The position numbers were made by a program, and so were the translations under genes. Below, piece after piece: positions 1 through 48,776 of a stretch of 48,776 nt of DNA. Within the stretch, counting starts at the first letter, position 1. The number at the start of each line of letters is the position of its first letter. The stretch lies in the IMG/VR virus record IMGVR_UViG_3300007734_000711, positions 1-48,776 of that record; one strand, given 5' to 3'. This stretch comes from a virus. The notes under the pieces are model-generated. The model did no database searches. It was not told where the DNA came from and saw only the letters and a list, made by a program, of their open reading frames with translations.

Positions 1-127
1 AAGATCGACCACTTGTGACGCCCTCTCCGTCGAGAGGGAACCGCCCGGCCAATTATAGGTCACTTCGCAACGAGCGTGATATTTTTTTCTAGCGTCACAC
101 CCGGAATGCTCAAGTCATTTCTGAGCG
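1..127. repeat. 127-bp terminal direct repeat, left copy
   Basis: These 127 bases are identical to 48650-48776, the other end of the window. An exact overlap of this size is what an assembler leaves when a circular or circularly permuted molecule closes on itself, so the unique genome is 48,649 bp. The repeat holds the end of the first gene and a hairpin at 21-38 (stem CCCTCTC/GAGAGGG, loop of four). Confidence 0.95.
21..38 (-). other. Hairpin between coiled-coil gene and primase
   Basis: A perfect 7-bp stem (CCCTCTC/GAGAGGG) with a 4-nt loop lies 22 bases after the stop of the gene at 60-857, in the untranslated stretch before the primase start. No T-run follows on the minus strand, so a simple intrinsic terminator is unlikely. 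It may stabilise or attenuate the mRNA. A looser pairing (AGTGG/CCACT around two GATC words) lies next to it at 48627-48663. Confidence 0.5.
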
Positions 128-857
128 CACGGGCCAGCGTGTTTAGTGTCGGCATCGAGGCTTCGACCATGGACAGGCTGCATTGTGGAGTCGGCAGAAA
201 GGTCTCGGTCAGGAACGTGCGCGTCTCCGCAGTGATTGCGTAGTCGCTGACCATGATCTGCGCTGCGATTCCCAGCACGAGATCGCGCAGGTTCTCGACA
301 GTCGCGCCGTAGGTTGTGCGCTGCTGCACTCCAACCGCGAGCGTGGTATCCATCACCACTGGCACTGGCATGACCAGCGTGGGCGACTGTTCGATCATGT
401 CCGCTTGTGCATGTAGTGCCACCGAAGCCGCGTCTGATGTCTGCGCGGCATCCGCAAGCTGCCTGACGATCTGAGCCTGTCGAGCCTGTTCAGCCCGTGC
501 GATGCGTTCTGCTGACAGCCGCGCCTCCATCTCCATCAACTGCCGCTTTTTATCCTGCAATGCTGTGTAATCCACAATGCGTTGCATAACCGTCCGTTCA
601 GCAACCGCGAGTGGATCAAGCAAGGCTTTCTGTTGCGCGTCCAGTGTGCGCTTGGCAGTAGCGAGTGGGCTTTTCGCGTCTTTGTAAATGCCATCAATCC
701 ATCGCCGCAGTTTCTGAATACGAGCGAGGAACTCTGATGCCTCAACGCTCTCCTCTGCTGTGGTGATGGTGTAGAACTCAGCCAGCGCGATCAGTTCCTT
801 AGTCTGGCTAGATAGCTCAGGATTCGGCTTCAGGTTCAGCGTCATTGTGTCGGTCAT
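60..857 (-). CDS. Coiled-coil phage protein in recombination block
   Basis: 265 residues, unknown function. Residues about 45-135 are rich in K, R, E, A and Q and look like a long amphipathic helix or coiled coil, the rest is mixed. Position next to an ERF annealing protein and a RecB-like nuclease suggests a role in DNA recombination or replication, which is inference. ATG at 857 has AGGGGAC about 5 bases upstream; an ATG at 845 is possible. The start overlaps the nuclease end by 41 bases, so translation is probably coupled. Confidence 0.8.
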   Translation of the reverse strand: MTDTMTLNLKPNPELSSQTKELIALAEFYTITTAEESVEASEFLARIQKLRRWIDGIYKDAKSPLATAKRTLDAQQKALLDPLAVAERTVMQRIVDYTALQDKKRQLMEMEARLSAERIARAEQARQAQIVRQLADAAQTSDAASVALHAQADMIEQSPTLVMPVPVVMDTTLAVGVQQRTTYGATVENLRDLVLGIAAQIMVSDYAITAETRTFLTETFLPTPQCSLSMVEASMPTLNTLARALRNDLSIPGVTLEKNITLVAK

Positions 858-1422
858 TGTGTCCCCTGCTGATCAAATCGGATGCGGTCAAGTAGTCGGT
901 TGAATTGCTGTATTCCACAGTCTGTGGAATGCGTCCATCCTTCCTCAGATGCACGACAATGCGCCGTCGAATCATGTGCGGCAGATCGTCATAGAGCAAA
1001 TCGTAGAGCGCGAGTTGTATCCCGTGCCATGGTGCAGGGCCGCCGGTCTTGAAATCTATGATGACTGGCTTGCCGTTGATGGTGCCGACACGATCTGCTG
1101 TGCCAGCGAAGTCGTAACGCTCTGAATACCGTGGTTCTTCCATCGATGTCCAGACAGGTTCTACCAGTGTGCGCCATTGCGCGTAGCTATCAAGATAGAG
1201 CGCCACCTCGTTGTCCATCTGCATCGCGTTCCCGAGGTCAAGATCCAGACACGCTCGATGCACTCGCGTTCCACGGTCTGCGGCTTCTGGAGAGTAGAAG
1301 GCAGCGGCAGAGCCAAGTAGCCCTGCCGCCTTGATCAATCCGGTGACGCTCCGCACCTGACGAGTGCCATGCATGTATCGATGCGTGGCCTCGTCAAAGA
1401 GGAACGTGCTAGAAGGGGACAT
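817..1422 (-). CDS. PD-(D/E)XK exonuclease, RecB/Cas4-like
   Basis: 201 residues. The core reads YDFAGTADRV followed by VIIDFKTG, the aspartate and D-x-K signature of PD-(D/E)XK nucleases, and a later Q-LALYDLL helix resembles the QxxxY motif of RecB-type enzymes. Such exonucleases pair with single-strand annealing proteins in phage recombination, and the ERF gene lies directly upstream. The open frame extends to 1521, but the ATG at 1422 is preferred: it overlaps the ERF stop by only 14 bases and the conserved part starts just after it. Probably acts as 5'-3' or end-processing exonuclease for the annealing partner. Confidence 0.82.
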   Translation of the reverse strand: MSPSSTFLFDEATHRYMHGTRQVRSVTGLIKAAGLLGSAAAFYSPEAADRGTRVHRACLDLDLGNAMQMDNEVALYLDSYAQWRTLVEPVWTSMEEPRYSERYDFAGTADRVGTINGKPVIIDFKTGGPAPWHGIQLALYDLLYDDLPHMIRRRIVVHLRKDGRIPQTVEYSNSTDYLTASDLISRGHNDRHNDAEPEAES

Positions 1423-2179
1423 CTTCCAGTGACACCGTAACTGCGTCAGCCTGTCCACCGGCCTCGACCCACGCGATGAGCGCCTCGTAGTCTTGCCGCT
1501 TGATCTCGCTCGTAGACTCAACGCCGCTCAGTGCCAGATGTCCCTTGATCGCGTTAGAAGTCACGCCACGATTCTTGGCGATTGCGAACAGCCGCTTCTG
1601 CTGCGCCTCAGAGATCGGCCTGATGTCGCCAGCGCTCGACGGGTAGACTTTTTTGGTCGTGCCGTCCTCGACAGTGACGCGCTCGATTGGGAATCCTGCC
1701 GCTTCAATGTCCCTCACCACCTGCCTCACTGGTGCAGCCATGCCAGCGTATTGCGGTTCTGGCGATGACAAGTCCGCGTCGTTATCACCTTCGGTCGGAA
1801 TGCAGAACGTCTGGAAGCAAGCGTACTTGAAGGCTGCACTCATCGCCTTGTTCGTGGCCTTGTCACCAGAGTCCATCGCCTCGCCAAACATTTTCACAGT
1901 GTGCGTCGTTGAATCAGTCGCTGAGACAAAATCAAATTCCGCTTCGACCACCACCGCGAATAAGATGCCGCCTTTAGCCGTCTGTTTCTCTGTCTGCGTC
2001 CGCGTGAGCATGCGCGGCATAATCACGAGCCGGTGCTTCGCAATCAGCGGGGCGAGTGCGTTGTAGACGTCATCGATGCCGCGAAATTTATATCCCTGCG
2101 CCGCGTTGTTGTGCGTCTTGGCGATGCCGGTCTGCGCGATCTCTTCACTCACTGCCGCGATGCATTCGTAGACTGTCAT
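1409..2179 (-). CDS. erf: ERF-family single-strand annealing protein
   Basis: 256 residues. The N-terminal 140 residues match the ERF pattern: a helix then YKFRGIDDVYN, a K-H/L-VIMP strand, and GEAMDSGDKATNKAMSAAFK near residues 100-118, which is the most diagnostic block (G-A-DSGDKA-NKA-S-A-KY). ERF proteins coat single-stranded DNA and anneal complementary strands, working with an exonuclease, here the next gene. The C-terminal third (about 170-245) is a separate alpha-helical region. ATG 2179 has GAGGAT upstream. Confidence 0.88.
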   Translation of the reverse strand: MTVYECIAAVSEEIAQTGIAKTHNNAAQGYKFRGIDDVYNALAPLIAKHRLVIMPRMLTRTQTEKQTAKGGILFAVVVEAEFDFVSATDSTTHTVKMFGEAMDSGDKATNKAMSAAFKYACFQTFCIPTEGDNDADLSSPEPQYAGMAAPVRQVVRDIEAAGFPIERVTVEDGTTKKVYPSSAGDIRPISEAQQKRLFAIAKNRGVTSNAIKGHLALSGVESTSEIKRQDYEALIAWVEAGGQADAVTVSLEDVPF

Positions 2180-2192
2180 TGTGTGATCCTCG

Positions 2193-2387
2193 TTAGCTGT
2201 TAATCGGTTTTGCTGTGACGTCGCCGCGCACGAGTCCCTCGATGTAGTCCGGTCGGCTCATGCCCTGCGCCAGTGCTTGCTGGTCGAGATGTTCACGCGC
2301 TGCATCTGTCAGTGAAATGTTCATCGCCTTGTTCCGGTTCTTCGGCACATACCTCGCTGGCCGTCCTTGCGCTCGTCCTGTTCGCAT
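2193..2387 (-). CDS. Small basic protein, possible ribbon-helix-helix regulator
   Basis: 64 residues from ATG 2387, chosen because GAGGAGGAG sits directly upstream; the longer frame to 2414 lacks this. A basic N-terminus (residues 1-18) is followed by a strand-like MNISLTD and two helices with REHLDQQALAQGMSRPDYI, which resembles CopG/Arc-type ribbon-helix-helix proteins. It is the first gene of the recombination block and could regulate it. The family assignment is by pattern only. Confidence 0.65.
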   Translation of the reverse strand: MRTGRAQGRPARYVPKNRNKAMNISLTDAAREHLDQQALAQGMSRPDYIEGLVRGDVTAKPINS

Positions 2388-2443
2388 ATTCTCCTCCTCT
2401 ACATACCATATCATATTCTGGCAGTAGTGTTCCCATGAAGGTG

Positions 2444-2464
2444 GGCCGGTTGGCTGTCCCGGCC
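2444..2464 (-). repeat. GGCCGG intercistronic hairpin, copy 1
   Basis: On the minus strand GGCCGG, a 9-nt loop GACAGCCAA, then CCGGCC, followed by CACCTTCA. It lies 8 bases after a stop codon. The same element occurs at 3768-3788 and 26419-26438. Confidence 0.75.
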
Positions 2465-2471
2465 TTTCGGA

Positions 2472-3389
2472 CTATTCCGGCAGTGAGACTCGGCGCGTCT
2501 GCGTCGTGACCAGTGCGCTGAGCGATGTCTGTATTGCACCGACCTGCTCACCGACTGCCGTGCGCAGCGCTGCGTTGCTCCGCAGGTCTGCCGGTGTCAC
2601 ACCGCTCAGCAGTCCGCGCATCTGGCTGAGCGTTTGGCTCAGTTGAGAATCGCCCATGACGTTCTTGACTTCAAACGTATTCAGGAATCCCAGCAGGTTT
2701 GACACCATGCTGTCGCGGAATATGCGCGGCTTGCCCTTCTCATCGAACCCTGCGAGACGCTCGTGCATGTATGTGACCATCGCGAGTGCAGCCTCGCGCA
2801 GCGTGGCCTTGATCTCTTCACCAACGCTGGCGCATTCGATCTTCACGCGCTGAACTTCGTCGGCGTAGACGCTGGCACTGATCGATTCAAGCTGGCTGCT
2901 TGCGCCCAGCGAGAGGTAGCGCCACGAGATCGAAAACATCTCACGTAGTGCATTGACGCTTGGGTAGTGCGCCTCAGAGAATTTGCTGCCGAGCGCAACC
3001 CGGTCGCCTTCGATGCGCTCAGGATAGACCGCCACGAGCGCCTCGACACGCTCTGCGAGGTCTTCTCGGCCCTGCTTGAGGATGGCATCAACCGCCTCGA
3101 CTGACGCCAATGGGACGAGGTAGACGCCTCGCTTGAATAGACTCGGCAGCAGCAGCCCTCGCCGCGTGTCTACCAGTGACAGCCGCACTTCCGTGAACAG
3201 GCTGCGGATCGCGTCAGCCTCCGTGCACTGGAGAATTTTCGCGCTGAGCGTCAGCCGATTCTTGTCGGCGTCGATGTCCACGCCGGTCAACGAAACCTTG
3301 CGGCTCTGTCCGATGCTGCCGAAATTGATCGAGACTGCGAGGGTCTTGCTGAGAATGTCCGCGCTCGTGTCGTTCGTTTCGATTGTCAT
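2472..3389 (-). CDS. Conserved phage protein, possibly DUF3150-like
   Basis: 305 residues, mostly helical, no catalytic motif seen. Length and the pattern of a central R-F--SWRYLSLG block with following long helices recall the DUF3150 proteins that accompany phage AAA+ ATPases, but this is a weak resemblance. ATG 3389 is chosen over 3413 because AAGGAG lies 6 bases upstream. A promoter (TAGACA, 17 bp, TATATT) precedes it at 3413-3441. Confidence 0.7.
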   Translation of the reverse strand: MTIETNDTSADILSKTLAVSINFGSIGQSRKVSLTGVDIDADKNRLTLSAKILQCTEADAIRSLFTEVRLSLVDTRRGLLLPSLFKRGVYLVPLASVEAVDAILKQGREDLAERVEALVAVYPERIEGDRVALGSKFSEAHYPSVNALREMFSISWRYLSLGASSQLESISASVYADEVQRVKIECASVGEEIKATLREAALAMVTYMHERLAGFDEKGKPRIFRDSMVSNLLGFLNTFEVKNVMGDSQLSQTLSQMRGLLSGVTPADLRSNAALRTAVGEQVGAIQTSLSALVTTQTRRVSLPE

Positions 3390-3412
3390 TGTCTGCTCCT
3401 TGGTGAGATTCA

Positions 3413-3441
3413 AATATACTATTTTATGTGGCCCATGTCTA
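3413..3441 (-). promoter_or_regulatory. Sigma70-like promoter before 2472-3389
   Basis: Minus-strand TAGACA (3436-3441) and TATATT (3413-3418) separated by exactly 17 bases, 24 bases upstream of the ATG at 3389. It lacks the hairpin of the repeated cassettes. Confidence 0.6.
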
Positions 3442-3446
3442 CTGAA

Positions 3447-3749
3447 TTAGCAATCGTAAATTGGCCCACCTTGGCAGTTGCACTCCGACCCGCATCGACA
3501 CCCACGAGCGCAGCAGGAGTCCGTGCAACTGCATCCACGCCGTGTGCTGCGGTGCGTGGACGCTCTGTGTGGAGTCTCTGCGACAGCGGCGAGTTGCGTA
3601 CCATCCTCGCCCGTCCAGAGGATGCGCGACGCCACTGCGCGTGTCGTAGAGCCATCGCGCTTGGTCACGACGAGCGGAACACCGATGGTGATGCCAGTGC
3701 CGCGAATGCCCCACGCGCCGGTCTTGAGTTTCGAGAAGCTGAGTGCCAT
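3447..3749 (-). CDS. Small phage protein with cysteine-rich tail
   Basis: 100 residues. Residues 1-58 form a small beta-type module (SFSKLKTGAWGIRG, then VPLVVTKRDGST) that recurs in many phage hypothetical proteins. Residues about 74-100 hold nine cysteines in pairs (CSC, CC, CRC, CNC), suggesting metal binding. Start ATG 3749 has AGGAGAC upstream. A 165-residue frame over the same bases (3439-3936) is a shadow. The function is unknown. Confidence 0.75.
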   Translation of the reverse strand: MALSFSKLKTGAWGIRGTGITIGVPLVVTKRDGSTTRAVASRILWTGEDGTQLAAVAETPHRASTHRSTRRGCSCTDSCCARGCRCGSECNCQGGPIYDC

Positions 3750-3767
3750 TTCTGTCTCCTGAAGTGT

Positions 3768-3788
3768 GGCCGGTTGGATGTCCCGGCC
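3768..3788 (-). repeat. GGCCGG intercistronic hairpin, copy 2
   Basis: Minus-strand GGCCGG, loop GACATCCAA, CCGGCC, then CACACTTCA directly before the ribosome binding site of 3447-3749. It lies 8 bases after the stop of 3797-3979. Confidence 0.75.
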
Positions 3789-3796
3789 CGGGTGAA

Positions 3797-3979
3797 TTAG
3801 CGGAGGTTGGCGGTTTCCAAGGCCTCGCAAGCTGCTTCCAGCGCGGCCAACGAAACAACCACTGCGTGGTTATACTGCGCCTCGGAATCTCGCTCGGACA
3901 GCGCCTCGCGGGCGGCGTTAAAAGTATCCAGCGCAAAGTCGTAAGCGGCGACGAGTGAGGCGGTCTGTGTCTGGTTCAT
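3797..3979 (-). CDS. Small acidic alanine-rich helical protein
   Basis: 60 residues, acidic, with A-Y-FALDTFNAAREALSE and a second A/E/L-rich helix: probably a helical hairpin. No family recognised. ATG 3979 has AAGGAC upstream. It is the first gene of the unit driven by promoter cassette A, 27 bases upstream of the start. Confidence 0.7.
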   Translation of the reverse strand: MNQTQTASLVAAYDFALDTFNAAREALSERDSEAQYNHAVVVSLAALEAACEALETANLR

Positions 3980-4006
3980 GTTCGTGTCCTTGGTGGCTCC
4001 CGGTTC

Positions 4007-4075
4007 GTTGATGGCGTTGTTGCCATCAACAAATACAGTATACATCGGAAACCAACATGCTGTCAACTATTATTT
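4007..4075 (-). promoter_or_regulatory. Promoter-hairpin cassette A
   Basis: On the minus strand: AAAATAATAG-like A-rich stretch, TTGACA (4061-4066), 18 bp, TATACT (4037-4042), then a perfect inverted repeat GTTGATGGC / GCCATCAAC (4022-4030 and 4007-4015) with a 6-nt loop, then GAACCGGGAG. Cassettes B and C are nearly identical and D is diverged. The inverted repeat lies in the transcribed leader, so it could be an operator or an mRNA hairpin. Confidence 0.85.
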
Positions 4076-4100
4076 TTGAAGAATTCTCTAATGATTATGA

Positions 4101-4140
4101 CTATCCCGCGGCTTGGCCTAAAAGACGAGCCGCGGGATAG
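4101..4140 (-). terminator. Very stable 13-bp hairpin after 4144-4344
   Basis: CTATCCCGCGGCT (4101-4113) and its perfect reverse complement (4128-4140), loop of 14 nt, starting 4 bases after a stop codon and ending about 25 bases before the next promoter region. There is no clear T-run after the stem on the minus strand, so it may end transcription inefficiently or protect the 3' end. Confidence 0.65.
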
Positions 4141-4143
4141 CGG

Positions 4144-4344
4144 TTACGCTCTTGACTTGAGGTATGAGAACTCGCGAATCCATTCGTCTACAGTCAGATC
4201 AGATGCCCTATACACGCAGACCGATGAGGAGCGCCACGCCAGCGCTTCGCCGTCGAAGTAATAATACCCGCGCCCTGCTGCTCTTAGCTTGATAGATATG
4301 CTTTGCGCCCTCAGCGCCTTGTTAACCTCGGCCACGCGGTTCAT
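4144..4344 (-). CDS. Conserved small phage protein
   Basis: 66 residues from ATG 4344: NKALRAQ then KLRAAGRGYYYFDGEA, WRSSSVCVYRASDLTVDEW. I recognise this pattern as a frequent small phage hypothetical protein with a YYYF-DG-A-W--SSV core and no known function. The frame is open to 4455, but 4344 is preferred because its ATG overlaps (ATGA) the stop of the 23-codon ORF upstream, which carries the ribosome binding site. Driven by cassette B. Confidence 0.75.
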   Translation of the reverse strand: MNRVAEVNKALRAQSISIKLRAAGRGYYYFDGEALAWRSSSVCVYRASDLTVDEWIREFSYLKSRA

Positions 4345-4412
4345 GCCGTCACCACGCGCATCATCGCTGAGCATCGCTTGCAGCGTCCGTCGAACTTTGC
4401 GGTCATCGTCAT
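4341..4412 (-). CDS. 23-residue ORF, coupled leader with CxxC
   Basis: ATG 4412 follows GGGAG by 7 bases, directly after the cassette B hairpin. It encodes a peptide with TAKFDGRCKRC, like the start of a small zinc ribbon. The stop TGA overlaps the next ATG (ATGA at 4341-4344). It may be a coupling leader, or a remnant of a longer zinc-ribbon protein cut short by a frameshift. Confidence 0.55.
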   Translation of the reverse strand: MTMTAKFDGRCKRCSAMMRVVTA

Positions 4413-4429
4413 TGTGTAGCTCCCGGTTC

Positions 4430-4500
4430 GTTGATGGCGTCAGTGCCATCAACATATACAGTATACATCAGGAACCAAACATCCTGTCAACTATTATTTT
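4430..4500 (-). promoter_or_regulatory. Promoter-hairpin cassette B
   Basis: Minus strand TTGACA (4485-4490), 19 bp, TATACT (4460-4465), inverted repeat GTTGATGGC / GCCATCAAC (4445-4453 and 4430-4438), loop ACTGAC, then GAACCGGGAG. The upstream AAAATAATAG block is the same as in cassettes A and C. Drives 4341-4412 and 4144-4344. Confidence 0.85.
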
Positions 4501-4531
4501 AGACGGCTTTTCCCTAATGAATTCTTGACTT

Positions 4532-4783
4532 TTACAGGTTTCGCTCAGCCTGTAGCCACGCGACCTCTGCATCGAGCGCATCCTGCCGCAGCGCGAATGG
4601 GCCAAGCAGCGGCCCATCCACGGGAGACATGTCAGCCGTCCAGCCGTGCGCGGCTGGTTCTACGTGCGAGGCTCTCACGATGCGCGAGTCTCCCAGCGTG
4701 AGCAGCGTCGCGATGTCATCGTAGTAGATCATGCGCAGATCGCCGTTGGGCTGCACCGTGATCGAGACGTTACTGCGTCGCAC
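4532..4783 (-). CDS. Conserved phage hypothetical protein
   Basis: 83 residues. The pattern I-V-P-GDLRMIYYDD, RASHVEP, GWTADMSPVDGP-LGPF, ALDAEVAWL is familiar from many uncultured phage genomes, with no assigned function. It starts with GTG at 4783, supported by AAGGAGGTG five bases upstream; this ribosome binding site lies inside the end of the DUF2997-like gene. Last gene of the unit from cassette C. Confidence 0.8.
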   Translation of the reverse strand: MRRSNVSITVQPNGDLRMIYYDDIATLLTLGDSRIVRASHVEPAAHGWTADMSPVDGPLLGPFALRQDALDAEVAWLQAERNL

Positions 4784-4958
4784 GTTGCACCTCCTTCGTT
4801 GATGTTGCAGTCATCTCGCGTGTCGGCGTTCGCTTCGCTGTCGCGCCGAGCGCCTGTTCGAGTATCTCTGTCTCCCTCAGACATGCTACGCCGCTGAATC
4901 CAGTGGTCACGATGGTGCTGTTGCCGTCTGCGTCGAAGGTCACGCTAATTGATTTCAT
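4770..4958 (-). CDS. DUF2997-like protein
   Basis: 62 residues: SVTFDADGNS, T-GFSGVACL, ETEILEQALG. This is the DUF2997 arrangement (a beta strand with D-DG, G-F-G--C, then a short helix with LG). In bacteria, cyanobacteria and phages such proteins sit beside DUF1257 (Ycf35) and a Ycf46-like ATPase, as here. The start ATG overlaps the stop of the DUF1257-like gene (ATGA). Function unknown. Confidence 0.75.
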   Translation of the reverse strand: MKSISVTFDADGNSTIVTTGFSGVACLRETEILEQALGATAKRTPTREMTATSTKEVQRATQ

Positions 4959-5389
4959 GCTCTCACCGCCTTCACGCTGATCGTGCCGTTCGGATTATTG
5001 ATCGTGGTGACGCGATAACCCTGCCGCGACAACTGCCGCTTCGTCACTTCAACTCCGTAGCCCTGCTTGAGCAGCGGCAGTCCTACGCCGAGCCTGTTCT
5101 CAAGATCACCACCGAACGTGTCGTAGATCAGTTCGTAGCCGTCGCCGTCTTTGACTACGCCGATCTCGTAATCGATTCCATGAAATGCAATCGCGTGTTC
5201 GCAGGTGCCGAATGTCTTGCTGTCGCGGCGATTCACGGCAGCGCGGTCGCTGTTCCAATCGTTCAAGAACTTCCCAAACCAGCGATGCGTCTGCTGACCC
5301 AGCACCAGCTTGCCACCGAGTTCCTCGACTGCGCTGCGTAGCGCGTCGAGGTCTTTAATCTGCATGCGGACGTCCGCGATGTGGCTCAT
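4955..5389 (-). CDS. DUF1257 / Ycf35-like protein
   Basis: 144 residues from ATG 5389 (GGTGA upstream). The N-terminus MSHIADVRMQIKDLDAL and the middle block with CEHAIAF-G--YEIGVV followed by Y-L-YD-FGG match the DUF1257 (Ycf35) family, beginning with MSH as members usually do. The family is conserved in cyanobacteria, plastids and many phages, is without assigned biochemistry, and co-occurs with Ycf46-type ATPases, here at 5990-7471. It overlaps both neighbours by four bases. Confidence 0.75.
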   Translation of the reverse strand: MSHIADVRMQIKDLDALRSAVEELGGKLVLGQQTHRWFGKFLNDWNSDRAAVNRRDSKTFGTCEHAIAFHGIDYEIGVVKDGDGYELIYDTFGGDLENRLGVGLPLLKQGYGVEVTKRQLSRQGYRVTTINNPNGTISVKAVRA

Positions 5390-5592
5390 GAGATCACCAG
5401 CCGAGTGCCTGAGCCAGCGCAGCCAGATTCGCATATACTCGACATCACCACGCTATTTTTCCATCCCGTCCCTGCGCAACCGAGGCATCGCTGCGAGACG
5501 AACGTCGGACTCGCGTCACGCTCGTCATCACGGTCATCATCGCAGTCAATATCCCAGTCCGGCGGCGTGGTCTTCCAGCTATCGTAGCTCAT
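5386..5592 (-). CDS. Small protein with CxxCxGxG motifs
   Basis: 68 residues. Acidic N-terminal part (D-D-DDDRDDERD) and a C-terminal CLGCAGTGW and CESGCAGSG, similar to half of the DnaJ-type cysteine-rich zinc-binding pattern. Probably binds a metal ion and may be a partner of the DUF1257/ATPase module. ATGA overlaps at both ends show coupled translation. Confidence 0.7.
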   Translation of the reverse strand: MSYDSWKTTPPDWDIDCDDDRDDERDASPTFVSQRCLGCAGTGWKNSVVMSSICESGCAGSGTRLVIS

Positions 5593-5834
5593 GACATCAC
5601 CACGATATCAATCATGAGGTCGCCGGTATCCTCGACCATTTTGTCAGCGATGAGACGCTCAACTTCGCTGCGGTAATGAGACTTAGCCAATTTCCTAGCG
5701 GCGTCGAACGTGCCAGAAAAGAATTGCATCGCACCGTCAGGCTGTCCGTCGATCTTGAATGCCCAGCTACCGTAACCGCGTGGGGTCTTACCGTGTGCTA
5801 ACTCATAGTCGCTGGTGTTGAATTCGAAGGTCAT
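5589..5834 (-). CDS. Conserved small phage protein
   Basis: 81 residues: MTFEFNTSDYELAHGK-PRGYG-WAF, then a central FFSGTFDAARKLAK helix. I recognise this start as one of the most frequent small hypothetical proteins in uncultured phages. Role unknown. First gene after cassette C (GGGAG about 9 bases upstream of the ATG). Confidence 0.8.
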   Translation of the reverse strand: MTFEFNTSDYELAHGKTPRGYGSWAFKIDGQPDGAMQFFSGTFDAARKLAKSHYRSEVERLIADKMVEDTGDLMIDIVVMS

Positions 5835-5851
5835 TGTCTATCTCCCGGTTC

Positions 5852-5920
5852 GTCATGGCGTCATTGCCATCAACAGATACAGTATACATCAGAACCGGAT
5901 CATCGTGTCAACTATTATTT
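5852..5920 (-). promoter_or_regulatory. Promoter-hairpin cassette C
   Basis: Minus strand TTGACA (5906-5911), 19 bp, TATACT (5881-5886), then GTTGATGGC (5866-5874), loop AATGAC and GCCATGAC (5852-5859), which has lost one base of the inverted repeat, then GAACCGGGAG. The upstream AAAATAATAG block matches A and B. Drives the five-gene unit 5834-4532. Confidence 0.85.
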
Positions 5921-5953
5921 TATAGCGTATTTGCTAATGATTTTTCGAGTTTT

Positions 5954-5981
5954 GCGGCTCGACCTAGACTGGCCGAGCCGC
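5954..5981 (-). terminator. Hairpin after the AAA+ gene
   Basis: Perfect 8-bp stem GCGGCTCG / CGAGCCGC with a 12-nt loop, beginning 8 bases after the ATPase stop and before cassette C. A-rich rather than T-rich on the minus-strand side, so termination efficiency is uncertain. Confidence 0.6.
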
Positions 5982-5989
5982 TAATCAAT

Positions 5990-7471
5990 TTAATTCGTGC
6001 GCACCGTGCGCGTCTTCGGTGCAGCAGGAACCATCTCAGGCATCTCGTAGCTGTAGCTAATGCCTGTCGTGCTGCTCAGCAGCCGCCGATTGGATTCGCG
6101 GCGTCGCGCATCAATCAGTTCTGGCTGCGCGGTCGCGACAGGCACGATGCTCAGTGCTGCATCGATCAGCGTGATGCTGTAGCTGTCGGCCTTCTCGCAG
6201 CAGCTTTCAATCTCTGCGCCAGTCCAGTTCGTGTCATCCGGCATCGGCTGCGCGGAGATGTTGCGCTTGCTCATGTGGATACTCCACACGGCGTCTTTCT
6301 CATCACGAGATGGCAGGTCAACAAAGTAGAACCCTGTCTTGAATCGACGCCGCATTTCTGTCGTGAGTGCGCCCGTGCTGTTGCAGGTCGCAACGAAGAA
6401 TGCGCCACCGTCACCAGCGATGGCCGACACCATCGTGAAGAACTGTCTGATCTTCGCTTCGCTCTCACCGACGAGCGAACCCTTCATTGCGCCCATGTCG
6501 GCCATGATGCACAAGCAGTCCGCTTCGCTGCTCATCGCCTTCGCAACGAGCGTCTTGCCAGCACCGGGATGGCCGAACAGGATCGTGCCGCGCACATCGT
6601 GATCCTGCATGTATGTCAGCACGGTCTTGCTCGCGTCTTGCGACACGCCTGACGTATCACCTGCTGCGCCAGCCATCGACTTCTCAAACTCATCGAAGAT
6701 CACCACAACCTTGACTGGTCGCTTGCTGTTCACTTCGCGCAGCAGGTCGCGCTTCAGCCCGTCGTGGCCTCCGATGTCAGAGAAGCGGATCGACTTGCGG
6801 AACACCGTCGCACCGGGCGTCTGCTCGACGGCTTGCCGCTTGCGCTCCCACAGTTGCTGAAGGTCGATGCCGCTGCGGCGTAGGCACATCGCCGTGACCT
6901 GCTCTGCGACGAATGCACTCAAGCCCTTGAGCGCGTCTACAGCCTTGCGTAGCGTCGCCGCGTCTGGCTCTGGAAGCGGCGGCTCGGCGTTCACGCACTG
7001 CGTCCTGACGATCTCCGCGAGCGCCGCAGCGTCCGGCAGCGGGTCATCGATGACGATCACATCGCTGTCCAGTTCTCGCGGTGCCTTCGCTTCTGGTGTG
7101 ACGAGCAATACTAGCGTTCTGCCATTGCTCTTGAACGCATCGCGCAGGTTCCAGACCGCTTGCACGGTTGCGATGTCCTGCCAGACTCTGTGCGCGTTGA
7201 CTACGAACACGACGCTGCCAGCCGCGACCGTGCGCAGTTGAAACATCGCGTCAGCGGGATTCAGCACCTGCGGGTTGCCGCCGGTCATCTCTGCCACCGC
7301 ATCAGAGCCAGACTCGCTGCGTGCCGCGAATCCCTGCGCAGCATCCCACTGCATCACCGGCACGGTTGCATCAGTCAGCGTAGACATCACGGACGCCGCA
7401 TCAGATGTGCGCACCATGATGAGCGGTGTCGAGACGCGACGAGCGGTATCGAATTCAGTCTTCAGTGTCAT
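5990..7471 (-). CDS. Ycf46-like AAA+ ATPase with permuted Walker motifs
   Basis: 493 residues. Residues about 12-160 resemble the N-terminal region of Ycf46 (PLI-V-TSD, V--WD-A-GF, VFVVN-HR, TLVLL-TPE, V-VIDDPLPD). The AAA+ part starts with FSDIGG (230-235). Walker B VVVIFDE (255-261) comes next, and only then the P-loop GHPGAGKT (300-307), KGSLVGESE (330-338), sensor 1 in ATCN (N364) and the arginine cluster MRRRF (373-377). Standard AAA+ proteins have Walker A first, so the Walker B strand and its helix have moved ahead of the P-loop. All key residues are present. It probably acts as a remodelling ATPase with the DUF1257 and DUF2997 proteins. Start ATG 7471 has AGGAG upstream. Confidence 0.85.
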   Translation of the reverse strand: MTLKTEFDTARRVSTPLIMVRTSDAASVMSTLTDATVPVMQWDAAQGFAARSESGSDAVAEMTGGNPQVLNPADAMFQLRTVAAGSVVFVVNAHRVWQDIATVQAVWNLRDAFKSNGRTLVLLVTPEAKAPRELDSDVIVIDDPLPDAAALAEIVRTQCVNAEPPLPEPDAATLRKAVDALKGLSAFVAEQVTAMCLRRSGIDLQQLWERKRQAVEQTPGATVFRKSIRFSDIGGHDGLKRDLLREVNSKRPVKVVVIFDEFEKSMAGAAGDTSGVSQDASKTVLTYMQDHDVRGTILFGHPGAGKTLVAKAMSSEADCLCIMADMGAMKGSLVGESEAKIRQFFTMVSAIAGDGGAFFVATCNSTGALTTEMRRRFKTGFYFVDLPSRDEKDAVWSIHMSKRNISAQPMPDDTNWTGAEIESCCEKADSYSITLIDAALSIVPVATAQPELIDARRRESNRRLLSSTTGISYSYEMPEMVPAAPKTRTVRTN

Positions 7472-7482
7472 TGGGTTCTCCT

Positions 7483-7495
7483 ACTTTCAATATAG
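7483..7495 (-). promoter_or_regulatory. Extended -10 promoter before AAA+ gene
   Basis: Minus strand TGCTATATT, a perfect extended -10 (TGn plus TATATT), about 15 bases upstream of the AAA+ start. No good -35 is visible, as is usual for extended -10 promoters. Confidence 0.5.
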
Positions 7496-7524
7496 CATAC
7501 AATCACGGCGCGATGGCAGGTATT

Positions 7525-7614
7525 TTAGAACAGCATCAGCATGACGAGCATTGCGTAGCCAGCGACCGCGAGGACGATACCGATGCCGATGTCCTGCAAA
7601 TTTTCTTTGCTCAT
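7525..7614 (-). CDS. 29-residue single-span membrane protein
   Basis: ATG 7614 with GAGGT 7 bases upstream, 5 bases after the stop of 7620-7898. The peptide has a short charged N-terminus (MSKENLQD) and then about 20 hydrophobic residues (IGIGIVLAVAGYAMLV and on to the end), so it should insert in the membrane. Such micro-proteins may affect host membrane functions or superinfection; nothing specific is shown. Confidence 0.65.
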   Translation of the reverse strand: MSKENLQDIGIGIVLAVAGYAMLVMLMLF

Positions 7615-7619
7615 TGTGA

Positions 7620-7898
7620 TTACCTCATCTCCGGCGTGTGAATCTGATCCTGAGGTATCTGCGCAGACGTGAACTTTTTCTCTGTGCCGCCGATCCAGTA
7701 CGTGCCGGTCTGACCAGACCAGTGCGTATAGTCGCTCGGCGCGAATGTGTTCAGCCGCGTCCTGCGCGTCACCATCCAGCCAAACACGTTGATGATCGCC
7801 ACATACTCACGAGGGAACTTGATGCTCATCGCGAGTGCATGCGCTCGTGCAGCGGAGAGCGTCTCGAATGTTTTCGTTCGTGCATTCAGCCTGTTCAT
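7620..7898 (-). CDS. Small phage protein, possibly leaderless mRNA
   Basis: 92 residues, basic N-terminal half with AARAHALAMSIKFPREYVAI and a central GWMVTRRTRL. No family recognised. The ATG at 7898 has no ribosome binding site; the -10 box TATACT ends only 7 bases before it, so the transcript would start at or next to the ATG. It is the first gene of the early block. Confidence 0.7.
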   Translation of the reverse strand: MNRLNARTKTFETLSAARAHALAMSIKFPREYVAIINVFGWMVTRRTRLNTFAPSDYTHWSGQTGTYWIGGTEKKFTSAQIPQDQIHTPEMR

Positions 7899-7903
7899 GT
7901 GAG

Positions 7904-7940
7904 CAGTATACCTTAAATATACTATCCAATGTCAAGCATA
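7904..7940 (-). promoter_or_regulatory. Promoter of first early gene
   Basis: Minus strand TTGACA followed, 19 bases on, by TATACT, which ends 7 bases from the ATG at 7898. This resembles the spacing of cassettes B and C but has no inverted repeat and almost no leader. Confidence 0.6.
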
Positions 7941-7960
7941 AAAAATCATTCATGAAAATA

Positions 7961-8034
7961 ACTCGCGCCAGCGCTTCCCAGCACGGCAACACACCGTCCC
8001 GCGCAGCAGGGGCCACGCGGATGCTGGCGCGAGT
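7961..8034 (-). terminator. Terminator closing the late operon
   Basis: Perfect 12-bp inverted repeat ACTCGCGCCAGC (7961-7972) and GCTGGCGCGAGT (8023-8034), 50-nt GC-rich loop, followed on the minus strand by TATTTT. It begins 8 bases after the last lysis-cassette gene and lies just before the first early promoter, so it separates late from early transcription. Confidence 0.75.
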
Positions 8035-8041
8035 CAGGCTA

Positions 8042-8278
8042 TCAGAACTTGACCGGTTTGTCGGTCGAGAATCTTAGACCGATGTTAATCACGGCGGTCG
8101 CGATGGCGACATGCTCAGGCTTGAGTGGCAGCGCACCGCTGAGCGCAGCCGCACCAGACAGCAAATTGAACCAGAACGTCTTTGACTGCCACAGCTTCTT
8201 ATCCATCTTTGCATCCTCCAATAGATCGATTACGACCGATGCCTTGCGATACATCGCAAACATCTTCAGCGGGTTCAT
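8042..8278 (-). CDS. Holin-like small membrane protein
   Basis: 78 residues from ATG 8278, whose ATGA overlaps the stop of the DUF5675 gene. A basic N-terminal half (KKLWQSKTFWFNLL) leads into two hydrophobic stretches (about 33-47 and 54-66) and ends IGLRFSTDKPVKF. This W-SKTFWFN...INIGLR layout is common among small phage membrane proteins near lysis genes. Holin function is inferred from topology and position. Confidence 0.65.
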   Translation of the reverse strand: MNPLKMFAMYRKASVVIDLLEDAKMDKKLWQSKTFWFNLLSGAAALSGALPLKPEHVAIATAVINIGLRFSTDKPVKF

Positions 8279-8724
8279 TCTGCGATCTCGAATGTTTCTG
8301 CCGTAGTCACACGCGGAGTCAAAATCTCGATTGTGCAAATGCCCTGCGCATCTGTCAACGCAGCCGCGATGCGCTTCTGCACCTGCTCCATCGCTTCTTT
8401 ACTGCTCACGATGTCATTGTGCTGCCCACGCGATGTCGCGACTAGGATACAGCCAGCAGTGTCAGCCGTGGTGTTACCGGGATGAATTCTGATCCCTGAA
8501 AAATTTGGCACGTTCGCTAACAGTGGGAGCAGTTTGCCGAACTTCGTACTCATCGTGATCGTTACACGGTAGGAGCCTGATGGGATAGCCGTCTCTCCAG
8601 CGATCTTCACGCCAGCCTCTCGCACGGGGTCTTCGAGCGTCTGGCAGACATATCCATCAGGGAAGGCCATTGTGCCGAGTGTCCTCGTCTCGTTGCAATC
8701 ATCCCGCGTCATCACGATATTCAC
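8275..8724 (-). CDS. DUF5675-family protein
   Basis: 149 residues. Clear DUF5675 features: early T-GTMAFPDGYVCQTLEDPVR, GETAIPSG-Y-V, LPLL-NVPNFSGIRIHPGN, then TADTAGCILV. The family occurs in phages and mobile elements, often near lysis genes, and its biochemical role is not established. Since no classical endolysin is recognised in this genome, this is a candidate for a cell-wall-acting protein. GTG at 8724 overlaps the previous stop (GTGA); an ATG at 8712 is an alternative start. Confidence 0.8.
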   Translation of the reverse strand: MNIVMTRDDCNETRTLGTMAFPDGYVCQTLEDPVREAGVKIAGETAIPSGSYRVTITMSTKFGKLLPLLANVPNFSGIRIHPGNTTADTAGCILVATSRGQHNDIVSSKEAMEQVQKRIAAALTDAQGICTIEILTPRVTTAETFEIAE

Positions 8725-8939
8725 CGACGCATCATCCAGTAAATAGCCGCAACAATGACAGCCGACAATGCGCTGATCGAGACAGCATTGCTGCGCCCCG
8801 AGCGGTCATCCAGCACGGCGATGTGCTGCTCACTGGCTCGTGTGCGGCCATTGAGCAGGTCGAGCCGATCATGCACGGCGACAATCGCGGCCATCAGCGC
8901 CGCGTGTCGTTCGTCGAGAAGCTGCTGTTGCGGGTCCAT
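8721..8939 (-). CDS. Small protein with C-terminal membrane anchor
   Basis: 72 residues. Helical, probably coiled-coil N-terminus (residues 1-45, Q, L, D, R, A rich) and one hydrophobic segment near residues 50-68 (AVSISALSAVIVAAIYW) ending in MMRR. N-out or N-in tail-anchored layout like some holins or antiholins. ATG 8939 overlaps the stop upstream (TGATG); a GTG at 8942 is also possible. Confidence 0.65.
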   Translation of the reverse strand: MDPQQQLLDERHAALMAAIVAVHDRLDLLNGRTRASEQHIAVLDDRSGRSNAVSISALSAVIVAAIYWMMRR

Positions 8940-9295
8940 CACAGCGGCATCGGGTCAATGACAAACGGGGGTGTCGGCCACACAATCGCATCGGTGTCAG
9001 TCTGCGTCTGCGGCACCGCTCTCAGCGCCCGACGATACGTCACCCATGCAGCCACATCCTCAGCGGCTATGGCAGCATCGGCGACTTGCGTCCAGTCGCA
9101 TGCAGCCAACAGAGCATTCCGCTTGATGCGGACAACATGCCAGCGATACCACGGCTCATAATCTGTCACCGCTTGTGCAATCTCAGCATCAGTCGGACGC
9201 GGCATAGGGCCATCCCACCGAATTAGCGTGTCATCTTGCACGAGGCACTGAGCAGTAGGCCACTGTCGTTTGATTGCTTTTATTGTATCCATCAT
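8939..9295 (-). CDS. Tail fibre assembly chaperone-like protein
   Basis: 118 residues. The middle reads RIKRNALLAACDWTQVADA and AWVTYRRALRAVP, the pattern of the phage tail assembly chaperone family often called Phage_tail_APC (R--LL--SDWTQ...YR-ALR-IP). Such proteins are encoded next to tail fibre genes, as here. The N-terminal part (IRWDGPMPRPTDAEI) is also usual. Starts ATGA inside the end of the fibre gene. Confidence 0.8.
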   Translation of the reverse strand: MMDTIKAIKRQWPTAQCLVQDDTLIRWDGPMPRPTDAEIAQAVTDYEPWYRWHVVRIKRNALLAACDWTQVADAAIAAEDVAAWVTYRRALRAVPQTQTDTDAIVWPTPPFVIDPMPL

Positions 9296-10653
9296 ACCAT
9301 CAACTCCGTCAGTACTACGGTGCTACGACCAGATCCTTCTTGCGTATACACAGTACCTAGACCTGATTCTGCTGAGGCCTGTGTCTTGTAGATAATTGCA
9401 GCAGCAGAGTTTGGAGGATCTAGAACATTGAACGCTATTCCACCGCTTGTTGCGTAGACAGCGCCAGAATTCAGCGTGTGCGAATAAGCAATCTCTGTCG
9501 ATCCGCGATACAGCTTAATTCCAATAGCCAATGCTGAAGGATCTTTGTATAAACCTACGTTGTTGGATTGAACAAATACGCGATTAGCGGCACTGGTAGG
9601 GGTGATGGTCGCAGTCAATGTCGTGTCAGCATAAACTGCGCTAGTGCTCGCAGTCTGAGTGTTTGTAGTAGCTGCAACGGTTTGAACTGGACGGCACGGC
9701 AACGATACGTCAGCCGTGTAGACTTGCACCCGTGTCGGCGCACTGGCATAAGTGCCAGCCGTTGCTAAGCCGCTCTCATAGGTAACGTAACCCAGCACCG
9801 TGTAGGCTTTCGACGTAACCGCACTGCCTGTATAAAACACTTGTGCGTTGTCAGCGGCTGTAGTCACAGCCGTGGACGAGGCAATGCCAAAACCACTCAG
9901 CGGGTAGATGCTTAACGCAGCCGCGCAGTTGATAATCCCGAGTCGCACTGTGCCAGCATCGTTAAAGGCGACAATCCACGCACGAAACGCTACGCTGTTG
10001 GATGTGCCAAGTGTTGCCGTGTCAGGTACCGCAATGGTGGATGCAGCCGTGACACTAATGGTGGTCATGTCACCAGTCGCCGCCGTCACATTACGAAAAC
10101 TTAAGGATACAGGAGTACTCACTGATGGTGTTGAGCCAGAAGCGGTTGTTAACGCCACCGTGAGAATATTCGTTGCCACTGACGCCGAGAGTCCCCACAA
10201 ACCACCCGCAGTCGCTTGAAATGACGGCAATACGCCCACGCCATTGTCGGTCAGCACGAATCCTGACGTAGACGGCGCAATGGACTGCTCTGCACCCGTA
10301 GGCGTAGTGCCAGACGCCAGCACCGCATAGGCAGTTGTGGCCGTGGCGCGTCCTGAGCCTCCATTCGCAACCGTCAATGGAGATAAGAGCGTCAGCGATG
10401 TCAGCGATGGGCTGGCAGAATATGCAGGTGCGGTAGCTACACCTCCAGACACCAGCACCTGACCAGTCGCCACATCTGCTACGCGACCAAGCTGCGTGGT
10501 GCTTGTCGCAACGATCAGATCCCCGATAGCCTGACTTGCGATGGCTATCGCACCGGCATTGATCGCAATTTCATTTGCAACGATGTCCGCATTCCAGATC
10601 GCAGCGGTAACGAGATCACCAGTAGTGCGAGACGTTGGTGCAATGTACGCCAT
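9292..10653 (-). CDS. Tail fibre / receptor-binding protein
   Basis: 453 residues, rich in S, T, A, V and G, no long helices, consistent with a beta-structured fibre. Residues about 97-140 hold the common fibre motif NGGSG-ATATTAYAVLASGTTPTGA-QS. N-terminal TGDLVTAAIWNADIVANE resembles attachment regions of siphophage fibres. The C-terminal third (KLYRGSTEIAYSH...) is probably a trimeric tip domain. Expected to bind the host surface. The chaperone gene follows. Confidence 0.75.
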   Translation of the reverse strand: MAYIAPTSRTTGDLVTAAIWNADIVANEIAINAGAIAIASQAIGDLIVATSTTQLGRVADVATGQVLVSGGVATAPAYSASPSLTSLTLLSPLTVANGGSGRATATTAYAVLASGTTPTGAEQSIAPSTSGFVLTDNGVGVLPSFQATAGGLWGLSASVATNILTVALTTASGSTPSVSTPVSLSFRNVTAATGDMTTISVTAASTIAVPDTATLGTSNSVAFRAWIVAFNDAGTVRLGIINCAAALSIYPLSGFGIASSTAVTTAADNAQVFYTGSAVTSKAYTVLGYVTYESGLATAGTYASAPTRVQVYTADVSLPCRPVQTVAATTNTQTASTSAVYADTTLTATITPTSAANRVFVQSNNVGLYKDPSALAIGIKLYRGSTEIAYSHTLNSGAVYATSGGIAFNVLDPPNSAAAIIYKTQASAESGLGTVYTQEGSGRSTVVLTELMV

Positions 10654-10662
10654 ATGAAATCC

Positions 10663-12249
10663 TCAGAATCCTAGCACGGTTGTAGAGCCAAGTTCGGATG
10701 AACCGACAGTGCCCAGCAGCCAGATAGCGCCAGCACTTGGGGCCAGCGTCCATGTCACAGCGATCTGGTTATTCGCAGTGATAGATAGGTTGACGGCGTT
10801 AATAAAATAGTCCGCGCTCAGCCCAGTGACAGTCTCCGATACCGTGATGCGGTCGCTGATCTCACGAGAGAGCGCATAGCCCATCATCGTTGGGGATGCG
10901 TTCGCATCAATCGTAATGTCCCGCAAATACGTCAGCGGATTCTTATAGACGTACTTAAAATAGTCTGCCGCGCTTTGCCCAACCGTCAGCGTGTCCTGAT
11001 ACGGCATGTCATATGACAATGAATTAATACCGTAGAGATATTGGCTGGCTGTGTCTTGACTTGTTGAGATAGTTGGGTCGTAGGTATAAATCCCCTTCCC
11101 GCGCAGTTGCAGGAACGTGATGAACCCATCCGATCCAGAGTTATTCACAATGATGAGCTTTGCGCTATTCGCTCCGAAGGTTGGCGTCACGGTGAAGCTG
11201 GCGGTCAGGTCTGTGCCTGTGCCGTTTGCTAACGTGTTCATCGTGTAGTCGGTCGTAGCAACCGGAGTGACCATTGCCGTCCCACCGACACGCGCTGCTT
11301 TTTGATTCGGGTCTGTGTAGGCCGCGTCAATCGTGAGCGTAACACCAGTCGCAACAGTCGTATTCGTGTTTGAGAGGTTGTACAAGACCGTGGTTGCAGC
11401 CGCATCAACTTCTCGTGGATACGTTGTGACCTTGATCCGGTTCAGCAATTCTTTCATGCTGCGATTAGCCGTCATCTCGATCATGTCATTGCTGATCGTG
11501 GTGACTGACGCGGATGCCTGTCGCGCCGTGCGATTCTCAAAAACGAGTGTGCCGCCCTGCGTGGTATCGCCTTTGGTGAAGATGAATCCCACTTCACTCG
11601 CAGCTATTGTCTGGAACGCAGACAGCACCGACGTTGATTCATCCTGCACGTTGTCGAGAGCGTAGGCGAACGTCGATGCGCCTACGCCTATCGATGTTGC
11701 AGGAGCTGGCCGCGCAAGGTTCGCGTAGACAGCCGAGAAGGCTTCATCGCTGCGCTTGTTAATCTGCAAGGCGACTTGGTTCAGCAGCGCACTCGCTGCG
11801 TCATCCATGTAATCAACGGCTACGCATTGCGTGGTGCGTTCGCGCTTGATCCCGCCCAGCGGCTCGATGCTGGTCAGAAAGCCGCGCCATTTGTAGTAGG
11901 TGACACCGCTATACGTGATCGCAAGCCTGACGCCGATGCCGAGTTCAAAGCCGCTGCGTTTGTTGGCATTGTTCGGCGAGTAATACCCCAACAGGCCAGC
12001 AGAATTCGATTCAGAATTATCAAGCGAGAAGGTCAGCGTCCCTGTAGAGGCTACGCGATCCGCTGGGCCTGAGCCTGAGATGCCATAGGTCGCATTCAGC
12101 CCACCGCTGATGACCACATCAGAAATATCCGTCCACGAGGAACCGAGAGATGTTGATGTGCCCAGTTCGGAAAATCCCACGCTCCCCAACAGCCAGCCTG
12201 AGCCAGCCAACTGCATTTGGAGAACAACGCTCGTGACTTGCGTAGACAT
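10663..12249 (-). CDS. Tail tip / minor tail protein with duplicated end motif
   Basis: 528 residues directly downstream of the tape measure gene, where siphophages place distal tail or baseplate hub proteins. Sequence is beta-rich with a central phage-hub-like part. The segment around residues 18-37 (WLLGSVGFSELGTSTSLG) is repeated at the very C-terminus (WLLGTVGSSELGSTTVLG, about 510-527), so both ends carry the same short module. Start ATG overlaps the tape measure stop (TGATG). Confidence 0.75.
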   Translation of the reverse strand: MSTQVTSVVLQMQLAGSGWLLGSVGFSELGTSTSLGSSWTDISDVVISGGLNATYGISGSGPADRVASTGTLTFSLDNSESNSAGLLGYYSPNNANKRSGFELGIGVRLAITYSGVTYYKWRGFLTSIEPLGGIKRERTTQCVAVDYMDDAASALLNQVALQINKRSDEAFSAVYANLARPAPATSIGVGASTFAYALDNVQDESTSVLSAFQTIAASEVGFIFTKGDTTQGGTLVFENRTARQASASVTTISNDMIEMTANRSMKELLNRIKVTTYPREVDAAATTVLYNLSNTNTTVATGVTLTIDAAYTDPNQKAARVGGTAMVTPVATTDYTMNTLANGTGTDLTASFTVTPTFGANSAKLIIVNNSGSDGFITFLQLRGKGIYTYDPTISTSQDTASQYLYGINSLSYDMPYQDTLTVGQSAADYFKYVYKNPLTYLRDITIDANASPTMMGYALSREISDRITVSETVTGLSADYFINAVNLSITANNQIAVTWTLAPSAGAIWLLGTVGSSELGSTTVLGF

Positions 12250-15200
12250 CAGCGATTCAGTTGCATCGCATCGCGCACAGACAGTGCGACCAAGAGCGGC
12301 AGTTGCCGGTCAGATGCGGCCTGTTGCTTCCGCAGCAGCCGCAGTTCTGAGATCACATCATCGTTGCTCATCGAGCCGCCGTTGTTCAGCCGACTGATAG
12401 CCGATGTGCCAAGAGTGCCTACAGCACGAGTGGTCAGCACCGCTTCACCCGGTGTCAGCATGGCAGGAACCGTATCGGTGCCCTGAGCGTAGCCTCGCAC
12501 CGTGCCGCCAGTCGCGAGATACTGGACACCCGAGTCCGTGACAAGACCACCATGCATAGCGGTCGCGAACGGATCGACAGTGATATCTGGAGTCTGGAAT
12601 GTATCGTAGTTCCAGTGGACGGCCGCGACTGCTTCGATGTTAATCCTGCCTACTTCTATCTGATTGAGTTCGTCCTGTATCCGCTGGGCTGACAGAGTAG
12701 CCTGTCGCTCTGCCTCGCGTGATGCGGCTGGTAAATCAGAACCTAATACCGTAGCGATGCGTTCCAATACATCAAGAATCTGACGTTGAATATCCTGATG
12801 CCTTGCTCCTACAACACCAGCCGTCTCAGCCTGATCAAGCAGCAGTTGAGTTCCTTCATCGACGGCATACCCGAAGTCCTTTTGCAGTTCCCAAATGGTC
12901 TGCAATGATGGCTGCATCAGTTGCATGGCGGTTCTGCCATCTGCGCCACCATCGACCAATGTGGTAAATGTGGTAGCGATCTGACCAGCCAACCCTATGA
13001 ACATCTCTTGATTAAGGATGCCAGCGTTGTGCAGACCTTTCATGGCCTGATTTAAGCCATTGACCGCATCTAAGGCTGGGCCAGCGACGGCATCTCCTGC
13101 GAGTCGCACCATCTCCGTCAAGCCCTTAAATGCAGCGCTGCCATCAAAGCCCGTCTTTGTTAGTTGTGCTTGAAGACCTTTCACCGCAGGGCCGATCACC
13201 GTGATCGCTTCGGTGACACTCATGCCCTGCTTAATCAATTCTACGAATGATGCAGTGATAGCAGAGCCTAGCGCCGTAGCTGATTGCTGCGAAGAGATTG
13301 CCGCCGCACCGCCAGCCGTTACGAACTTCGTTAGACCTTCTACCGCTGATTTTGTATTCGTGGTGACAAACGCTGCAATAGATGCAGAGTGTGTTCCAAA
13401 AGTTTCATTGAGCTTAATAATCTCCATCAAGCCCTTTGAGATCAGGCCAGTTGCGCTTGTGCCAGCCGCTGACATCTTCGCAAACATCTCATCGACAACC
13501 TTGCCAGCTTGCGCGACAGATAGTTGCCGTGTCTCGATCATTGAAAACGCATCGTGCGTCAGCCGCAGTGCTTCGTTGATGTTGCTTGTATTGACGGTCG
13601 GGAACAGCTTCGTGGCATTGAAGACCGTCGCCGCGACTTGGCTCAGGTTCATACTCTTCATCGACGCTTTGATAGCTGCCGCGATCTCATCACTGACAGT
13701 CACGCCATAGCTGGAAGCGATGCGCTTGAGGTCTTTCGTAGTGTGGTCGAACATCTTGACCAAAGCCTCGACCAATGGGCCAGCCAATGCACCAACCGCT
13801 GCGCCAATAGGCCCAGCCAGTTTTCCAAGGCTCTCTGTCATCTTGCCGATGGCTTTGCCGATTTCTGCACCAGCCAGAACGGCTACGCCTTTGGCAGCAC
13901 CGACAATGCCGCCGCCCTTTGTGAACGAATCAATCAGGATGTTCGTGACACCCGCGCCAATATTCGTGAAGGCATCTTTCCAGTTATGTTGAATGCCACT
14001 CGCTGTGTCTTGTGCGGCATCGGCTGTTTTCTTAAAGGCTTCAATCGTAGCCTTTGAGAAGTTCTCAGGATGCGCCTTCATCGCCTCGTATGTAGTCCTT
14101 GCTTTGTTAGCGATCTCTTGCAGGTTTTTCGTACTATTCGCCCGCAATGCCTCATTATCAACCATCAATGCAGTGCGCGAGTCAGCAGACCCTTTTCTAA
14201 CTGCCGCTTCTGAGAGTGCGCGAAGGCCAGTGCCTTCATCTGTCAGCGCTCTGACGACTTCCAGTTTCTTTGTCTCGTTGTCTTCAATCGCCTTCAAAGA
14301 ACGCTGAAGATCAGTCGCCGTGAGATTAAACACCGCGTCATCGTTCTCTTTCGCCATCGATGCATACAGCATAAATCCTTGGCGAATGATTTTGTTCTTC
14401 TCTTCAGCCGTGTTGCGCTGTTCCAGTATCGCCTTCAGCGCATACTCTTTGTTGATTGCTAACGCCGCTTCTTCAAATTCCTTAACGTCAGCTATCGACT
14501 TGCTGGCAGCCGTCAATGCGGCTCTGCGTCCAGCCTCTAAGGTCGCCAGACGAGTTGCCAGCGTATTGCCAGCCAGTGCGCGTTCTGCTGCCGCCGCGCC
14601 CTCTTGCGCTTTCAGGATTTGTTCCTGACCGTTAATTGTTTCTTCCTTGAGCTTTTCAACAGCCTTGAGGTTCTTATCGATAGATTCAATCTGTGCTTGT
14701 GTGAGCTTTGGATACGCCTTCGCCAGAACACCCAGCCCAGCACCGGCCTTGATGTAGTTCTCAATCTCTACTCGCTGCGCGGCATCAACAGTCTTCAGTG
14801 TCTCTTCGTAGCCTTTGGTGTATCCAGCCAGCGTGACAAGAGCAGCGGCTTGTTCTTCCATCTGCTTCTTGGATGCCTTCAGAACTTCCTGCTGAGCCAA
14901 TGCTGCGGCAGACTGTTTCTCTGTCTCTTCTTTTTCCTTGCGCTTTGTTTCAGCTAATTCAGATGTTTTAGTCTTGGCAAGTTCAGCTTCTGCACTCGAC
15001 TTTGCGAGTTCTTTCGTATGATCAGCAGCCGCTGCTGTCGCATCCCCGCTAGACTTTGAGAAGTATTTATAGGCGATGATCACGCCAGCGAAGGCCGCTG
15101 CGATTGCCAGAACAGTCAGCGTGATAGGTGCCAGAGATAGGTTGAACACGCCCATAGCCGTCGCAGCGACATATGAGGCAGCAGCCATGACTCCGAGGCT

Positions 15201-16202
15201 GATCGAAGATGCATTAATAGCAAGGACTGCAATGCCTACAAAAATAGACAGCGACTTGAGCGCTTCAGCGTTATCCCCGCACCATTTTGTGAACTTCACA
15301 ATCTCTGCGACTGCTTCGACGATTGCCACTATGACATCTGTTGTCGTCGTCGCAAGCGTCTCTAGCGCAGATACGATAGATGCGACTGCACTTTCTCGGC
15401 TGTCATTGAATGTCTCACTCAGCGCGATGCCGATGCGTTCAACGGCACTTGAAAGGACTGGACTCTTTGCAATGGCTGATGCTATTTCGTCAACGAAGTC
15501 ACTAACAAAGGCAGATGCCGCCTCCAGTTCTTCTCCAAAATCTCGATGAGCTTCTCCTGCTTGCTTGACGGCTTTCTCAAGCAATGACATGACGGCTATG
15601 CGTTTCGATTCAGTCTTTTCTGAATCTGTGAGTGCGTCCTTAGTTTTGCCAAGTTTGTTGGCATAGGCGATCTCTGCATCGCCAACATCAACAACACCGA
15701 GCTTCATTGCGATGGCTCTTGTTCGACCAGTCACCATGGCATCACTGACCAACGCCAGCATGTCTTTCGTTGGCCCTAGCCCTCTATTTTGCAACGCGAA
15801 TGCAGCCTTCGACAGTTCTCCAAACTGCTCTGCGTTGAGATCGACACCAGCACCTAGGAGTCGTGAGGATTCTTTCATCAACGTGAATGAATCAACCGTG
15901 CCGAGTGTCCCGGCTTTCATCTGCGTTAAAATATCGTTAGACGCTTCGGCGCTGCCAGTGAAGCTGTCAAGCGCACCAGCCACATCGTTGATGTCTGAAC
16001 CTCTATTGCCAAGAGATACCAGTGCAACTTCCATAGCAGCAATGACGGCAGACACGCCAGCGCCGACAGCCATGGCCTTACCCATCGTGCCTTCAAACAT
16101 CGAACCAAACACGCTCGTGTTCTTGCTTGCTTCTTGAAGCTGACCCGATAGCTCGTCTTTCAGCTTAAGGATGGCTTCAAGTTCGCCGATGGATATAGCC
16201 AT
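12249..16202 (-). CDS. Tape measure protein
   Basis: 1317 residues, the longest gene. The N-terminus (LEAILKLKDELSGQLQEA) and residues 50-270 look like the TMP core. Hydrophobic segments around 320-385 (SIFVGIAVLAI..., LTVLAIAAAFAGVIIA) are typical membrane-penetrating parts. A long helical K/E/A/Q region follows, and near the C-terminus GTDTVPAMLTPGEAVL is a classic tape-measure signature. At about 1.5 angstrom per residue the tail would be near 200 nm. It follows the frameshifted chaperone pair, the standard order. The P-loop-free C-terminus probably interacts with the tail tip. Confidence 0.93.
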   Translation of the reverse strand: MAISIGELEAILKLKDELSGQLQEASKNTSVFGSMFEGTMGKAMAVGAGVSAVIAAMEVALVSLGNRGSDINDVAGALDSFTGSAEASNDILTQMKAGTLGTVDSFTLMKESSRLLGAGVDLNAEQFGELSKAAFALQNRGLGPTKDMLALVSDAMVTGRTRAIAMKLGVVDVGDAEIAYANKLGKTKDALTDSEKTESKRIAVMSLLEKAVKQAGEAHRDFGEELEAASAFVSDFVDEIASAIAKSPVLSSAVERIGIALSETFNDSRESAVASIVSALETLATTTTDVIVAIVEAVAEIVKFTKWCGDNAEALKSLSIFVGIAVLAINASSISLGVMAAASYVAATAMGVFNLSLAPITLTVLAIAAAFAGVIIAYKYFSKSSGDATAAAADHTKELAKSSAEAELAKTKTSELAETKRKEKEETEKQSAAALAQQEVLKASKKQMEEQAAALVTLAGYTKGYEETLKTVDAAQRVEIENYIKAGAGLGVLAKAYPKLTQAQIESIDKNLKAVEKLKEETINGQEQILKAQEGAAAAERALAGNTLATRLATLEAGRRAALTAASKSIADVKEFEEAALAINKEYALKAILEQRNTAEEKNKIIRQGFMLYASMAKENDDAVFNLTATDLQRSLKAIEDNETKKLEVVRALTDEGTGLRALSEAAVRKGSADSRTALMVDNEALRANSTKNLQEIANKARTTYEAMKAHPENFSKATIEAFKKTADAAQDTASGIQHNWKDAFTNIGAGVTNILIDSFTKGGGIVGAAKGVAVLAGAEIGKAIGKMTESLGKLAGPIGAAVGALAGPLVEALVKMFDHTTKDLKRIASSYGVTVSDEIAAAIKASMKSMNLSQVAATVFNATKLFPTVNTSNINEALRLTHDAFSMIETRQLSVAQAGKVVDEMFAKMSAAGTSATGLISKGLMEIIKLNETFGTHSASIAAFVTTNTKSAVEGLTKFVTAGGAAAISSQQSATALGSAITASFVELIKQGMSVTEAITVIGPAVKGLQAQLTKTGFDGSAAFKGLTEMVRLAGDAVAGPALDAVNGLNQAMKGLHNAGILNQEMFIGLAGQIATTFTTLVDGGADGRTAMQLMQPSLQTIWELQKDFGYAVDEGTQLLLDQAETAGVVGARHQDIQRQILDVLERIATVLGSDLPAASREAERQATLSAQRIQDELNQIEVGRINIEAVAAVHWNYDTFQTPDITVDPFATAMHGGLVTDSGVQYLATGGTVRGYAQGTDTVPAMLTPGEAVLTTRAVGTLGTSAISRLNNGGSMSNDDVISELRLLRKQQAASDRQLPLLVALSVRDAMQLNR

Positions 16203-16205
16203 GGA

Positions 16206-16750
16206 TTATTTATTGCGCCTCGAATGACGTTCAGCTTCGTGGGCTTCGTCGTTGATGAGGGTTACGATGACGCTGAGAATGTCGGATGGAGTGGACTGCT
16301 CATCGTGCCATGACCAGCCCATCCATTTACAGATCAGGGCGTGGTGTCTAGCCCATCGGAGCCACTGGGTGCTTTTTTTTCCTGCTGCGCCTCGACATGC
16401 TCGTCAATGACGCGCTCGATCTCTTTGAACACATCAGGATGCAAAGCGCGGAGGGATGCCGACATCGCCTTGGGCGTGTCAATGGATTTGGCCTTGCCGT
16501 TGCTATCCGGCACGTTCCAGTCGATCAGGTAGACCATGATCTTGTTGAACGCAGCCGCTTCAAAATCCACATCATAGGCTACAGCGAAGGTGTCTGTGCC
16601 AGCCCCTGTGGGTGACATGCGCTTGAGTGCGCCAGTCGCAAGCCGCTTCTCTTCACCTGCGGTCAACTGCTTGCGAACCGTAATCCAGCACTGACCATCA
16701 TCGAACAGCGGCAGCTTGACTTCTTCAGGCGTAACAAACCATTGGCGCAT
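16206..16750 (-). CDS. Frameshifted chaperone fusion (gpGT-like)
   Basis: A -1 shift on the slippery A-AAA-AAA (run of eight A, complement of 16373-16380, in frame GAA AAA AAA GCA) after residue 126 leads into an open frame of 55 codons without a stop, ending TAA at 16206-16208, four bases before the tape measure ATG. The fusion has 181 residues. The added part is W/H/R-rich (WLRWARHHALICKWMGW) then a helix. This is the lambda G/GT arrangement; the sequence match is direct, the efficiency unknown. Confidence 0.82.
16334..16750 (-). CDS. Tail assembly chaperone (gpG-like)
   Basis: 138 residues: W-VTPEEVKLPLFDDGQCWITVRKQLTAGEEKRL at the N-terminus, then a helical domain, and an acidic/basic C-terminus ending after an A8 run. 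Length, position just upstream of the tape measure gene and a frameshift site identify it as the short chaperone that coats the tape measure protein during tail assembly. Confidence 0.85.
   Translation of the reverse strand: MRQWFVTPEEVKLPLFDDGQCWITVRKQLTAGEEKRLATGALKRMSPTGAGTDTFAVAYDVDFEAAAFNKIMVYLIDWNVPDSNGKAKSIDTPKAMSASLRALHPDVFKEIERVIDEHVEAQQEKKAPSGSDGLDTTP
16370..16382 (-). promoter_or_regulatory. -1 ribosomal frameshift slippery site
   Basis: Minus strand GG followed by eight A and GCA, with frame-zero codons GAA AAA AAA GCA. Both tRNA-Lys can re-pair in the -1 frame. The frame-zero product stops at 16334 and the shifted frame stays open to 16206. Confidence 0.8.
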
Positions 16751-16759
16751 TGCAGACTC

Positions 16760-17032
16760 CTATGTGATGAAGGGCGAACCCATGAGTTCGCCCGTGATCG
16801 TGGTGTCACCTGTGACTGTGACATTGCGCCACAGCCATTGACGTTGGCCCATGACGAGTGACACATCATGGGGAGATTCAAAGAACCAATACTCGTCGCG
16901 CTCTAGCACTTCAGCATCGAGCGTGTAAGACACCTGCGGTTGATAGCCTGTAGCCGTAAGCGACCACCTGCCCAGCAGAGCCGCACGTTGATAGCCGACA
17001 CGGATACTGCCACCCGTGCCAGCTATCTTCAT
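16760..17032 (-). CDS. Putative minor tail protein
   Basis: 90 residues, beta-rich (SIRVGYQRAALLGRWSLTATGY..., TVTGDTTITGELMG). No family recognised. It lies between two tail-tube-like genes and the chaperone, starts 3 bases after a stop, so it is probably a structural or assembly part of the tail. Confidence 0.65.
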   Translation of the reverse strand: MKIAGTGGSIRVGYQRAALLGRWSLTATGYQPQVSYTLDAEVLERDEYWFFESPHDVSLVMGQRQWLWRNVTVTGDTTITGELMGSPFIT

Positions 17033-17035
17033 CTG

Positions 17036-17446
17036 TTAGCTCGACGAAGCCATCTGCAAGCAGGAGAACCCGTTGAACTTTGCCGTGGTCTTCAGCAAGG
17101 TTCCGTAGCCTCCACCGAGCGGCAACGTCTCAAGCGTCACCACCGCGAAGTACGACGGATTGTTCACCGAGGTGCATGCGTTGATGGGCCGGAATTCCAC
17201 GCACGAGGTCGTTCCCAGAACCGAATACAGCGCATTCGTCGGGCCGCTCGTGCTGCGGTCATACATGAAGGACACATCGAATGAATAGTCCAGCACTCCA
17301 CCCTTGTGCTTGCGATACCCTGCGCCCATCGTGGTCGCATCCAGCGATTCCGATGCAAGGTTCATCGTGATGTCGGTGATGTAGGCCGACAGGTCTTTCG
17401 TGCCGACCTGAAAGAATGCGTTTGTGAATACCTGCTCTGATGCCAT
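17036..17446 (-). CDS. Tail tube-like protein, short paralogue
   Basis: 136 residues. LSAYITDITMNLASESLDATTMG-GYRKHKGGV near residues 18-51 matches the next gene upstream (17463-18236), which has F-ELNVNVGSESLDMSTFGSEYRKHKGGV. The fold expected is the beta-sandwich of siphophage tail tube proteins. Good ribosome binding site (AGGAGT). One of the two is likely the major tube subunit and the other a specialised ring or a second tube subunit. Confidence 0.75.
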   Translation of the reverse strand: MASEQVFTNAFFQVGTKDLSAYITDITMNLASESLDATTMGAGYRKHKGGVLDYSFDVSFMYDRSTSGPTNALYSVLGTTSCVEFRPINACTSVNNPSYFAVVTLETLPLGGGYGTLLKTTAKFNGFSCLQMASSS

Positions 17447-17462
17447 GTCTGACTCCTATTCG

Positions 17463-18236
17463 TTATTCAATGCCCATATATATGACACCACGGGCTGTGC
17501 CACCAGAACCGGAACCAGTAGAAACGGTGATCACTGATCGATAGAAAGGCTGATCAGTGCTGAGTGTTCCACCGGCAACTGGCGTTGCGAAAGTGCCATC
17601 CTTACAACTCTGCGCAGCAAATGTAATGCGCGTCGTGCCGCTAGGATTGCTTACCGTGTATCCACTCGATGAATTCGCCGCAATGACGCCACTGATAGTG
17701 CAAAGCGCCGTTGAGAGCGAGGTCACATGGAAGCCACCATACAGCGTCTTGTCCCCGCTGGTGCAGAACACCAGCACCGTGCCATTCGTGGCTCCAGTAG
17801 TCCAGTTGGCATCAAGATGCGTATCCAGCACAACAGCTTCAACGAGCTTCGTCGCGCTCTGTGCGTCTACGTCAAACGTCAGCAGTGAGCCAAACGTGCC
17901 GCCGAGCATGTACTTGACGTTGATTGCACCGAAACCAAAGGCCGAGAACGTACTGCCGACCGTGACGCCATCGAAGAATGCCGTGACGATCTCTTCGCCA
18001 CCACCGACCGAGCCATAGATGACGGGATCGACAAGGCTTGATCCGAGATTCAGGAATCCCTTTGCAGTGATAGATGCTGTTTGCACACCACCTTTGTGCT
18101 TACGGTATTCGCTGCCGAACGTAGACATGTCGAGCGATTCAGAGCCGACATTCACGTTGAGTTCGTTGAACTGTGCGGAAAAATCGTACCCACCGATGAG
18201 CAGGTGGGCGCATGTAAGGACTACGTTATCTGCCAT
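17463..18236 (-). CDS. Tail tube-like protein, long paralogue
   Basis: 257 residues. N-terminal 120 residues are paralogous to 17036-17446 (shared ESLD-T-G-YRKHKGGV). Residues about 140-257 are an added S/T/G-rich beta domain (TLYGGFHVTSLSTALCTISG...), which could be an Ig-like surface domain on the tube. Placed between the tail terminator and chaperone genes, as usual for the major tail protein. Confidence 0.78.
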   Translation of the reverse strand: MADNVVLTCAHLLIGGYDFSAQFNELNVNVGSESLDMSTFGSEYRKHKGGVQTASITAKGFLNLGSSLVDPVIYGSVGGGEEIVTAFFDGVTVGSTFSAFGFGAINVKYMLGGTFGSLLTFDVDAQSATKLVEAVVLDTHLDANWTTGATNGTVLVFCTSGDKTLYGGFHVTSLSTALCTISGVIAANSSSGYTVSNPSGTTRITFAAQSCKDGTFATPVAGGTLSTDQPFYRSVITVSTGSGSGGTARGVIYMGIE

Positions 18237-18244
18237 TCCTGCTC

Positions 18245-18661
18245 CTACGTCGATGTGGACGTACTGACTTTTTTCATGATGTCAAAATTCATAACAAGCC
18301 TAGGCCGACCGCTCCCATCCAAGCCCATCGCGGCGGGACTATTGACGGCACTAACCAGTAAATAGCTTGTGCTGTTGATCGTAGCGTTAGTCAGCCCGTC
18401 CATCGCTTGGAACACGTTCTGCGCCAGTTGCCGCGCTGACTGATAGGACATGGCTCGTGTAACAACCTGAACCCGTGGGCGTTCAACCAGCGCATTCCCC
18501 GGCCCTGCACCCATCGCGTGAATAGGAAACATCCCGCCAGTCTCATAGATGGCGCATGCCTTGTCTGGCGCATCAGGTAACGTCCCAGCGAAGAGGTTGG
18601 TGCCAGCCGTCAACCCGATTGACGCAGACCCGAGCAAGGTCATTACATCATCAAGAATCAT
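18245..18661 (-). CDS. Tail terminator-like protein
   Basis: 138 residues. Pattern LPDAPDKACAIYETGG-FPIHAMG, then RPRVQVVTRAMSYQSARQLAQNVFQAMDGL, is that of siphophage tail terminator/minor capsid proteins. It would cap the tail tube before head joining. Gene order neck protein, terminator, tube protein supports it. Overlaps the upstream gene by four bases. Confidence 0.8.
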   Translation of the reverse strand: MILDDVMTLLGSASIGLTAGTNLFAGTLPDAPDKACAIYETGGMFPIHAMGAGPGNALVERPRVQVVTRAMSYQSARQLAQNVFQAMDGLTNATINSTSYLLVSAVNSPAAMGLDGSGRPRLVMNFDIMKKVSTSTST

Positions 18662-19053
18662 TCAGCCGCAGCCTTCGCCGCCATTACATCAAGCCGATTG
18701 GCGATACGTTGCAGCAGGTGCGGGGCTGATTCCATCAGTACAGACTCAAGGTATTTTGCTTGCCCAACCTTGTGGATTGCTTTCAAGTCTTCATGCACCT
18801 GAAACGCATATTCAACGGCTGGGCCACCATACCCAAGTGTCACTGACGTAGAGTTGCCGTCAGATACAGGCTTCTGCACAATCCCGCTGGATCTCAGCGC
18901 TCCTGTGTCCACAGGGACGCGCTTCTTAGATTCAGTCATCTCTATCTGTGCTTCGCGATAGAGCGCAACGCCGATCTTACTTGGCATCGCTGCCGCAATA
19001 GCCTTGAGCTTTGCCTCTAATTCTTTTGTGCCGGTGAGAACAAACTCGGCCAT
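18658..19053 (-). CDS. HK97 gp10-like neck/tail completion protein
   Basis: 131 residues from ATG 19053 (a TTG at 19059 is less likely). Contains the hallmark KKRVPVDTGALRSSG and later EYAFQVHEDL, as in the HK97 gp10 family of head-tail joining proteins. Located between the head closure and tail terminator genes. Confidence 0.83.
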   Translation of the reverse strand: MAEFVLTGTKELEAKLKAIAAAMPSKIGVALYREAQIEMTESKKRVPVDTGALRSSGIVQKPVSDGNSTSVTLGYGGPAVEYAFQVHEDLKAIHKVGQAKYLESVLMESAPHLLQRIANRLDVMAAKAAAE

Positions 19054-19055
19054 GG

Positions 19056-19376
19056 TCAACCCAGATAGAGCGTCGAGTGATGAGTGCCAAATTGATCAGG
19101 CACTCGCTTCGCACCAATCATTTTTGGGTGAATCGCAGAGTCTTGTGTCGAATTCACAATGCTCGTAGACACCGTGACGAGATCTTCTGGCTGCGCGACG
19201 ATGACGCCAGCAACATAGACGGTCTGATTGCTGGTGACTTCCTCGCCCTGAAAAGACAGCACAATCTTCTGTTCGCCCACAATACGAGCGCGATAGGTTT
19301 TGACCGCGCCAAACGTAATGACGCCGTAGCTGTCCTTTGCGCCAGCCACTTGGTAGCTGATGACATCAGGCATCAT
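19056..19376 (-). CDS. Head closure (stopper)-like protein
   Basis: 106 residues from ATG 19376; an ATG at 19373 follows, and the longer frame to 19532 overlaps the previous gene out of frame. Beta-strand pattern YQVAGAKDSYG, TYRARIVGEQ, YVAGVIVAQPEDLVT resembles SPP1 gp16-type head closure proteins that plug the connector. The position fits the neck order. Confidence 0.72.
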   Translation of the reverse strand: MMPDVISYQVAGAKDSYGVITFGAVKTYRARIVGEQKIVLSFQGEEVTSNQTVYVAGVIVAQPEDLVTVSTSIVNSTQDSAIHPKMIGAKRVPDQFGTHHSTLYLG

Positions 19377-19399
19377 GTGGGTGTATGCGCTAATCGGCC

Positions 19400-20107
19400 T
19401 CAATGCGTCACCCGCTGGTAGGGACGCAGCAGGTCTTCGGCTTCTGAGCGGTAGTTGCCAGATGTCATGTAGCTGACCGTGAGATCCGCGATGCCTTCGC
19501 TGGCAATGCCAGCAGGGTTGCCACGCGCCCACTCAGCGGCCTTCAGCAGCACGGCTTGCTCAATGTCCATTGGGACTGTTGAACCCGTGCTGGTGCTGTT
19601 CTGAAGCCCACCGCAGGTAGACCAGACAGGCGAGGATGTGTCCATCCCAGTCGGGCCAACAAAGCCAGCCGTATAACTCACCATCCACGGCTTGAGTTCG
19701 CTGTTCGCTACGACGGTTCTACCGAGGTAATACCGCACACCTGCCGTCCAAGCCCACCCGACATCGCGGCTGAGTAACCCGGCATCTGCATCTTCCACTC
19801 TAAAATTAGTGGAGCAGTATTCCGTTGCACTCGCTGTCGATGTCGAATCGAACATGCGAAGGATGACGCGGATGGGAGTCCGCGCCACCATCAGGTTCAA
19901 GTTGCTATAGGACGCGAGTGTTTCCGTATATGTCTGCGCAAGCAGCGGGTAGCCCACGAAGGATTCAGCCCACCGAGATGCACGAGCGACCAGCAACTGC
20001 TGATAGGCGTCATCAGCCGTCGATGTCGTTCCCATCACCAGCCGCAGATTCGCGCTGGTGCTGATCGCGCCGTCTGTCGAGGTGGCTGATACGCATACGT
20101 TGAGCAT
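19400..20107 (-). CDS. Head-tail adaptor (connector) protein
   Basis: 235 residues. Residues about 30-58 (ADDAYQQLLVARASRWAESFVGYPLL) match the helical start of gp6/gp15-like head-tail adaptors, and VPMDIEQAVLLKAAEWARG towards the C-terminus is the second typical helix. It would bind under the portal. The central beta part is longer than in minimal adaptors. Confidence 0.8.
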   Translation of the reverse strand: MLNVCVSATSTDGAISTSANLRLVMGTTSTADDAYQQLLVARASRWAESFVGYPLLAQTYTETLASYSNLNLMVARTPIRVILRMFDSTSTASATEYCSTNFRVEDADAGLLSRDVGWAWTAGVRYYLGRTVVANSELKPWMVSYTAGFVGPTGMDTSSPVWSTCGGLQNSTSTGSTVPMDIEQAVLLKAAEWARGNPAGIASEGIADLTVSYMTSGNYRSEAEDLLRPYQRVTH

Positions 20108-20120
20108 TGTTTATCCCAGT

Positions 20121-21116
20121 TCAGGACTGCATCAGAGGAACGACACCACCACGCACACGCAGTTCCATGACGTTGATGTGATGCACACATTCCTGATACG
20201 CACCGTCATACGTCTGCACCTGAGCCACAACCTGCTCTAGCTTGGTATTCGCTTCAGCGATGCCGATATTGATCAACTCGGTGACAGATGTGCTGTCAGC
20301 CTCAGCCTTCGCCTTCAGGTCGCGCAGCATCTGCACACCACCATTCAGGCCATGCATCACTGGCAGCAACTTCTCTTTTATGCCTTGCAGTTCGGCAGCG
20401 CGTTTCTGAATTTCAATCAGACCGATGATGCCCGTGTCTGGTGCTTTCTCGTAGCCATACCGATACGCTTGCTTGAGCAGCGCAGACTGCGGCGGCAAGA
20501 CGATCTTGATGCCACGGCCTTCCGCAATGCCCAGCCAGTATTCCACGCATGCCTTCTGCACTTCGTATTCGGTGCCGACAATCAGATCGATACCAAACAC
20601 GCCGATGCTGTAGTCGCTGTAGGCATTCCCCGTGTCCGCAACTTTCATGTCGATGCAGTCAATGGCCCACGCAATCATGAACGAGACGGTTGAGGTGAAG
20701 TAATCAATGCCGTGCTTCTGAATCAGCCGCTCAACGGGATACCGCACAGCGGTGGGAAACTGCTTCGGAGGGTTCGACATGAACACCGGAATCCCGCAGG
20801 ATTTGATCCAGCCTTCATGGTCTGTCCCGTCTACGTTGTCCTGTTCCCAATTCAAGTGGATGTCGTACCACACATCCGCTCGTGGCATATGCCGATACAA
20901 CTGATTCAGCCCAGCGATGATCCATGACGGATCATCTACGGGAATGAGATGGCGAGAGCTTGATGCGAATCCGCAGATCGCAATCTTCTGTCTATCGCCG
21001 ATGTCTACAAGCCCCTTCGCTTGGTCAATGATTGTCAGATGCGCAGCACTCGCATCCTGTGCGTTGTAACCATCTGCGTCCGGTGCCTGATTCGCGAAGT
21101 CGAAATTAGAACCCAT
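20121..21116 (-). CDS. Rossmann-like protein, possible glycosyltransferase relative
   Basis: 331 residues. Residues about 42-140: IAICGFASSSRHLIPVDDPSWIIAGLNQLYRHMPRADVWYDIH, then TSTVSFMIAWAI, a GIDLI--TEYE-QKACVEYW block and P-QSALLKQ-YRYGYE. The paralogue at 27366-28181 shares the layout. The nucleotide-binding look and the N---R-D-WFD-H pattern recall DUF115/MptE-like and sialyltransferase-type Rossmann folds, which is a tentative link. Residues about 250-320 form an added coiled coil. It lies inside the structural cassette between capsid and neck genes. Confidence 0.6.
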   Translation of the reverse strand: MGSNFDFANQAPDADGYNAQDASAAHLTIIDQAKGLVDIGDRQKIAICGFASSSRHLIPVDDPSWIIAGLNQLYRHMPRADVWYDIHLNWEQDNVDGTDHEGWIKSCGIPVFMSNPPKQFPTAVRYPVERLIQKHGIDYFTSTVSFMIAWAIDCIDMKVADTGNAYSDYSIGVFGIDLIVGTEYEVQKACVEYWLGIAEGRGIKIVLPPQSALLKQAYRYGYEKAPDTGIIGLIEIQKRAAELQGIKEKLLPVMHGLNGGVQMLRDLKAKAEADSTSVTELINIGIAEANTKLEQVVAQVQTYDGAYQECVHHINVMELRVRGGVVPLMQS

Positions 21117-21350
21117 TCAATCCTCCAAAGGTGGCGCGTCAATGCGCGAGCTTTGATCTGTTTGTTTACGGACATACCGACGAGCGATCTTGGTGGCAGG
21201 AGGGGCATTTACTGCCCGTCCCACCATCAGATAGCCCAACCCACGACGAATCACTTCCTCGGCCTCTGTGTCGCTGAAGTTCACAATCTCGCCGGGGGAG
21301 AAACTGACGGCACCCACTTGCATGGATGCCGCCATCAGAACGCTTGGCAT
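21117..21350 (-). CDS. Small head-region protein
   Basis: 77 residues: VSFSPGEIVNFSDTEAEEVIRRGLGYLM, then a basic tail. Short proteins with a PGE--V-D--A--LI--G pattern are common between capsid and connector genes in siphophages, function unknown. The start at ATG 21350 lacks a good ribosome binding site; ATG 21323 is possible. Confidence 0.65.
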   Translation of the reverse strand: MPSVLMAASMQVGAVSFSPGEIVNFSDTEAEEVIRRGLGYLMVGRAVNAPPATKIARRYVRKQTDQSSRIDAPPLED

Positions 21351-21354
21351 GTGC

Positions 21355-22098
21355 TTACGTCGAGCAGCCAGTCGTAACGTGGACGCGACCGCGAATGCGC
21401 GAACCTACTTGAGTGCTTTCAATGCCATCGACGTTGACGATGTCGAATGGCCCACGACTCGGATCGCCGAAGATCAGCGAGGCATTGACGCTCATCGCAG
21501 CGGTGCCGCACCCAGTGGTCGTGATGTTCGGCGCAATCACCACGCGGATGAAGCGCTTCGCGGTATCGAGCGCGAAGACCGGCGCTTCACCGAGGTATCG
21601 CGCATAGCCGGTCGAGGTGGTCAGACCAGCAACCGTGCTGGAGATGACTGCCTGTGGCGTAGCGACGAGGAACCCTTCGTTGCCGTTGAAGTACGCCGCG
21701 CCAGCACTGCCGGTCGAGGTCGAGGTGGTCTGAATGACCAGCGGACGATCCGTGATCCACTGTGAGGTGGACAGGTTCGTGAACCCATCAGAGCAGGTGG
21801 AGCTGGAATGCTGAAGGCCAGCAGTGATCGCGTAGTAGGTCAACTGCACGGACGAAGCCGCAGTCGTGCCCGTTTCCGCTCTCGCATCGAGAGCCACGGC
21901 GACTGCCGAATACGAATCCTTCAGACCGAGGCGGTCAATCATAAACCCACCAAAGCCGAATAGTCCAAGGCCTGTTGAAAGAACTCCAGCACAGGTGCAA
22001 GTACCACCGGGGCCACCAGAGCAGGAACGATACCCACCGGCGGCGGCTGAATCAAATGCACTGACAACAGTGATGTTGCCCAAGTCGCGAGTAATCAT
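21355..22098 (-). CDS. Putative head decoration or accessory head protein
   Basis: 247 residues directly downstream of the major capsid gene with AGGAG before the ATG. Beta-rich with seven or more cysteines (CSGGPGGTCTCAG near residues 26-38, others near 105 and at the C-terminus), which is unusual for an intracellular phage protein and could form disulphides or bind metal. Decoration function is inferred only from position. Confidence 0.6.
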   Translation of the reverse strand: MITRDLGNITVVSAFDSAAAGGYRSCSGGPGGTCTCAGVLSTGLGLFGFGGFMIDRLGLKDSYSAVAVALDARAETGTTAASSVQLTYYAITAGLQHSSSTCSDGFTNLSTSQWITDRPLVIQTTSTSTGSAGAAYFNGNEGFLVATPQAVISSTVAGLTTSTGYARYLGEAPVFALDTAKRFIRVVIAPNITTTGCGTAAMSVNASLIFGDPSRGPFDIVNVDGIESTQVGSRIRGRVHVTTGCST

Positions 22099-22129
22099 AA
22101 TTTTCTCCTGTGAGCCTGTTGGCTAAAAA

Positions 22130-23404
22130 CTACGCGCCCCAGCGGATGCCGGTCAGAATCGCAATCGCGTTCGGGTCACGCGCTACGAAGTCATGCTCAG
22201 CAATCGCTCGGACAACAAACTGATCCAGCGAGAAACTCGCCACCACAGAACTGCCGTTGTGGTACGCCGCTTCAGTGCTGACATCAATGGTGAGACGCAT
22301 GGAATCGCCCAGCGCCATATCGTCAAAGTTGACGAGGTAGATTTCCGAACAATCAGAGTTCGCGCCCACGGTCAGGTTGATCGGGATGGCCGAAGTCATC
22401 TTGAAGGGATAGCCGTAGAACTTCCCAGTGGACATCTCTTCGCGATACGCGAAAGCGCCAGTCGTGGTCTGCACCGTGTTCAGGTACATGTAGGTGCGTG
22501 GCGCAAACAGCCAGCCCCAGTTGCCAGCAGGTACGTTGGCATTCATGAGTCCGAGCAGGAGCTTGCCCATGTCCGTCGCCGAGTTCGCCAGCGATGCAGC
22601 CTGACCAGCGAAGATGTTCTGCGGAGCCGCCCAGTACCGCAGACCCTTCGGCGTACCGCCCGTGCCATCACCGCGCAGGAACGCGGCGTCTTCGCTGACA
22701 GCCAGCGACCGAACAATGTCATCGCGGACAACAGCATCAGCAGCGGGAGAACCGTAGCGGATCAGGTCATTGCTGATCGCAGTCGTGACAGCCAGCTTCT
22801 TCCAAGTCAGCACGTTCTCGCTGAGCGTCGGGTTGCTGTGCGGTGCGTTGGCGTTCTCACCGATATACCCGCCAGTCACGCCACTCGCCACCTTCGGCAG
22901 GTGGAATGTGCCCGTCGGCATCGGATAGATGCGTGGCCCCGAAGCGCGAACAACCGTCCGAGCGCGACGAGCTTCCATGACATCCGTGCTGAACTCTTCC
23001 GGCACGAGGTATCCACCATCAGGGCCGATGCTTGCCGCCATCGCCTTCTGACGGCTATCAACCATCGCATCAGCGAGATCCTTGTTGCCCCAGCCAACAA
23101 GATTCTTGATCACGCCATCGAAGCCGCTGCCATCCTTGCGCGAGAGCGCGATGGCTCGAACAATCCGACCAGTGGGCGAACCCGTGGTCTTGTTCGAGTC
23201 GGTTTCACTCTTCTGCTGCGGAGCGATCGCGCCGAACAGCTTGGCCTGAAAGTCGGAACTCTCAGAGCGCAACCCACCCACGGCCTTTTCAATGCGCTCG
23301 TTGATGCCATCAAGGACATTGTTGAGTCCCTCGGCCTTCAGGACTCCCTTGACCTCTTCGCTAATCAACGCTGCAAGCTGCGACTTCGTTACTTCCTGAA
23401 CCAT
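22130..23404 (-). CDS. HK97-fold major capsid protein
   Basis: 424 residues from ATG 23404 (AGGAGAC upstream; the frame to 23446 is not needed). Residues 1-75 are a helical delta/scaffold domain (VTKSQLAALISEEVKGVLK), a linker with the likely protease cut follows, then the HK97 core: GGYLVPEEFSTDVME, TGGYIGENANAP, SNDLIRYGSPAADAVV, AFLRGDGTGGTPKGL, FGVP-like YGYPFKMTS. The C-terminal NAIAILTGIRW is typical. Forms the head shell. Confidence 0.93.
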   Translation of the reverse strand: MVQEVTKSQLAALISEEVKGVLKAEGLNNVLDGINERIEKAVGGLRSESSDFQAKLFGAIAPQQKSETDSNKTTGSPTGRIVRAIALSRKDGSGFDGVIKNLVGWGNKDLADAMVDSRQKAMAASIGPDGGYLVPEEFSTDVMEARRARTVVRASGPRIYPMPTGTFHLPKVASGVTGGYIGENANAPHSNPTLSENVLTWKKLAVTTAISNDLIRYGSPAADAVVRDDIVRSLAVSEDAAFLRGDGTGGTPKGLRYWAAPQNIFAGQAASLANSATDMGKLLLGLMNANVPAGNWGWLFAPRTYMYLNTVQTTTGAFAYREEMSTGKFYGYPFKMTSAIPINLTVGANSDCSEIYLVNFDDMALGDSMRLTIDVSTEAAYHNGSSVVASFSLDQFVVRAIAEHDFVARDPNAIAILTGIRWGA

Positions 23405-23423
23405 GATGTGTCTCCTAACACTG

Positions 23424-23615
23424 TTACGAACTGATCGGATCGGCATTCGCGATGACGGCCACCTGCACGGCTTGCAGAATGCCGAGTGTATGCCGAAGAA
23501 TTACTGCCATCGTGTCTGCGGTTGGATTCCACGTTCCGCGAGAAAGCTGTTCCTCTAACTGAGCGCGTCTATTCGCAACATTGCGAAGTAAGTGCATCGG
23601 CTCAGGCGTTTCCAT
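23424..23615 (-). CDS. Small helical protein between protease and capsid
   Basis: 63 residues, predicted helical (NVANRRAQLEEQLSRGTW, TMAVILRHTLGILQAVQ). No family recognised. It starts directly after the protease stop (TAAATG). It may be a head assembly factor. Confidence 0.6.
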   Translation of the reverse strand: METPEPMHLLRNVANRRAQLEEQLSRGTWNPTADTMAVILRHTLGILQAVQVAVIANADPISS

Positions 23616-24902
23616 TTAATGCACTCGGCCACGCGCCAGATTGATTGCTCTCTGTAACGATTCCATGGCTGGCACCGTGATCGCTGACTTCACGGCGTCT
23701 GCGATAGCTGAACGCATCGTGGCTGCATCAATTGTGAACGTCGGCTCAGCAGCCGCATCCTCGATGATGTTCATCACGACCGAATCAAGAGACTTCATGG
23801 GCATCTCTTCTTTCGGCGCTTCTTTGTAGAGTGACTTCATCACATCTGTGAGATGCACCTGTTCTGCGCGAATCTTTGTCTCATTCTTCGCGCTCAACAC
23901 CCGGCCACTCTTCATGGACATCGTGTAGGACGGCTTAGGCTGCCTATCGTCCATCGAGTCAGTCATCGCATACTCGCCGTCCTGATCTTCTCCCATATCC
24001 TCATCGTTGATGGCATAGGCAGAGGAAGACACCACCGACATCAAGCCATGCAGTTGATCCATCAATCCGCAGATGTTCTGGCAGATTTCTTTTTGCGTCA
24101 TCTGGTCAGCCAGCATCTCTGGCGTGAGTGACGCAACAATGCTTTCAGTCGCAGTGACCACCGGATGCATCTGTGCCAGTACGCCCTGCATTACGCCAAC
24201 GACCGTCATTGACATCGTGGCTTCTATGCTCGATACCTCTGGGGTATTCACATCCACTTCAGGCATCATTACGAGCGCGTCATCAGGGCTGACATCCTTC
24301 GCCGCATCATCAGGCTCAGTCACCATCACCGGATCTGGCGGCACTGACGGCGTAGGCTGTGGCCCAGATGATAGGGGAGCATCTCCGTCTACGGCCTTTG
24401 TGTCATCAATCATGCGCAATACCTCTGCGTGATCCATCAAGCCCAGCGCTTTCAGTGATCGCACGGCTTCAGGATTCATCGGGATAGCACAGAGCGACAG
24501 TTCCAGCAGTTCCCATGTCTGGATGTCATTGCCCATGCCGTTCTTCTGGTAGGTCAGAGGCTTGAATCCGATACTCGATGCACGGACTACGCCCTGCTCC
24601 CATGCATTTTTAATACGGTCTGCAAACGGATCGCCTTCCAGCCATTTCCATTCGGCCTTCACACCATGACCGGGCATGACTTCAAGCGCCGTCACTGACC
24701 CGATAGGCACTGACGCATATCCGTCAGTCCCACCGTGCGCCCACATCAGGACGGGGGACTTCATGAAGTTGGCGAAGTTGCCACCCTCAGGCACCACGAC
24801 ATCACCTTCGCGATCAGGAGTGACCGTGGAGATCATGCAGGTTGCGAGTTCAGTGGATGGCTGCAATGTCGCAGCAGTCACGGTCTGGTAGACGTATTTC
24901 AT
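23616..24902 (-). CDS. Prohead protease fused to scaffold-like domain
   Basis: 428 residues from ATG 24902. Residues 1-150 are the HK97-type S78 protease: His in VLMWAHGG (H56), Ser in VVRASSIGF (S109/S110), and ELSLCAIPMNPEA (134-146). It cleaves the capsid delta domain. The remaining 280 residues are acidic, with P-rich and M-rich stretches and long helices, so they probably act as internal scaffold. Such fusions are frequent in siphophages. GGGG lies 5 bases before the start. Confidence 0.88.
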   Translation of the reverse strand: MKYVYQTVTAATLQPSTELATCMISTVTPDREGDVVVPEGGNFANFMKSPVLMWAHGGTDGYASVPIGSVTALEVMPGHGVKAEWKWLEGDPFADRIKNAWEQGVVRASSIGFKPLTYQKNGMGNDIQTWELLELSLCAIPMNPEAVRSLKALGLMDHAEVLRMIDDTKAVDGDAPLSSGPQPTPSVPPDPVMVTEPDDAAKDVSPDDALVMMPEVDVNTPEVSSIEATMSMTVVGVMQGVLAQMHPVVTATESIVASLTPEMLADQMTQKEICQNICGLMDQLHGLMSVVSSSAYAINDEDMGEDQDGEYAMTDSMDDRQPKPSYTMSMKSGRVLSAKNETKIRAEQVHLTDVMKSLYKEAPKEEMPMKSLDSVVMNIIEDAAAEPTFTIDAATMRSAIADAVKSAITVPAMESLQRAINLARGRVH

Positions 24903-25091
24903 CGGACCCCGCACGAGCCAGTCAATGGCATGTGCGGAGACTATGGCAGGATGAATTGTAGGAAGGAAGGGGTTAATCCGAAAGATGCGACAGTGGGACT
25001 ATTAGAGCCGGGCTAGCCGCCGTAGGCGGTCCATCGTTCGACCTAACTCCGCACTGGTCCGGATACATCTCCGGTGCGTAGAACGTCGGCT
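24903..25091. other. 189-bp gap without a confident gene
   Basis: On the minus strand there are a 31-codon ORF from an ATG at about 25068 and a 5-bp hairpin CCGCC/GGCGG near 25020. Nothing here has a ribosome binding site with a convincing protein. The sequence is GC-rich near 25091 and then becomes C/T-rich (CCCCTTCCTTCC). A leader or regulatory role for the protease gene is possible. Confidence 0.4.
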
Positions 25092-25271
25092 CTACTTTCC
25101 CCTCTCCCGCTCGATCCGCTCGTCGTCGGCGGTCAGGAGCGCGGCGAGGCGCTGGGCCTCTGGCTCGGTGTAGCACAGCGCGACCTTCTGGAAGGTCACG
25201 TGGTGAACGACGGCGTAGAACGTCGGCTGGTCGGCCTCTTTGTCACACAGCAGCACGCGATACGCAACCAT
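25092..25271 (-). CDS. Small helical phage protein
   Basis: 59 residues, chosen from ATG 25271 because AAGGAGGG sits 7 bases upstream; the frame is open to 25523 but that part is a shadow of other small genes. Sequence VAYRVLLCDKEADQPTFYAVVHHV then E-EAQRLAALLTADDERIERER: a strand pair and a charged helix. Unknown function. Confidence 0.7.
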   Translation of the reverse strand: MVAYRVLLCDKEADQPTFYAVVHHVTFQKVALCYTEPEAQRLAALLTADDERIERERGK

Positions 25272-25375
25272 CACTGTCCCTCCTTCGGCCCCTGCGGGAG
25301 CCAGCCCTGCGCGACGAGATATTCGCGGGCGTAGAGGTCCATCGAGGTGTGATACCCGATGTCCTTGTCCTCCAT
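25271..25375 (-). CDS. 34-residue ORF
   Basis: Peptide DIGYHTSMDLYAREYLVAQGWLPQGP plus charged ends, which reads like a real protein and tiles exactly: its TGA shares one base with the following ATG (TGATG at 25269-25273). No strong ribosome binding site is seen before ATG 25375, so the start could differ. The ribosome binding site of the next gene lies within its last codons. Confidence 0.5.
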   Translation of the reverse strand: MEDKDIGYHTSMDLYAREYLVAQGWLPQGPKEGQ

Positions 25376-25405
25376 CCACGGCCCACGGGAGGAGATCGGG
25401 GGTCA

Positions 25406-25543
25406 TCACTTGTTCACCCACGCGGTTATCATGTCTCCGACAATGCCGAACACCACGACAGCGGACACGAACCCCAACGTTCGCAGTAGCGGCCCCGAGA
25501 ACGCCGACCAGAATGCATTCCACCCAGCTACAAACTCAGTCAT
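25406..25543 (-). CDS. 45-residue membrane protein
   Basis: ATG 25543 with AGGGAGGAC upstream. The peptide has W/F-rich N-terminus (EFVAGWNAFWSAFSGPLL) and then a hydrophobic segment FVSAVVVFGIVGDMI, residues about 24-38, so one or two membrane helices. A second small membrane protein is at 25779-25961. Possibly a holin-type or superinfection-exclusion protein; no direct evidence. Confidence 0.65.
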   Translation of the reverse strand: MTEFVAGWNAFWSAFSGPLLRTLGFVSAVVVFGIVGDMITAWVNK

Positions 25544-25603
25544 CTACGTCCTCCCTGTCTCGCGCACCGTGCGGCGGTCCCGCTGCTGCGCCGTGGGACT
25601 CAT
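25544..25603 (-). CDS. 19-residue basic ORF, tiling minigene
   Basis: ATG overlaps the upstream stop (ATGA at 25600-25603) and its TAG is directly followed by the ATG of the membrane protein. Peptide SPTAQQRDRRTVRETGRT is basic. Exact tiling with both neighbours suggests that it is translated by coupling, but chance cannot be excluded. Confidence 0.35.
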   Translation of the reverse strand: MSPTAQQRDRRTVRETGRT

Positions 25604-25782
25604 GGCTGCACCAGCGTCCGCAGGCGAGTAACCGCCACTGACAACGTCCCTGTCGGTGACGGCATGAAGTAAGCGCGCACCACCTCCCGCGCCACCCGCT
25701 CGATCTCAGCGGCCCGATCGAGGGTGTGTTCAAGTTGCTGCCGTTCCATGTCCATCTCGTCACTGTGCGTGATGCTGCTCAT
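25600..25782 (-). CDS. Small helical protein
   Basis: 60 residues. SDEMDMERQQLEHTLDRAAEIERVAREVVRAYF is a long amphipathic helix, then PSPTGTLSVAVTRLRTLV. ATG 25782 is chosen because GGAG lies 7 bases upstream and the ATG overlaps the stop before it (ATGA); an ATG at 25794 is in frame. Unknown function. Confidence 0.65.
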   Translation of the reverse strand: MSSITHSDEMDMERQQLEHTLDRAAEIERVAREVVRAYFMPSPTGTLSVAVTRLRTLVQP

Positions 25783-25961
25783 TTGATTCTCCATCGTGGT
25801 CGGCGGTTGCCCTCGTCGCGCCAATCGTCGTGCTGTCGTTGACTCACGCGCTCGACCCAGTAGTCGAGCCAGCCGAATAGGATGGCGATGCTCAGCGCCA
25901 TCGCCACCGCAGCAGCAGTGCCTGTCAGCCACGCGCCCGTGATCCATGTGAATCCATTCAT
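25779..25961 (-). CDS. 60-residue single-span membrane protein
   Basis: Residues about 7-30 (ITGAWLTGTAAAVAMALSIA and following) are hydrophobic, followed by a strongly charged tail (RVSQRQHDDWRDEGNRRPRWRIK). One membrane helix with cytoplasmic C-terminus is likely. AGGAGACAGGCC precedes the ATG, which overlaps the previous stop. Confidence 0.7.
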   Translation of the reverse strand: MNGFTWITGAWLTGTAAAVAMALSIAILFGWLDYWVERVSQRQHDDWRDEGNRRPRWRIK

Positions 25962-26164
25962 GGCCTGTCTCCTACCATTCCCTGCGACGAGAGGAATTGA
26001 TACCGTCGCCGACCCGGCACCTTGTCGCTGTTATCGCAGCCGGGGCATTCATCGGGCATCGTCCGCAGTTCCTGCGGGTGATACTCGCTGGCCCACTCAT
26101 GCACAGAGCAGACGCGCACGATGTCAATGTCCTCGCCCGCCTTCACTTTTATGATGTAGCTCAT
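25958..26164 (-). CDS. Small protein with CPGC motif
   Basis: 68 residues from ATG 26164 (GCAGGAGCAG upstream). MSYIIKVKAGED then IDIVRVCSVHEWAS, and DECPGCDN near residues 39-46. One C-x6-H-like and one CPGC pair suggest zinc binding. Function unknown. Belongs to the small-gene run under cassette D. Confidence 0.7.
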   Translation of the reverse strand: MSYIIKVKAGEDIDIVRVCSVHEWASEYHPQELRTMPDECPGCDNSDKVPGRRRYQFLSSQGMVGDRP

Positions 26165-26187
26165 GTCTCTGCTCCTGCGCTCTGCGA

Positions 26188-26388
26188 TTAGATGAATGCC
26201 TGCTCGGCTATGTCCATCTCGTATTCGCACTCATTGCAGAGGCCGTCGATCATTCCGTTGTCTGAGGACGTCGTGATGTGAGGATGACGCGAGCAGCGCC
26301 GTGCGTCGCCGGTATATTCTGAATCGCGGACATGCTCGTCGTAGCCGGTGATGTTGTCGTCTGCATCGTAGGAAATCGTGTTGTCCAT
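26188..26388 (-). CDS. Small zinc-binding-like protein
   Basis: 66 residues, acidic (ISYDADDNITGYDEHV), with CSRH and CNECEYEMD at residues about 32-57, a likely C-x2-H/C-x2-C zinc site. AGGAGAC precedes ATG 26388. The GGCCGG hairpin copy 3 lies upstream. Confidence 0.7.
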   Translation of the reverse strand: MDNTISYDADDNITGYDEHVRDSEYTGDARRCSRHPHITTSSDNGMIDGLCNECEYEMDIAEQAFI

Positions 26389-26418
26389 GGTCTGTCTCCT
26401 GTTGTGGGTGAAGGGTGA

Positions 26419-26438
26419 GGCCGGTGGATGTCCCGGCC
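26419..26438 (-). repeat. GGCCGG intercistronic hairpin, copy 3
   Basis: Minus strand GGCCGG, loop GACATCCA, CCGGCC, then TCACCCTTCA, in the gap between 26452-26673 and 26188-26388. One loop base shorter than copies 1 and 2. Confidence 0.75.
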
Positions 26439-26451
26439 TAGATGACTTGTG

Positions 26452-26673
26452 TTACCCGACCCACGTAATTCCACTGAACAGGAAATCGTTGTTCGAATGA
26501 TTCTTCCTGTCATTCACGCCTACGACCACCGGGGCGAACCGACCATCCTCGCTGACTGCGATCAGGTGTCGAACGTCTGAGATGTCCTTGCCGAGTTTCT
26601 TGCAAGCGATGACCAGTGCCCTCAGTGCGGTGGCGGCGGTGGGGTATGTCCGGTCGGTCTTGAGGAGGTTCAT
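26452..26673 (-). CDS. Small phage protein under cassette D
   Basis: 73 residues: TYPTAATALRALVIACKKLGKDISDVRHLIAVSEDGRFAPVVVG. The pattern (Y-T---A--AL), V-EDGRF-PVV) resembles small phage proteins that follow early promoters, no function known. AAGGGAC precedes ATG 26673. First gene after promoter cassette D. Confidence 0.72.
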   Translation of the reverse strand: MNLLKTDRTYPTAATALRALVIACKKLGKDISDVRHLIAVSEDGRFAPVVVGVNDRKNHSNNDFLFSGITWVG

Positions 26674-26690
26674 CGCGTGTCCCTTCGTTT

Positions 26691-26760
26691 GTTGTTAGCG
26701 TCAGTGCCAACCAACATCAATATAATATAGAAACCACATACTGCTGTCAATCGTTTATTT
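26691..26760 (-). promoter_or_regulatory. Promoter-hairpin cassette D (diverged)
   Basis: Minus strand TTGACA (26745-26750), 17 bp, TATTAT (26722-26727), followed by an imperfect inverted repeat GTTGGTTGGC / GCTAACAAC (26706-26715 and 26691-26699) around the same ACTGAC loop as cassette B. This is the only cassette outside the early region, and it serves the small-gene run before the protease and capsid genes. Confidence 0.75.
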
Positions 26761-26818
26761 TGCTCAATTTCCTTAGGGATTTCGCGTATTTTGAGAATCT
26801 TGCGGCAGGTGTAATCGA

Positions 26819-27016
26819 TTATTCCTGCGGCTTGCCGTACGCTCTGGCGTCCTCGATGGCGATGCGCATGTAGCCTGACGGCAGGTAGTGCGGCATCAGT
26901 GCGCCCTTCGCTATGTCGCGATAGACAGTCGCTCGATGCACCTGCCAGTAGGCAGCGATGTCAGCGATGGTGACGTATGGCTCAGGGTGCGTAGCGAGAT
27001 CAACGATGGCGCTCAT
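26819..27016 (-). CDS. Helix-turn-helix DNA-binding protein
   Basis: 65 residues. YVTIADIAAYWQVHRATVYRDIAKGALMPHYLPSG-MRIAIEDARAYG is the full MerR/excisionase-type HTH_17 pattern (helix-turn-helix, then a short wing and helix). Probably a transcription regulator or excisionase-like factor. It lies directly before cassette D and could act on it. ATG 27016 overlaps the preceding stop (TAATG); the longer frame to 27124 is not conserved-looking. Confidence 0.82.
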   Translation of the reverse strand: MSAIVDLATHPEPYVTIADIAAYWQVHRATVYRDIAKGALMPHYLPSGYMRIAIEDARAYGKPQE

Positions 27017-27378
27017 TAGAACAGATGCGTCTGGTGTGGATGATGCGTAGCCGCCATCATCATGATGATCGAGTCCGTGAGATGGATCACATCGTGATCC
27101 ATCAGGCATGATGCTTTGTCGCACGTAAACCGCACGGCTAAGTTTGTATCTGAATCTGGCGTGACTGGATGTATCGCATCGCCGCAGACCACGCAGGACG
27201 CGGTGAGATCGAACAGCTTATCCAGCATGTATGGATCATCTGGAAATGTGATGTTGAGGCATTCTTTCAACAGCGTCTGCTGCGGTGAGACTCTGCGTTT
27301 GACATGCATGGTCGGCACCAGCACCAGCCACGCGGGATGACGCAGCAGCCGTTCGCGGAATCTATCTATACTGCCCAT
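27016..27378 (-). CDS. Small protein with zinc-like cysteine pairs
   Basis: 120 residues: a basic helical N-terminus (RFRERLLRHPAWLVLVPTMHVKRR), then LTASCVVCGDAIHP and FTCDKASCLMDHDVIH. Four cysteines in two pairs suggest a zinc ribbon. H-rich C-terminus. GGAG precedes the ATG at 27378, which overlaps the gene upstream by 13 bases. Function unknown. Confidence 0.7.
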   Translation of the reverse strand: MGSIDRFRERLLRHPAWLVLVPTMHVKRRVSPQQTLLKECLNITFPDDPYMLDKLFDLTASCVVCGDAIHPVTPDSDTNLAVRFTCDKASCLMDHDVIHLTDSIIMMMAATHHPHQTHLF

Positions 27379-28181
27379 GGAGTCTTCTCCGGCAGCGCGG
27401 CGATCAGCCCTGCCTGATAGCGGTCGTGTTCAGCCTTACCCTCTGGCGTTCGTGCGTAGCCCCACTGCTCCATGAGATTATCGACGCGCATCTCGCACCA
27501 CAGCTTCTCGTGATCGTACTGCATGCCGTAGCTGTAGGGATGCTCCATGAAGGTCGAGCCTTCAGGGATGACAATCTCTACGCCGCGCCCCAGCGCATAA
27601 GCTGACCACCACAGCACGTTCGGGCGTTCCATGATCCATTCACGCGGTGAGCCGAATTCCATCCCAAGCAGCGCGATCTTGGTGAAGCCTTCGTGGATCG
27701 CGAGTGCGATCTGATACGCGAACGTGCAAGCCCACCATGCGCCGATGCCAATCTCCTGCTGCAAGAGTTCGCGTGGGAACTGCACTGCGTTGGGCATCGC
27801 GCCATACTGTCGTGCCTTCTTCAGGTCAGCCACATAGAGCGGCACCGGGCACTTGTTCATCCAGATCAGATCATCAGATGGCTGCGCATGCATCTCGTGA
27901 ATTTCAAACCAGCGGTCTGCGCGTAGCACACCGTTCGCATCGTAAGCGGTCGCGTTGTAGTAGCCGTTGTTCAGTCCCCAGATTTCCCATGACGGGTCAT
28001 GCTGGAACAGCGTCACATCTTTGCTGGTCGGCCCGAAGGCCATGATGACCACGCCTGTGCGCTTCGGTTCGCAGATCACGCGACCTTCCTCTGCGCTCAC
28101 AATGGAGGTCTTGGCGTTGTGTTCAGACAGCGTGATGCTGTCGATGATGCGGCTGACGCGATCTAGTTCTGCTGGTGTCAT
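27366..28181 (-). CDS. Rossmann-like protein, paralogue of 20121-21116
   Basis: 271 residues. TGVVIMAFGPTSKDVTLFQHDPSWEIWGLNNGYY, then ADRWFEIHEMH, CPVPLYV, WWACTFAYQIALAIHEGFTKIALLGMEFGS. The order G-GPTS, DPSWEIWGLN, RWF-IH, T-AY-IALAI, I-L-GMEF matches the larger protein at 20121-21116. A sugar- or nucleotide-binding Rossmann fold of the DUF115/MptE kind is a plausible guess, not proof. It could modify capsid or cell-surface glycans, see findings. Confidence 0.6.
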   Translation of the reverse strand: MTPAELDRVSRIIDSITLSEHNAKTSIVSAEEGRVICEPKRTGVVIMAFGPTSKDVTLFQHDPSWEIWGLNNGYYNATAYDANGVLRADRWFEIHEMHAQPSDDLIWMNKCPVPLYVADLKKARQYGAMPNAVQFPRELLQQEIGIGAWWACTFAYQIALAIHEGFTKIALLGMEFGSPREWIMERPNVLWWSAYALGRGVEIVIPEGSTFMEHPYSYGMQYDHEKLWCEMRVDNLMEQWGYARTPEGKAEHDRYQAGLIAALPEKTPWAV

Positions 28182-28193
28182 TGGTATTGGTAT

Positions 28194-28397
28194 CTACGTA
28201 GAAGTGTATGTGCCGTTCTCTCTGACGTATTCTTCTGCCACTTCTCTTGCGTTCTCTCCAGCCGCCACGCGCCTTCGCGCTTCCTCAATCTGAAAATACG
28301 TCAAGGTGGAACGTGGCCCCGGTGCATGACTGACAACGGTGATGGAAGATTCAGGTTGATTGAATTTGTCAGCAGGAGAATATTTGTGATCCGTCAT
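28194..28397 (-). CDS. Small HTH-like protein
   Basis: 67 residues. The C-terminal half (TYFQIEEARRRVAAGENAREVAEEYVRENGTYT) looks like a helix-turn-helix of the kind in resolvase tails or small regulators. The ATG at 28397 has only a weak ribosome binding site and overlaps the stop of an upstream mini-ORF (ATGA), so translation is probably coupled. Confidence 0.65.
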   Translation of the reverse strand: MTDHKYSPADKFNQPESSITVVSHAPGPRSTLTYFQIEEARRRVAAGENAREVAEEYVRENGTYTST

Positions 28398-28507
28398 GGC
28401 AGCATCTCAAGTTTAAGAACTCTTGTCATAACGTCTCCAATGGTGTCGGTGCCCACCATAACGTTTGAATAGCCCACTACTTTATATCGTGCGTCTGATA
28501 GCAACAA
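28394..28507 (-). CDS. Possible 37-residue coupled ORF
   Basis: From TTG 28507: SDARYKVVGYSNV, then D-IGDVMTRVLKLEMLP, a repeat-like DAR-KV-GY...D-M-RVL pattern known from small phage beta-repeat proteins. Inner starts exist at ATG 28459 and at ATG 28429, where GGAGAC lies 5 bases upstream and gives an 11-residue leader. Ends ATGA on the next start. Which start is used cannot be told. Confidence 0.4.
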   Translation of the reverse strand: MLLSDARYKVVGYSNVMVGTDTIGDVMTRVLKLEMLP

Positions 28508-28559
28508 GAATTCTTTCTCATACTAGTGGTCAGATATAGGGTTTACCCACACTCCAGCA

Positions 28560-29582
28560 TTAGGCTTGATCACCAGCAGCTATGGGTTCGTCTGACGGTT
28601 CTTGCGCGGCTGCTTCTTCTTCTGCCGCTGTCTCTTCTGCTGTTCGTGGCTGCGCCTCTTGCTCCGTCTTGGCTTCAAACGAAATGCCTACGGTGCATCG
28701 GCAGTTCGGATGCACGGGTGGTTCTTCGACACCCTCGCCGTCTCCATCTAAGAATGGCTCATCGAGTCCAACGATCTGACCATCCATAGGCTCACAGATG
28801 TCACAGAGCCGATCATCGTCTGACGTAATCCATTCGCGGTTCGTCTCGCTTGGATCAAGCAGCCCTTGATCGACGGCTTGCTGCCATGCCTCTCTCTGAC
28901 CTTGGTGGGCTGATGCAATGATCTCAGTTCTCGCAATCGTTTCGCCGCGATAGCGCAGGAGCTTTGCTTCGTATCGAGCCGCCATGCGCTCGACTTGATC
29001 CGCAGGTCGATCTTGATTGCCGATCTTGTCTCGGTAGCGTGAGGCTGCGATGCTTTGCTTCTCAGTCAATCCCACCATGTCGCGGATCACTCTCGCGGCG
29101 TCCTTTGGTGCGATGCCTAGATCAAATGCGCTGCCGATCACCGACTGCACACCCTTGCGAGTCTCGCTGCTGATATTGGTAATCAGGTTGCTGCTCGTTG
29201 TTCTGGCCCACATGATCGCATCAGGGCTTTTCAGATTGAAATCCGTATTGATGCCGATGCGTCCCAGCCCCTTTGACGCCATACCACCGGCAAGTCCATA
29301 CGTTGTAACAGGCACCTTGGCTGTAGAGTCTAGAACTGAAGGCCATTTCTTTTCAAAGACAGAGGTATATGCCAGAAGCCTGTCGTTGTTGGCGACTGCT
29401 TGCGTCAGCATGCCCATGTCTATATTGCCCTTCATCTGATCGACCGCTCTCAAGAATGAATCCCGCATGCGCGGCTCCATCTTGTCTGCGAGTGTGATCA
29501 GGGCATGCGTCCGCGCAGCCTTCATCCAGCGTGGCGTGATATGGCTGAGATGTGTTCTGGCTGCGCGGATAGCTTGATGCAT
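28560..29582 (-). CDS. Mu F-like / SPP1 gp7-like minor head protein
   Basis: 340 residues. The C-terminal part has ETIARTEIIASAHQGQREAW, DDRLCDICEPMDGQIVGLDEPF and PPVHPNCRCTVGI, the C--C...HPNCRC signature of the phage Mu F / SPP1 gp7 minor head family. These proteins sit inside the head or near the portal and may go out with the DNA. The last 40 residues are E/A-rich. Usually the gene follows the portal; here a repeat protein lies between. Confidence 0.87.
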   Translation of the reverse strand: MHQAIRAARTHLSHITPRWMKAARTHALITLADKMEPRMRDSFLRAVDQMKGNIDMGMLTQAVANNDRLLAYTSVFEKKWPSVLDSTAKVPVTTYGLAGGMASKGLGRIGINTDFNLKSPDAIMWARTTSSNLITNISSETRKGVQSVIGSAFDLGIAPKDAARVIRDMVGLTEKQSIAASRYRDKIGNQDRPADQVERMAARYEAKLLRYRGETIARTEIIASAHQGQREAWQQAVDQGLLDPSETNREWITSDDDRLCDICEPMDGQIVGLDEPFLDGDGEGVEEPPVHPNCRCTVGISFEAKTEQEAQPRTAEETAAEEEAAAQEPSDEPIAAGDQA

Positions 29583-29591
29583 GTGTCTGTC

Positions 29592-30572
29592 TTACATACC
29601 CGGCAGAGTGCCGTCACAGACGAGGCTCGACACGATGAACGACACAATGCCAGCCACGGCCAGCGATGCAGTCTGCGGACTCAGGAAGGCATAGGGGCTA
29701 TCGTCAATCACCATTGACATCGTGAAGGCCACGGCACCGATCAGGTCATCCTTGTGACCACCGACGCCCTTCTTCACTTCTGGAATGACCCAGACAATTT
29801 CCACCATGCTCGCCGCGACCGTTCGACACGCCGCCGCACACGCGACATCTTCTGCTGCGCCGACGATCATTTTCTGCGCCACCGCAACAGACATCGGCGC
29901 AAACATCGCAGTCGTTTCCGCTTCCGTTTCCGGGTTGTTCAGCGTGGCTGCGAATGCACCCGTCAGTGCTGCGCCAAGCGCGATCGAACACGCATGTGAA
30001 CTGAGATACTCGCCAATCGCGACGAGTCCCTCCTCGACCTGCACTGCGCCTTTTTCGATGGCCTGTGCAGCGACCTTCAGGCCAGCATCGAAATCATCAC
30101 CAGCGATCTTCGCGGCCTCTGCTGCATCATTCAGCGCATCAACAGAGGCTTGCTGGACTGGTTCAAGCACTGTGTTATTCAGTGTGGCAATAGCCGCGTT
30201 CGTTCCATCAACGATCTCATCAGCCGTCTGATTCAAGATCGTTGAGGTCTGCTTGATCGCATTGTTCGTGATAGTTGTTGCTTCTGCGATGACTGCGTTT
30301 GTCGCATCAATGACATCCTGCGCAGCCTTGTTCGCCGCGTCAATAGTATCTTGCGCAGCCTTTGCTGCAACATCTGCTGCATCCTGTGCAGCCTTCGCCG
30401 CCGCATTCGCTGCATCCTCAGCAGCCTTCGCTACGGCGTTAGCCGCATCTTCAGCAGCCTTCGCCGCTGCATTCGCTGCATCCTTCGCGGCCTTCTCAGC
30501 GGCTTTCTCTGCGTCGGTCAACCCATCGACCACATCATCCGCAGCCTTCGTAATGTCATCCCAAATGCTCAT
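29592..30572 (-). CDS. 11-residue-repeat protein with hydrophobic C-terminus
   Basis: 326 residues. Residues 31-96 hold six tandem 11-residue repeats of the form DAANAAAKAAE (D at 31, 42, 53, 64, 75 and 86), like late embryogenesis or apolipoprotein-type amphipathic 11-mers. A helical T/N-rich region follows (100-185). The second half has hydrophobic stretches (ACSIALGAALTGAFAATL, ASLAVAGIVSFIVSSLV), so membrane insertion is possible. No family recognised. Position between portal and minor head protein suggests an internal or ejected virion protein. Confidence 0.75.
   Translation of the reverse strand: MSIWDDITKAADDVVDGLTDAEKAAEKAAKDAANAAAKAAEDAANAVAKAAEDAANAAAKAAQDAADVAAKAAQDTIDAANKAAQDVIDATNAVIAEATTITNNAIKQTSTILNQTADEIVDGTNAAIATLNNTVLEPVQQASVDALNDAAEAAKIAGDDFDAGLKVAAQAIEKGAVQVEEGLVAIGEYLSSHACSIALGAALTGAFAATLNNPETEAETTAMFAPMSVAVAQKMIVGAAEDVACAAACRTVAASMVEIVWVIPEVKKGVGGHKDDLIGAVAFTMSMVIDDSPYAFLSPQTASLAVAGIVSFIVSSLVCDGTLPGM
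30285..30482 (-). repeat. Six 33-bp tandem units (11-residue repeats)
   Basis: Codes for residues 31-96 of the protein at 29592-30572. The units share AAxKAAxDAAx at the protein level with codon variation, so this is an old, selected repeat rather than a fresh expansion. Confidence 0.75.
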
Positions 30573-30603
30573 CGCGTCACTTCTCTTTCGTCAGTGTGAA
30601 TGA

Positions 30604-32412
30604 TTAGGACTGCTCGTCAATTCTGTTGAGCGTGTCCCGCTTGGCGCTGCTCCATGTCTGACCAGCATCGCCACCCCAGAGCCCCCATGCGATGCGACCA
30701 GCCGAGGGGAAGCCCTTCTCACCGGGTGAGTAGCCCTCGCCCTGCTTATCAACTTCGTGCCGCGCAAAGTAGGACGCCATCTTCACCACCAGATCGCGGC
30801 TCAGTTGATCGCCACTCAAGATGCGCCGTGCTGAGTTGATGCCGACATCGGTGCCACCGCGACGGAACTCGGCTCTCCATGCCAGCGCTTTCTTGGCTTC
30901 GCTTCTCATCCCAGCCGTTGGCTCAAGATTGATATCCGTGCCGCGATAGTTCGCCTTGCTCTTGAGTTCCTCGACTGGCAAGTCTTCAACTGGCAATTCC
31001 TCAACAGGCAATGCGTCTTCTTCTGGTTCGACAACCAGCGTGTCCTGCTCTGGTGTCGGGCCGAGATCCACATTCGTAGGCGGCAACAGATCGTCAATGC
31101 GAATAGGCGTCACTGATGGTGGCACGAACACCACATCCTTGAACTGTTCGAGATCGCTGCGGCCCATGATCGCTCTCCACTCGTTGGCTTCCATCGCCCA
31201 CGGTGCAGCCATCGCGACTTTGAGTTCAAACTCTTTGTCTTCCATCACTGGCGTGACGTAATCAACAACGAGTCGATCATCGTATTCCGGCATCAGCAAT
31301 TCTTGGAACATGCTCCGGCGCATTTCCAGACGCGGCACCAGCACATCCTTCGCATAGATCAGATCGCTGCCTTCAATCGTGGCGCGGTTGCTGTTGTTCA
31401 GGATGCCGAGCTTCTCTGGTGGCATGCCCCAGACCTGCAAGATGATGTCGCGTTCCTGCATACGCACTTCGGTGAGCATCATCTCCTTCAGGTTCTTCTG
31501 GAACTCATACACGCCGACTTCGCGTGACATGAAGTGCGGCTTGCTGCTGCGCCAGTACCCTTGCAGACGGTTCAGCCAGTCCTGCTCAAACCGCTTCGTC
31601 TCGGTCTGATTCATCTCGCCTCGATCACCCTTGGGGTAGATCAGGAAGTCAGGCTGTGCGCGATTGAAGAACACCTGCCGCGTTGTCTTCGCAGCATACT
31701 CATCAATCTCGGCTTCGTCTGCGACGGCCTGTCCAAGTCCAATGCCGCGACCATACGGCTGCGCAGGATTTGGATCAGACATCCAGAGAATCTCTGACGC
31801 TGGGATGTTCTCGTGCCAGCCGCGATAGTTCATGCGGTAATACGGCCATGCGGGTGTCGGTGTCGAGAACACCCACGGCGGCGGGATGGGCCACAGTTCA
31901 ACTGTTGCGCCTAGTGGGTTGCGTCCCTTCAGCATGAAGGTTTCACCAACCAAATCCATATGCAGAGATTCAATCCGGCGCAAGGCCACTCCCGTATGGA
32001 AGCCGTTGCCCTTTGTCATAATGTCGAGGAAGGGATGATCGGTGATTTCTTCCAGTTCGCCAGACGCGGCACGTTCTCTGATCAAAGTCTTCCGTAGTTC
32101 ATACCCTGCGCGTTGCAGCTTGCGGTCACGATAGGCGCGTTCCTTCGGTGCCTTTCGTGTGACGTACAGCCGCCACTCGACTGCCGACATGCTGTTCGCG
32201 ACTCGACCGGCACAGGCTCGCAGCCACGGCATCGTTGCGTAGCTGTCGAGGATGCCGAACGCGCCTCGCTCTGGCGGGTCGCCCTGACGACCGGGGTAGA
32301 TGTTGTTGAGAATCGTATCGAGCGTGACAGACGATTCAGGCCGTCCGCTCACAAGCGCCTTCGCGCTCATGCTGAACAGCGACCATCGATCTCTCATCGA
32401 AAGTTGTGGCAT
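30604..32412 (-). CDS. Portal protein with extra C-terminal domain
   Basis: 602 residues. Core residues about 50-450 show HK97-type portal features: ATMPWLRACAGRVANSMSAVEW, HPFLDIM, GETFMLKGRN, EILWMSDPNPAQPYGRGIG, QVWGMPPEKLGILNNSNRATIE. A P/E/V linker with a short repeat (PVEELPVEDLPVEEL, about 469-483) leads to a C-terminal domain (503-595) with GGTDVGINSARRILSG and MASYFARHEVDKQGEGY then GRIAWGLWGGDAG. That domain is found attached to other phage head proteins; its role is unknown. Confidence 0.9.
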   Translation of the reverse strand: MPQLSMRDRWSLFSMSAKALVSGRPESSVTLDTILNNIYPGRQGDPPERGAFGILDSYATMPWLRACAGRVANSMSAVEWRLYVTRKAPKERAYRDRKLQRAGYELRKTLIRERAASGELEEITDHPFLDIMTKGNGFHTGVALRRIESLHMDLVGETFMLKGRNPLGATVELWPIPPPWVFSTPTPAWPYYRMNYRGWHENIPASEILWMSDPNPAQPYGRGIGLGQAVADEAEIDEYAAKTTRQVFFNRAQPDFLIYPKGDRGEMNQTETKRFEQDWLNRLQGYWRSSKPHFMSREVGVYEFQKNLKEMMLTEVRMQERDIILQVWGMPPEKLGILNNSNRATIEGSDLIYAKDVLVPRLEMRRSMFQELLMPEYDDRLVVDYVTPVMEDKEFELKVAMAAPWAMEANEWRAIMGRSDLEQFKDVVFVPPSVTPIRIDDLLPPTNVDLGPTPEQDTLVVEPEEDALPVEELPVEDLPVEELKSKANYRGTDINLEPTAGMRSEAKKALAWRAEFRRGGTDVGINSARRILSGDQLSRDLVVKMASYFARHEVDKQGEGYSPGEKGFPSAGRIAWGLWGGDAGQTWSSAKRDTLNRIDEQS

Positions 32413-32521
32413 GGTGTCTTTCTGTGATCTTCAGGATGGTGGAGATCGACGGGCTTGCACCGTCAGTGACCTGCGCCAATTCATGCCAATGACAACACTG
32501 CATGGCGAGTCAAATCCCCGA
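32413..32521. other. 109-bp gap between large terminase and portal
   Basis: A minus-strand ORF of about 55 codons spans the gap but overlaps the portal start by about 70 bases in another frame and has no ribosome binding site; it is not supported as a gene. No terminator-like hairpin was seen. Confidence 0.4.
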
Positions 32522-33826
32522 TTAGCGCGGGAACCAATGGCCGGAGTTCATCGCGTCGATGGCTGCGGCTTCGGCTGCGGCAAGAGCGGAGGCGTCATCA
32601 AGAGCAGCATCGTCGCCGCCCCAGATGCGTAGTGTCCGAGTATTCATCGAATGCCATAACGACACAGCAAGAGCCAATGCGCAGACGGCATCATCATGTA
32701 ACCCTGACGGCGCAGTATAGCGCACTCCGGTGCGTGTGTATTCAAATTCGAATGCACCCAGTTCATTGGCAATCACGCCGTCTGGGAAAGTGATCTGCCG
32801 CTGCTGGATGGCGACCGCAAGACCTTCCATGATCTGCTGCTTGCTGCTGCTAGAGAATTTAAAGCCTTCATACCGTGTGCCTTGATCACGCCCACGCTTC
32901 TGCAATGATTCCAGCACGGGATCACCGACACCTGTTGAGTCTACAAGCGCCGTCACCTGACCAGTCAGCCCAATGATCCTGCTGATTGTGTCTTCCCATG
33001 GGCCTTGCCATCGCTCAAAGTCGCAGACGCCTCCCTGAGCGTCTAAGGCTATTGCAACAGTCCAGTCACTCGACTTGGCGAGGTCGATGCCCCAGACCAC
33101 CGCAGGGCCAGCGCTCAGTGGTGCCACGCACTTGTTAATGGCGTCTATGCCGAATGGATTCGCGGCATCGTCCGAGGGTTCTGCAAGGTAGAGTTCCTTG
33201 AACACAGATACTGGCAGGTGGCGTTGCGCGTCTTCAATTTCAGATCGTGGGATGACCTTCGCGTCAGCCGCATCATGCGCTGTGATACGAGCGTAGTGCA
33301 TGTCTGGTGCGCCTGACTCTGCACGACGCGCCATTCGATACGCCCAGTTCTTTCGGCCTTTGACGTTGCCAATGATCCTGATCGGGCCGTTCGTCGCAGT
33401 CAGTGTGGAACGAACTGCGACCCACGCATCTTCCTTGCAGCGCGTGGCTTCATCAATGACTGCGGCGTAGACATCCTCACCGTAGAGTGAGTCAGCATGG
33501 TCTGCGCCTTTGAACCAGATGATCGCGCCGTTGCTCAATGTGAGCGTAAGTTCAGTGAGATTTACCGTGTACAGGCTTCGCGGCATGAACCTACGCAAGC
33601 GCTTGAACGCAATCTTTGCCTGATCTCTGATAGGCGCAACCCACCAAAAGTTTTGGCCTTCTGATCCACTCAACGCTTGCTCAGTCAGCCAGACAATGCA
33701 GCCTACTGTCTTCCCTGACTTTGTTGACGCCTCTATTAAGCCATAGCGTTCCTTGCAGAATATGGCGTTCTTCTGTTTTGGATACAACACCGGCCTTGTA
33801 TAGCTGTGTTCTACTTGCGTAGGCAT
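32522..33826 (-). CDS. terL: Terminase large subunit
   Basis: 434 residues. ATPase: Walker A STKSGKT (34-40), Walker B YAAVIDEAT (D125, E126), IIGNVKG coupling motif near 151-157. Nuclease: GIDLAKSSDW (D248), LVDSTGVGD (D296, D302) and GLHDDAVCAL (D378, D379). It packages DNA with the portal. The small terminase is at 37041-37457, separated by the ParB/PAPS-reductase island, which is unusual. There is no clear ribosome binding site before ATG 33826, and a TATACA box lies just upstream. Confidence 0.93.
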   Translation of the reverse strand: MPTQVEHSYTRPVLYPKQKNAIFCKERYGLIEASTKSGKTVGCIVWLTEQALSGSEGQNFWWVAPIRDQAKIAFKRLRRFMPRSLYTVNLTELTLTLSNGAIIWFKGADHADSLYGEDVYAAVIDEATRCKEDAWVAVRSTLTATNGPIRIIGNVKGRKNWAYRMARRAESGAPDMHYARITAHDAADAKVIPRSEIEDAQRHLPVSVFKELYLAEPSDDAANPFGIDAINKCVAPLSAGPAVVWGIDLAKSSDWTVAIALDAQGGVCDFERWQGPWEDTISRIIGLTGQVTALVDSTGVGDPVLESLQKRGRDQGTRYEGFKFSSSSKQQIMEGLAVAIQQRQITFPDGVIANELGAFEFEYTRTGVRYTAPSGLHDDAVCALALAVSLWHSMNTRTLRIWGGDDAALDDASALAAAEAAAIDAMNSGHWFPR

Positions 33827-33846
33827 CGCGTTAATGTATAAAGCCG

Positions 33847-34551
33847 TTACTTCGTTCTGATAGAGTCAATGAATTTTGCTGCAACTCCATCTACGTATGT
33901 TCTATTCAACATTGGGTGATCTTCATCTGATGGCCCCATGTCAGTATCCGGATGCCATGCGATTACATCCAGCGTAGAGTCAGTAGTTTCAAATGCGTGA
34001 CGAGAGCCTTCTGGTAACAGCCAGACCATGCCCTTCTTCAGTTCGATTCTTTGATCTGGTAGATTGCACCAGCCATGCCCAGAGATAATCAAGCCACATC
34101 GAACGCTCTCATGCGTATGCATGGTTTGATTAATGCCAACCGGGAAGTGCAAATGATTCAAGCACGGATCGCCGATTTTCATCGGGCCGATCAGTAGCGT
34201 ATCTGTGCATCCATCGATGTATTTCAGCCGACCTGTTTCTTCAATCGGGCCTCCTAGATAGAACTGACCCTTATATTCTGGAAGCATAATCAGAGAGCAT
34301 GTCCCGCTGACATAGATAGCTAAAAGACTTGGGCTGCTAAAGAACATTCCAGCCTTTATCGAATATTGGCCTTCAGCAGTGATGATAATTCCATTACTGT
34401 CAGTCGCTCCGTAAAATGTCCTTACCTGATCAGGCGTAGTAATCGGAGCCGATTCTGCGGCAGACCAATGCCCATCTACATTCCAAACGACGCACGGATA
34501 AGAACCGTTATCTGGCATCCTTCCTGTGACTGAATACATTACGTCTTTCAT
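33847..34551 (-). CDS. Cupin-domain protein
   Basis: 234 residues from ATG 34551, which overlaps the ParB stop (ATGA). The C-terminal half has NHLHFPVGINQTMHTHESVRCGLIISGHGW, WLLPEGSRHAFETTDSTLDVIAWHPD: a cupin barrel with H-H, H-H and E metal ligands. Cupins may bind sugars or metal-dependent substrates. The same kind of protein accompanies ParB/PAPS-reductase genes in this island, so a linked role is inferred. AT-richer than neighbours. Confidence 0.75.
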   Translation of the reverse strand: MKDVMYSVTGRMPDNGSYPCVVWNVDGHWSAAESAPITTPDQVRTFYGATDSNGIIITAEGQYSIKAGMFFSSPSLLAIYVSGTCSLIMLPEYKGQFYLGGPIEETGRLKYIDGCTDTLLIGPMKIGDPCLNHLHFPVGINQTMHTHESVRCGLIISGHGWCNLPDQRIELKKGMVWLLPEGSRHAFETTDSTLDVIAWHPDTDMGPSDEDHPMLNRTYVDGVAAKFIDSIRTK

Positions 34552-35060
34552 TTGGGAACCCATCCTTGAGAAAACTCTTTTTTTCTGCGTGAAACAACTT
34601 CTGGTGAACCGGCTTTTTCTGCCAGCCTATACACTTCTTCGTCTTCCATCCCCAATAGAAGGCATATTTCTTCAACGGCCATACTGGATGCGATTAATTC
34701 GGACACGATCTTTGCCATGTCCAGAACAGCGTGTTCGCCTCTGGCTCTGTTGTGGCGAATCGTTGACATCATCAAGTGAGAGCGGGAGTTAATGATCCTT
34801 ACTATAGGCACAAGTCCATTAGTAATTGCAGCAATCGAAGCATCAGCAGATGTCTTCCACCTATGCTCTCCATCAACAATTACAGGCTTCTCTCCGCTAC
34901 TATCATCAAACACGACAATCGGCTGAGTCCATCCATCTTCCAATAAACTTATTTTAAGCAGCTTGAATTCTACTTGCGGCTGCTTATTTGGATTGTAATC
35001 ATTTGGCCTGATTGAGTCTCGCGGAACCCACTCTACCGCGCTGATTGGCTGATTTATCAT
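34548..35060 (-). CDS. ParB/Sulfiredoxin-fold protein (second copy)
   Basis: 170 residues. VPRDSIRPNDYNPNKQP, then SLLEDGWTQPIVV and PVIVDGEHRWKTS is the ParB N-terminal/Srx pattern, with the GEHR motif that forms the nucleotide site. The helical C-terminal part contains SSMAVEEICLLLGM--EEVYRLA, a helix-turn-helix. It may bind nucleotides (ParB proteins use CTP, sulfiredoxin ATP). Overlaps the PAPS-reductase stop. Confidence 0.82.
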   Translation of the reverse strand: MINQPISAVEWVPRDSIRPNDYNPNKQPQVEFKLLKISLLEDGWTQPIVVFDDSSGEKPVIVDGEHRWKTSADASIAAITNGLVPIVRIINSRSHLMMSTIRHNRARGEHAVLDMAKIVSELIASSMAVEEICLLLGMEDEEVYRLAEKAGSPEVVSRRKKEFSQGWVPK

Positions 35061-36220
35061 TGATGTATCCCACGCTTCTTTCTCTCAGAGAGCGCAACGT
35101 TACAAATTTTTTGGAATACCCTGTCAAACTTATTCCCACCTACTCGTGCTGCTATATAAATTAACTTCCAGCTAAAGCCGCTTAATGGATCTGGCTCTGC
35201 GTCTGGTAGGCTCACCTTGCTTCTTGATCTATGCACACTCAACATACGAGCGATGGCCTTTGAGACTTCCATGCGCGACTCAGGTGTTAATTTAGAGATC
35301 AGCCTCATAGTTACAGATTGCCAAGTATCGCCTTCAGGCAGTTCAGCGGATACTATATTGCTCCCATAAAGTTCGGTATTCGCATATCTCGCTGCCGTTG
35401 CCGCGCCATGCACTCTTGCTGTCATTTTTGACCATAGCTCAGGCCAGCAGGTCTTAAATTGATGAAGACCGCGAATTGGCTGTTCTCCAAACGGCGGTGC
35501 GCAGCGCTGCGAGTGAAGCGGCACTCCTTCTTTATGCATTACATCGTATGCATGGTTATAGTCCCACCCATACATATCAGGAGCAAGCCATACATCTTCG
35601 GTAGCCCAATCGTAGATTGGATATGCCTTTGTTACATTTTTTGAACCAGCAAATGGAGATAAGAATGCACCAAATCCGCTTTTGCTGGCTACAGATCCAT
35701 ACCGGCTCATGCTCTCTTGTGTGCGTATGCCCATGACCAGCGCAACAGTTCCCATGGATGGAGGGAACATTTTGACTCCGAGCTTGTCTAAGCCTGTACG
35801 CTCAAATCCGCTAAAGTCAGTGATCGCTGTCTTCGGCAAATCCCTAACCCATAGGTCTTTTTTCTCACTAGCCCACGGATTCCAAAATGGCTCACTCGTA
35901 GAACACGCATTCCTATGAACAATAGGGACGCAATACCACTTAAATTCTAGGTCTGGATTTGTTGATATTCTTTCGCAGTATTCAACTGTCTCTGGAGGTA
36001 TGCATTCTTCATCGAACGTGAAGACATGCAACGGTAGGCGTTTGCGTAGCCTCGCTACTTCAAGGCATAAGTTAAGGCAGACCGTTGAGTCCTTGCCGCC
36101 AGAGAAAGACACTGCTACATGATCAAATGAGTCAAACAGGTATTCAATACGTTTAATGCTTAAGTCGTAACACGATGAGTCAACAGGCGATTTTTTTCTA
36201 ATTTTCGGCATGTTCATCAT
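35057..36220 (-). CDS. PAPS reductase / IbrA-like protein
   Basis: 387 residues. PP-loop VAVSFSGGKDSTVCLNL at residues 36-52 identifies the ATP-pyrophosphatase/PAPS reductase fold. FTFDEECIPPETVEY follows as in IbrA/DUF3440-type proteins. MGIRTQES-SR and AYPIYDWATEDVWL are also typical. Cysteines near C266-C284 (RCAPPFGEQPI...TCW) could bind metal. In DNA phosphorothioation (DndC) a related fold activates DNA with sulfur; in IbrAB it is a partner of a ParB-like protein. Alternative starts at 36217 and 36211. Confidence 0.82.
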   Translation of the reverse strand: MMNMPKIRKKSPVDSSCYDLSIKRIEYLFDSFDHVAVSFSGGKDSTVCLNLCLEVARLRKRLPLHVFTFDEECIPPETVEYCERISTNPDLEFKWYCVPIVHRNACSTSEPFWNPWASEKKDLWVRDLPKTAITDFSGFERTGLDKLGVKMFPPSMGTVALVMGIRTQESMSRYGSVASKSGFGAFLSPFAGSKNVTKAYPIYDWATEDVWLAPDMYGWDYNHAYDVMHKEGVPLHSQRCAPPFGEQPIRGLHQFKTCWPELWSKMTARVHGAATAARYANTELYGSNIVSAELPEGDTWQSVTMRLISKLTPESRMEVSKAIARMLSVHRSRSKVSLPDAEPDPLSGFSWKLIYIAARVGGNKFDRVFQKICNVALSERKKRGIHQ

Positions 36221-36830
36221 TCCATTGAATCAAAGCCTTAGACAAAGCAGTGCCGGTAGAATCGCAGCCGAATACTACCTTGGCCTTCCTCAATATCTGA
36301 TGAACCATCAGTTGTTCATCAATAGTCAAAGGGCAACTGAAGTGCATGAAATCGGAAGACTCTGCCTTATCAGTATTTGAACTTGCTTCTTCGCTAGATG
36401 CCATCTCCTCTATTAAAGCTGCATCTACATTAGATGACATTGATTTAATCAATTCATCGAACTCTGGAGTAACGCTGATCATTGAAGCAAGCAGCGATTG
36501 CAGTTGACTGTTATCAGATTCAGCCAGCGCAGCTATAGGATCAAAGGTTGCCAGCACTTTTGCTGCTTCAATATCATCTAAATCAACCACTAGCACCGGC
36601 ACTATGGCGTCAGGTGTTGTCTCTGCCCTAAGATGTCCGTCGATGATCTGATACCCGCCTTCATACTCTCGCACCATGATGGCGTCTACGTAGCCTACTT
36701 CTTTCAAGATGCCTGACATGGCATCCTGTTGAGCTTTGGGATGCTTGCGCCAGTTTTGCGGATGCGGCGTCAGGTCGCTGGCCTTGATCCTCGTGAACTC
36801 AACAATGCGATCTCGTATGTCGAGGCTCAT
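36198..36830 (-). CDS. ParB-like protein (IbrB-like, first copy)
   Basis: 210 residues from ATG 36830. ASDLTPHPQNWRKHPKAQQDAM, V--VDAIMVREYEGGYQIIDGHLRAE, V--VDLDDIEAAKVLATFDPIAALAE is the ParB/Srx domain of the kind found beside phage methylases and PAPS reductases; GHLRAE is the phosphate-binding motif. The rest is helical. It overlaps both neighbours, so it is translated with the PAPS-reductase gene. Confidence 0.85.
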   Translation of the reverse strand: MSLDIRDRIVEFTRIKASDLTPHPQNWRKHPKAQQDAMSGILKEVGYVDAIMVREYEGGYQIIDGHLRAETTPDAIVPVLVVDLDDIEAAKVLATFDPIAALAESDNSQLQSLLASMISVTPEFDELIKSMSSNVDAALIEEMASSEEASSNTDKAESSDFMHFSCPLTIDEQLMVHQILRKAKVVFGCDSTGTALSKALIQWNDEHAEN

Positions 36831-37048
36831 GCCTTCTTCCACGTATCCAGCGAAATGCTGTGCGTGTCGCCGTACTGCCCGACTTCGTTGCGCTTGATAA
36901 TGTTCAAGTTCAGATAGCCGCGCTCGTTGGTGTGTGCCTCGATGAACCGCATCAAGTCTTCAGCCTTGATACCGACGTTCATGACGCTACCGCCGTTCGC
37001 GAAAATCTTTTCTTTGGCACTGCACTTCAAGTAAGTTTTCTCAGTCAT
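36827..37048 (-). CDS. Small conserved phage protein
   Basis: 73 residues: YLKCSAKEKIFANGGSVMNVGIKAEDLMRFI, ERGYLNLNIIKRNEVGQYGDTHSISLDTW. I recognise the pattern as a conserved small phage protein (KCSAKEK-F-NG--LN, QYG-TH---LD-W), often near replication genes; function unknown. ATG 37048 has GAGG upstream and overlaps the terminase small subunit stop. Confidence 0.75.
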   Translation of the reverse strand: MTEKTYLKCSAKEKIFANGGSVMNVGIKAEDLMRFIEAHTNERGYLNLNIIKRNEVGQYGDTHSISLDTWKKA

Positions 37049-37457
37049 TGTCATCCTCATTTTCGCCAAGCGTCCCGATGTCCAGTGTGAACTTTATCGG
37101 GCCAATCACTTCAGCCTTCGTCGGTTCATCCAAGCCGCAGAGCTTTGCGCGGCGTTCCATGATACGCACTTCCGCAAGAATAGCTTTCGTATCCCCCTTG
37201 TTCACATCAGCCGCGAGTCGCTGCGTCATGTGGTCGAGGCGCACAAGTTCCATCTCGCGCATCTTCTCTGCCGTGTCTTTCTTTACCTTGTCCAGCGATG
37301 ACAGCGCGTTCTGTACGTCATGGTAGGACGTAGCCTCATTCACGCCGCAGTCCTTCGCAATGGCCCTGTAGCTGAATCCGAGCATCCGCATATCCATTGC
37401 TCGTTGTTGTCGTAGTGCGATCACGACTTCGTGACCCTTGGCTTTGCCTTGCTTCAT
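37041..37457 (-). CDS. terS: Probable terminase small subunit
   Basis: 138 residues. ALRQQRAMDMRMLGFSYRAIAKDCGVNEATSYHDVQNAL is a helix-turn-helix, then AEKMREMELVRLDHMTQRL and ILAEVRIMERRAKLCGLDEP as in many phage small terminase-like proteins, which bind the packaging site. It lies 3.2 kb upstream of the large subunit, with the sulfur/ParB island between them. A general DNA-binding regulator is an alternative. Confidence 0.75.
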   Translation of the reverse strand: MKQGKAKGHEVVIALRQQRAMDMRMLGFSYRAIAKDCGVNEATSYHDVQNALSSLDKVKKDTAEKMREMELVRLDHMTQRLAADVNKGDTKAILAEVRIMERRAKLCGLDEPTKAEVIGPIKFTLDIGTLGENEDDND

Positions 37458-37483
37458 AATGTTGAATCTCTATCGTTGATTGC

Positions 37484-37858
37484 TCACAAGTCTAATAGTG
37501 CGGCTGACATGTCTTCTAGAGCATCAATCTGCTTCTGCAGGTCATCTTTCGTCTGCTTTGGTTTCTCTGCTCTGGCGGTTCGTGGTTCTGATACCTCCAA
37601 ATGCAGATCGTGCGCGAGATACGTTGCAACCCAGTCTATTTCCCCCTCTTCTTCCATGTCTTCAGATGGCTGAGGATCAAAATCAATGAACGATGGCTGA
37701 ACCTTGAGCGGATGCAGCATGTAGGGTTCTGCGTCGCCAATCTCGTCTAATACCTCTATGGCGTCTTCGACGGTATACGCATCAAACACAATAGAGCGTG
37801 TGCCATTCGGCCACATGCACAGCCAGCGACCAGTCGTATCGAAATCCAGACGGTTCAT
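37484..37858 (-). CDS. Unknown acidic protein
   Basis: 124 residues: RWLCMWPNGTRSIVFDAYTVEDAIEVLDEIGDAEP, then an acidic middle (EEEGEID) and a helical C-terminus (AEKPKQTKDDLQKQIDALEDMSAALLDL). No family recognised. It overlaps the cytidylyltransferase stop by four bases (ATGA). Role in packaging or in the sugar cassette cannot be told. Confidence 0.65.
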   Translation of the reverse strand: MNRLDFDTTGRWLCMWPNGTRSIVFDAYTVEDAIEVLDEIGDAEPYMLHPLKVQPSFIDFDPQPSEDMEEEGEIDWVATYLAHDLHLEVSEPRTARAEKPKQTKDDLQKQIDALEDMSAALLDL

Positions 37859-38532
37859 GCTTTCTTGCCTCGCTTCTTGAGTGGTGCATCTTCTGTGTCT
37901 AGACCATCTAGCACGTTGATCAATGTTCCGCGCAGATACTCAGCAACGACGGCAAGTTCTTCTTCCGTGTCTACGCTCAGCTTTGGGCCAGTCCATGGCG
38001 TGTCGGCCTTCAACGTAATGCACGAGAGGTTCTTCTTCATCCATGTCGTGACATGCTCACGCTCCGATGGCTTTGCCAGTGCGTTGGCCTGTGCCAGTGC
38101 GTCCATGCTGAACACTTCCACATCCCATCCGTCTGGATAGCCGCTGGTCAGCGTGTCGTTGCTTGCATAATCGATTTTCGGTCTGTTCGCGAGGAACAGT
38201 TCCAGCGTCTTGCTGGCGACAGTGGGGTCTAGCGCAGGGCAATCTCCCGTCAGGCGCATCACCGTATCGACGTTGCGGCCCTTAGTGGCGTCCATGAAGC
38301 GAGACAGCACATTCTGCTCATCGCCCAGCACAGGGTAGACGCAAGCCTCTCTGATGATCTTCTCTAGCCGCGTATCACCTGCCGGGATAGCAGCCACCAC
38401 AAGATCCACACCTGCGATCTGCTTGGCTCTCTCCAAGACATGCACAATCATCGGCGTGCCGTTAATATCTGCCAGAACTTTATTAGGGAACCGCGACGAG
38501 TTCAGCCGCGCTTGAACGATAGCAATCACCAT
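37855..38532 (-). CDS. Cytidylyltransferase, SpsF/NeuA/PseF-like
   Basis: 225 residues. AIVQARLNSSRFPNKVLADINGTPMIVHVLERA (3-35) is the nucleotide-binding start of the SpsF/NeuA/KdsB family, and RLTGDCPALDP (93-103) with VDT-EEL near 185-190 are further family motifs. It should activate a sugar acid with CTP to give a CMP-sugar. It is the last gene of the sugar cassette and may be read together with NeuB, aminotransferase and dehydratase. CAGGAGAC precedes the ATG. Confidence 0.85.
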   Translation of the reverse strand: MVIAIVQARLNSSRFPNKVLADINGTPMIVHVLERAKQIAGVDLVVAAIPAGDTRLEKIIREACVYPVLGDEQNVLSRFMDATKGRNVDTVMRLTGDCPALDPTVASKTLELFLANRPKIDYASNDTLTSGYPDGWDVEVFSMDALAQANALAKPSEREHVTTWMKKNLSCITLKADTPWTGPKLSVDTEEELAVVAEYLRGTLINVLDGLDTEDAPLKKRGKKA

Positions 38533-39020
38533 GATGTGTCTCCTGTGTAGTGCAATTCGCGCATGGTTGCGAGATCGATGTAGGCATTCATGCGGTCGAT
38601 TGATGTGTCATCATTGCATGTGCGCTTCGTCGCTGTCAGCGACACAACCGTATCAGCCGTTCTCGTGCCTTCCGCATCTGACATCTGCCAATAGACGATT
38701 CGGTGGTCAGTGCGTAGGCCAACAAACAGAAAGAACGGAACTTGAAGATCGGCTGAGATTCTACAGCCGCGCTTTATTTTGTCATTCGTAATCAGGTAAC
38801 TCCCGTAGGCATGTAGTTGCTCATAACCCATGTCCCTACATTTTACCTCAGCAATCGCCATTAATGTTCCATTACGTGCGAATAATGCATCGATGCTGGC
38901 ACTCGATGTCAGCGCTGTTTCGATAGCGTCTGCATGATAGGTCGCAGCAATGATCTGTGTGAGTCTTGATTGCCGTGATACCCATGACTTACCAGCGGAT
39001 GTCAAGCAATCGAGGCTCAC
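38526..39020 (-). CDS. Restriction-endonuclease-like nuclease
   Basis: 164 residues from GTG 39020, preferred over ATG 39044 because GGAGAC precedes it and GTGA overlaps the upstream stop. SASIDALFARNGTLMAIAEVKCRDM contains the D-x(n)-E-x-K core of PD-(D/E)XK nucleases. The N-terminal AATYHADAIET looks like an anchor helix. Possible roles are a host-DNA nuclease, resolvase or restriction-like protein. Confidence 0.7.
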   Translation of the reverse strand: MSLDCLTSAGKSWVSRQSRLTQIIAATYHADAIETALTSSASIDALFARNGTLMAIAEVKCRDMGYEQLHAYGSYLITNDKIKRGCRISADLQVPFFLFVGLRTDHRIVYWQMSDAEGTRTADTVVSLTATKRTCNDDTSIDRMNAYIDLATMRELHYTGDTSW

Positions 39021-39331
39021 TTGAGTCTCCAGACCATGATCCATCGTGCGTGATTGGAGATCCTCACTGACTGCTTACGCTGCCCCGTGAATTCCCATCG
39101 TTCGCCTCTGAAGAGTGACCCGGCCGCATTGCCGAGTAGATTCCCATCGTGGCCGAGCAGCGCGAGTTGCCGGTAGACATCATCGGCCGTTACGCAGCGA
39201 TCTGGCTTGCTGTTCGCGAGAGACACAGCCAGCATCCGTGCATAGCTCAGCACATACGCACGTTTCACAGCCGCGAGTTCTTTGCCAGCCTCCCTGAGCG
39301 TCTTGCCTAATTTTAGGTCAAATTTTTTCAT
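39017..39331 (-). CDS. Small conserved phage protein (DNA metabolism region)
   Basis: 104 residues. VTADDVYRQLALLGHDGNLLGNAAGSLFRGERWEFTGQRKQSVRISNHARWI is a pattern known from small phage proteins (DDVY--L...LGNAAGS-F----W---G-R-S-R-S-H---), probably DNA-related. ATGA overlap with its neighbours on both sides. The N-terminal region is basic (MKKFDLKLGKTLREAG). Confidence 0.7.
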   Translation of the reverse strand: MKKFDLKLGKTLREAGKELAAVKRAYVLSYARMLAVSLANSKPDRCVTADDVYRQLALLGHDGNLLGNAAGSLFRGERWEFTGQRKQSVRISNHARWIMVWRLK

Positions 39332-40212
39332 GAGGCATACATCCGTGATACAGGGAACGGTTGATCTGTGCCGCCAAAGCCACGCCTGAAGAACTCTATG
39401 TCTCGCCCCTTCTTGCTTGTGGCGTGTCCCTGCCAGCCCATGTCAAATCTATTACTGGTGCTCGTTTGTATTGCTTCCCAGATGAGAGCGTGGTTAATGT
39501 CTTTGGATCGTGTCGCTGCATGGCCGTAATACTCCATGTCTTTGTATGTGTAGATATACACCGCGCCATCGCAGATGCCAGCGACGTTCCATGCCAGACA
39601 GAGATACGCATGGCCTGACTGCACCCATGCCGCCATAGCATCCCATGTGATCTGCGGTCTGGTTTCTTTTTCAGCTTGCTCACGATGAAGCGCATGCAGA
39701 ATAGCAACGTCCCGTGGATCATTCGATGCGTATATGCGATGCGTCTTATCTGCATTATTCACCAGCGATTTATAACTCTTTCGAACATGCAGCCAGCGTT
39801 GAATCACTTCGATGTCGCACATGGGTTGCAGGTCAATGATGCGTGTCTTCCATGACAGGTCGTGTGCCTCTGTGCCAGCGTATGTGCCTCTGAAATCGTA
39901 GTGATCGATGTGATAGGCATCCATTACATGGCTCAGGTGTTTGCGCATCTCATCTCGTGCGATGTCATGGCTCCAGATCGGCTGCGGACAGGGATTGGAA
40001 TCATAGAGCAACGCGCTGCCATCTTGAATGATCGGGCAGATGGCGACGATCTCTCCATCCTCAATAACAGCGAAGCTCAGATTCAGAAGATGAGTTCCAA
40101 GAGATTCGCAATACGACATCCATCCAGATCGATGCCAGAACCATGCATCAGGATGCGTGTCGCAGTAGCTATCCCACTGCTGACTTAGTGAGTGTGACCA
40201 CGGGAGAATCAC
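39328..40212 (-). CDS. FemAB/GNAT-like acyltransferase
   Basis: 294 residues. AWFWHRSGWMSYCESLGTHLLNLSFAVIEDGEIVAICPI, LRVRKS-like WLHVRKSYKSLVNN, and in the second half a GNAT-like fold (HALHREQAEKETRPQITWDAMAAW, GICDGAVYIYTYKDMEYYGHAA, LIWEAIQTS) fit the FemAB-type peptidyl/acyl transferase group that often modifies surface sugars. Part of the sugar cassette. GTG at 40212 overlaps the previous stop (GTGA). Confidence 0.75.
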   Translation of the reverse strand: MILPWSHSLSQQWDSYCDTHPDAWFWHRSGWMSYCESLGTHLLNLSFAVIEDGEIVAICPIIQDGSALLYDSNPCPQPIWSHDIARDEMRKHLSHVMDAYHIDHYDFRGTYAGTEAHDLSWKTRIIDLQPMCDIEVIQRWLHVRKSYKSLVNNADKTHRIYASNDPRDVAILHALHREQAEKETRPQITWDAMAAWVQSGHAYLCLAWNVAGICDGAVYIYTYKDMEYYGHAATRSKDINHALIWEAIQTSTSNRFDMGWQGHATSKKGRDIEFFRRGFGGTDQPFPVSRMYAS

Positions 40213-41003
40213 CTGACCACCGAGCGGTATTGGCGCATCTCTAACTCTTTGACTGAGAGCGCATGCACAGACTGACCTACGGCGAGTTCTGCCTTCCTGA
40301 TGTTCTGCACATACTCTGCGAATGCTTTGGGTAGATGCGCGAATGCACCACCGTCAGGATTCAGCCCATCCGTGTCTATGAGTTTCATATGCGCTTCTAT
40401 GATGGTTGCACCCGCGCACACGGCATAGGCTCCCATCTGTGGATCACCGCTATGGTCTGAATACCCAATCGCGTGATGCGAGTATCTACCCACGAGACGC
40501 CAAATGCTCCTCAAGTGCATCGATGGCAACGTGGCCGGATACGCCGTTACGCAGTGCAAGAGTGCATCTTGTTGCCTGATTTTCACAGCAGGAGAGATAG
40601 CCTCATTGATGCTGACAATGACTTGCCTATCACCAGCCTCAGCAATCGCAGCGTGAAGCACATCTGTGCTGTGTGACTCAAACGCGGATACTTTCATCCG
40701 CTTCACAAACCGCGAGACAACCGTGGCATCTTCAGGCAGGAAGCACGTAGCCATGAACTCAATGCGTTCGCCGCAGTAGTCCTTTAGGACGCTCATCCAT
40801 TCGACTGGTATTTGATATTTCTTGTATATGTCTCTGTAATACTTCGGCACACGACGCCGATCAGCCAGACGATCTGCGTCAGACCAGAACTGAACCTTCA
40901 CCGCGTTACATCCTGTCTCTGCGGCAAAATCGATGAGCTGCTTGGCTTTGCGAATGTCTCCATCGTGCGCGGAAGCCATCTCTCCAATGACAAAGACGCT
41001 CAT
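40209..41003 (-). CDS. NeuB/PseI-like sialic acid synthase
   Basis: 264 residues. VIGEMASAHDGDIRKAKQLIDFAAETGCNAVKVQFWSD (4-41) is the NeuB-type start (GE-----G----A--LI--A---G--AVK-Q). VPVEWMSVLKDYCGERIEFMATCF, and GYSDHSGDP near residues 200-208 are also family motifs. It should condense a hexosamine-type sugar with phosphoenolpyruvate to a nonulosonic acid. The normal C-terminal SAF domain is missing (length 264 versus about 340). Confidence 0.85.
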   Translation of the reverse strand: MSVFVIGEMASAHDGDIRKAKQLIDFAAETGCNAVKVQFWSDADRLADRRRVPKYYRDIYKKYQIPVEWMSVLKDYCGERIEFMATCFLPEDATVVSRFVKRMKVSAFESHSTDVLHAAIAEAGDRQVIVSINEAISPAVKIRQQDALLHCVTAYPATLPSMHLRSIWRLVGRYSHHAIGYSDHSGDPQMGAYAVCAGATIIEAHMKLIDTDGLNPDGGAFAHLPKAFAEYVQNIRKAELAVGQSVHALSVKELEMRQYRSVVR

Positions 41004-41530
41004 ACGGCCTCTCTGTCATGACTCAGCAGCCCCATCATGATGCTGTCTACGAACCGGCCATCGCGGAATGCATGTTCGCGTTGACGGCCTTCATAGGAGA
41101 ATCCGATTCGTTCTAATAGATTCATGCTTGCGATATTGAAGTCGTAGACTTCTGCCCAGATGCGATGCAGCCCTTGCTGAAATCCCCATCCCACCAGCAG
41201 CGACAGCGCACGTTTCATCAGACCCTTGCCACGGAACAATGGCTCACCAATATAGAAGGAAATTTCTGCGTAGCGGTTGTGTGTATTCCATCCGCATAAT
41301 CCAATCACGCCGATGGGCACTTCATGCTGCATCAGCATGAACATGTGGTCAGTGCGATCAGGCCCAGAGATACGCTCAAACCAGACCCCTTGATCGACAC
41401 GGCTCAGTGCTTTCCATTCGCGTGTCCTGCTTCGTAACTCAGGGTCGTTACGCCATACCCGCAAACGCTCAAGATCGCCGCGCTCGATTGGGCGCAGAGC
41501 GATGTCGCCATCAGAGAGGAACGCACTCAT
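41000..41530 (-). CDS. GNAT acetyltransferase (PseH-like)
   Basis: 176 residues. LRPIERGDLERLRVWRNDPELR, ISFYIGEPLFRGKGLMKRALSLLVGWGFQQGLHRIWAEVYDFNIASMNLLERIGFSYEG shows the complete GNAT fold with the R-GKG acetyl-CoA loop. Resembles PseH and RimJ/RimL-type enzymes. In the cassette it would N-acetylate the amino-sugar intermediate. Overlaps both neighbours. Confidence 0.85.
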   Translation of the reverse strand: MSAFLSDGDIALRPIERGDLERLRVWRNDPELRSRTREWKALSRVDQGVWFERISGPDRTDHMFMLMQHEVPIGVIGLCGWNTHNRYAEISFYIGEPLFRGKGLMKRALSLLVGWGFQQGLHRIWAEVYDFNIASMNLLERIGFSYEGRQREHAFRDGRFVDSIMMGLLSHDREAV

Positions 41531-42744
41531 CGGCGCACCGAGGCTTCGTATGGTGCCGACCGCACAGCGAGTGCTAACTGCGCATCGTCCATTGACTGCA
41601 TTCTCCCAATCACACCAGCGACAACCTCGCGTGCCTCATCTATGTGATGCGTGTTCATCACTCCGCTGATGTTCACGATCTGCGGGTGGAACAACACACC
41701 GGCCTCAGCGCATTCCTGCACGAAGTAGCTCATGCCGATACGCTGGTTATGCCTCAGCAGCCTGATCTGGAAGTGCGGTGGATACCCATGCAATGACACC
41801 ACATCTTGATCAAATGCATCCCACAGCCGCTTCCCGTTGCTGCGGATCGTCTCGATGATTCCTTCTGACTCATAGACATCCAGCATCGCGCTGCATGCCG
41901 CAAGACCAATCGCATCGCCTGAATATGTTCCAGAGATCGGCCACGCATGCTGCATCACGCGGACAGAACCAGTCACGAATGCGAAGGAGTATCCCGCCCC
42001 GAACGCTTTGCCGAATGTCGCCATGTCTGGTGTGACAGAGAAGAATTCCTGCCCACCTGCCAGCGCATGTCTGCCACCCATGATCATTTCGTCAAAGATC
42101 AGCAGCGATCCTGCCTGATGCGTCATCGCTCTGACAGCCTTCAGAAATCCGTCTGGTGGTGTGCTGAGTCGTGCGGGTTCAATCATCACCGCAGCAACAT
42201 CAGGCCCGAGCGCGGCTTCAAGGCTGTCTAGGTCGCCATAGGTGAATGACCTGACGAACTGGCTCATGCCGTCAGGCACACCGGGATGCATATCTGAGAG
42301 AACTCTAAAGCCATCATGCCAGCCGTGATACCCCGTGTCTTCGCAGAGGATGACATCACGCCCTGTGTAGCTTCTGGCGATACTCGCGGCTGCGGAACAG
42401 GCTTCAGATCCTGTCTTGAGAAACCGAATATTCTGAGCGCACGGAATGACCTTGCAGAGGCGTTCTGCCACTTCATACTCTAGGCGATGCGGAAAAGAAA
42501 ACAGCGCACCGTCTACCACTTGCTCAATGACGGCCTCTTCTATGACTGGATGACCATAGCCCAGCGTAGTCGCGCCCAGAGAGCACACGAAGTCGAGATA
42601 CTCCCTACCATCCGTTGCTGTCACATATGGCCCACGACCGCTGTAGGCGAATCGTTCGCCATCAATTGGGTATGAGGCTGGACGCTTCGACATCGTGTGC
42701 GATCCACGCGGTGTCATGGCTTCAGCGCGTTCTCGTAAGGTCAT
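41527..42744 (-). CDS. Class III aminotransferase (glutamate-1-semialdehyde-like)
   Basis: 405 residues from ATG 42744, chosen because it overlaps the previous stop (ATGA). PLP motifs: LIFDEMI (D218), ATFGKAFGAGY (K246, the Schiff-base lysine), EYLDFVCSLGATTLGYGHP, FLKTGSEACSAA (phosphate binding). The pattern is that of GSA-aminomutase-like class III transaminases found in sugar clusters. It would transaminate a keto-sugar made by the PseB-like enzyme. Confidence 0.85.
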   Translation of the reverse strand: MTLRERAEAMTPRGSHTMSKRPASYPIDGERFAYSGRGPYVTATDGREYLDFVCSLGATTLGYGHPVIEEAVIEQVVDGALFSFPHRLEYEVAERLCKVIPCAQNIRFLKTGSEACSAAASIARSYTGRDVILCEDTGYHGWHDGFRVLSDMHPGVPDGMSQFVRSFTYGDLDSLEAALGPDVAAVMIEPARLSTPPDGFLKAVRAMTHQAGSLLIFDEMIMGGRHALAGGQEFFSVTPDMATFGKAFGAGYSFAFVTGSVRVMQHAWPISGTYSGDAIGLAACSAMLDVYESEGIIETIRSNGKRLWDAFDQDVVSLHGYPPHFQIRLLRHNQRIGMSYFVQECAEAGVLFHPQIVNISGVMNTHHIDEAREVVAGVIGRMQSMDDAQLALAVRSAPYEASVRR

Positions 42745-43541
42745 CGGCATCGCGTCACCTGTGCAATGACATCCATGACAGCGATGCCTTGCTGTAAGGT
42801 GCATCCAAATGTAGGTTGCCTCTTATTTTTTACAGCATCAAGAAAATGGCTCATTGCTGCGACATACATGTGGTTTCCTAGCTCAGAAGGATCTGCGAAC
42901 TCGTACTCAACCGTGGATGATCCACTGTAGAGCGACCATGTGCGGTCATATTTCTTCGATGACCCTAACAGTTCAACTGACCATCCATTGTCAAAGCCAA
43001 GATAGGCCCATCGGCTAGATGCATTCACATCCCAAAACACTAACGGCCCTGCGCCAAAGTACAACGCTAAATCAATTTCGTGTGACATCTCTGATAGGAA
43101 ATTGCCGCGACCAGATTCACCAACCCATTGATCCATGTTGCAAGCGCAGAACAGCTTTCCGCTGTCAATAGCTGTCGCTCCGACCGCCGTTGCGTGTTTT
43201 CTGATGTCAGGATGGAAACGCAGTTGATAGCCCACCATGATCGTAGGCAGGTCTGGCTTCTTCGCGATACGCCGCAGCGCACCGAGGTCTGCCTGTGACG
43301 CAACAGGCTTCTCGATATACACCGGAAGCCTTTTCCTCATGCACACCTTCAGCACAGACATGTGATGCGCAGTCGGTACACAGATCACGGCAGCGTCTGC
43401 GTTCGCCAGTTTCTTACTCAGCTCGGAAAGTTTCATCGTGCGCGGATGGGTGTCGATGACCGACACGGTATGGCCCATCCGCAGCAGGTTGCTGGCATGG
43501 CGCATCCCGATACTACCGACGCCAATGACTGCAACAGTCAT
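42741..43541 (-). CDS. Gfo/Idh/MocA-family oxidoreductase
   Basis: 266 residues. MTVAVIGVGSIGMRHASNLLRMGH (1-24) is an NAD(P)-binding Rossmann start, IVCVPTAHH-like AVICVPTAHHM and VYIEKPVA (with catalytic lysine of the EKP motif) are typical of Gfo/Idh/MocA. It is shorter than most members. In nonulosonic acid clusters such enzymes oxidise or reduce a hexose intermediate. Overlaps the dehydratase and aminotransferase genes. Confidence 0.85.
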   Translation of the reverse strand: MTVAVIGVGSIGMRHASNLLRMGHTVSVIDTHPRTMKLSELSKKLANADAAVICVPTAHHMSVLKVCMRKRLPVYIEKPVASQADLGALRRIAKKPDLPTIMVGYQLRFHPDIRKHATAVGATAIDSGKLFCACNMDQWVGESGRGNFLSEMSHEIDLALYFGAGPLVFWDVNASSRWAYLGFDNGWSVELLGSSKKYDRTWSLYSGSSTVEYEFADPSELGNHMYVAAMSHFLDAVKNKRQPTFGCTLQQGIAVMDVIAQVTRCR

Positions 43542-44497
43542 GCGTGTACAACCTGAAGAACTTGCGGTGAGTCGGCTGACGTATACATGAATCCGTGTGG
43601 CACTCGTTCGCCATGCATGAGTTCCATGTCAGAATCTCGCAAGATTACATACATCCCATCTGCGTTCAGCCAGCATCGCTCTGCTTCTTTCTTGCTGACT
43701 AACTCTTCGTGCATCTTCTCACCGGGCCTGATGCCAATCTCTTTGACAACGCAATCTGGGAAGCCCATCGCCAACGCGCCCACTGTCGCGCTTGGGATGC
43801 TCGGCACGAAAATCTCGCCGCCGATTCCATTCCTGATCGCGTAGATAACCAGTTCTACGGCTGAAATGACTGGTCGTCCATGTGGCTCCTCATAGACCAT
43901 CACATCCGCATCAGGACTCAGCGGCATGTGGAAGCGCGTCATGGTTTTGTCAGTGACCGTGATCTCGCCAGTCTTCTGCTGCTTGATGAACAGCGGGATC
44001 ACACTGCCGCTTGACCCTGCCACATTCCCATAGCGCACTGACGTATAACCAAAGTCAGAGATGATCTTCTCGGCCTTTGCCTTGCTCTTGCCGTAAGCAT
44101 TGACAGGTGCGCATGCCTTGTCTGTCGAGAGAGCCACCAGTGTTGAGACGTTGCGTGACATGGCGAACGTAGCGATATTCCTCGCGCCAGCCACATTGAT
44201 GTCGTTGACGTAGTGCGTGTGGTTCTCTCCAGTCACGATGTGTTTTTCAGCAGCCGCATGCACCACTGTGTCTACGTGCCCTGCATAGCAATGATGAAGA
44301 TCGTTCATGTGGCGCACATCGCCGGGGACAACAAGCAATCTGCTGTCTGGGAAATCTTGCTCTAGCTTGTAGCGCATCTCCGCGTTGCGAGAGACGGACA
44401 CAATTTTTTCAGCCATCTCATGCTTGAGCAAATACGCGATGAAGGCGCGACCGAATGATCCTGTCCCGCCGGTAATCATGAGGGTGCCGAATGTCAT
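43538..44497 (-). CDS. PseB-like UDP-GlcNAc 4,6-dehydratase
   Basis: 319 residues from ATG 44497, which overlaps the stop of the small zinc-ribbon gene (ATGA). MITGGTGSFG (7-16) is the NAD-binding motif, LSTDKACAPVNAYGKSK holds S/T-D-K and YxxxK (Y135, K139), and GYTSVRYGNVAGSSGSVIP and RPGEKMHEEL are typical of the CapD/PseB/FlaA1 group. It should convert UDP-GlcNAc to a 4-keto-6-deoxy sugar, the first step of pseudaminic or related sugar synthesis. Confidence 0.88.
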   Translation of the reverse strand: MTFGTLMITGGTGSFGRAFIAYLLKHEMAEKIVSVSRNAEMRYKLEQDFPDSRLLVVPGDVRHMNDLHHCYAGHVDTVVHAAAEKHIVTGENHTHYVNDINVAGARNIATFAMSRNVSTLVALSTDKACAPVNAYGKSKAKAEKIISDFGYTSVRYGNVAGSSGSVIPLFIKQQKTGEITVTDKTMTRFHMPLSPDADVMVYEEPHGRPVISAVELVIYAIRNGIGGEIFVPSIPSATVGALAMGFPDCVVKEIGIRPGEKMHEELVSKKEAERCWLNADGMYVILRDSDMELMHGERVPHGFMYTSADSPQVLQVVHA

Positions 44498-44613
44498 TGT
44501 GTCTTTGCTTTCCATGAATAGGCGCACACGTTACAGAACCAGTCCGCGCCAATTTTCTCGATCATCCTGTCTTCGCCACAATGAGGACAGCGCGTATCTT
44601 TTGTTTCACTCAT
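44494..44613 (-). CDS. 39-residue zinc ribbon protein
   Basis: Residues 9-13 CPHCG and 27-30 CNVC with W--C-V-CAYSW: a complete four-cysteine zinc ribbon. ATG 44613 overlaps the stop of 44610-44825 (ATGA), and its own TGA overlaps the dehydratase ATG. Probably a small regulator or redox/metal-binding protein. Confidence 0.7.
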   Translation of the reverse strand: MSETKDTRCPHCGEDRMIEKIGADWFCNVCAYSWKAKTQ

Positions 44614-44825
44614 GCCAGATTCTTCTTCTGCCAGCTATCATCGTTTTGCGGAAGACGATTCTCGTAGGTATAGCCACAATACAGACAGGCGTGAGCGCAA
44701 CTCTCGCTGTTTTCTACAGCGATGTGTCCTTTCGCAGTGAGTATGCGATGCGCGACGATCCATAGGTCGCTTTCGCAATTGGGGCAGTGCAGCACGGAAA
44801 CCTCTGGTATCACTGTCTCAGCCAT
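44610..44825 (-). CDS. Small zinc ribbon protein
   Basis: 71 residues: VLHCPNCESDLWIV, then CAHACLYCGYTYENR, a C-x2-C / C-x2-C site. GGAGGTGATTG before ATG 44825 is a strong ribosome binding site (TTG at 44828 is not needed). Basic C-terminal tail (SWQKKNLA). Unknown function. Confidence 0.75.
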   Translation of the reverse strand: MAETVIPEVSVLHCPNCESDLWIVAHRILTAKGHIAVENSESCAHACLYCGYTYENRLPQNDDSWQKKNLA

Positions 44826-44989
44826 CAATCACCTCCACGAAGTGCATGCACATGCTGCAACTTCAGAGTCGCTTTTCTTGTCCGCATGAGATCCAGCGCC
44901 ATGCGCTCGGCCTCATAACGTGGGTAGCCGCCGTCGTATTCAATGATGGCGGCCCTCTCTTCGTAATCGATGCGCTCGGCATCTGTCAT
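44825..44989 (-). CDS. 54-residue helical protein
   Basis: MTDAERIDYEERAAIIEYDGGYPRYEAERMALDLM: a helix with AAI-EYDGG-PR-EAE, a common small phage or plasmid motif. Too short to have been listed as a long frame. Starts at ATG 44989, five bases after the upstream stop; its TGA shares one base with the next ATG (TGATG). Function unknown. Confidence 0.65.
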   Translation of the reverse strand: MTDAERIDYEERAAIIEYDGGYPRYEAERMALDLMRTRKATLKLQHVHALRGGD

Positions 44990-44994
44990 TGTTT

Positions 44995-45165
44995 TTATTT
45001 CCATGGGATCGGTAGAACCTCATCGCAACGCTCACATCGATACGAAGCGATTCCATCTTCTGTCCGTTCAAATCTCAGATGCCCATGTCGGGAAATGCAC
45101 CCGGCGAACATGCGGTTCGCGCACTTCAACGCCTTGTCGATTCGCTCGATCCAAATTTTACTCAT
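44995..45165 (-). CDS. 56-residue protein with CxxC
   Basis: MSKIWIERIDKALKCANRMFAGCI, then SYRCERCDEVLPIPW: CERC plus two further cysteines, probably zinc-binding. ATG 45165 lies in the end of the HNH gene (8-base overlap). The TAA at 44995 is followed by the next gene five bases later. Function unknown. Confidence 0.65.
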   Translation of the reverse strand: MSKIWIERIDKALKCANRMFAGCISRHGHLRFERTEDGIASYRCERCDEVLPIPWK

Positions 45166-45499
45166 GCGCCCACGCCCCGTCGATCAATCGTTCAATCTCC
45201 AACGAGTACGCATCTCCAGACAATCGAATGGTGCCGCTCCGATGTACGCGGTCATGGCAGAGCGCACAGATCAGGATGACATTTTCAAGCGTGTCAGTCC
45301 CGCCGTGGCTGCGATAGACGATGTGGTGGTGGTGGGGTTGTCGCTGGAGATCGAATGCGACCATGTGGCATTGGCAGATGCGGCAGGTAGAGCCATCTCG
45401 CGCATCGACAGACAACATGACCTGAGCGCGGACGCGCTGTGTCTTCGCTCTCTTCCGCGCTTTTGTCCTAGCGCGTGGCTCAGGCTTTGGGATCATCAT
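45158..45499 (-). CDS. HNH endonuclease
   Basis: 113 residues. Basic N-terminus (RTKARKRAKTQRVRAQ), then DGSTCRICQC, PHHHHIVYRSHGGTDTLENVILICALCHDRVH: two C-x2-C pairs and the H-H/N/H core of HNH nucleases. Phage HNH proteins often help DNA packaging, or act as homing endonucleases. The ATG overlaps the VRR-NUC stop (ATGA). Confidence 0.88.
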   Translation of the reverse strand: MMIPKPEPRARTKARKRAKTQRVRAQVMLSVDARDGSTCRICQCHMVAFDLQRQPHHHHIVYRSHGGTDTLENVILICALCHDRVHRSGTIRLSGDAYSLEIERLIDGAWAHE

Positions 45500-45765
45500 G
45501 CATGCGCCGCCGTCAACGCGAGTACATCATCGAGCGTTCTGACGATATGGAATACCCATCCAGCCTGACGGAACTTCACTTGTTCAGATGTCAGCTTGCC
45601 TCGGCTGAATTTGACTTCTACAAGCACAGTGATGCCTCGCAATGAGCAGACTAAATCTGGAAACCCACCACCTTGCGATGAGGTGTCATGGACGAGCCAG
45701 CCGCATTTACGCAGATACAGAATGATGTCTGAGTGATTACGGTCAACCCGTCCATACCTATGCAT
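45496..45765 (-). CDS. VRR-NUC domain nuclease
   Basis: 89 residues: GGGFPDLVC----GITVLVEVKFSRGKLTSEQVKFRQAGWVFHIVRTLDD. The G-PDL, V-VE-K and T--Q--F motifs are those of the VRR-NUC branch of PD-(D/E)XK nucleases (Holliday junction resolvase-like). A small stand-alone VRR-NUC next to a primase is common in phages. TAATG overlap with the upstream gene. Confidence 0.88.
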   Translation of the reverse strand: MHRYGRVDRNHSDIILYLRKCGWLVHDTSSQGGGFPDLVCSLRGITVLVEVKFSRGKLTSEQVKFRQAGWVFHIVRTLDDVLALTAAHA

Positions 45766-46322
45766 TAGGACTTCTTCGTGGTTACTTTCACTTTTGCTGT
45801 GCGGCCTTCATTCACCATGCGTTCAATCAGCGCATTCTGATCCGCAAGATCGGTGCAGGAAATTACGGCCCACAATGCCACAGCCTTCTTGCTCTCTGAC
45901 TTCAGCTTTGCAACGAACTGGCCTTGCGTCAGGTTCTCAGCAAGAATGCGCTCAGCCCATTCCTTCTGTGCCGTAGGTTCCAGACTCGCCAGACCGTTGA
46001 CGTAGTGACCGAACGCCACGCCATCGAGTCTGTTTTCCTTGCCGACATTCTTCGCGACCCACGCATACTGTCGCAACGTCGATTCTTCCCAGTCCGTCGC
46101 TTCGAGCGCCTGAGAGAACCGCTCACCATAGGCACCTTCGCCGTAGTTGAGCCAGTCGCCCCACCACCACTGATACCCGGTGTGAACGCGACGTAGATAC
46201 TGACCAAGCTGGTCAAACTCCTCAAACGTCGGATTGCCTTCGATTGCCAGACCCGTGCTGGTCAGCTTGAAGCCACCGACTACCATCTCGCCTTTATTTT
46301 CCTCGTAGCGTACCAAATCCAT
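45765..46322 (-). CDS. Conserved phage protein after primase
   Basis: 185 residues. Core FEEFDQLGQYLRRVHTGYQWWWGDWLNYGEGAYGERFSQALEATDWEESTLRQYAWVAKNV: a pattern found in phage and plasmid proteins that look like DNA-binding, ParB-like or regulator accessory proteins. No catalytic residues seen. AAAGGGAC precedes ATG 46322. Its promoter and the TTAGACGA repeats are directly upstream. Confidence 0.75.
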   Translation of the reverse strand: MDLVRYEENKGEMVVGGFKLTSTGLAIEGNPTFEEFDQLGQYLRRVHTGYQWWWGDWLNYGEGAYGERFSQALEATDWEESTLRQYAWVAKNVGKENRLDGVAFGHYVNGLASLEPTAQKEWAERILAENLTQGQFVAKLKSESKKAVALWAVISCTDLADQNALIERMVNEGRTAKVKVTTKKS

Positions 46323-46336
46323 TTTGTCCCTTTCTC

Positions 46337-46355
46337 TTTAGACGATTAGACGATT
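46337..46355 (-). repeat. TTAGACGA inverted repeat, left arm
   Basis: 19 bases made of two tandem TTAGACGA units plus TT. Exact reverse complement of 46420-46438. It lies in the leader of 45765-46322. Confidence 0.9.
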
Positions 46356-46390
46356 ATTGCCTTTTTCTAGAAAGTCTTCATATGAGAGAG

Positions 46391-46396
46391 AGTATA
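46391..46396 (-). promoter_or_regulatory. -10 box between the repeat arms
   Basis: Minus strand TATACT about 69 bases upstream of ATG 46322. The -35 position shows no TTGACA; it coincides with the right repeat arm, so the promoter may need an activator or be switched by a protein bound to the arms. It probably starts the long operon of 46322-8042. Confidence 0.5.
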
Positions 46397-46419
46397 GAAA
46401 GTTTCCTAAAAAACGGCTA

Positions 46420-46438
46420 AATCGTCTAATCGTCTAAA
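46420..46438 (-). repeat. TTAGACGA inverted repeat, right arm
   Basis: Reverse complement of the left arm, 64 bases away, overlapping the last codons of the primase gene and covering the -35 position of the promoter in between. Two tandem TTAGACGA units on the minus strand. Confidence 0.9.
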
Positions 46439-48603
46439 CCAAACAACGTATCGTTTTTTTCTGCCTGTGTTAGGAGCGATAGGCCGCGATATTTTCTGAC
46501 TGGTGACTGCGGCACCACGTCGTATCCCCGCTTCTTCATGTTGACGCCCATGGCCTTACCGCTGATAACACTGCGCTGTGTCATGCCCTGATCCTTAGCC
46601 CAGACCTTGTATTCTGCATACAACGCCGAGAATAATACCACGGAATCTGGATCATTTTTCGTGGTCTGCTGAAGAAATTCTGTCAGCGGATCTTCTTCCA
46701 TCTCGTAGTTCTTGGTGGCTTGCAGCACGATGGATGGCGCAATCAGTCCATCCTCCTGCCAGCGGATGCAGCCCCGCACCGCCCACGCGAGAATGCCCTC
46801 GGCTTCCTGACGCAACGTATCGCGCAGTTCTCTGTCATCAGCATCGCCGCTGAATGTTCGATTGAATGGGATGAGCCTGACCCGCCGCCAGAATCCAAAG
46901 GTGTCATCGCTGACAGTCGGATTGTGATTCACGCCCAGCCAAATCTTTGCAGTGGGCCTGAACGTGAATGGCTGCGCATACTTCCGTTCGCCACTCAGTG
47001 TCTCGCCGCCTGTCAGGGCTTTGATGACATGCTCATTCATCCGAGTATTCGCCTTCGTCTCAGCCGCGAAGACAATCCGTGCGCCCTGAAGATCAGCCAG
47101 CGAAAATCTGTCTGCATCGCCATCGGAACTGGCGAACAGTCGCATGGGTGCGCGGTGCGAATAGCTGGAGAACACATGCTCTAGTGTGTCGAGAAAGATG
47201 CTCTTGCCGTTCGCGCCCGTGCCGACAGCCATGAAGAAGCACTGCTCACGCATGTCGGCTGTGAGGCTATAGCCCACGGCCTTCGTGACATATTCGATGA
47301 GTGCCGTATTTGATTCAAACACTTCATCAAGGAACTGCATCCAGCGTGGGCACTGTGAACCCTCGTCAAACTCAGCACTGACCTGCTTGGTGATGTGGTC
47401 GAGCGGTTCACCATCGCGCAGAATCCCTGCGCGTAAATCCATGACGCCATTCTTGCAGCCGAGCATCCAGTGGTCGGTGTCCCACTCAGCGCCAGTCGTA
47501 GCAATCGGCAACAGCGACTTCGCAATCGACATGAAGTTCGACATCGCGCCACTGCGTTCTAACTTCAGCGTGAAATCCACCAGCGAAGATCGCTTCGGGT
47601 GACTCGCTGGCAATGCAACCGCCTCTTGTTGCCACTGCCGCACATGCTGCTGCGCGAGACGCTCTGACTCCGCGAAAGCGTCAGGCTCCCACCAGTGGTC
47701 ATGCCACACCAGCCAATGTCCACGCTGGTGATCGAAGCGTAGATATTCTTGATAGCGATCTCGGAATGATTCAGCGGCTCCCAGATCGGTCAGGTTGTAA
47801 CGAGCCGGATCGTTAGGGTCAGCCTCGACAGGCTCAGATGCGCTGGGAGTTATGGCCGTGACTGCGGCTGGAGCTTGATGCGCGAGAGCAGCTAATCCTG
47901 CCGCTGTGCCGCCCTGAGAGAGCCAATCGCTCACATCCTTGTGCTTCCCTGTGTCGGGCAACACGGTCACGCTACAGGCGATCCCTGCGGCTTTCATGCG
48001 CTTCAATACTTCCTGCGCGTGATTGATGCCGGGGCCATCGTTGTCGGGTAGAACGATGACTTGCGTGGTGCCAATCTCAGTCAGGCACTTCGTTTCTTTC
48101 AGCGCCCACTTGCCAGCACCGCCCAGATTGCATGTCGCGGGGATGCCTATCGCCCAGAGCGCGTCCGCATCCTTCTCTCCCTCGACGATGTAGATGGTGT
48201 CATGGCCGACCAGTTCAGGCCATCGATAGGGAACTCTGCGTCCGCTGGTTTTCCAGATCCATCCACCTGCGCCATCAGGTCTGCGCTGCCGGAAATCTTT
48301 AGGATTGAATCGAATGCATTGATGCAGCAGCGTCCCATCGAGATCGCGATAGTCGTACTGGGCAACGATGGCATTCTTCGCGGGTTCTTTCGGAGGGAAC
48401 AGATCGCCCAACTTCAGTCCCAGCGCTGACATGATTGAGGCTGGTTCGCATCCCGCGTGGCAATGCAACACGATGCGCCCCTGCTGCCCTGCCCCGACTG
48501 CAAGGCTTGCCGTGCCGTCTTCATGCGCAGGGCACCGCACCATCCATCCTGTGCCAAGAGGTTTTGGCGCGTGAAAGCGCCAGAGGAATTCTTGAATCGT
48601 CAT
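46426..48603 (-). CDS. Primase-helicase (CHC2, TOPRIM, SF3)
   Basis: 725 residues. Zinc site RCPAHED and LHCHAGC (C24, H27, C48, C52); TOPRIM with IVEGEKDADAL (E141) and VLPDNDGPG (D187, D189); D5_N-type region about 290-430; SF3 helicase with Walker A GTGANGKS (461-468), B-type RIVFAAET (E515) and WLGVNHNP sensor. This is the P4 alpha-like layout: primase and helicase in one chain. It should drive replication; the origin may be the iteron-like repeat after its 3' end. Confidence 0.92.
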   Translation of the reverse strand: MTIQEFLWRFHAPKPLGTGWMVRCPAHEDGTASLAVGAGQQGRIVLHCHAGCEPASIMSALGLKLGDLFPPKEPAKNAIVAQYDYRDLDGTLLHQCIRFNPKDFRQRRPDGAGGWIWKTSGRRVPYRWPELVGHDTIYIVEGEKDADALWAIGIPATCNLGGAGKWALKETKCLTEIGTTQVIVLPDNDGPGINHAQEVLKRMKAAGIACSVTVLPDTGKHKDVSDWLSQGGTAAGLAALAHQAPAAVTAITPSASEPVEADPNDPARYNLTDLGAAESFRDRYQEYLRFDHQRGHWLVWHDHWWEPDAFAESERLAQQHVRQWQQEAVALPASHPKRSSLVDFTLKLERSGAMSNFMSIAKSLLPIATTGAEWDTDHWMLGCKNGVMDLRAGILRDGEPLDHITKQVSAEFDEGSQCPRWMQFLDEVFESNTALIEYVTKAVGYSLTADMREQCFFMAVGTGANGKSIFLDTLEHVFSSYSHRAPMRLFASSDGDADRFSLADLQGARIVFAAETKANTRMNEHVIKALTGGETLSGERKYAQPFTFRPTAKIWLGVNHNPTVSDDTFGFWRRVRLIPFNRTFSGDADDRELRDTLRQEAEGILAWAVRGCIRWQEDGLIAPSIVLQATKNYEMEEDPLTEFLQQTTKNDPDSVVLFSALYAEYKVWAKDQGMTQRSVISGKAMGVNMKKRGYDVVPQSPVRKYRGLSLLTQAEKNDTLFGLDD

Positions 48604-48649
48604 TGTAGCTGCTCCAGTCAGCGAGAAGTGGACGGCTGATCGATGCTGG

Positions 48650-48776
48650 AAGATCGACCACTTGTGACGCCCTCTCCGTCGAGAGGGAACCGCCCGGCCA
48701 ATTATAGGTCACTTCGCAACGAGCGTGATATTTTTTTCTAGCGTCACACCCGGAATGCTCAAGTCATTTCTGAGCG
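48650..48776. repeat. 127-bp terminal direct repeat, right copy
   Basis: Second copy of bases 1-127. It means the gene at 60-857 continues in register towards the primase gene (start 48603) across the contig ends, with about 105 bp between them on the circle. Confidence 0.95.

Follow-up and report, generated by a model that had tools for sequence, protein, structure and literature searches.

Nonulosonic acids are key recognition sugars of bacterial flagella, capsules and LPS. Can a phage make such a sugar for itself? The question is raised by a 48.8 kb viral record from IMG/VR (IMGVR_UViG_3300007734_000711), analysed here over its full 48,776 nucleotides (the window), in which seven genes for sugar-modifying enzymes lie side by side. 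The operon probably encodes a functional pathway by which the phage makes a CMP-activated nonulosonic-acid (sialic-acid-like) sugar, and in which the host or another route would free the sugar from UDP. Such a CMP-activated route had been proposed in the original prediction, and family membership together with cluster comparison supports it as the best reading.

Organization and genomic setting of the cassette

The seven genes span positions 37855 to 44527 on the minus strand and encode PseB, a Gfo/Idh oxidoreductase, a class III aminotransferase (AT3), a GNAT, NeuB, a FemX-type transferase and SpsF. Every open reading frame is full-length and intact, the genes overlap by 4–64 nt and are all translationally coupled, and the GC content of the cassette is phage-like. 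The seven coupled enzyme genes originally predicted are thus confirmed, each family being matched in HMM searches (FemAB weakly, at 3e-6, with its predicted fold in agreement). Their extent needs one correction, as the right end, first placed at the internal ATG at 44497, extends to the GTG start of PseB at 44527. A search for loss of catalytic residues, which would have counted against the pathway, found the motifs preserved across the enzymes with the sole exception of one changed loop in NeuB. None of the profile scores reaches an NCBIfam equivalog cut-off, and the substrates may therefore differ from those of the named families.

The cassette is flanked by a primase/HNH/Holliday-junction-resolvase block on one side and by TerS, TerL and portal genes on the other. 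A small-terminase-like gene lies directly downstream (37041..37457, minus strand), its product sharing 79% identity with the protein upstream of TerL in the nearest relatives of the window, L003 and L004. The terminase large subunit of the window (32522..33826, minus strand; phrog_2, 3.8e-27) is 86% identical to that of L003/L004 and 63% identical to that of L010, where the same enzyme set adjoins TerL. The sister phages L003 and L004 are without the cassette at this site and carry the preQ0 genes QueC-QueD-QueE-FolE at the equivalent place beside TerS.

Two further genes inside the operon were rejected as pathway parts since neither has a homologue in any other cassette. One is an inserted PD-(D/E)XK endonuclease gene (PDDEXK_14; 38526..39044, minus strand; PF24579, 6.4e-9; EVK at residue 66), and the other encodes a 104-aa protein (39017..39331, minus strand) with no Pfam, NCBIfam or PHROG match, which is probably not part of the pathway. 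A 124-aa protein with no family match (37484..37858, minus strand) is coupled to SpsF through a 4-nt overlap.

The seven enzymes

The PseB-like UDP-GlcNAc 4,6-dehydratase (43538..44527, minus strand; GTG start, with the ATG at 44497 also possible) matches TIGR03589 at 1.8e-68, below the equivalog cut-off, and its closest solved structure is FlaA1/PseB (2gn4, 9.7e-47). It carries TGGTGSFG at residue 19, STDKA at 134 and YGKSK at 145, and so retains the S/T-D-K and YxxxK motifs of inverting UDP-GlcNAc 4,6-dehydratases. Overlapping it by 4 nt is the 266-aa Gfo/Idh/MocA oxidoreductase (42741..43541, minus strand; PF01408, GFO_IDH_MocA, 4.9e-9), with SHEIDLA at residue 153 and an EKP motif at residue 77 that is kept in 15 phage homologues. 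The third gene encodes AT3 (41527..42804, minus strand; PF00202, Aminotran_3, 2.8e-40), whose longest open reading frame is 425 aa, although the ATG at 42744, giving 405 aa and ATGA coupling to the oxidoreductase, is the likely start. Its best NCBIfam match is PRK06209, and its PLP lysine K266 and D238 are invariant among 16 homologues. In a phylogenetic tree, it groups with the cluster-associated AT3s, which split from eight GSAMs at 98% SH-aLRT and are distinct from GSAM/HemL. The enzyme is class III and not of the DegT type, as predicted, PF01041 being absent from the record. The PseH-like GNAT N-acetyltransferase follows (41000..41530, minus strand; TIGR03585, 1e-19, 71 bits against a cut-off of 93).

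NeuB (40209..41003, minus strand; 264 aa; PF03102, 2.3e-33) resembles PEP-condensing synthases and has no SAF domain. Its AF2 model (pLDDT 95.1, pTM 0.91) is matched by Foldseek to SpsE, Leptospira NeuB, N. meningitidis NeuB and PseI. The protein is modelled as a TIM barrel with the PEP- and metal-binding residues of the NeuB/PseI/SpsE family (K36, K104, E109, Y155, S182, H184, H205 and D217 are present), and PEP condensation is its predicted reaction. The STG loop reads SIN, and the 85 residues that follow the SDH motif hold no C-terminal SAF (antifreeze-like) domain. Leptospira borgpetersenii NeuB (PDB 6ncs, a 290-residue chain as solved) is likewise a SAF-less TIM barrel of similar length (TM-score 0.85), although it is only 26% identical and the STG motif is altered in the window protein.

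The FemX/FemAB-type transferase (39328..40212, minus strand; 294 aa; AF2 pLDDT 83.9) had been described as FemAB/GNAT-like, a call that can be refined from its model. The top Foldseek match is FemX (1e-13, TMq 0.66), with the double-GNAT Fem fold, and further matches include Sba18/Sbb17, aminoacyl-tRNA-dependent enzymes bound to streptothrisamine. The predicted fold is shared with aminoacyl-tRNA-dependent transferases, at about 12% identity, and use of an aminoacyl-tRNA donor is putative. That some of the matched enzymes act on an amino-sugar antibiotic was counted in favour of the pathway. The last enzyme is a 225-aa SpsF/KdsB/NeuA-type cytidylyltransferase (37855..38532, minus strand; PF02348, CTP_transf_3, 1.2e-21), with QARLNSSRFPNKVL at residue 7 and RLTGDCP at 93; its best solved match is the cytidylyltransferase 6oew (3.3e-23). 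It scores 19 bits against the PseF profile, where the cut-off is 206, and is nearer to KdsB/SpsF types.

Missing steps and recurrence in phages and bacteria

The original prediction had recognised no PseG-type hydrolase, and profile searches agree: PseG (TIGR03590) and the DegT/PseC aminotransferase (PF01041) are both absent from the entire window, with control genomes positive for each. Among 49 other phage records, 48 are without a PseG match and one has a weak match. The hydrolysing 2-epimerase of the NeuC/LegG type (PF02350) was found in 0 of 49 phage records including the window, with controls positive in 11 of 14, and no CMP-sugar transferase was recognised in the window. These gaps weigh against the pathway, as do the SAF-less NeuB with its SIN loop and the profile scores below equivalog level.

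About 80 IMG/VR loci, belonging to at least four lineages, carry the same gene set, homologues being found by a NeuB scan with an alignment where a single-protein NeuB query gave none. In nine other viral loci all seven families are clustered together, and many more loci have five or six of them. The 74 loci found by AT3 alone, which give an unbiased view of linkage, contain SpsF in 69 cases, PseB in 62 and NeuB in 51. This co-occurrence of the seven families is far beyond chance. Natural SpsF::AT3 fusions occur in 31 other phage loci, and dN/dS in other phage lineages is low, about 0.05–0.2 in most unsaturated comparisons. Many cassettes adjoin TerL, portal, capsid or virion genes; those of lineage B sit inside the virion module and include a BFO_1060-family glycosyltransferase, which was recognised in this lineage only and not in the window. 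In INPHARED, only two huge-phage records hold a NeuB or SpsF relative. The AT3 matches there are GSAM/GABA/ornithine-type transaminases, many in apparently bacterial records, and were not counted as evidence. The gene neuB has been listed as frequent in viromes, amid contamination concerns (PMC3877843). The searchable open-access literature yielded no account of a nonulosonate operon in phages and nothing on BFO_1060.

Cellular AT3 clusters were sampled through class-wide searches, and 25 cell loci were compared with the 80 phage loci; an AT3 alignment scan of genome contigs gave mostly GSAM/HemL among the matches listed. PseG is present in 17 of the 25 cell loci and in one of the 80 phage loci, so that its absence is systematic across phage lineages, while DegT is present in 18/25 and 29/80, respectively, and a FemX-type gene in 1/25 and 27/80. 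SAF-less NeuB also occurs in other phages without DegT, whereas the longer tail is kept in 18 of 18 scored cell loci. Nonulosonate clusters with AT3 and SpsF in bacteria (L238 from Colwellia; L240; L359-L378) share with the phage cassettes the AT3 family, an SpsF that is often fused, PseB, NeuB, GNAT and an aldo/keto reductase or Gfo/Idh, but unlike the phage cassettes they mostly also encode PseG and DegT/PseC and retain the NeuB SAF domain. The Colwellia cluster includes a full Pse set and is bordered by flagellin on one side and a Maf-like gene on the other, and the lp6_762-775 locus of L. pneumophila Sg6/Sg12 is a bacterial cluster of this type (PMC3694923). Judged from gene content, the phage version is reduced relative to AT3-bearing bacterial flagellin/LPS clusters. 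The proposed comparison with bacterial clusters thus bears out the pairing of AT3 with SpsF and NeuB but not a role for AT3 as a simple PseC stand-in, because the complete PseB-PseC-PseH-PseG-PseI set usually lies beside it; replacement of PseC as a general rule was rejected, since cells usually have both. It is more likely that AT3 adds a further amino group.

A proposed route and its alternatives

The CMP-pseudaminic acid pathway (PseB, PseC, PseH, PseG, PseI, PseF) is mirrored in the window by a single operon that encodes a PseB-like enzyme, a putatively PseH-like GNAT, a synthase of the NeuB/PseI family and a cytidylyltransferase. The window differs in being without PseG and PseC, in having an SpsF/KdsB-type enzyme instead of PseF and a NeuB without SAF, and in adding AT3, Gfo/Idh and the FemX-type transferase. 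On the best reading of these genes, the product would be a nonulosonic-acid-like sugar that carries an extra amino group, is acetylated and is probably also aminoacylated. PseB would convert host UDP-GlcNAc to a 4-keto-6-deoxy sugar, and Gfo/Idh with AT3, the only aminotransferase of the window, would together oxidise a carbon and aminate it; in clusters that also have DegT/PseC, the amino group added in this way would be a further one, perhaps at C8. The GNAT would acetylate one amine, and the FemX-type enzyme would place an acyl, probably aminoacyl, group on another. Release from UDP, for which there is no recognisable gene, would be supplied by the host or another route, after which NeuB would condense the free sugar with phosphoenolpyruvate and SpsF would form the CMP-sugar. 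Virion proteins or the host surface would be the most likely acceptors, with attachment by a host or unrecognised transferase. Judging from the AT3-SpsF fusions, amination and activation may follow directly on one another. In the route to 8-amino-Kdo (Kdo8N) of Shewanella, the oxidoreductase and aminotransferase KdnB and KdnA work on the ulosonic acid while it is still free, ahead of its activation with CMP. A similar logic is proposed for Gfo, AT3 and SpsF, by analogy only, as the enzyme families differ and the sugar has eight carbons. The LPS of Flexibacter maritimus is known to contain an 8-amino-5,7-diacylamino nonulosonic acid (PMC3210612).

How far the phage supplies this route itself is a separate matter. 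It is quite possible, at somewhat less than even chances, that the host runs a Pse/Leg-type pathway with PseC and PseG, and that the phage adds bottleneck copies together with AT3/Gfo and acyl- or aminoacyl-transferases, re-decorating host or phage glycans during infection. The PseG and DegT counts in cells and phages favour this, as does lineage A, which has kept DegT but not PseG, and host supply is a simple explanation of the PseG gap; those lineages in which NeuB is SAF-less and DegT is missing, however, would in every case depend on a host that provides compatible intermediates. In terms of the product, host-dependent tailoring of this kind falls within the best explanation; it competes with it only over self-sufficiency. 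At the other extreme, a self-contained short phage route to a new aminoacylated nonulosonic-acid sugar, doing without PseC, a UDP-sugar hydrolase and a SAF domain on NeuB, with AT3 as sole aminotransferase and the product coating the phage's own virions, is unlikely.

Two separate products, one a 6-deoxy sugar that is aminated and acylated while linked to UDP (from PseB, Gfo, AT3, GNAT and FemX) and the other a CMP-ulosonic acid made from a host aldose (by NeuB and SpsF), would remove the need for a UDP hydrolase and would account for the absent PseG/NeuC and for a SAF-less NeuB with altered STG. This arrangement is rather improbable, as the fusion partner of SpsF is AT3 and not NeuB, and cellular clusters have PseG interspersed among these genes, which indicates one linear pathway. 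A recently captured host LPS or flagellar fragment, non-functional or near loss, or mis-binned bacterial DNA would fit the cassette-free sister phages and the bacterial type of the enzymes. That reading is largely refuted, and very improbable, given intact genes with coupled starts, phage-like GC, phage genes on both sides and on the same strand, a deep all-phage clade and purifying selection in other phage lineages. Finally, the preQ0 genes of L003/L004 indicate that the locus can carry DNA-modification cargo, and a sugar or acyl group placed on phage DNA might counter restriction. Such hypermodification is extremely improbable, as we know of no DNA-modification route with a place for NeuB or SpsF, and in lineage B the cassettes are embedded in the virion module and include a glycosyltransferase of surface-glycan type.

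If the preferred reading of a phage nonulosonic-acid pathway is true, many phages produce a sialic-acid-like sugar of their own, through a complete-looking operon found in several unrelated lineages under purifying selection. The sugar may coat the virion, affecting adsorption, stability and evasion of binding proteins, or may remodel the host surface and lead to superinfection exclusion. The lack of both the hydrolase and the SAF domain hints at enzymology of an unfamiliar kind, and with seven small genes the pathway is directly testable. The phage cassettes also provide a point of comparison for the class III aminotransferase/SpsF pair in bacterial clusters.

Layout and enzymes of the cassette

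The linear IMG/VR record of 48,776 b is phage DNA, and the GC content of its sugar cassette (0.49-0.56) is in line with the phage value of 0.546. All cassette genes are encoded on the minus strand, in the transcription order PseB (44527-43538), Gfo/Idh (43541-42741), the class III aminotransferase AT3 (42804-41527), GNAT (41530-41000), NeuB (41003-40209), a FemAB/FemX-like protein (40212-39328), a 104-aa protein, a PD-(D/E)XK nuclease and SpsF (38532-37855). The genes are intact and coupled, with neighbours typically overlapping by 4 nt; because an alternative ATG at 42744 would restore the same ATGA overlap with the preceding gene, AT3 is probably 405 aa long. Primase/helicase, Holliday-junction-resolvase-like and HNH genes lie upstream of the cassette, and TerS, TerL, portal, protease and HK97 capsid genes downstream. 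A cupin-domain protein (33847-34563) is encoded directly upstream of TerL, and a PAPS-reductase/DUF3440 protein with two ParB-like neighbours (34548-36842) resembles IbrA/IbrB-type pairs, the PAPS gene having a GC content of 0.46, below that of the phage.

Pfam and NCBIfam searches return the seven enzyme families named in the original prediction, the FemAB-like one weakly and by NCBIfam; all scores fall under the NCBIfam equivalog cut-offs and thus establish family rather than exact substrate. PseB retains the TGGTGSFG, STDKA and YGKSK motifs, Gfo/Idh retains EKP and SHEID, SpsF retains its R/K-rich motif and GDCP, and the PLP lysine K266 and D238 of AT3 are invariant across 16 homologues. 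In NeuB the expected lysines are in place, as are the SDH motif and both of the metal-binding histidines, but SIN stands where STG is usual. Its high-confidence predicted model (pLDDT 95.1, pTM 0.91) matches SpsE, PseI, and the Leptospira and meningococcal NeuB enzymes. The predicted fold of the FemAB-like protein resembles FemX as well as a pair of recently solved aminoacyl-tRNA-dependent enzymes whose structures were determined bound to streptothrisamine, an amino-sugar compound, suggesting that it may aminoacylate an amino sugar.

Recurrence in other viruses

A TerL scan identified a second phage with the enzyme set, L010 (TerL 63% to the window), in which PseB, two NeuBs, Gfo/Idh, AT3, a cytidylyltransferase and GNAT directly follow TerL at ~30% identity. 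This contig also carries an adenylosuccinate-synthetase-like gene (L010:792-1850) beside genes that by appearance are dUTPase-like and ribonucleotide-reductase-like, possibly a PurZ/2-aminoadenine set. Scans with NeuB and AT3 alignments, followed by iterated HMM searches, show all seven families clustered in nine other viral loci, some near-copies of one another, and four to six families together in many more; SpsF and AT3 form a single fused protein in 31 loci. Samples drawn by one gene measure linkage independently of locus choice: among 74 loci picked by AT3 alone, SpsF occurs in 69, PseB in 62 and NeuB in 51, while among 80 picked by NeuB alone, Gfo/Idh accompanies 16/23 with AT3 vs 2/57 without it. 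The set is present in 1/80 of a TerL-drawn sample. The huge-phage record LR756508 (L002:57-15429) has apparent glycosyltransferase, sulfotransferase and GDP-fucose-pathway genes around a SAF-less NeuB, with no AT3.

Lineages and exchange

Phage cassettes fall into four ARRANGEMENTS: A, B, C and D. Lineage A (GNAT, methyltransferases, Gfo/Idh, SpsF::AT3, PseB, DegT, NeuB) adjoins TerL and portal; two SAM methyltransferase families recur in it (25 and 14 loci; e.g., L204:6967-7587 and L222:6593-7414). Lineage B (NeuB, PseB, aldo/keto reductase, AT3, GNAT, FemX, BFO_1060-family glycosyltransferase, SpsF) sits within the virion module, with capsid and virion protein genes on its flanks. The Tannerella forsythia protein BFO_1060 is implicated in nonulosonic acid transfer onto the S-layer glycan, and the lineage B family member, seen at L177:12490-13806 within the virion module, is a candidate nonulosonic-acid transferase. 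Lineage C (PseB-Gfo-NeuB-GNAT-FemX-SpsF-AT3), the closest to the window, shares its position between HNH/resolvase and TerS/TerL. Lineage D (PseB-Gfo-SpsF-AT3-GNAT) is the least certain as phage, since no hallmark gene was identified adjoining the two cassettes tested.

In a quick AT3 tree, whose limited cellular sampling may partly account for "phage-only" clades, the cluster enzymes are set apart from GSAM/HemL, the window falls within an all-phage clade of 11 rows (support 99%), B and D form a separate all-viral clade (97%), A is placed among alphaproteobacterial enzymes and one further group lies next to Nitrosotalea. These placements indicate that phages acquired the genes more than once, in several events, and have long kept them. 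Related phage cassettes are under purifying selection (dN/dS ~0.05-0.2 in most unsaturated comparisons), the window standing outside this comparison as it has no close cassette-bearing relative.

The nearest relatives of the window, L003 and L004 (TerL 86%), carry the preQ0/7-deazaguanine genes QueC, QueD, QueE and FolE upstream of TerS (the L004 contig starting inside the run) and a phosphoribosyltransferase ahead of TerL, all named from their sequences and together spanning L003:78-3600 and L004:147-2992 around TerS, in place of which the window has other cargo. The site thus accepts exchangeable cargo, and as both contigs stop shortly upstream, a cassette could lie farther off.

Missing hydrolases and the likely product

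The bacterial form is illustrated by Colwellia, whose cluster, its genes named from sequences and its PseG by an HMM score over the cut-off, comprises flagellin, PseB, PseC, aldo/keto reductase, GNAT, SpsF, AT3, PseG::GNAT, formyltransferase, PseI with SAF, PIG-L and a Maf-like gene, and a similar locus is found in L. pneumophila Sg6/Sg12 (PMC3694923). The pairing of a PIG-L deacetylase with a formyltransferase-like gene seen in this cluster also turns up repeatedly in phage cassettes (L116:11706-12356; L164:11893-12420). PseG is present in 17/25 cell loci vs 1/80 phage loci, and DegT in 18/25 vs 29/80. Whole-record searches agree (PseG 1/50, a weak match; DegT 13/49; NeuC 0/49), and the window contains neither hydrolase gene; the original prediction had likewise recognised no PseG-type hydrolase. 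Every scorable cell locus has a NeuB tail of SAF length, whereas phages form two groups, with SAF-length tails in lineage A and the L099/L116/L126 group and shorter tails in nearly all others, including the window, whose NeuB ends without the SAF domain.

Since cells usually carry AT3 alongside PseC, AT3 most likely adds an additional amino group. The sugar chemistry of such an extra amine has precedent in the 8-amino nonulosonic acid of Flexibacter maritimus LPS (PMC3210612). The cassette would yield a CMP-nonulosonate, the FemX-type step would be an aminoacylation, and the sugar may decorate the virion or the host.
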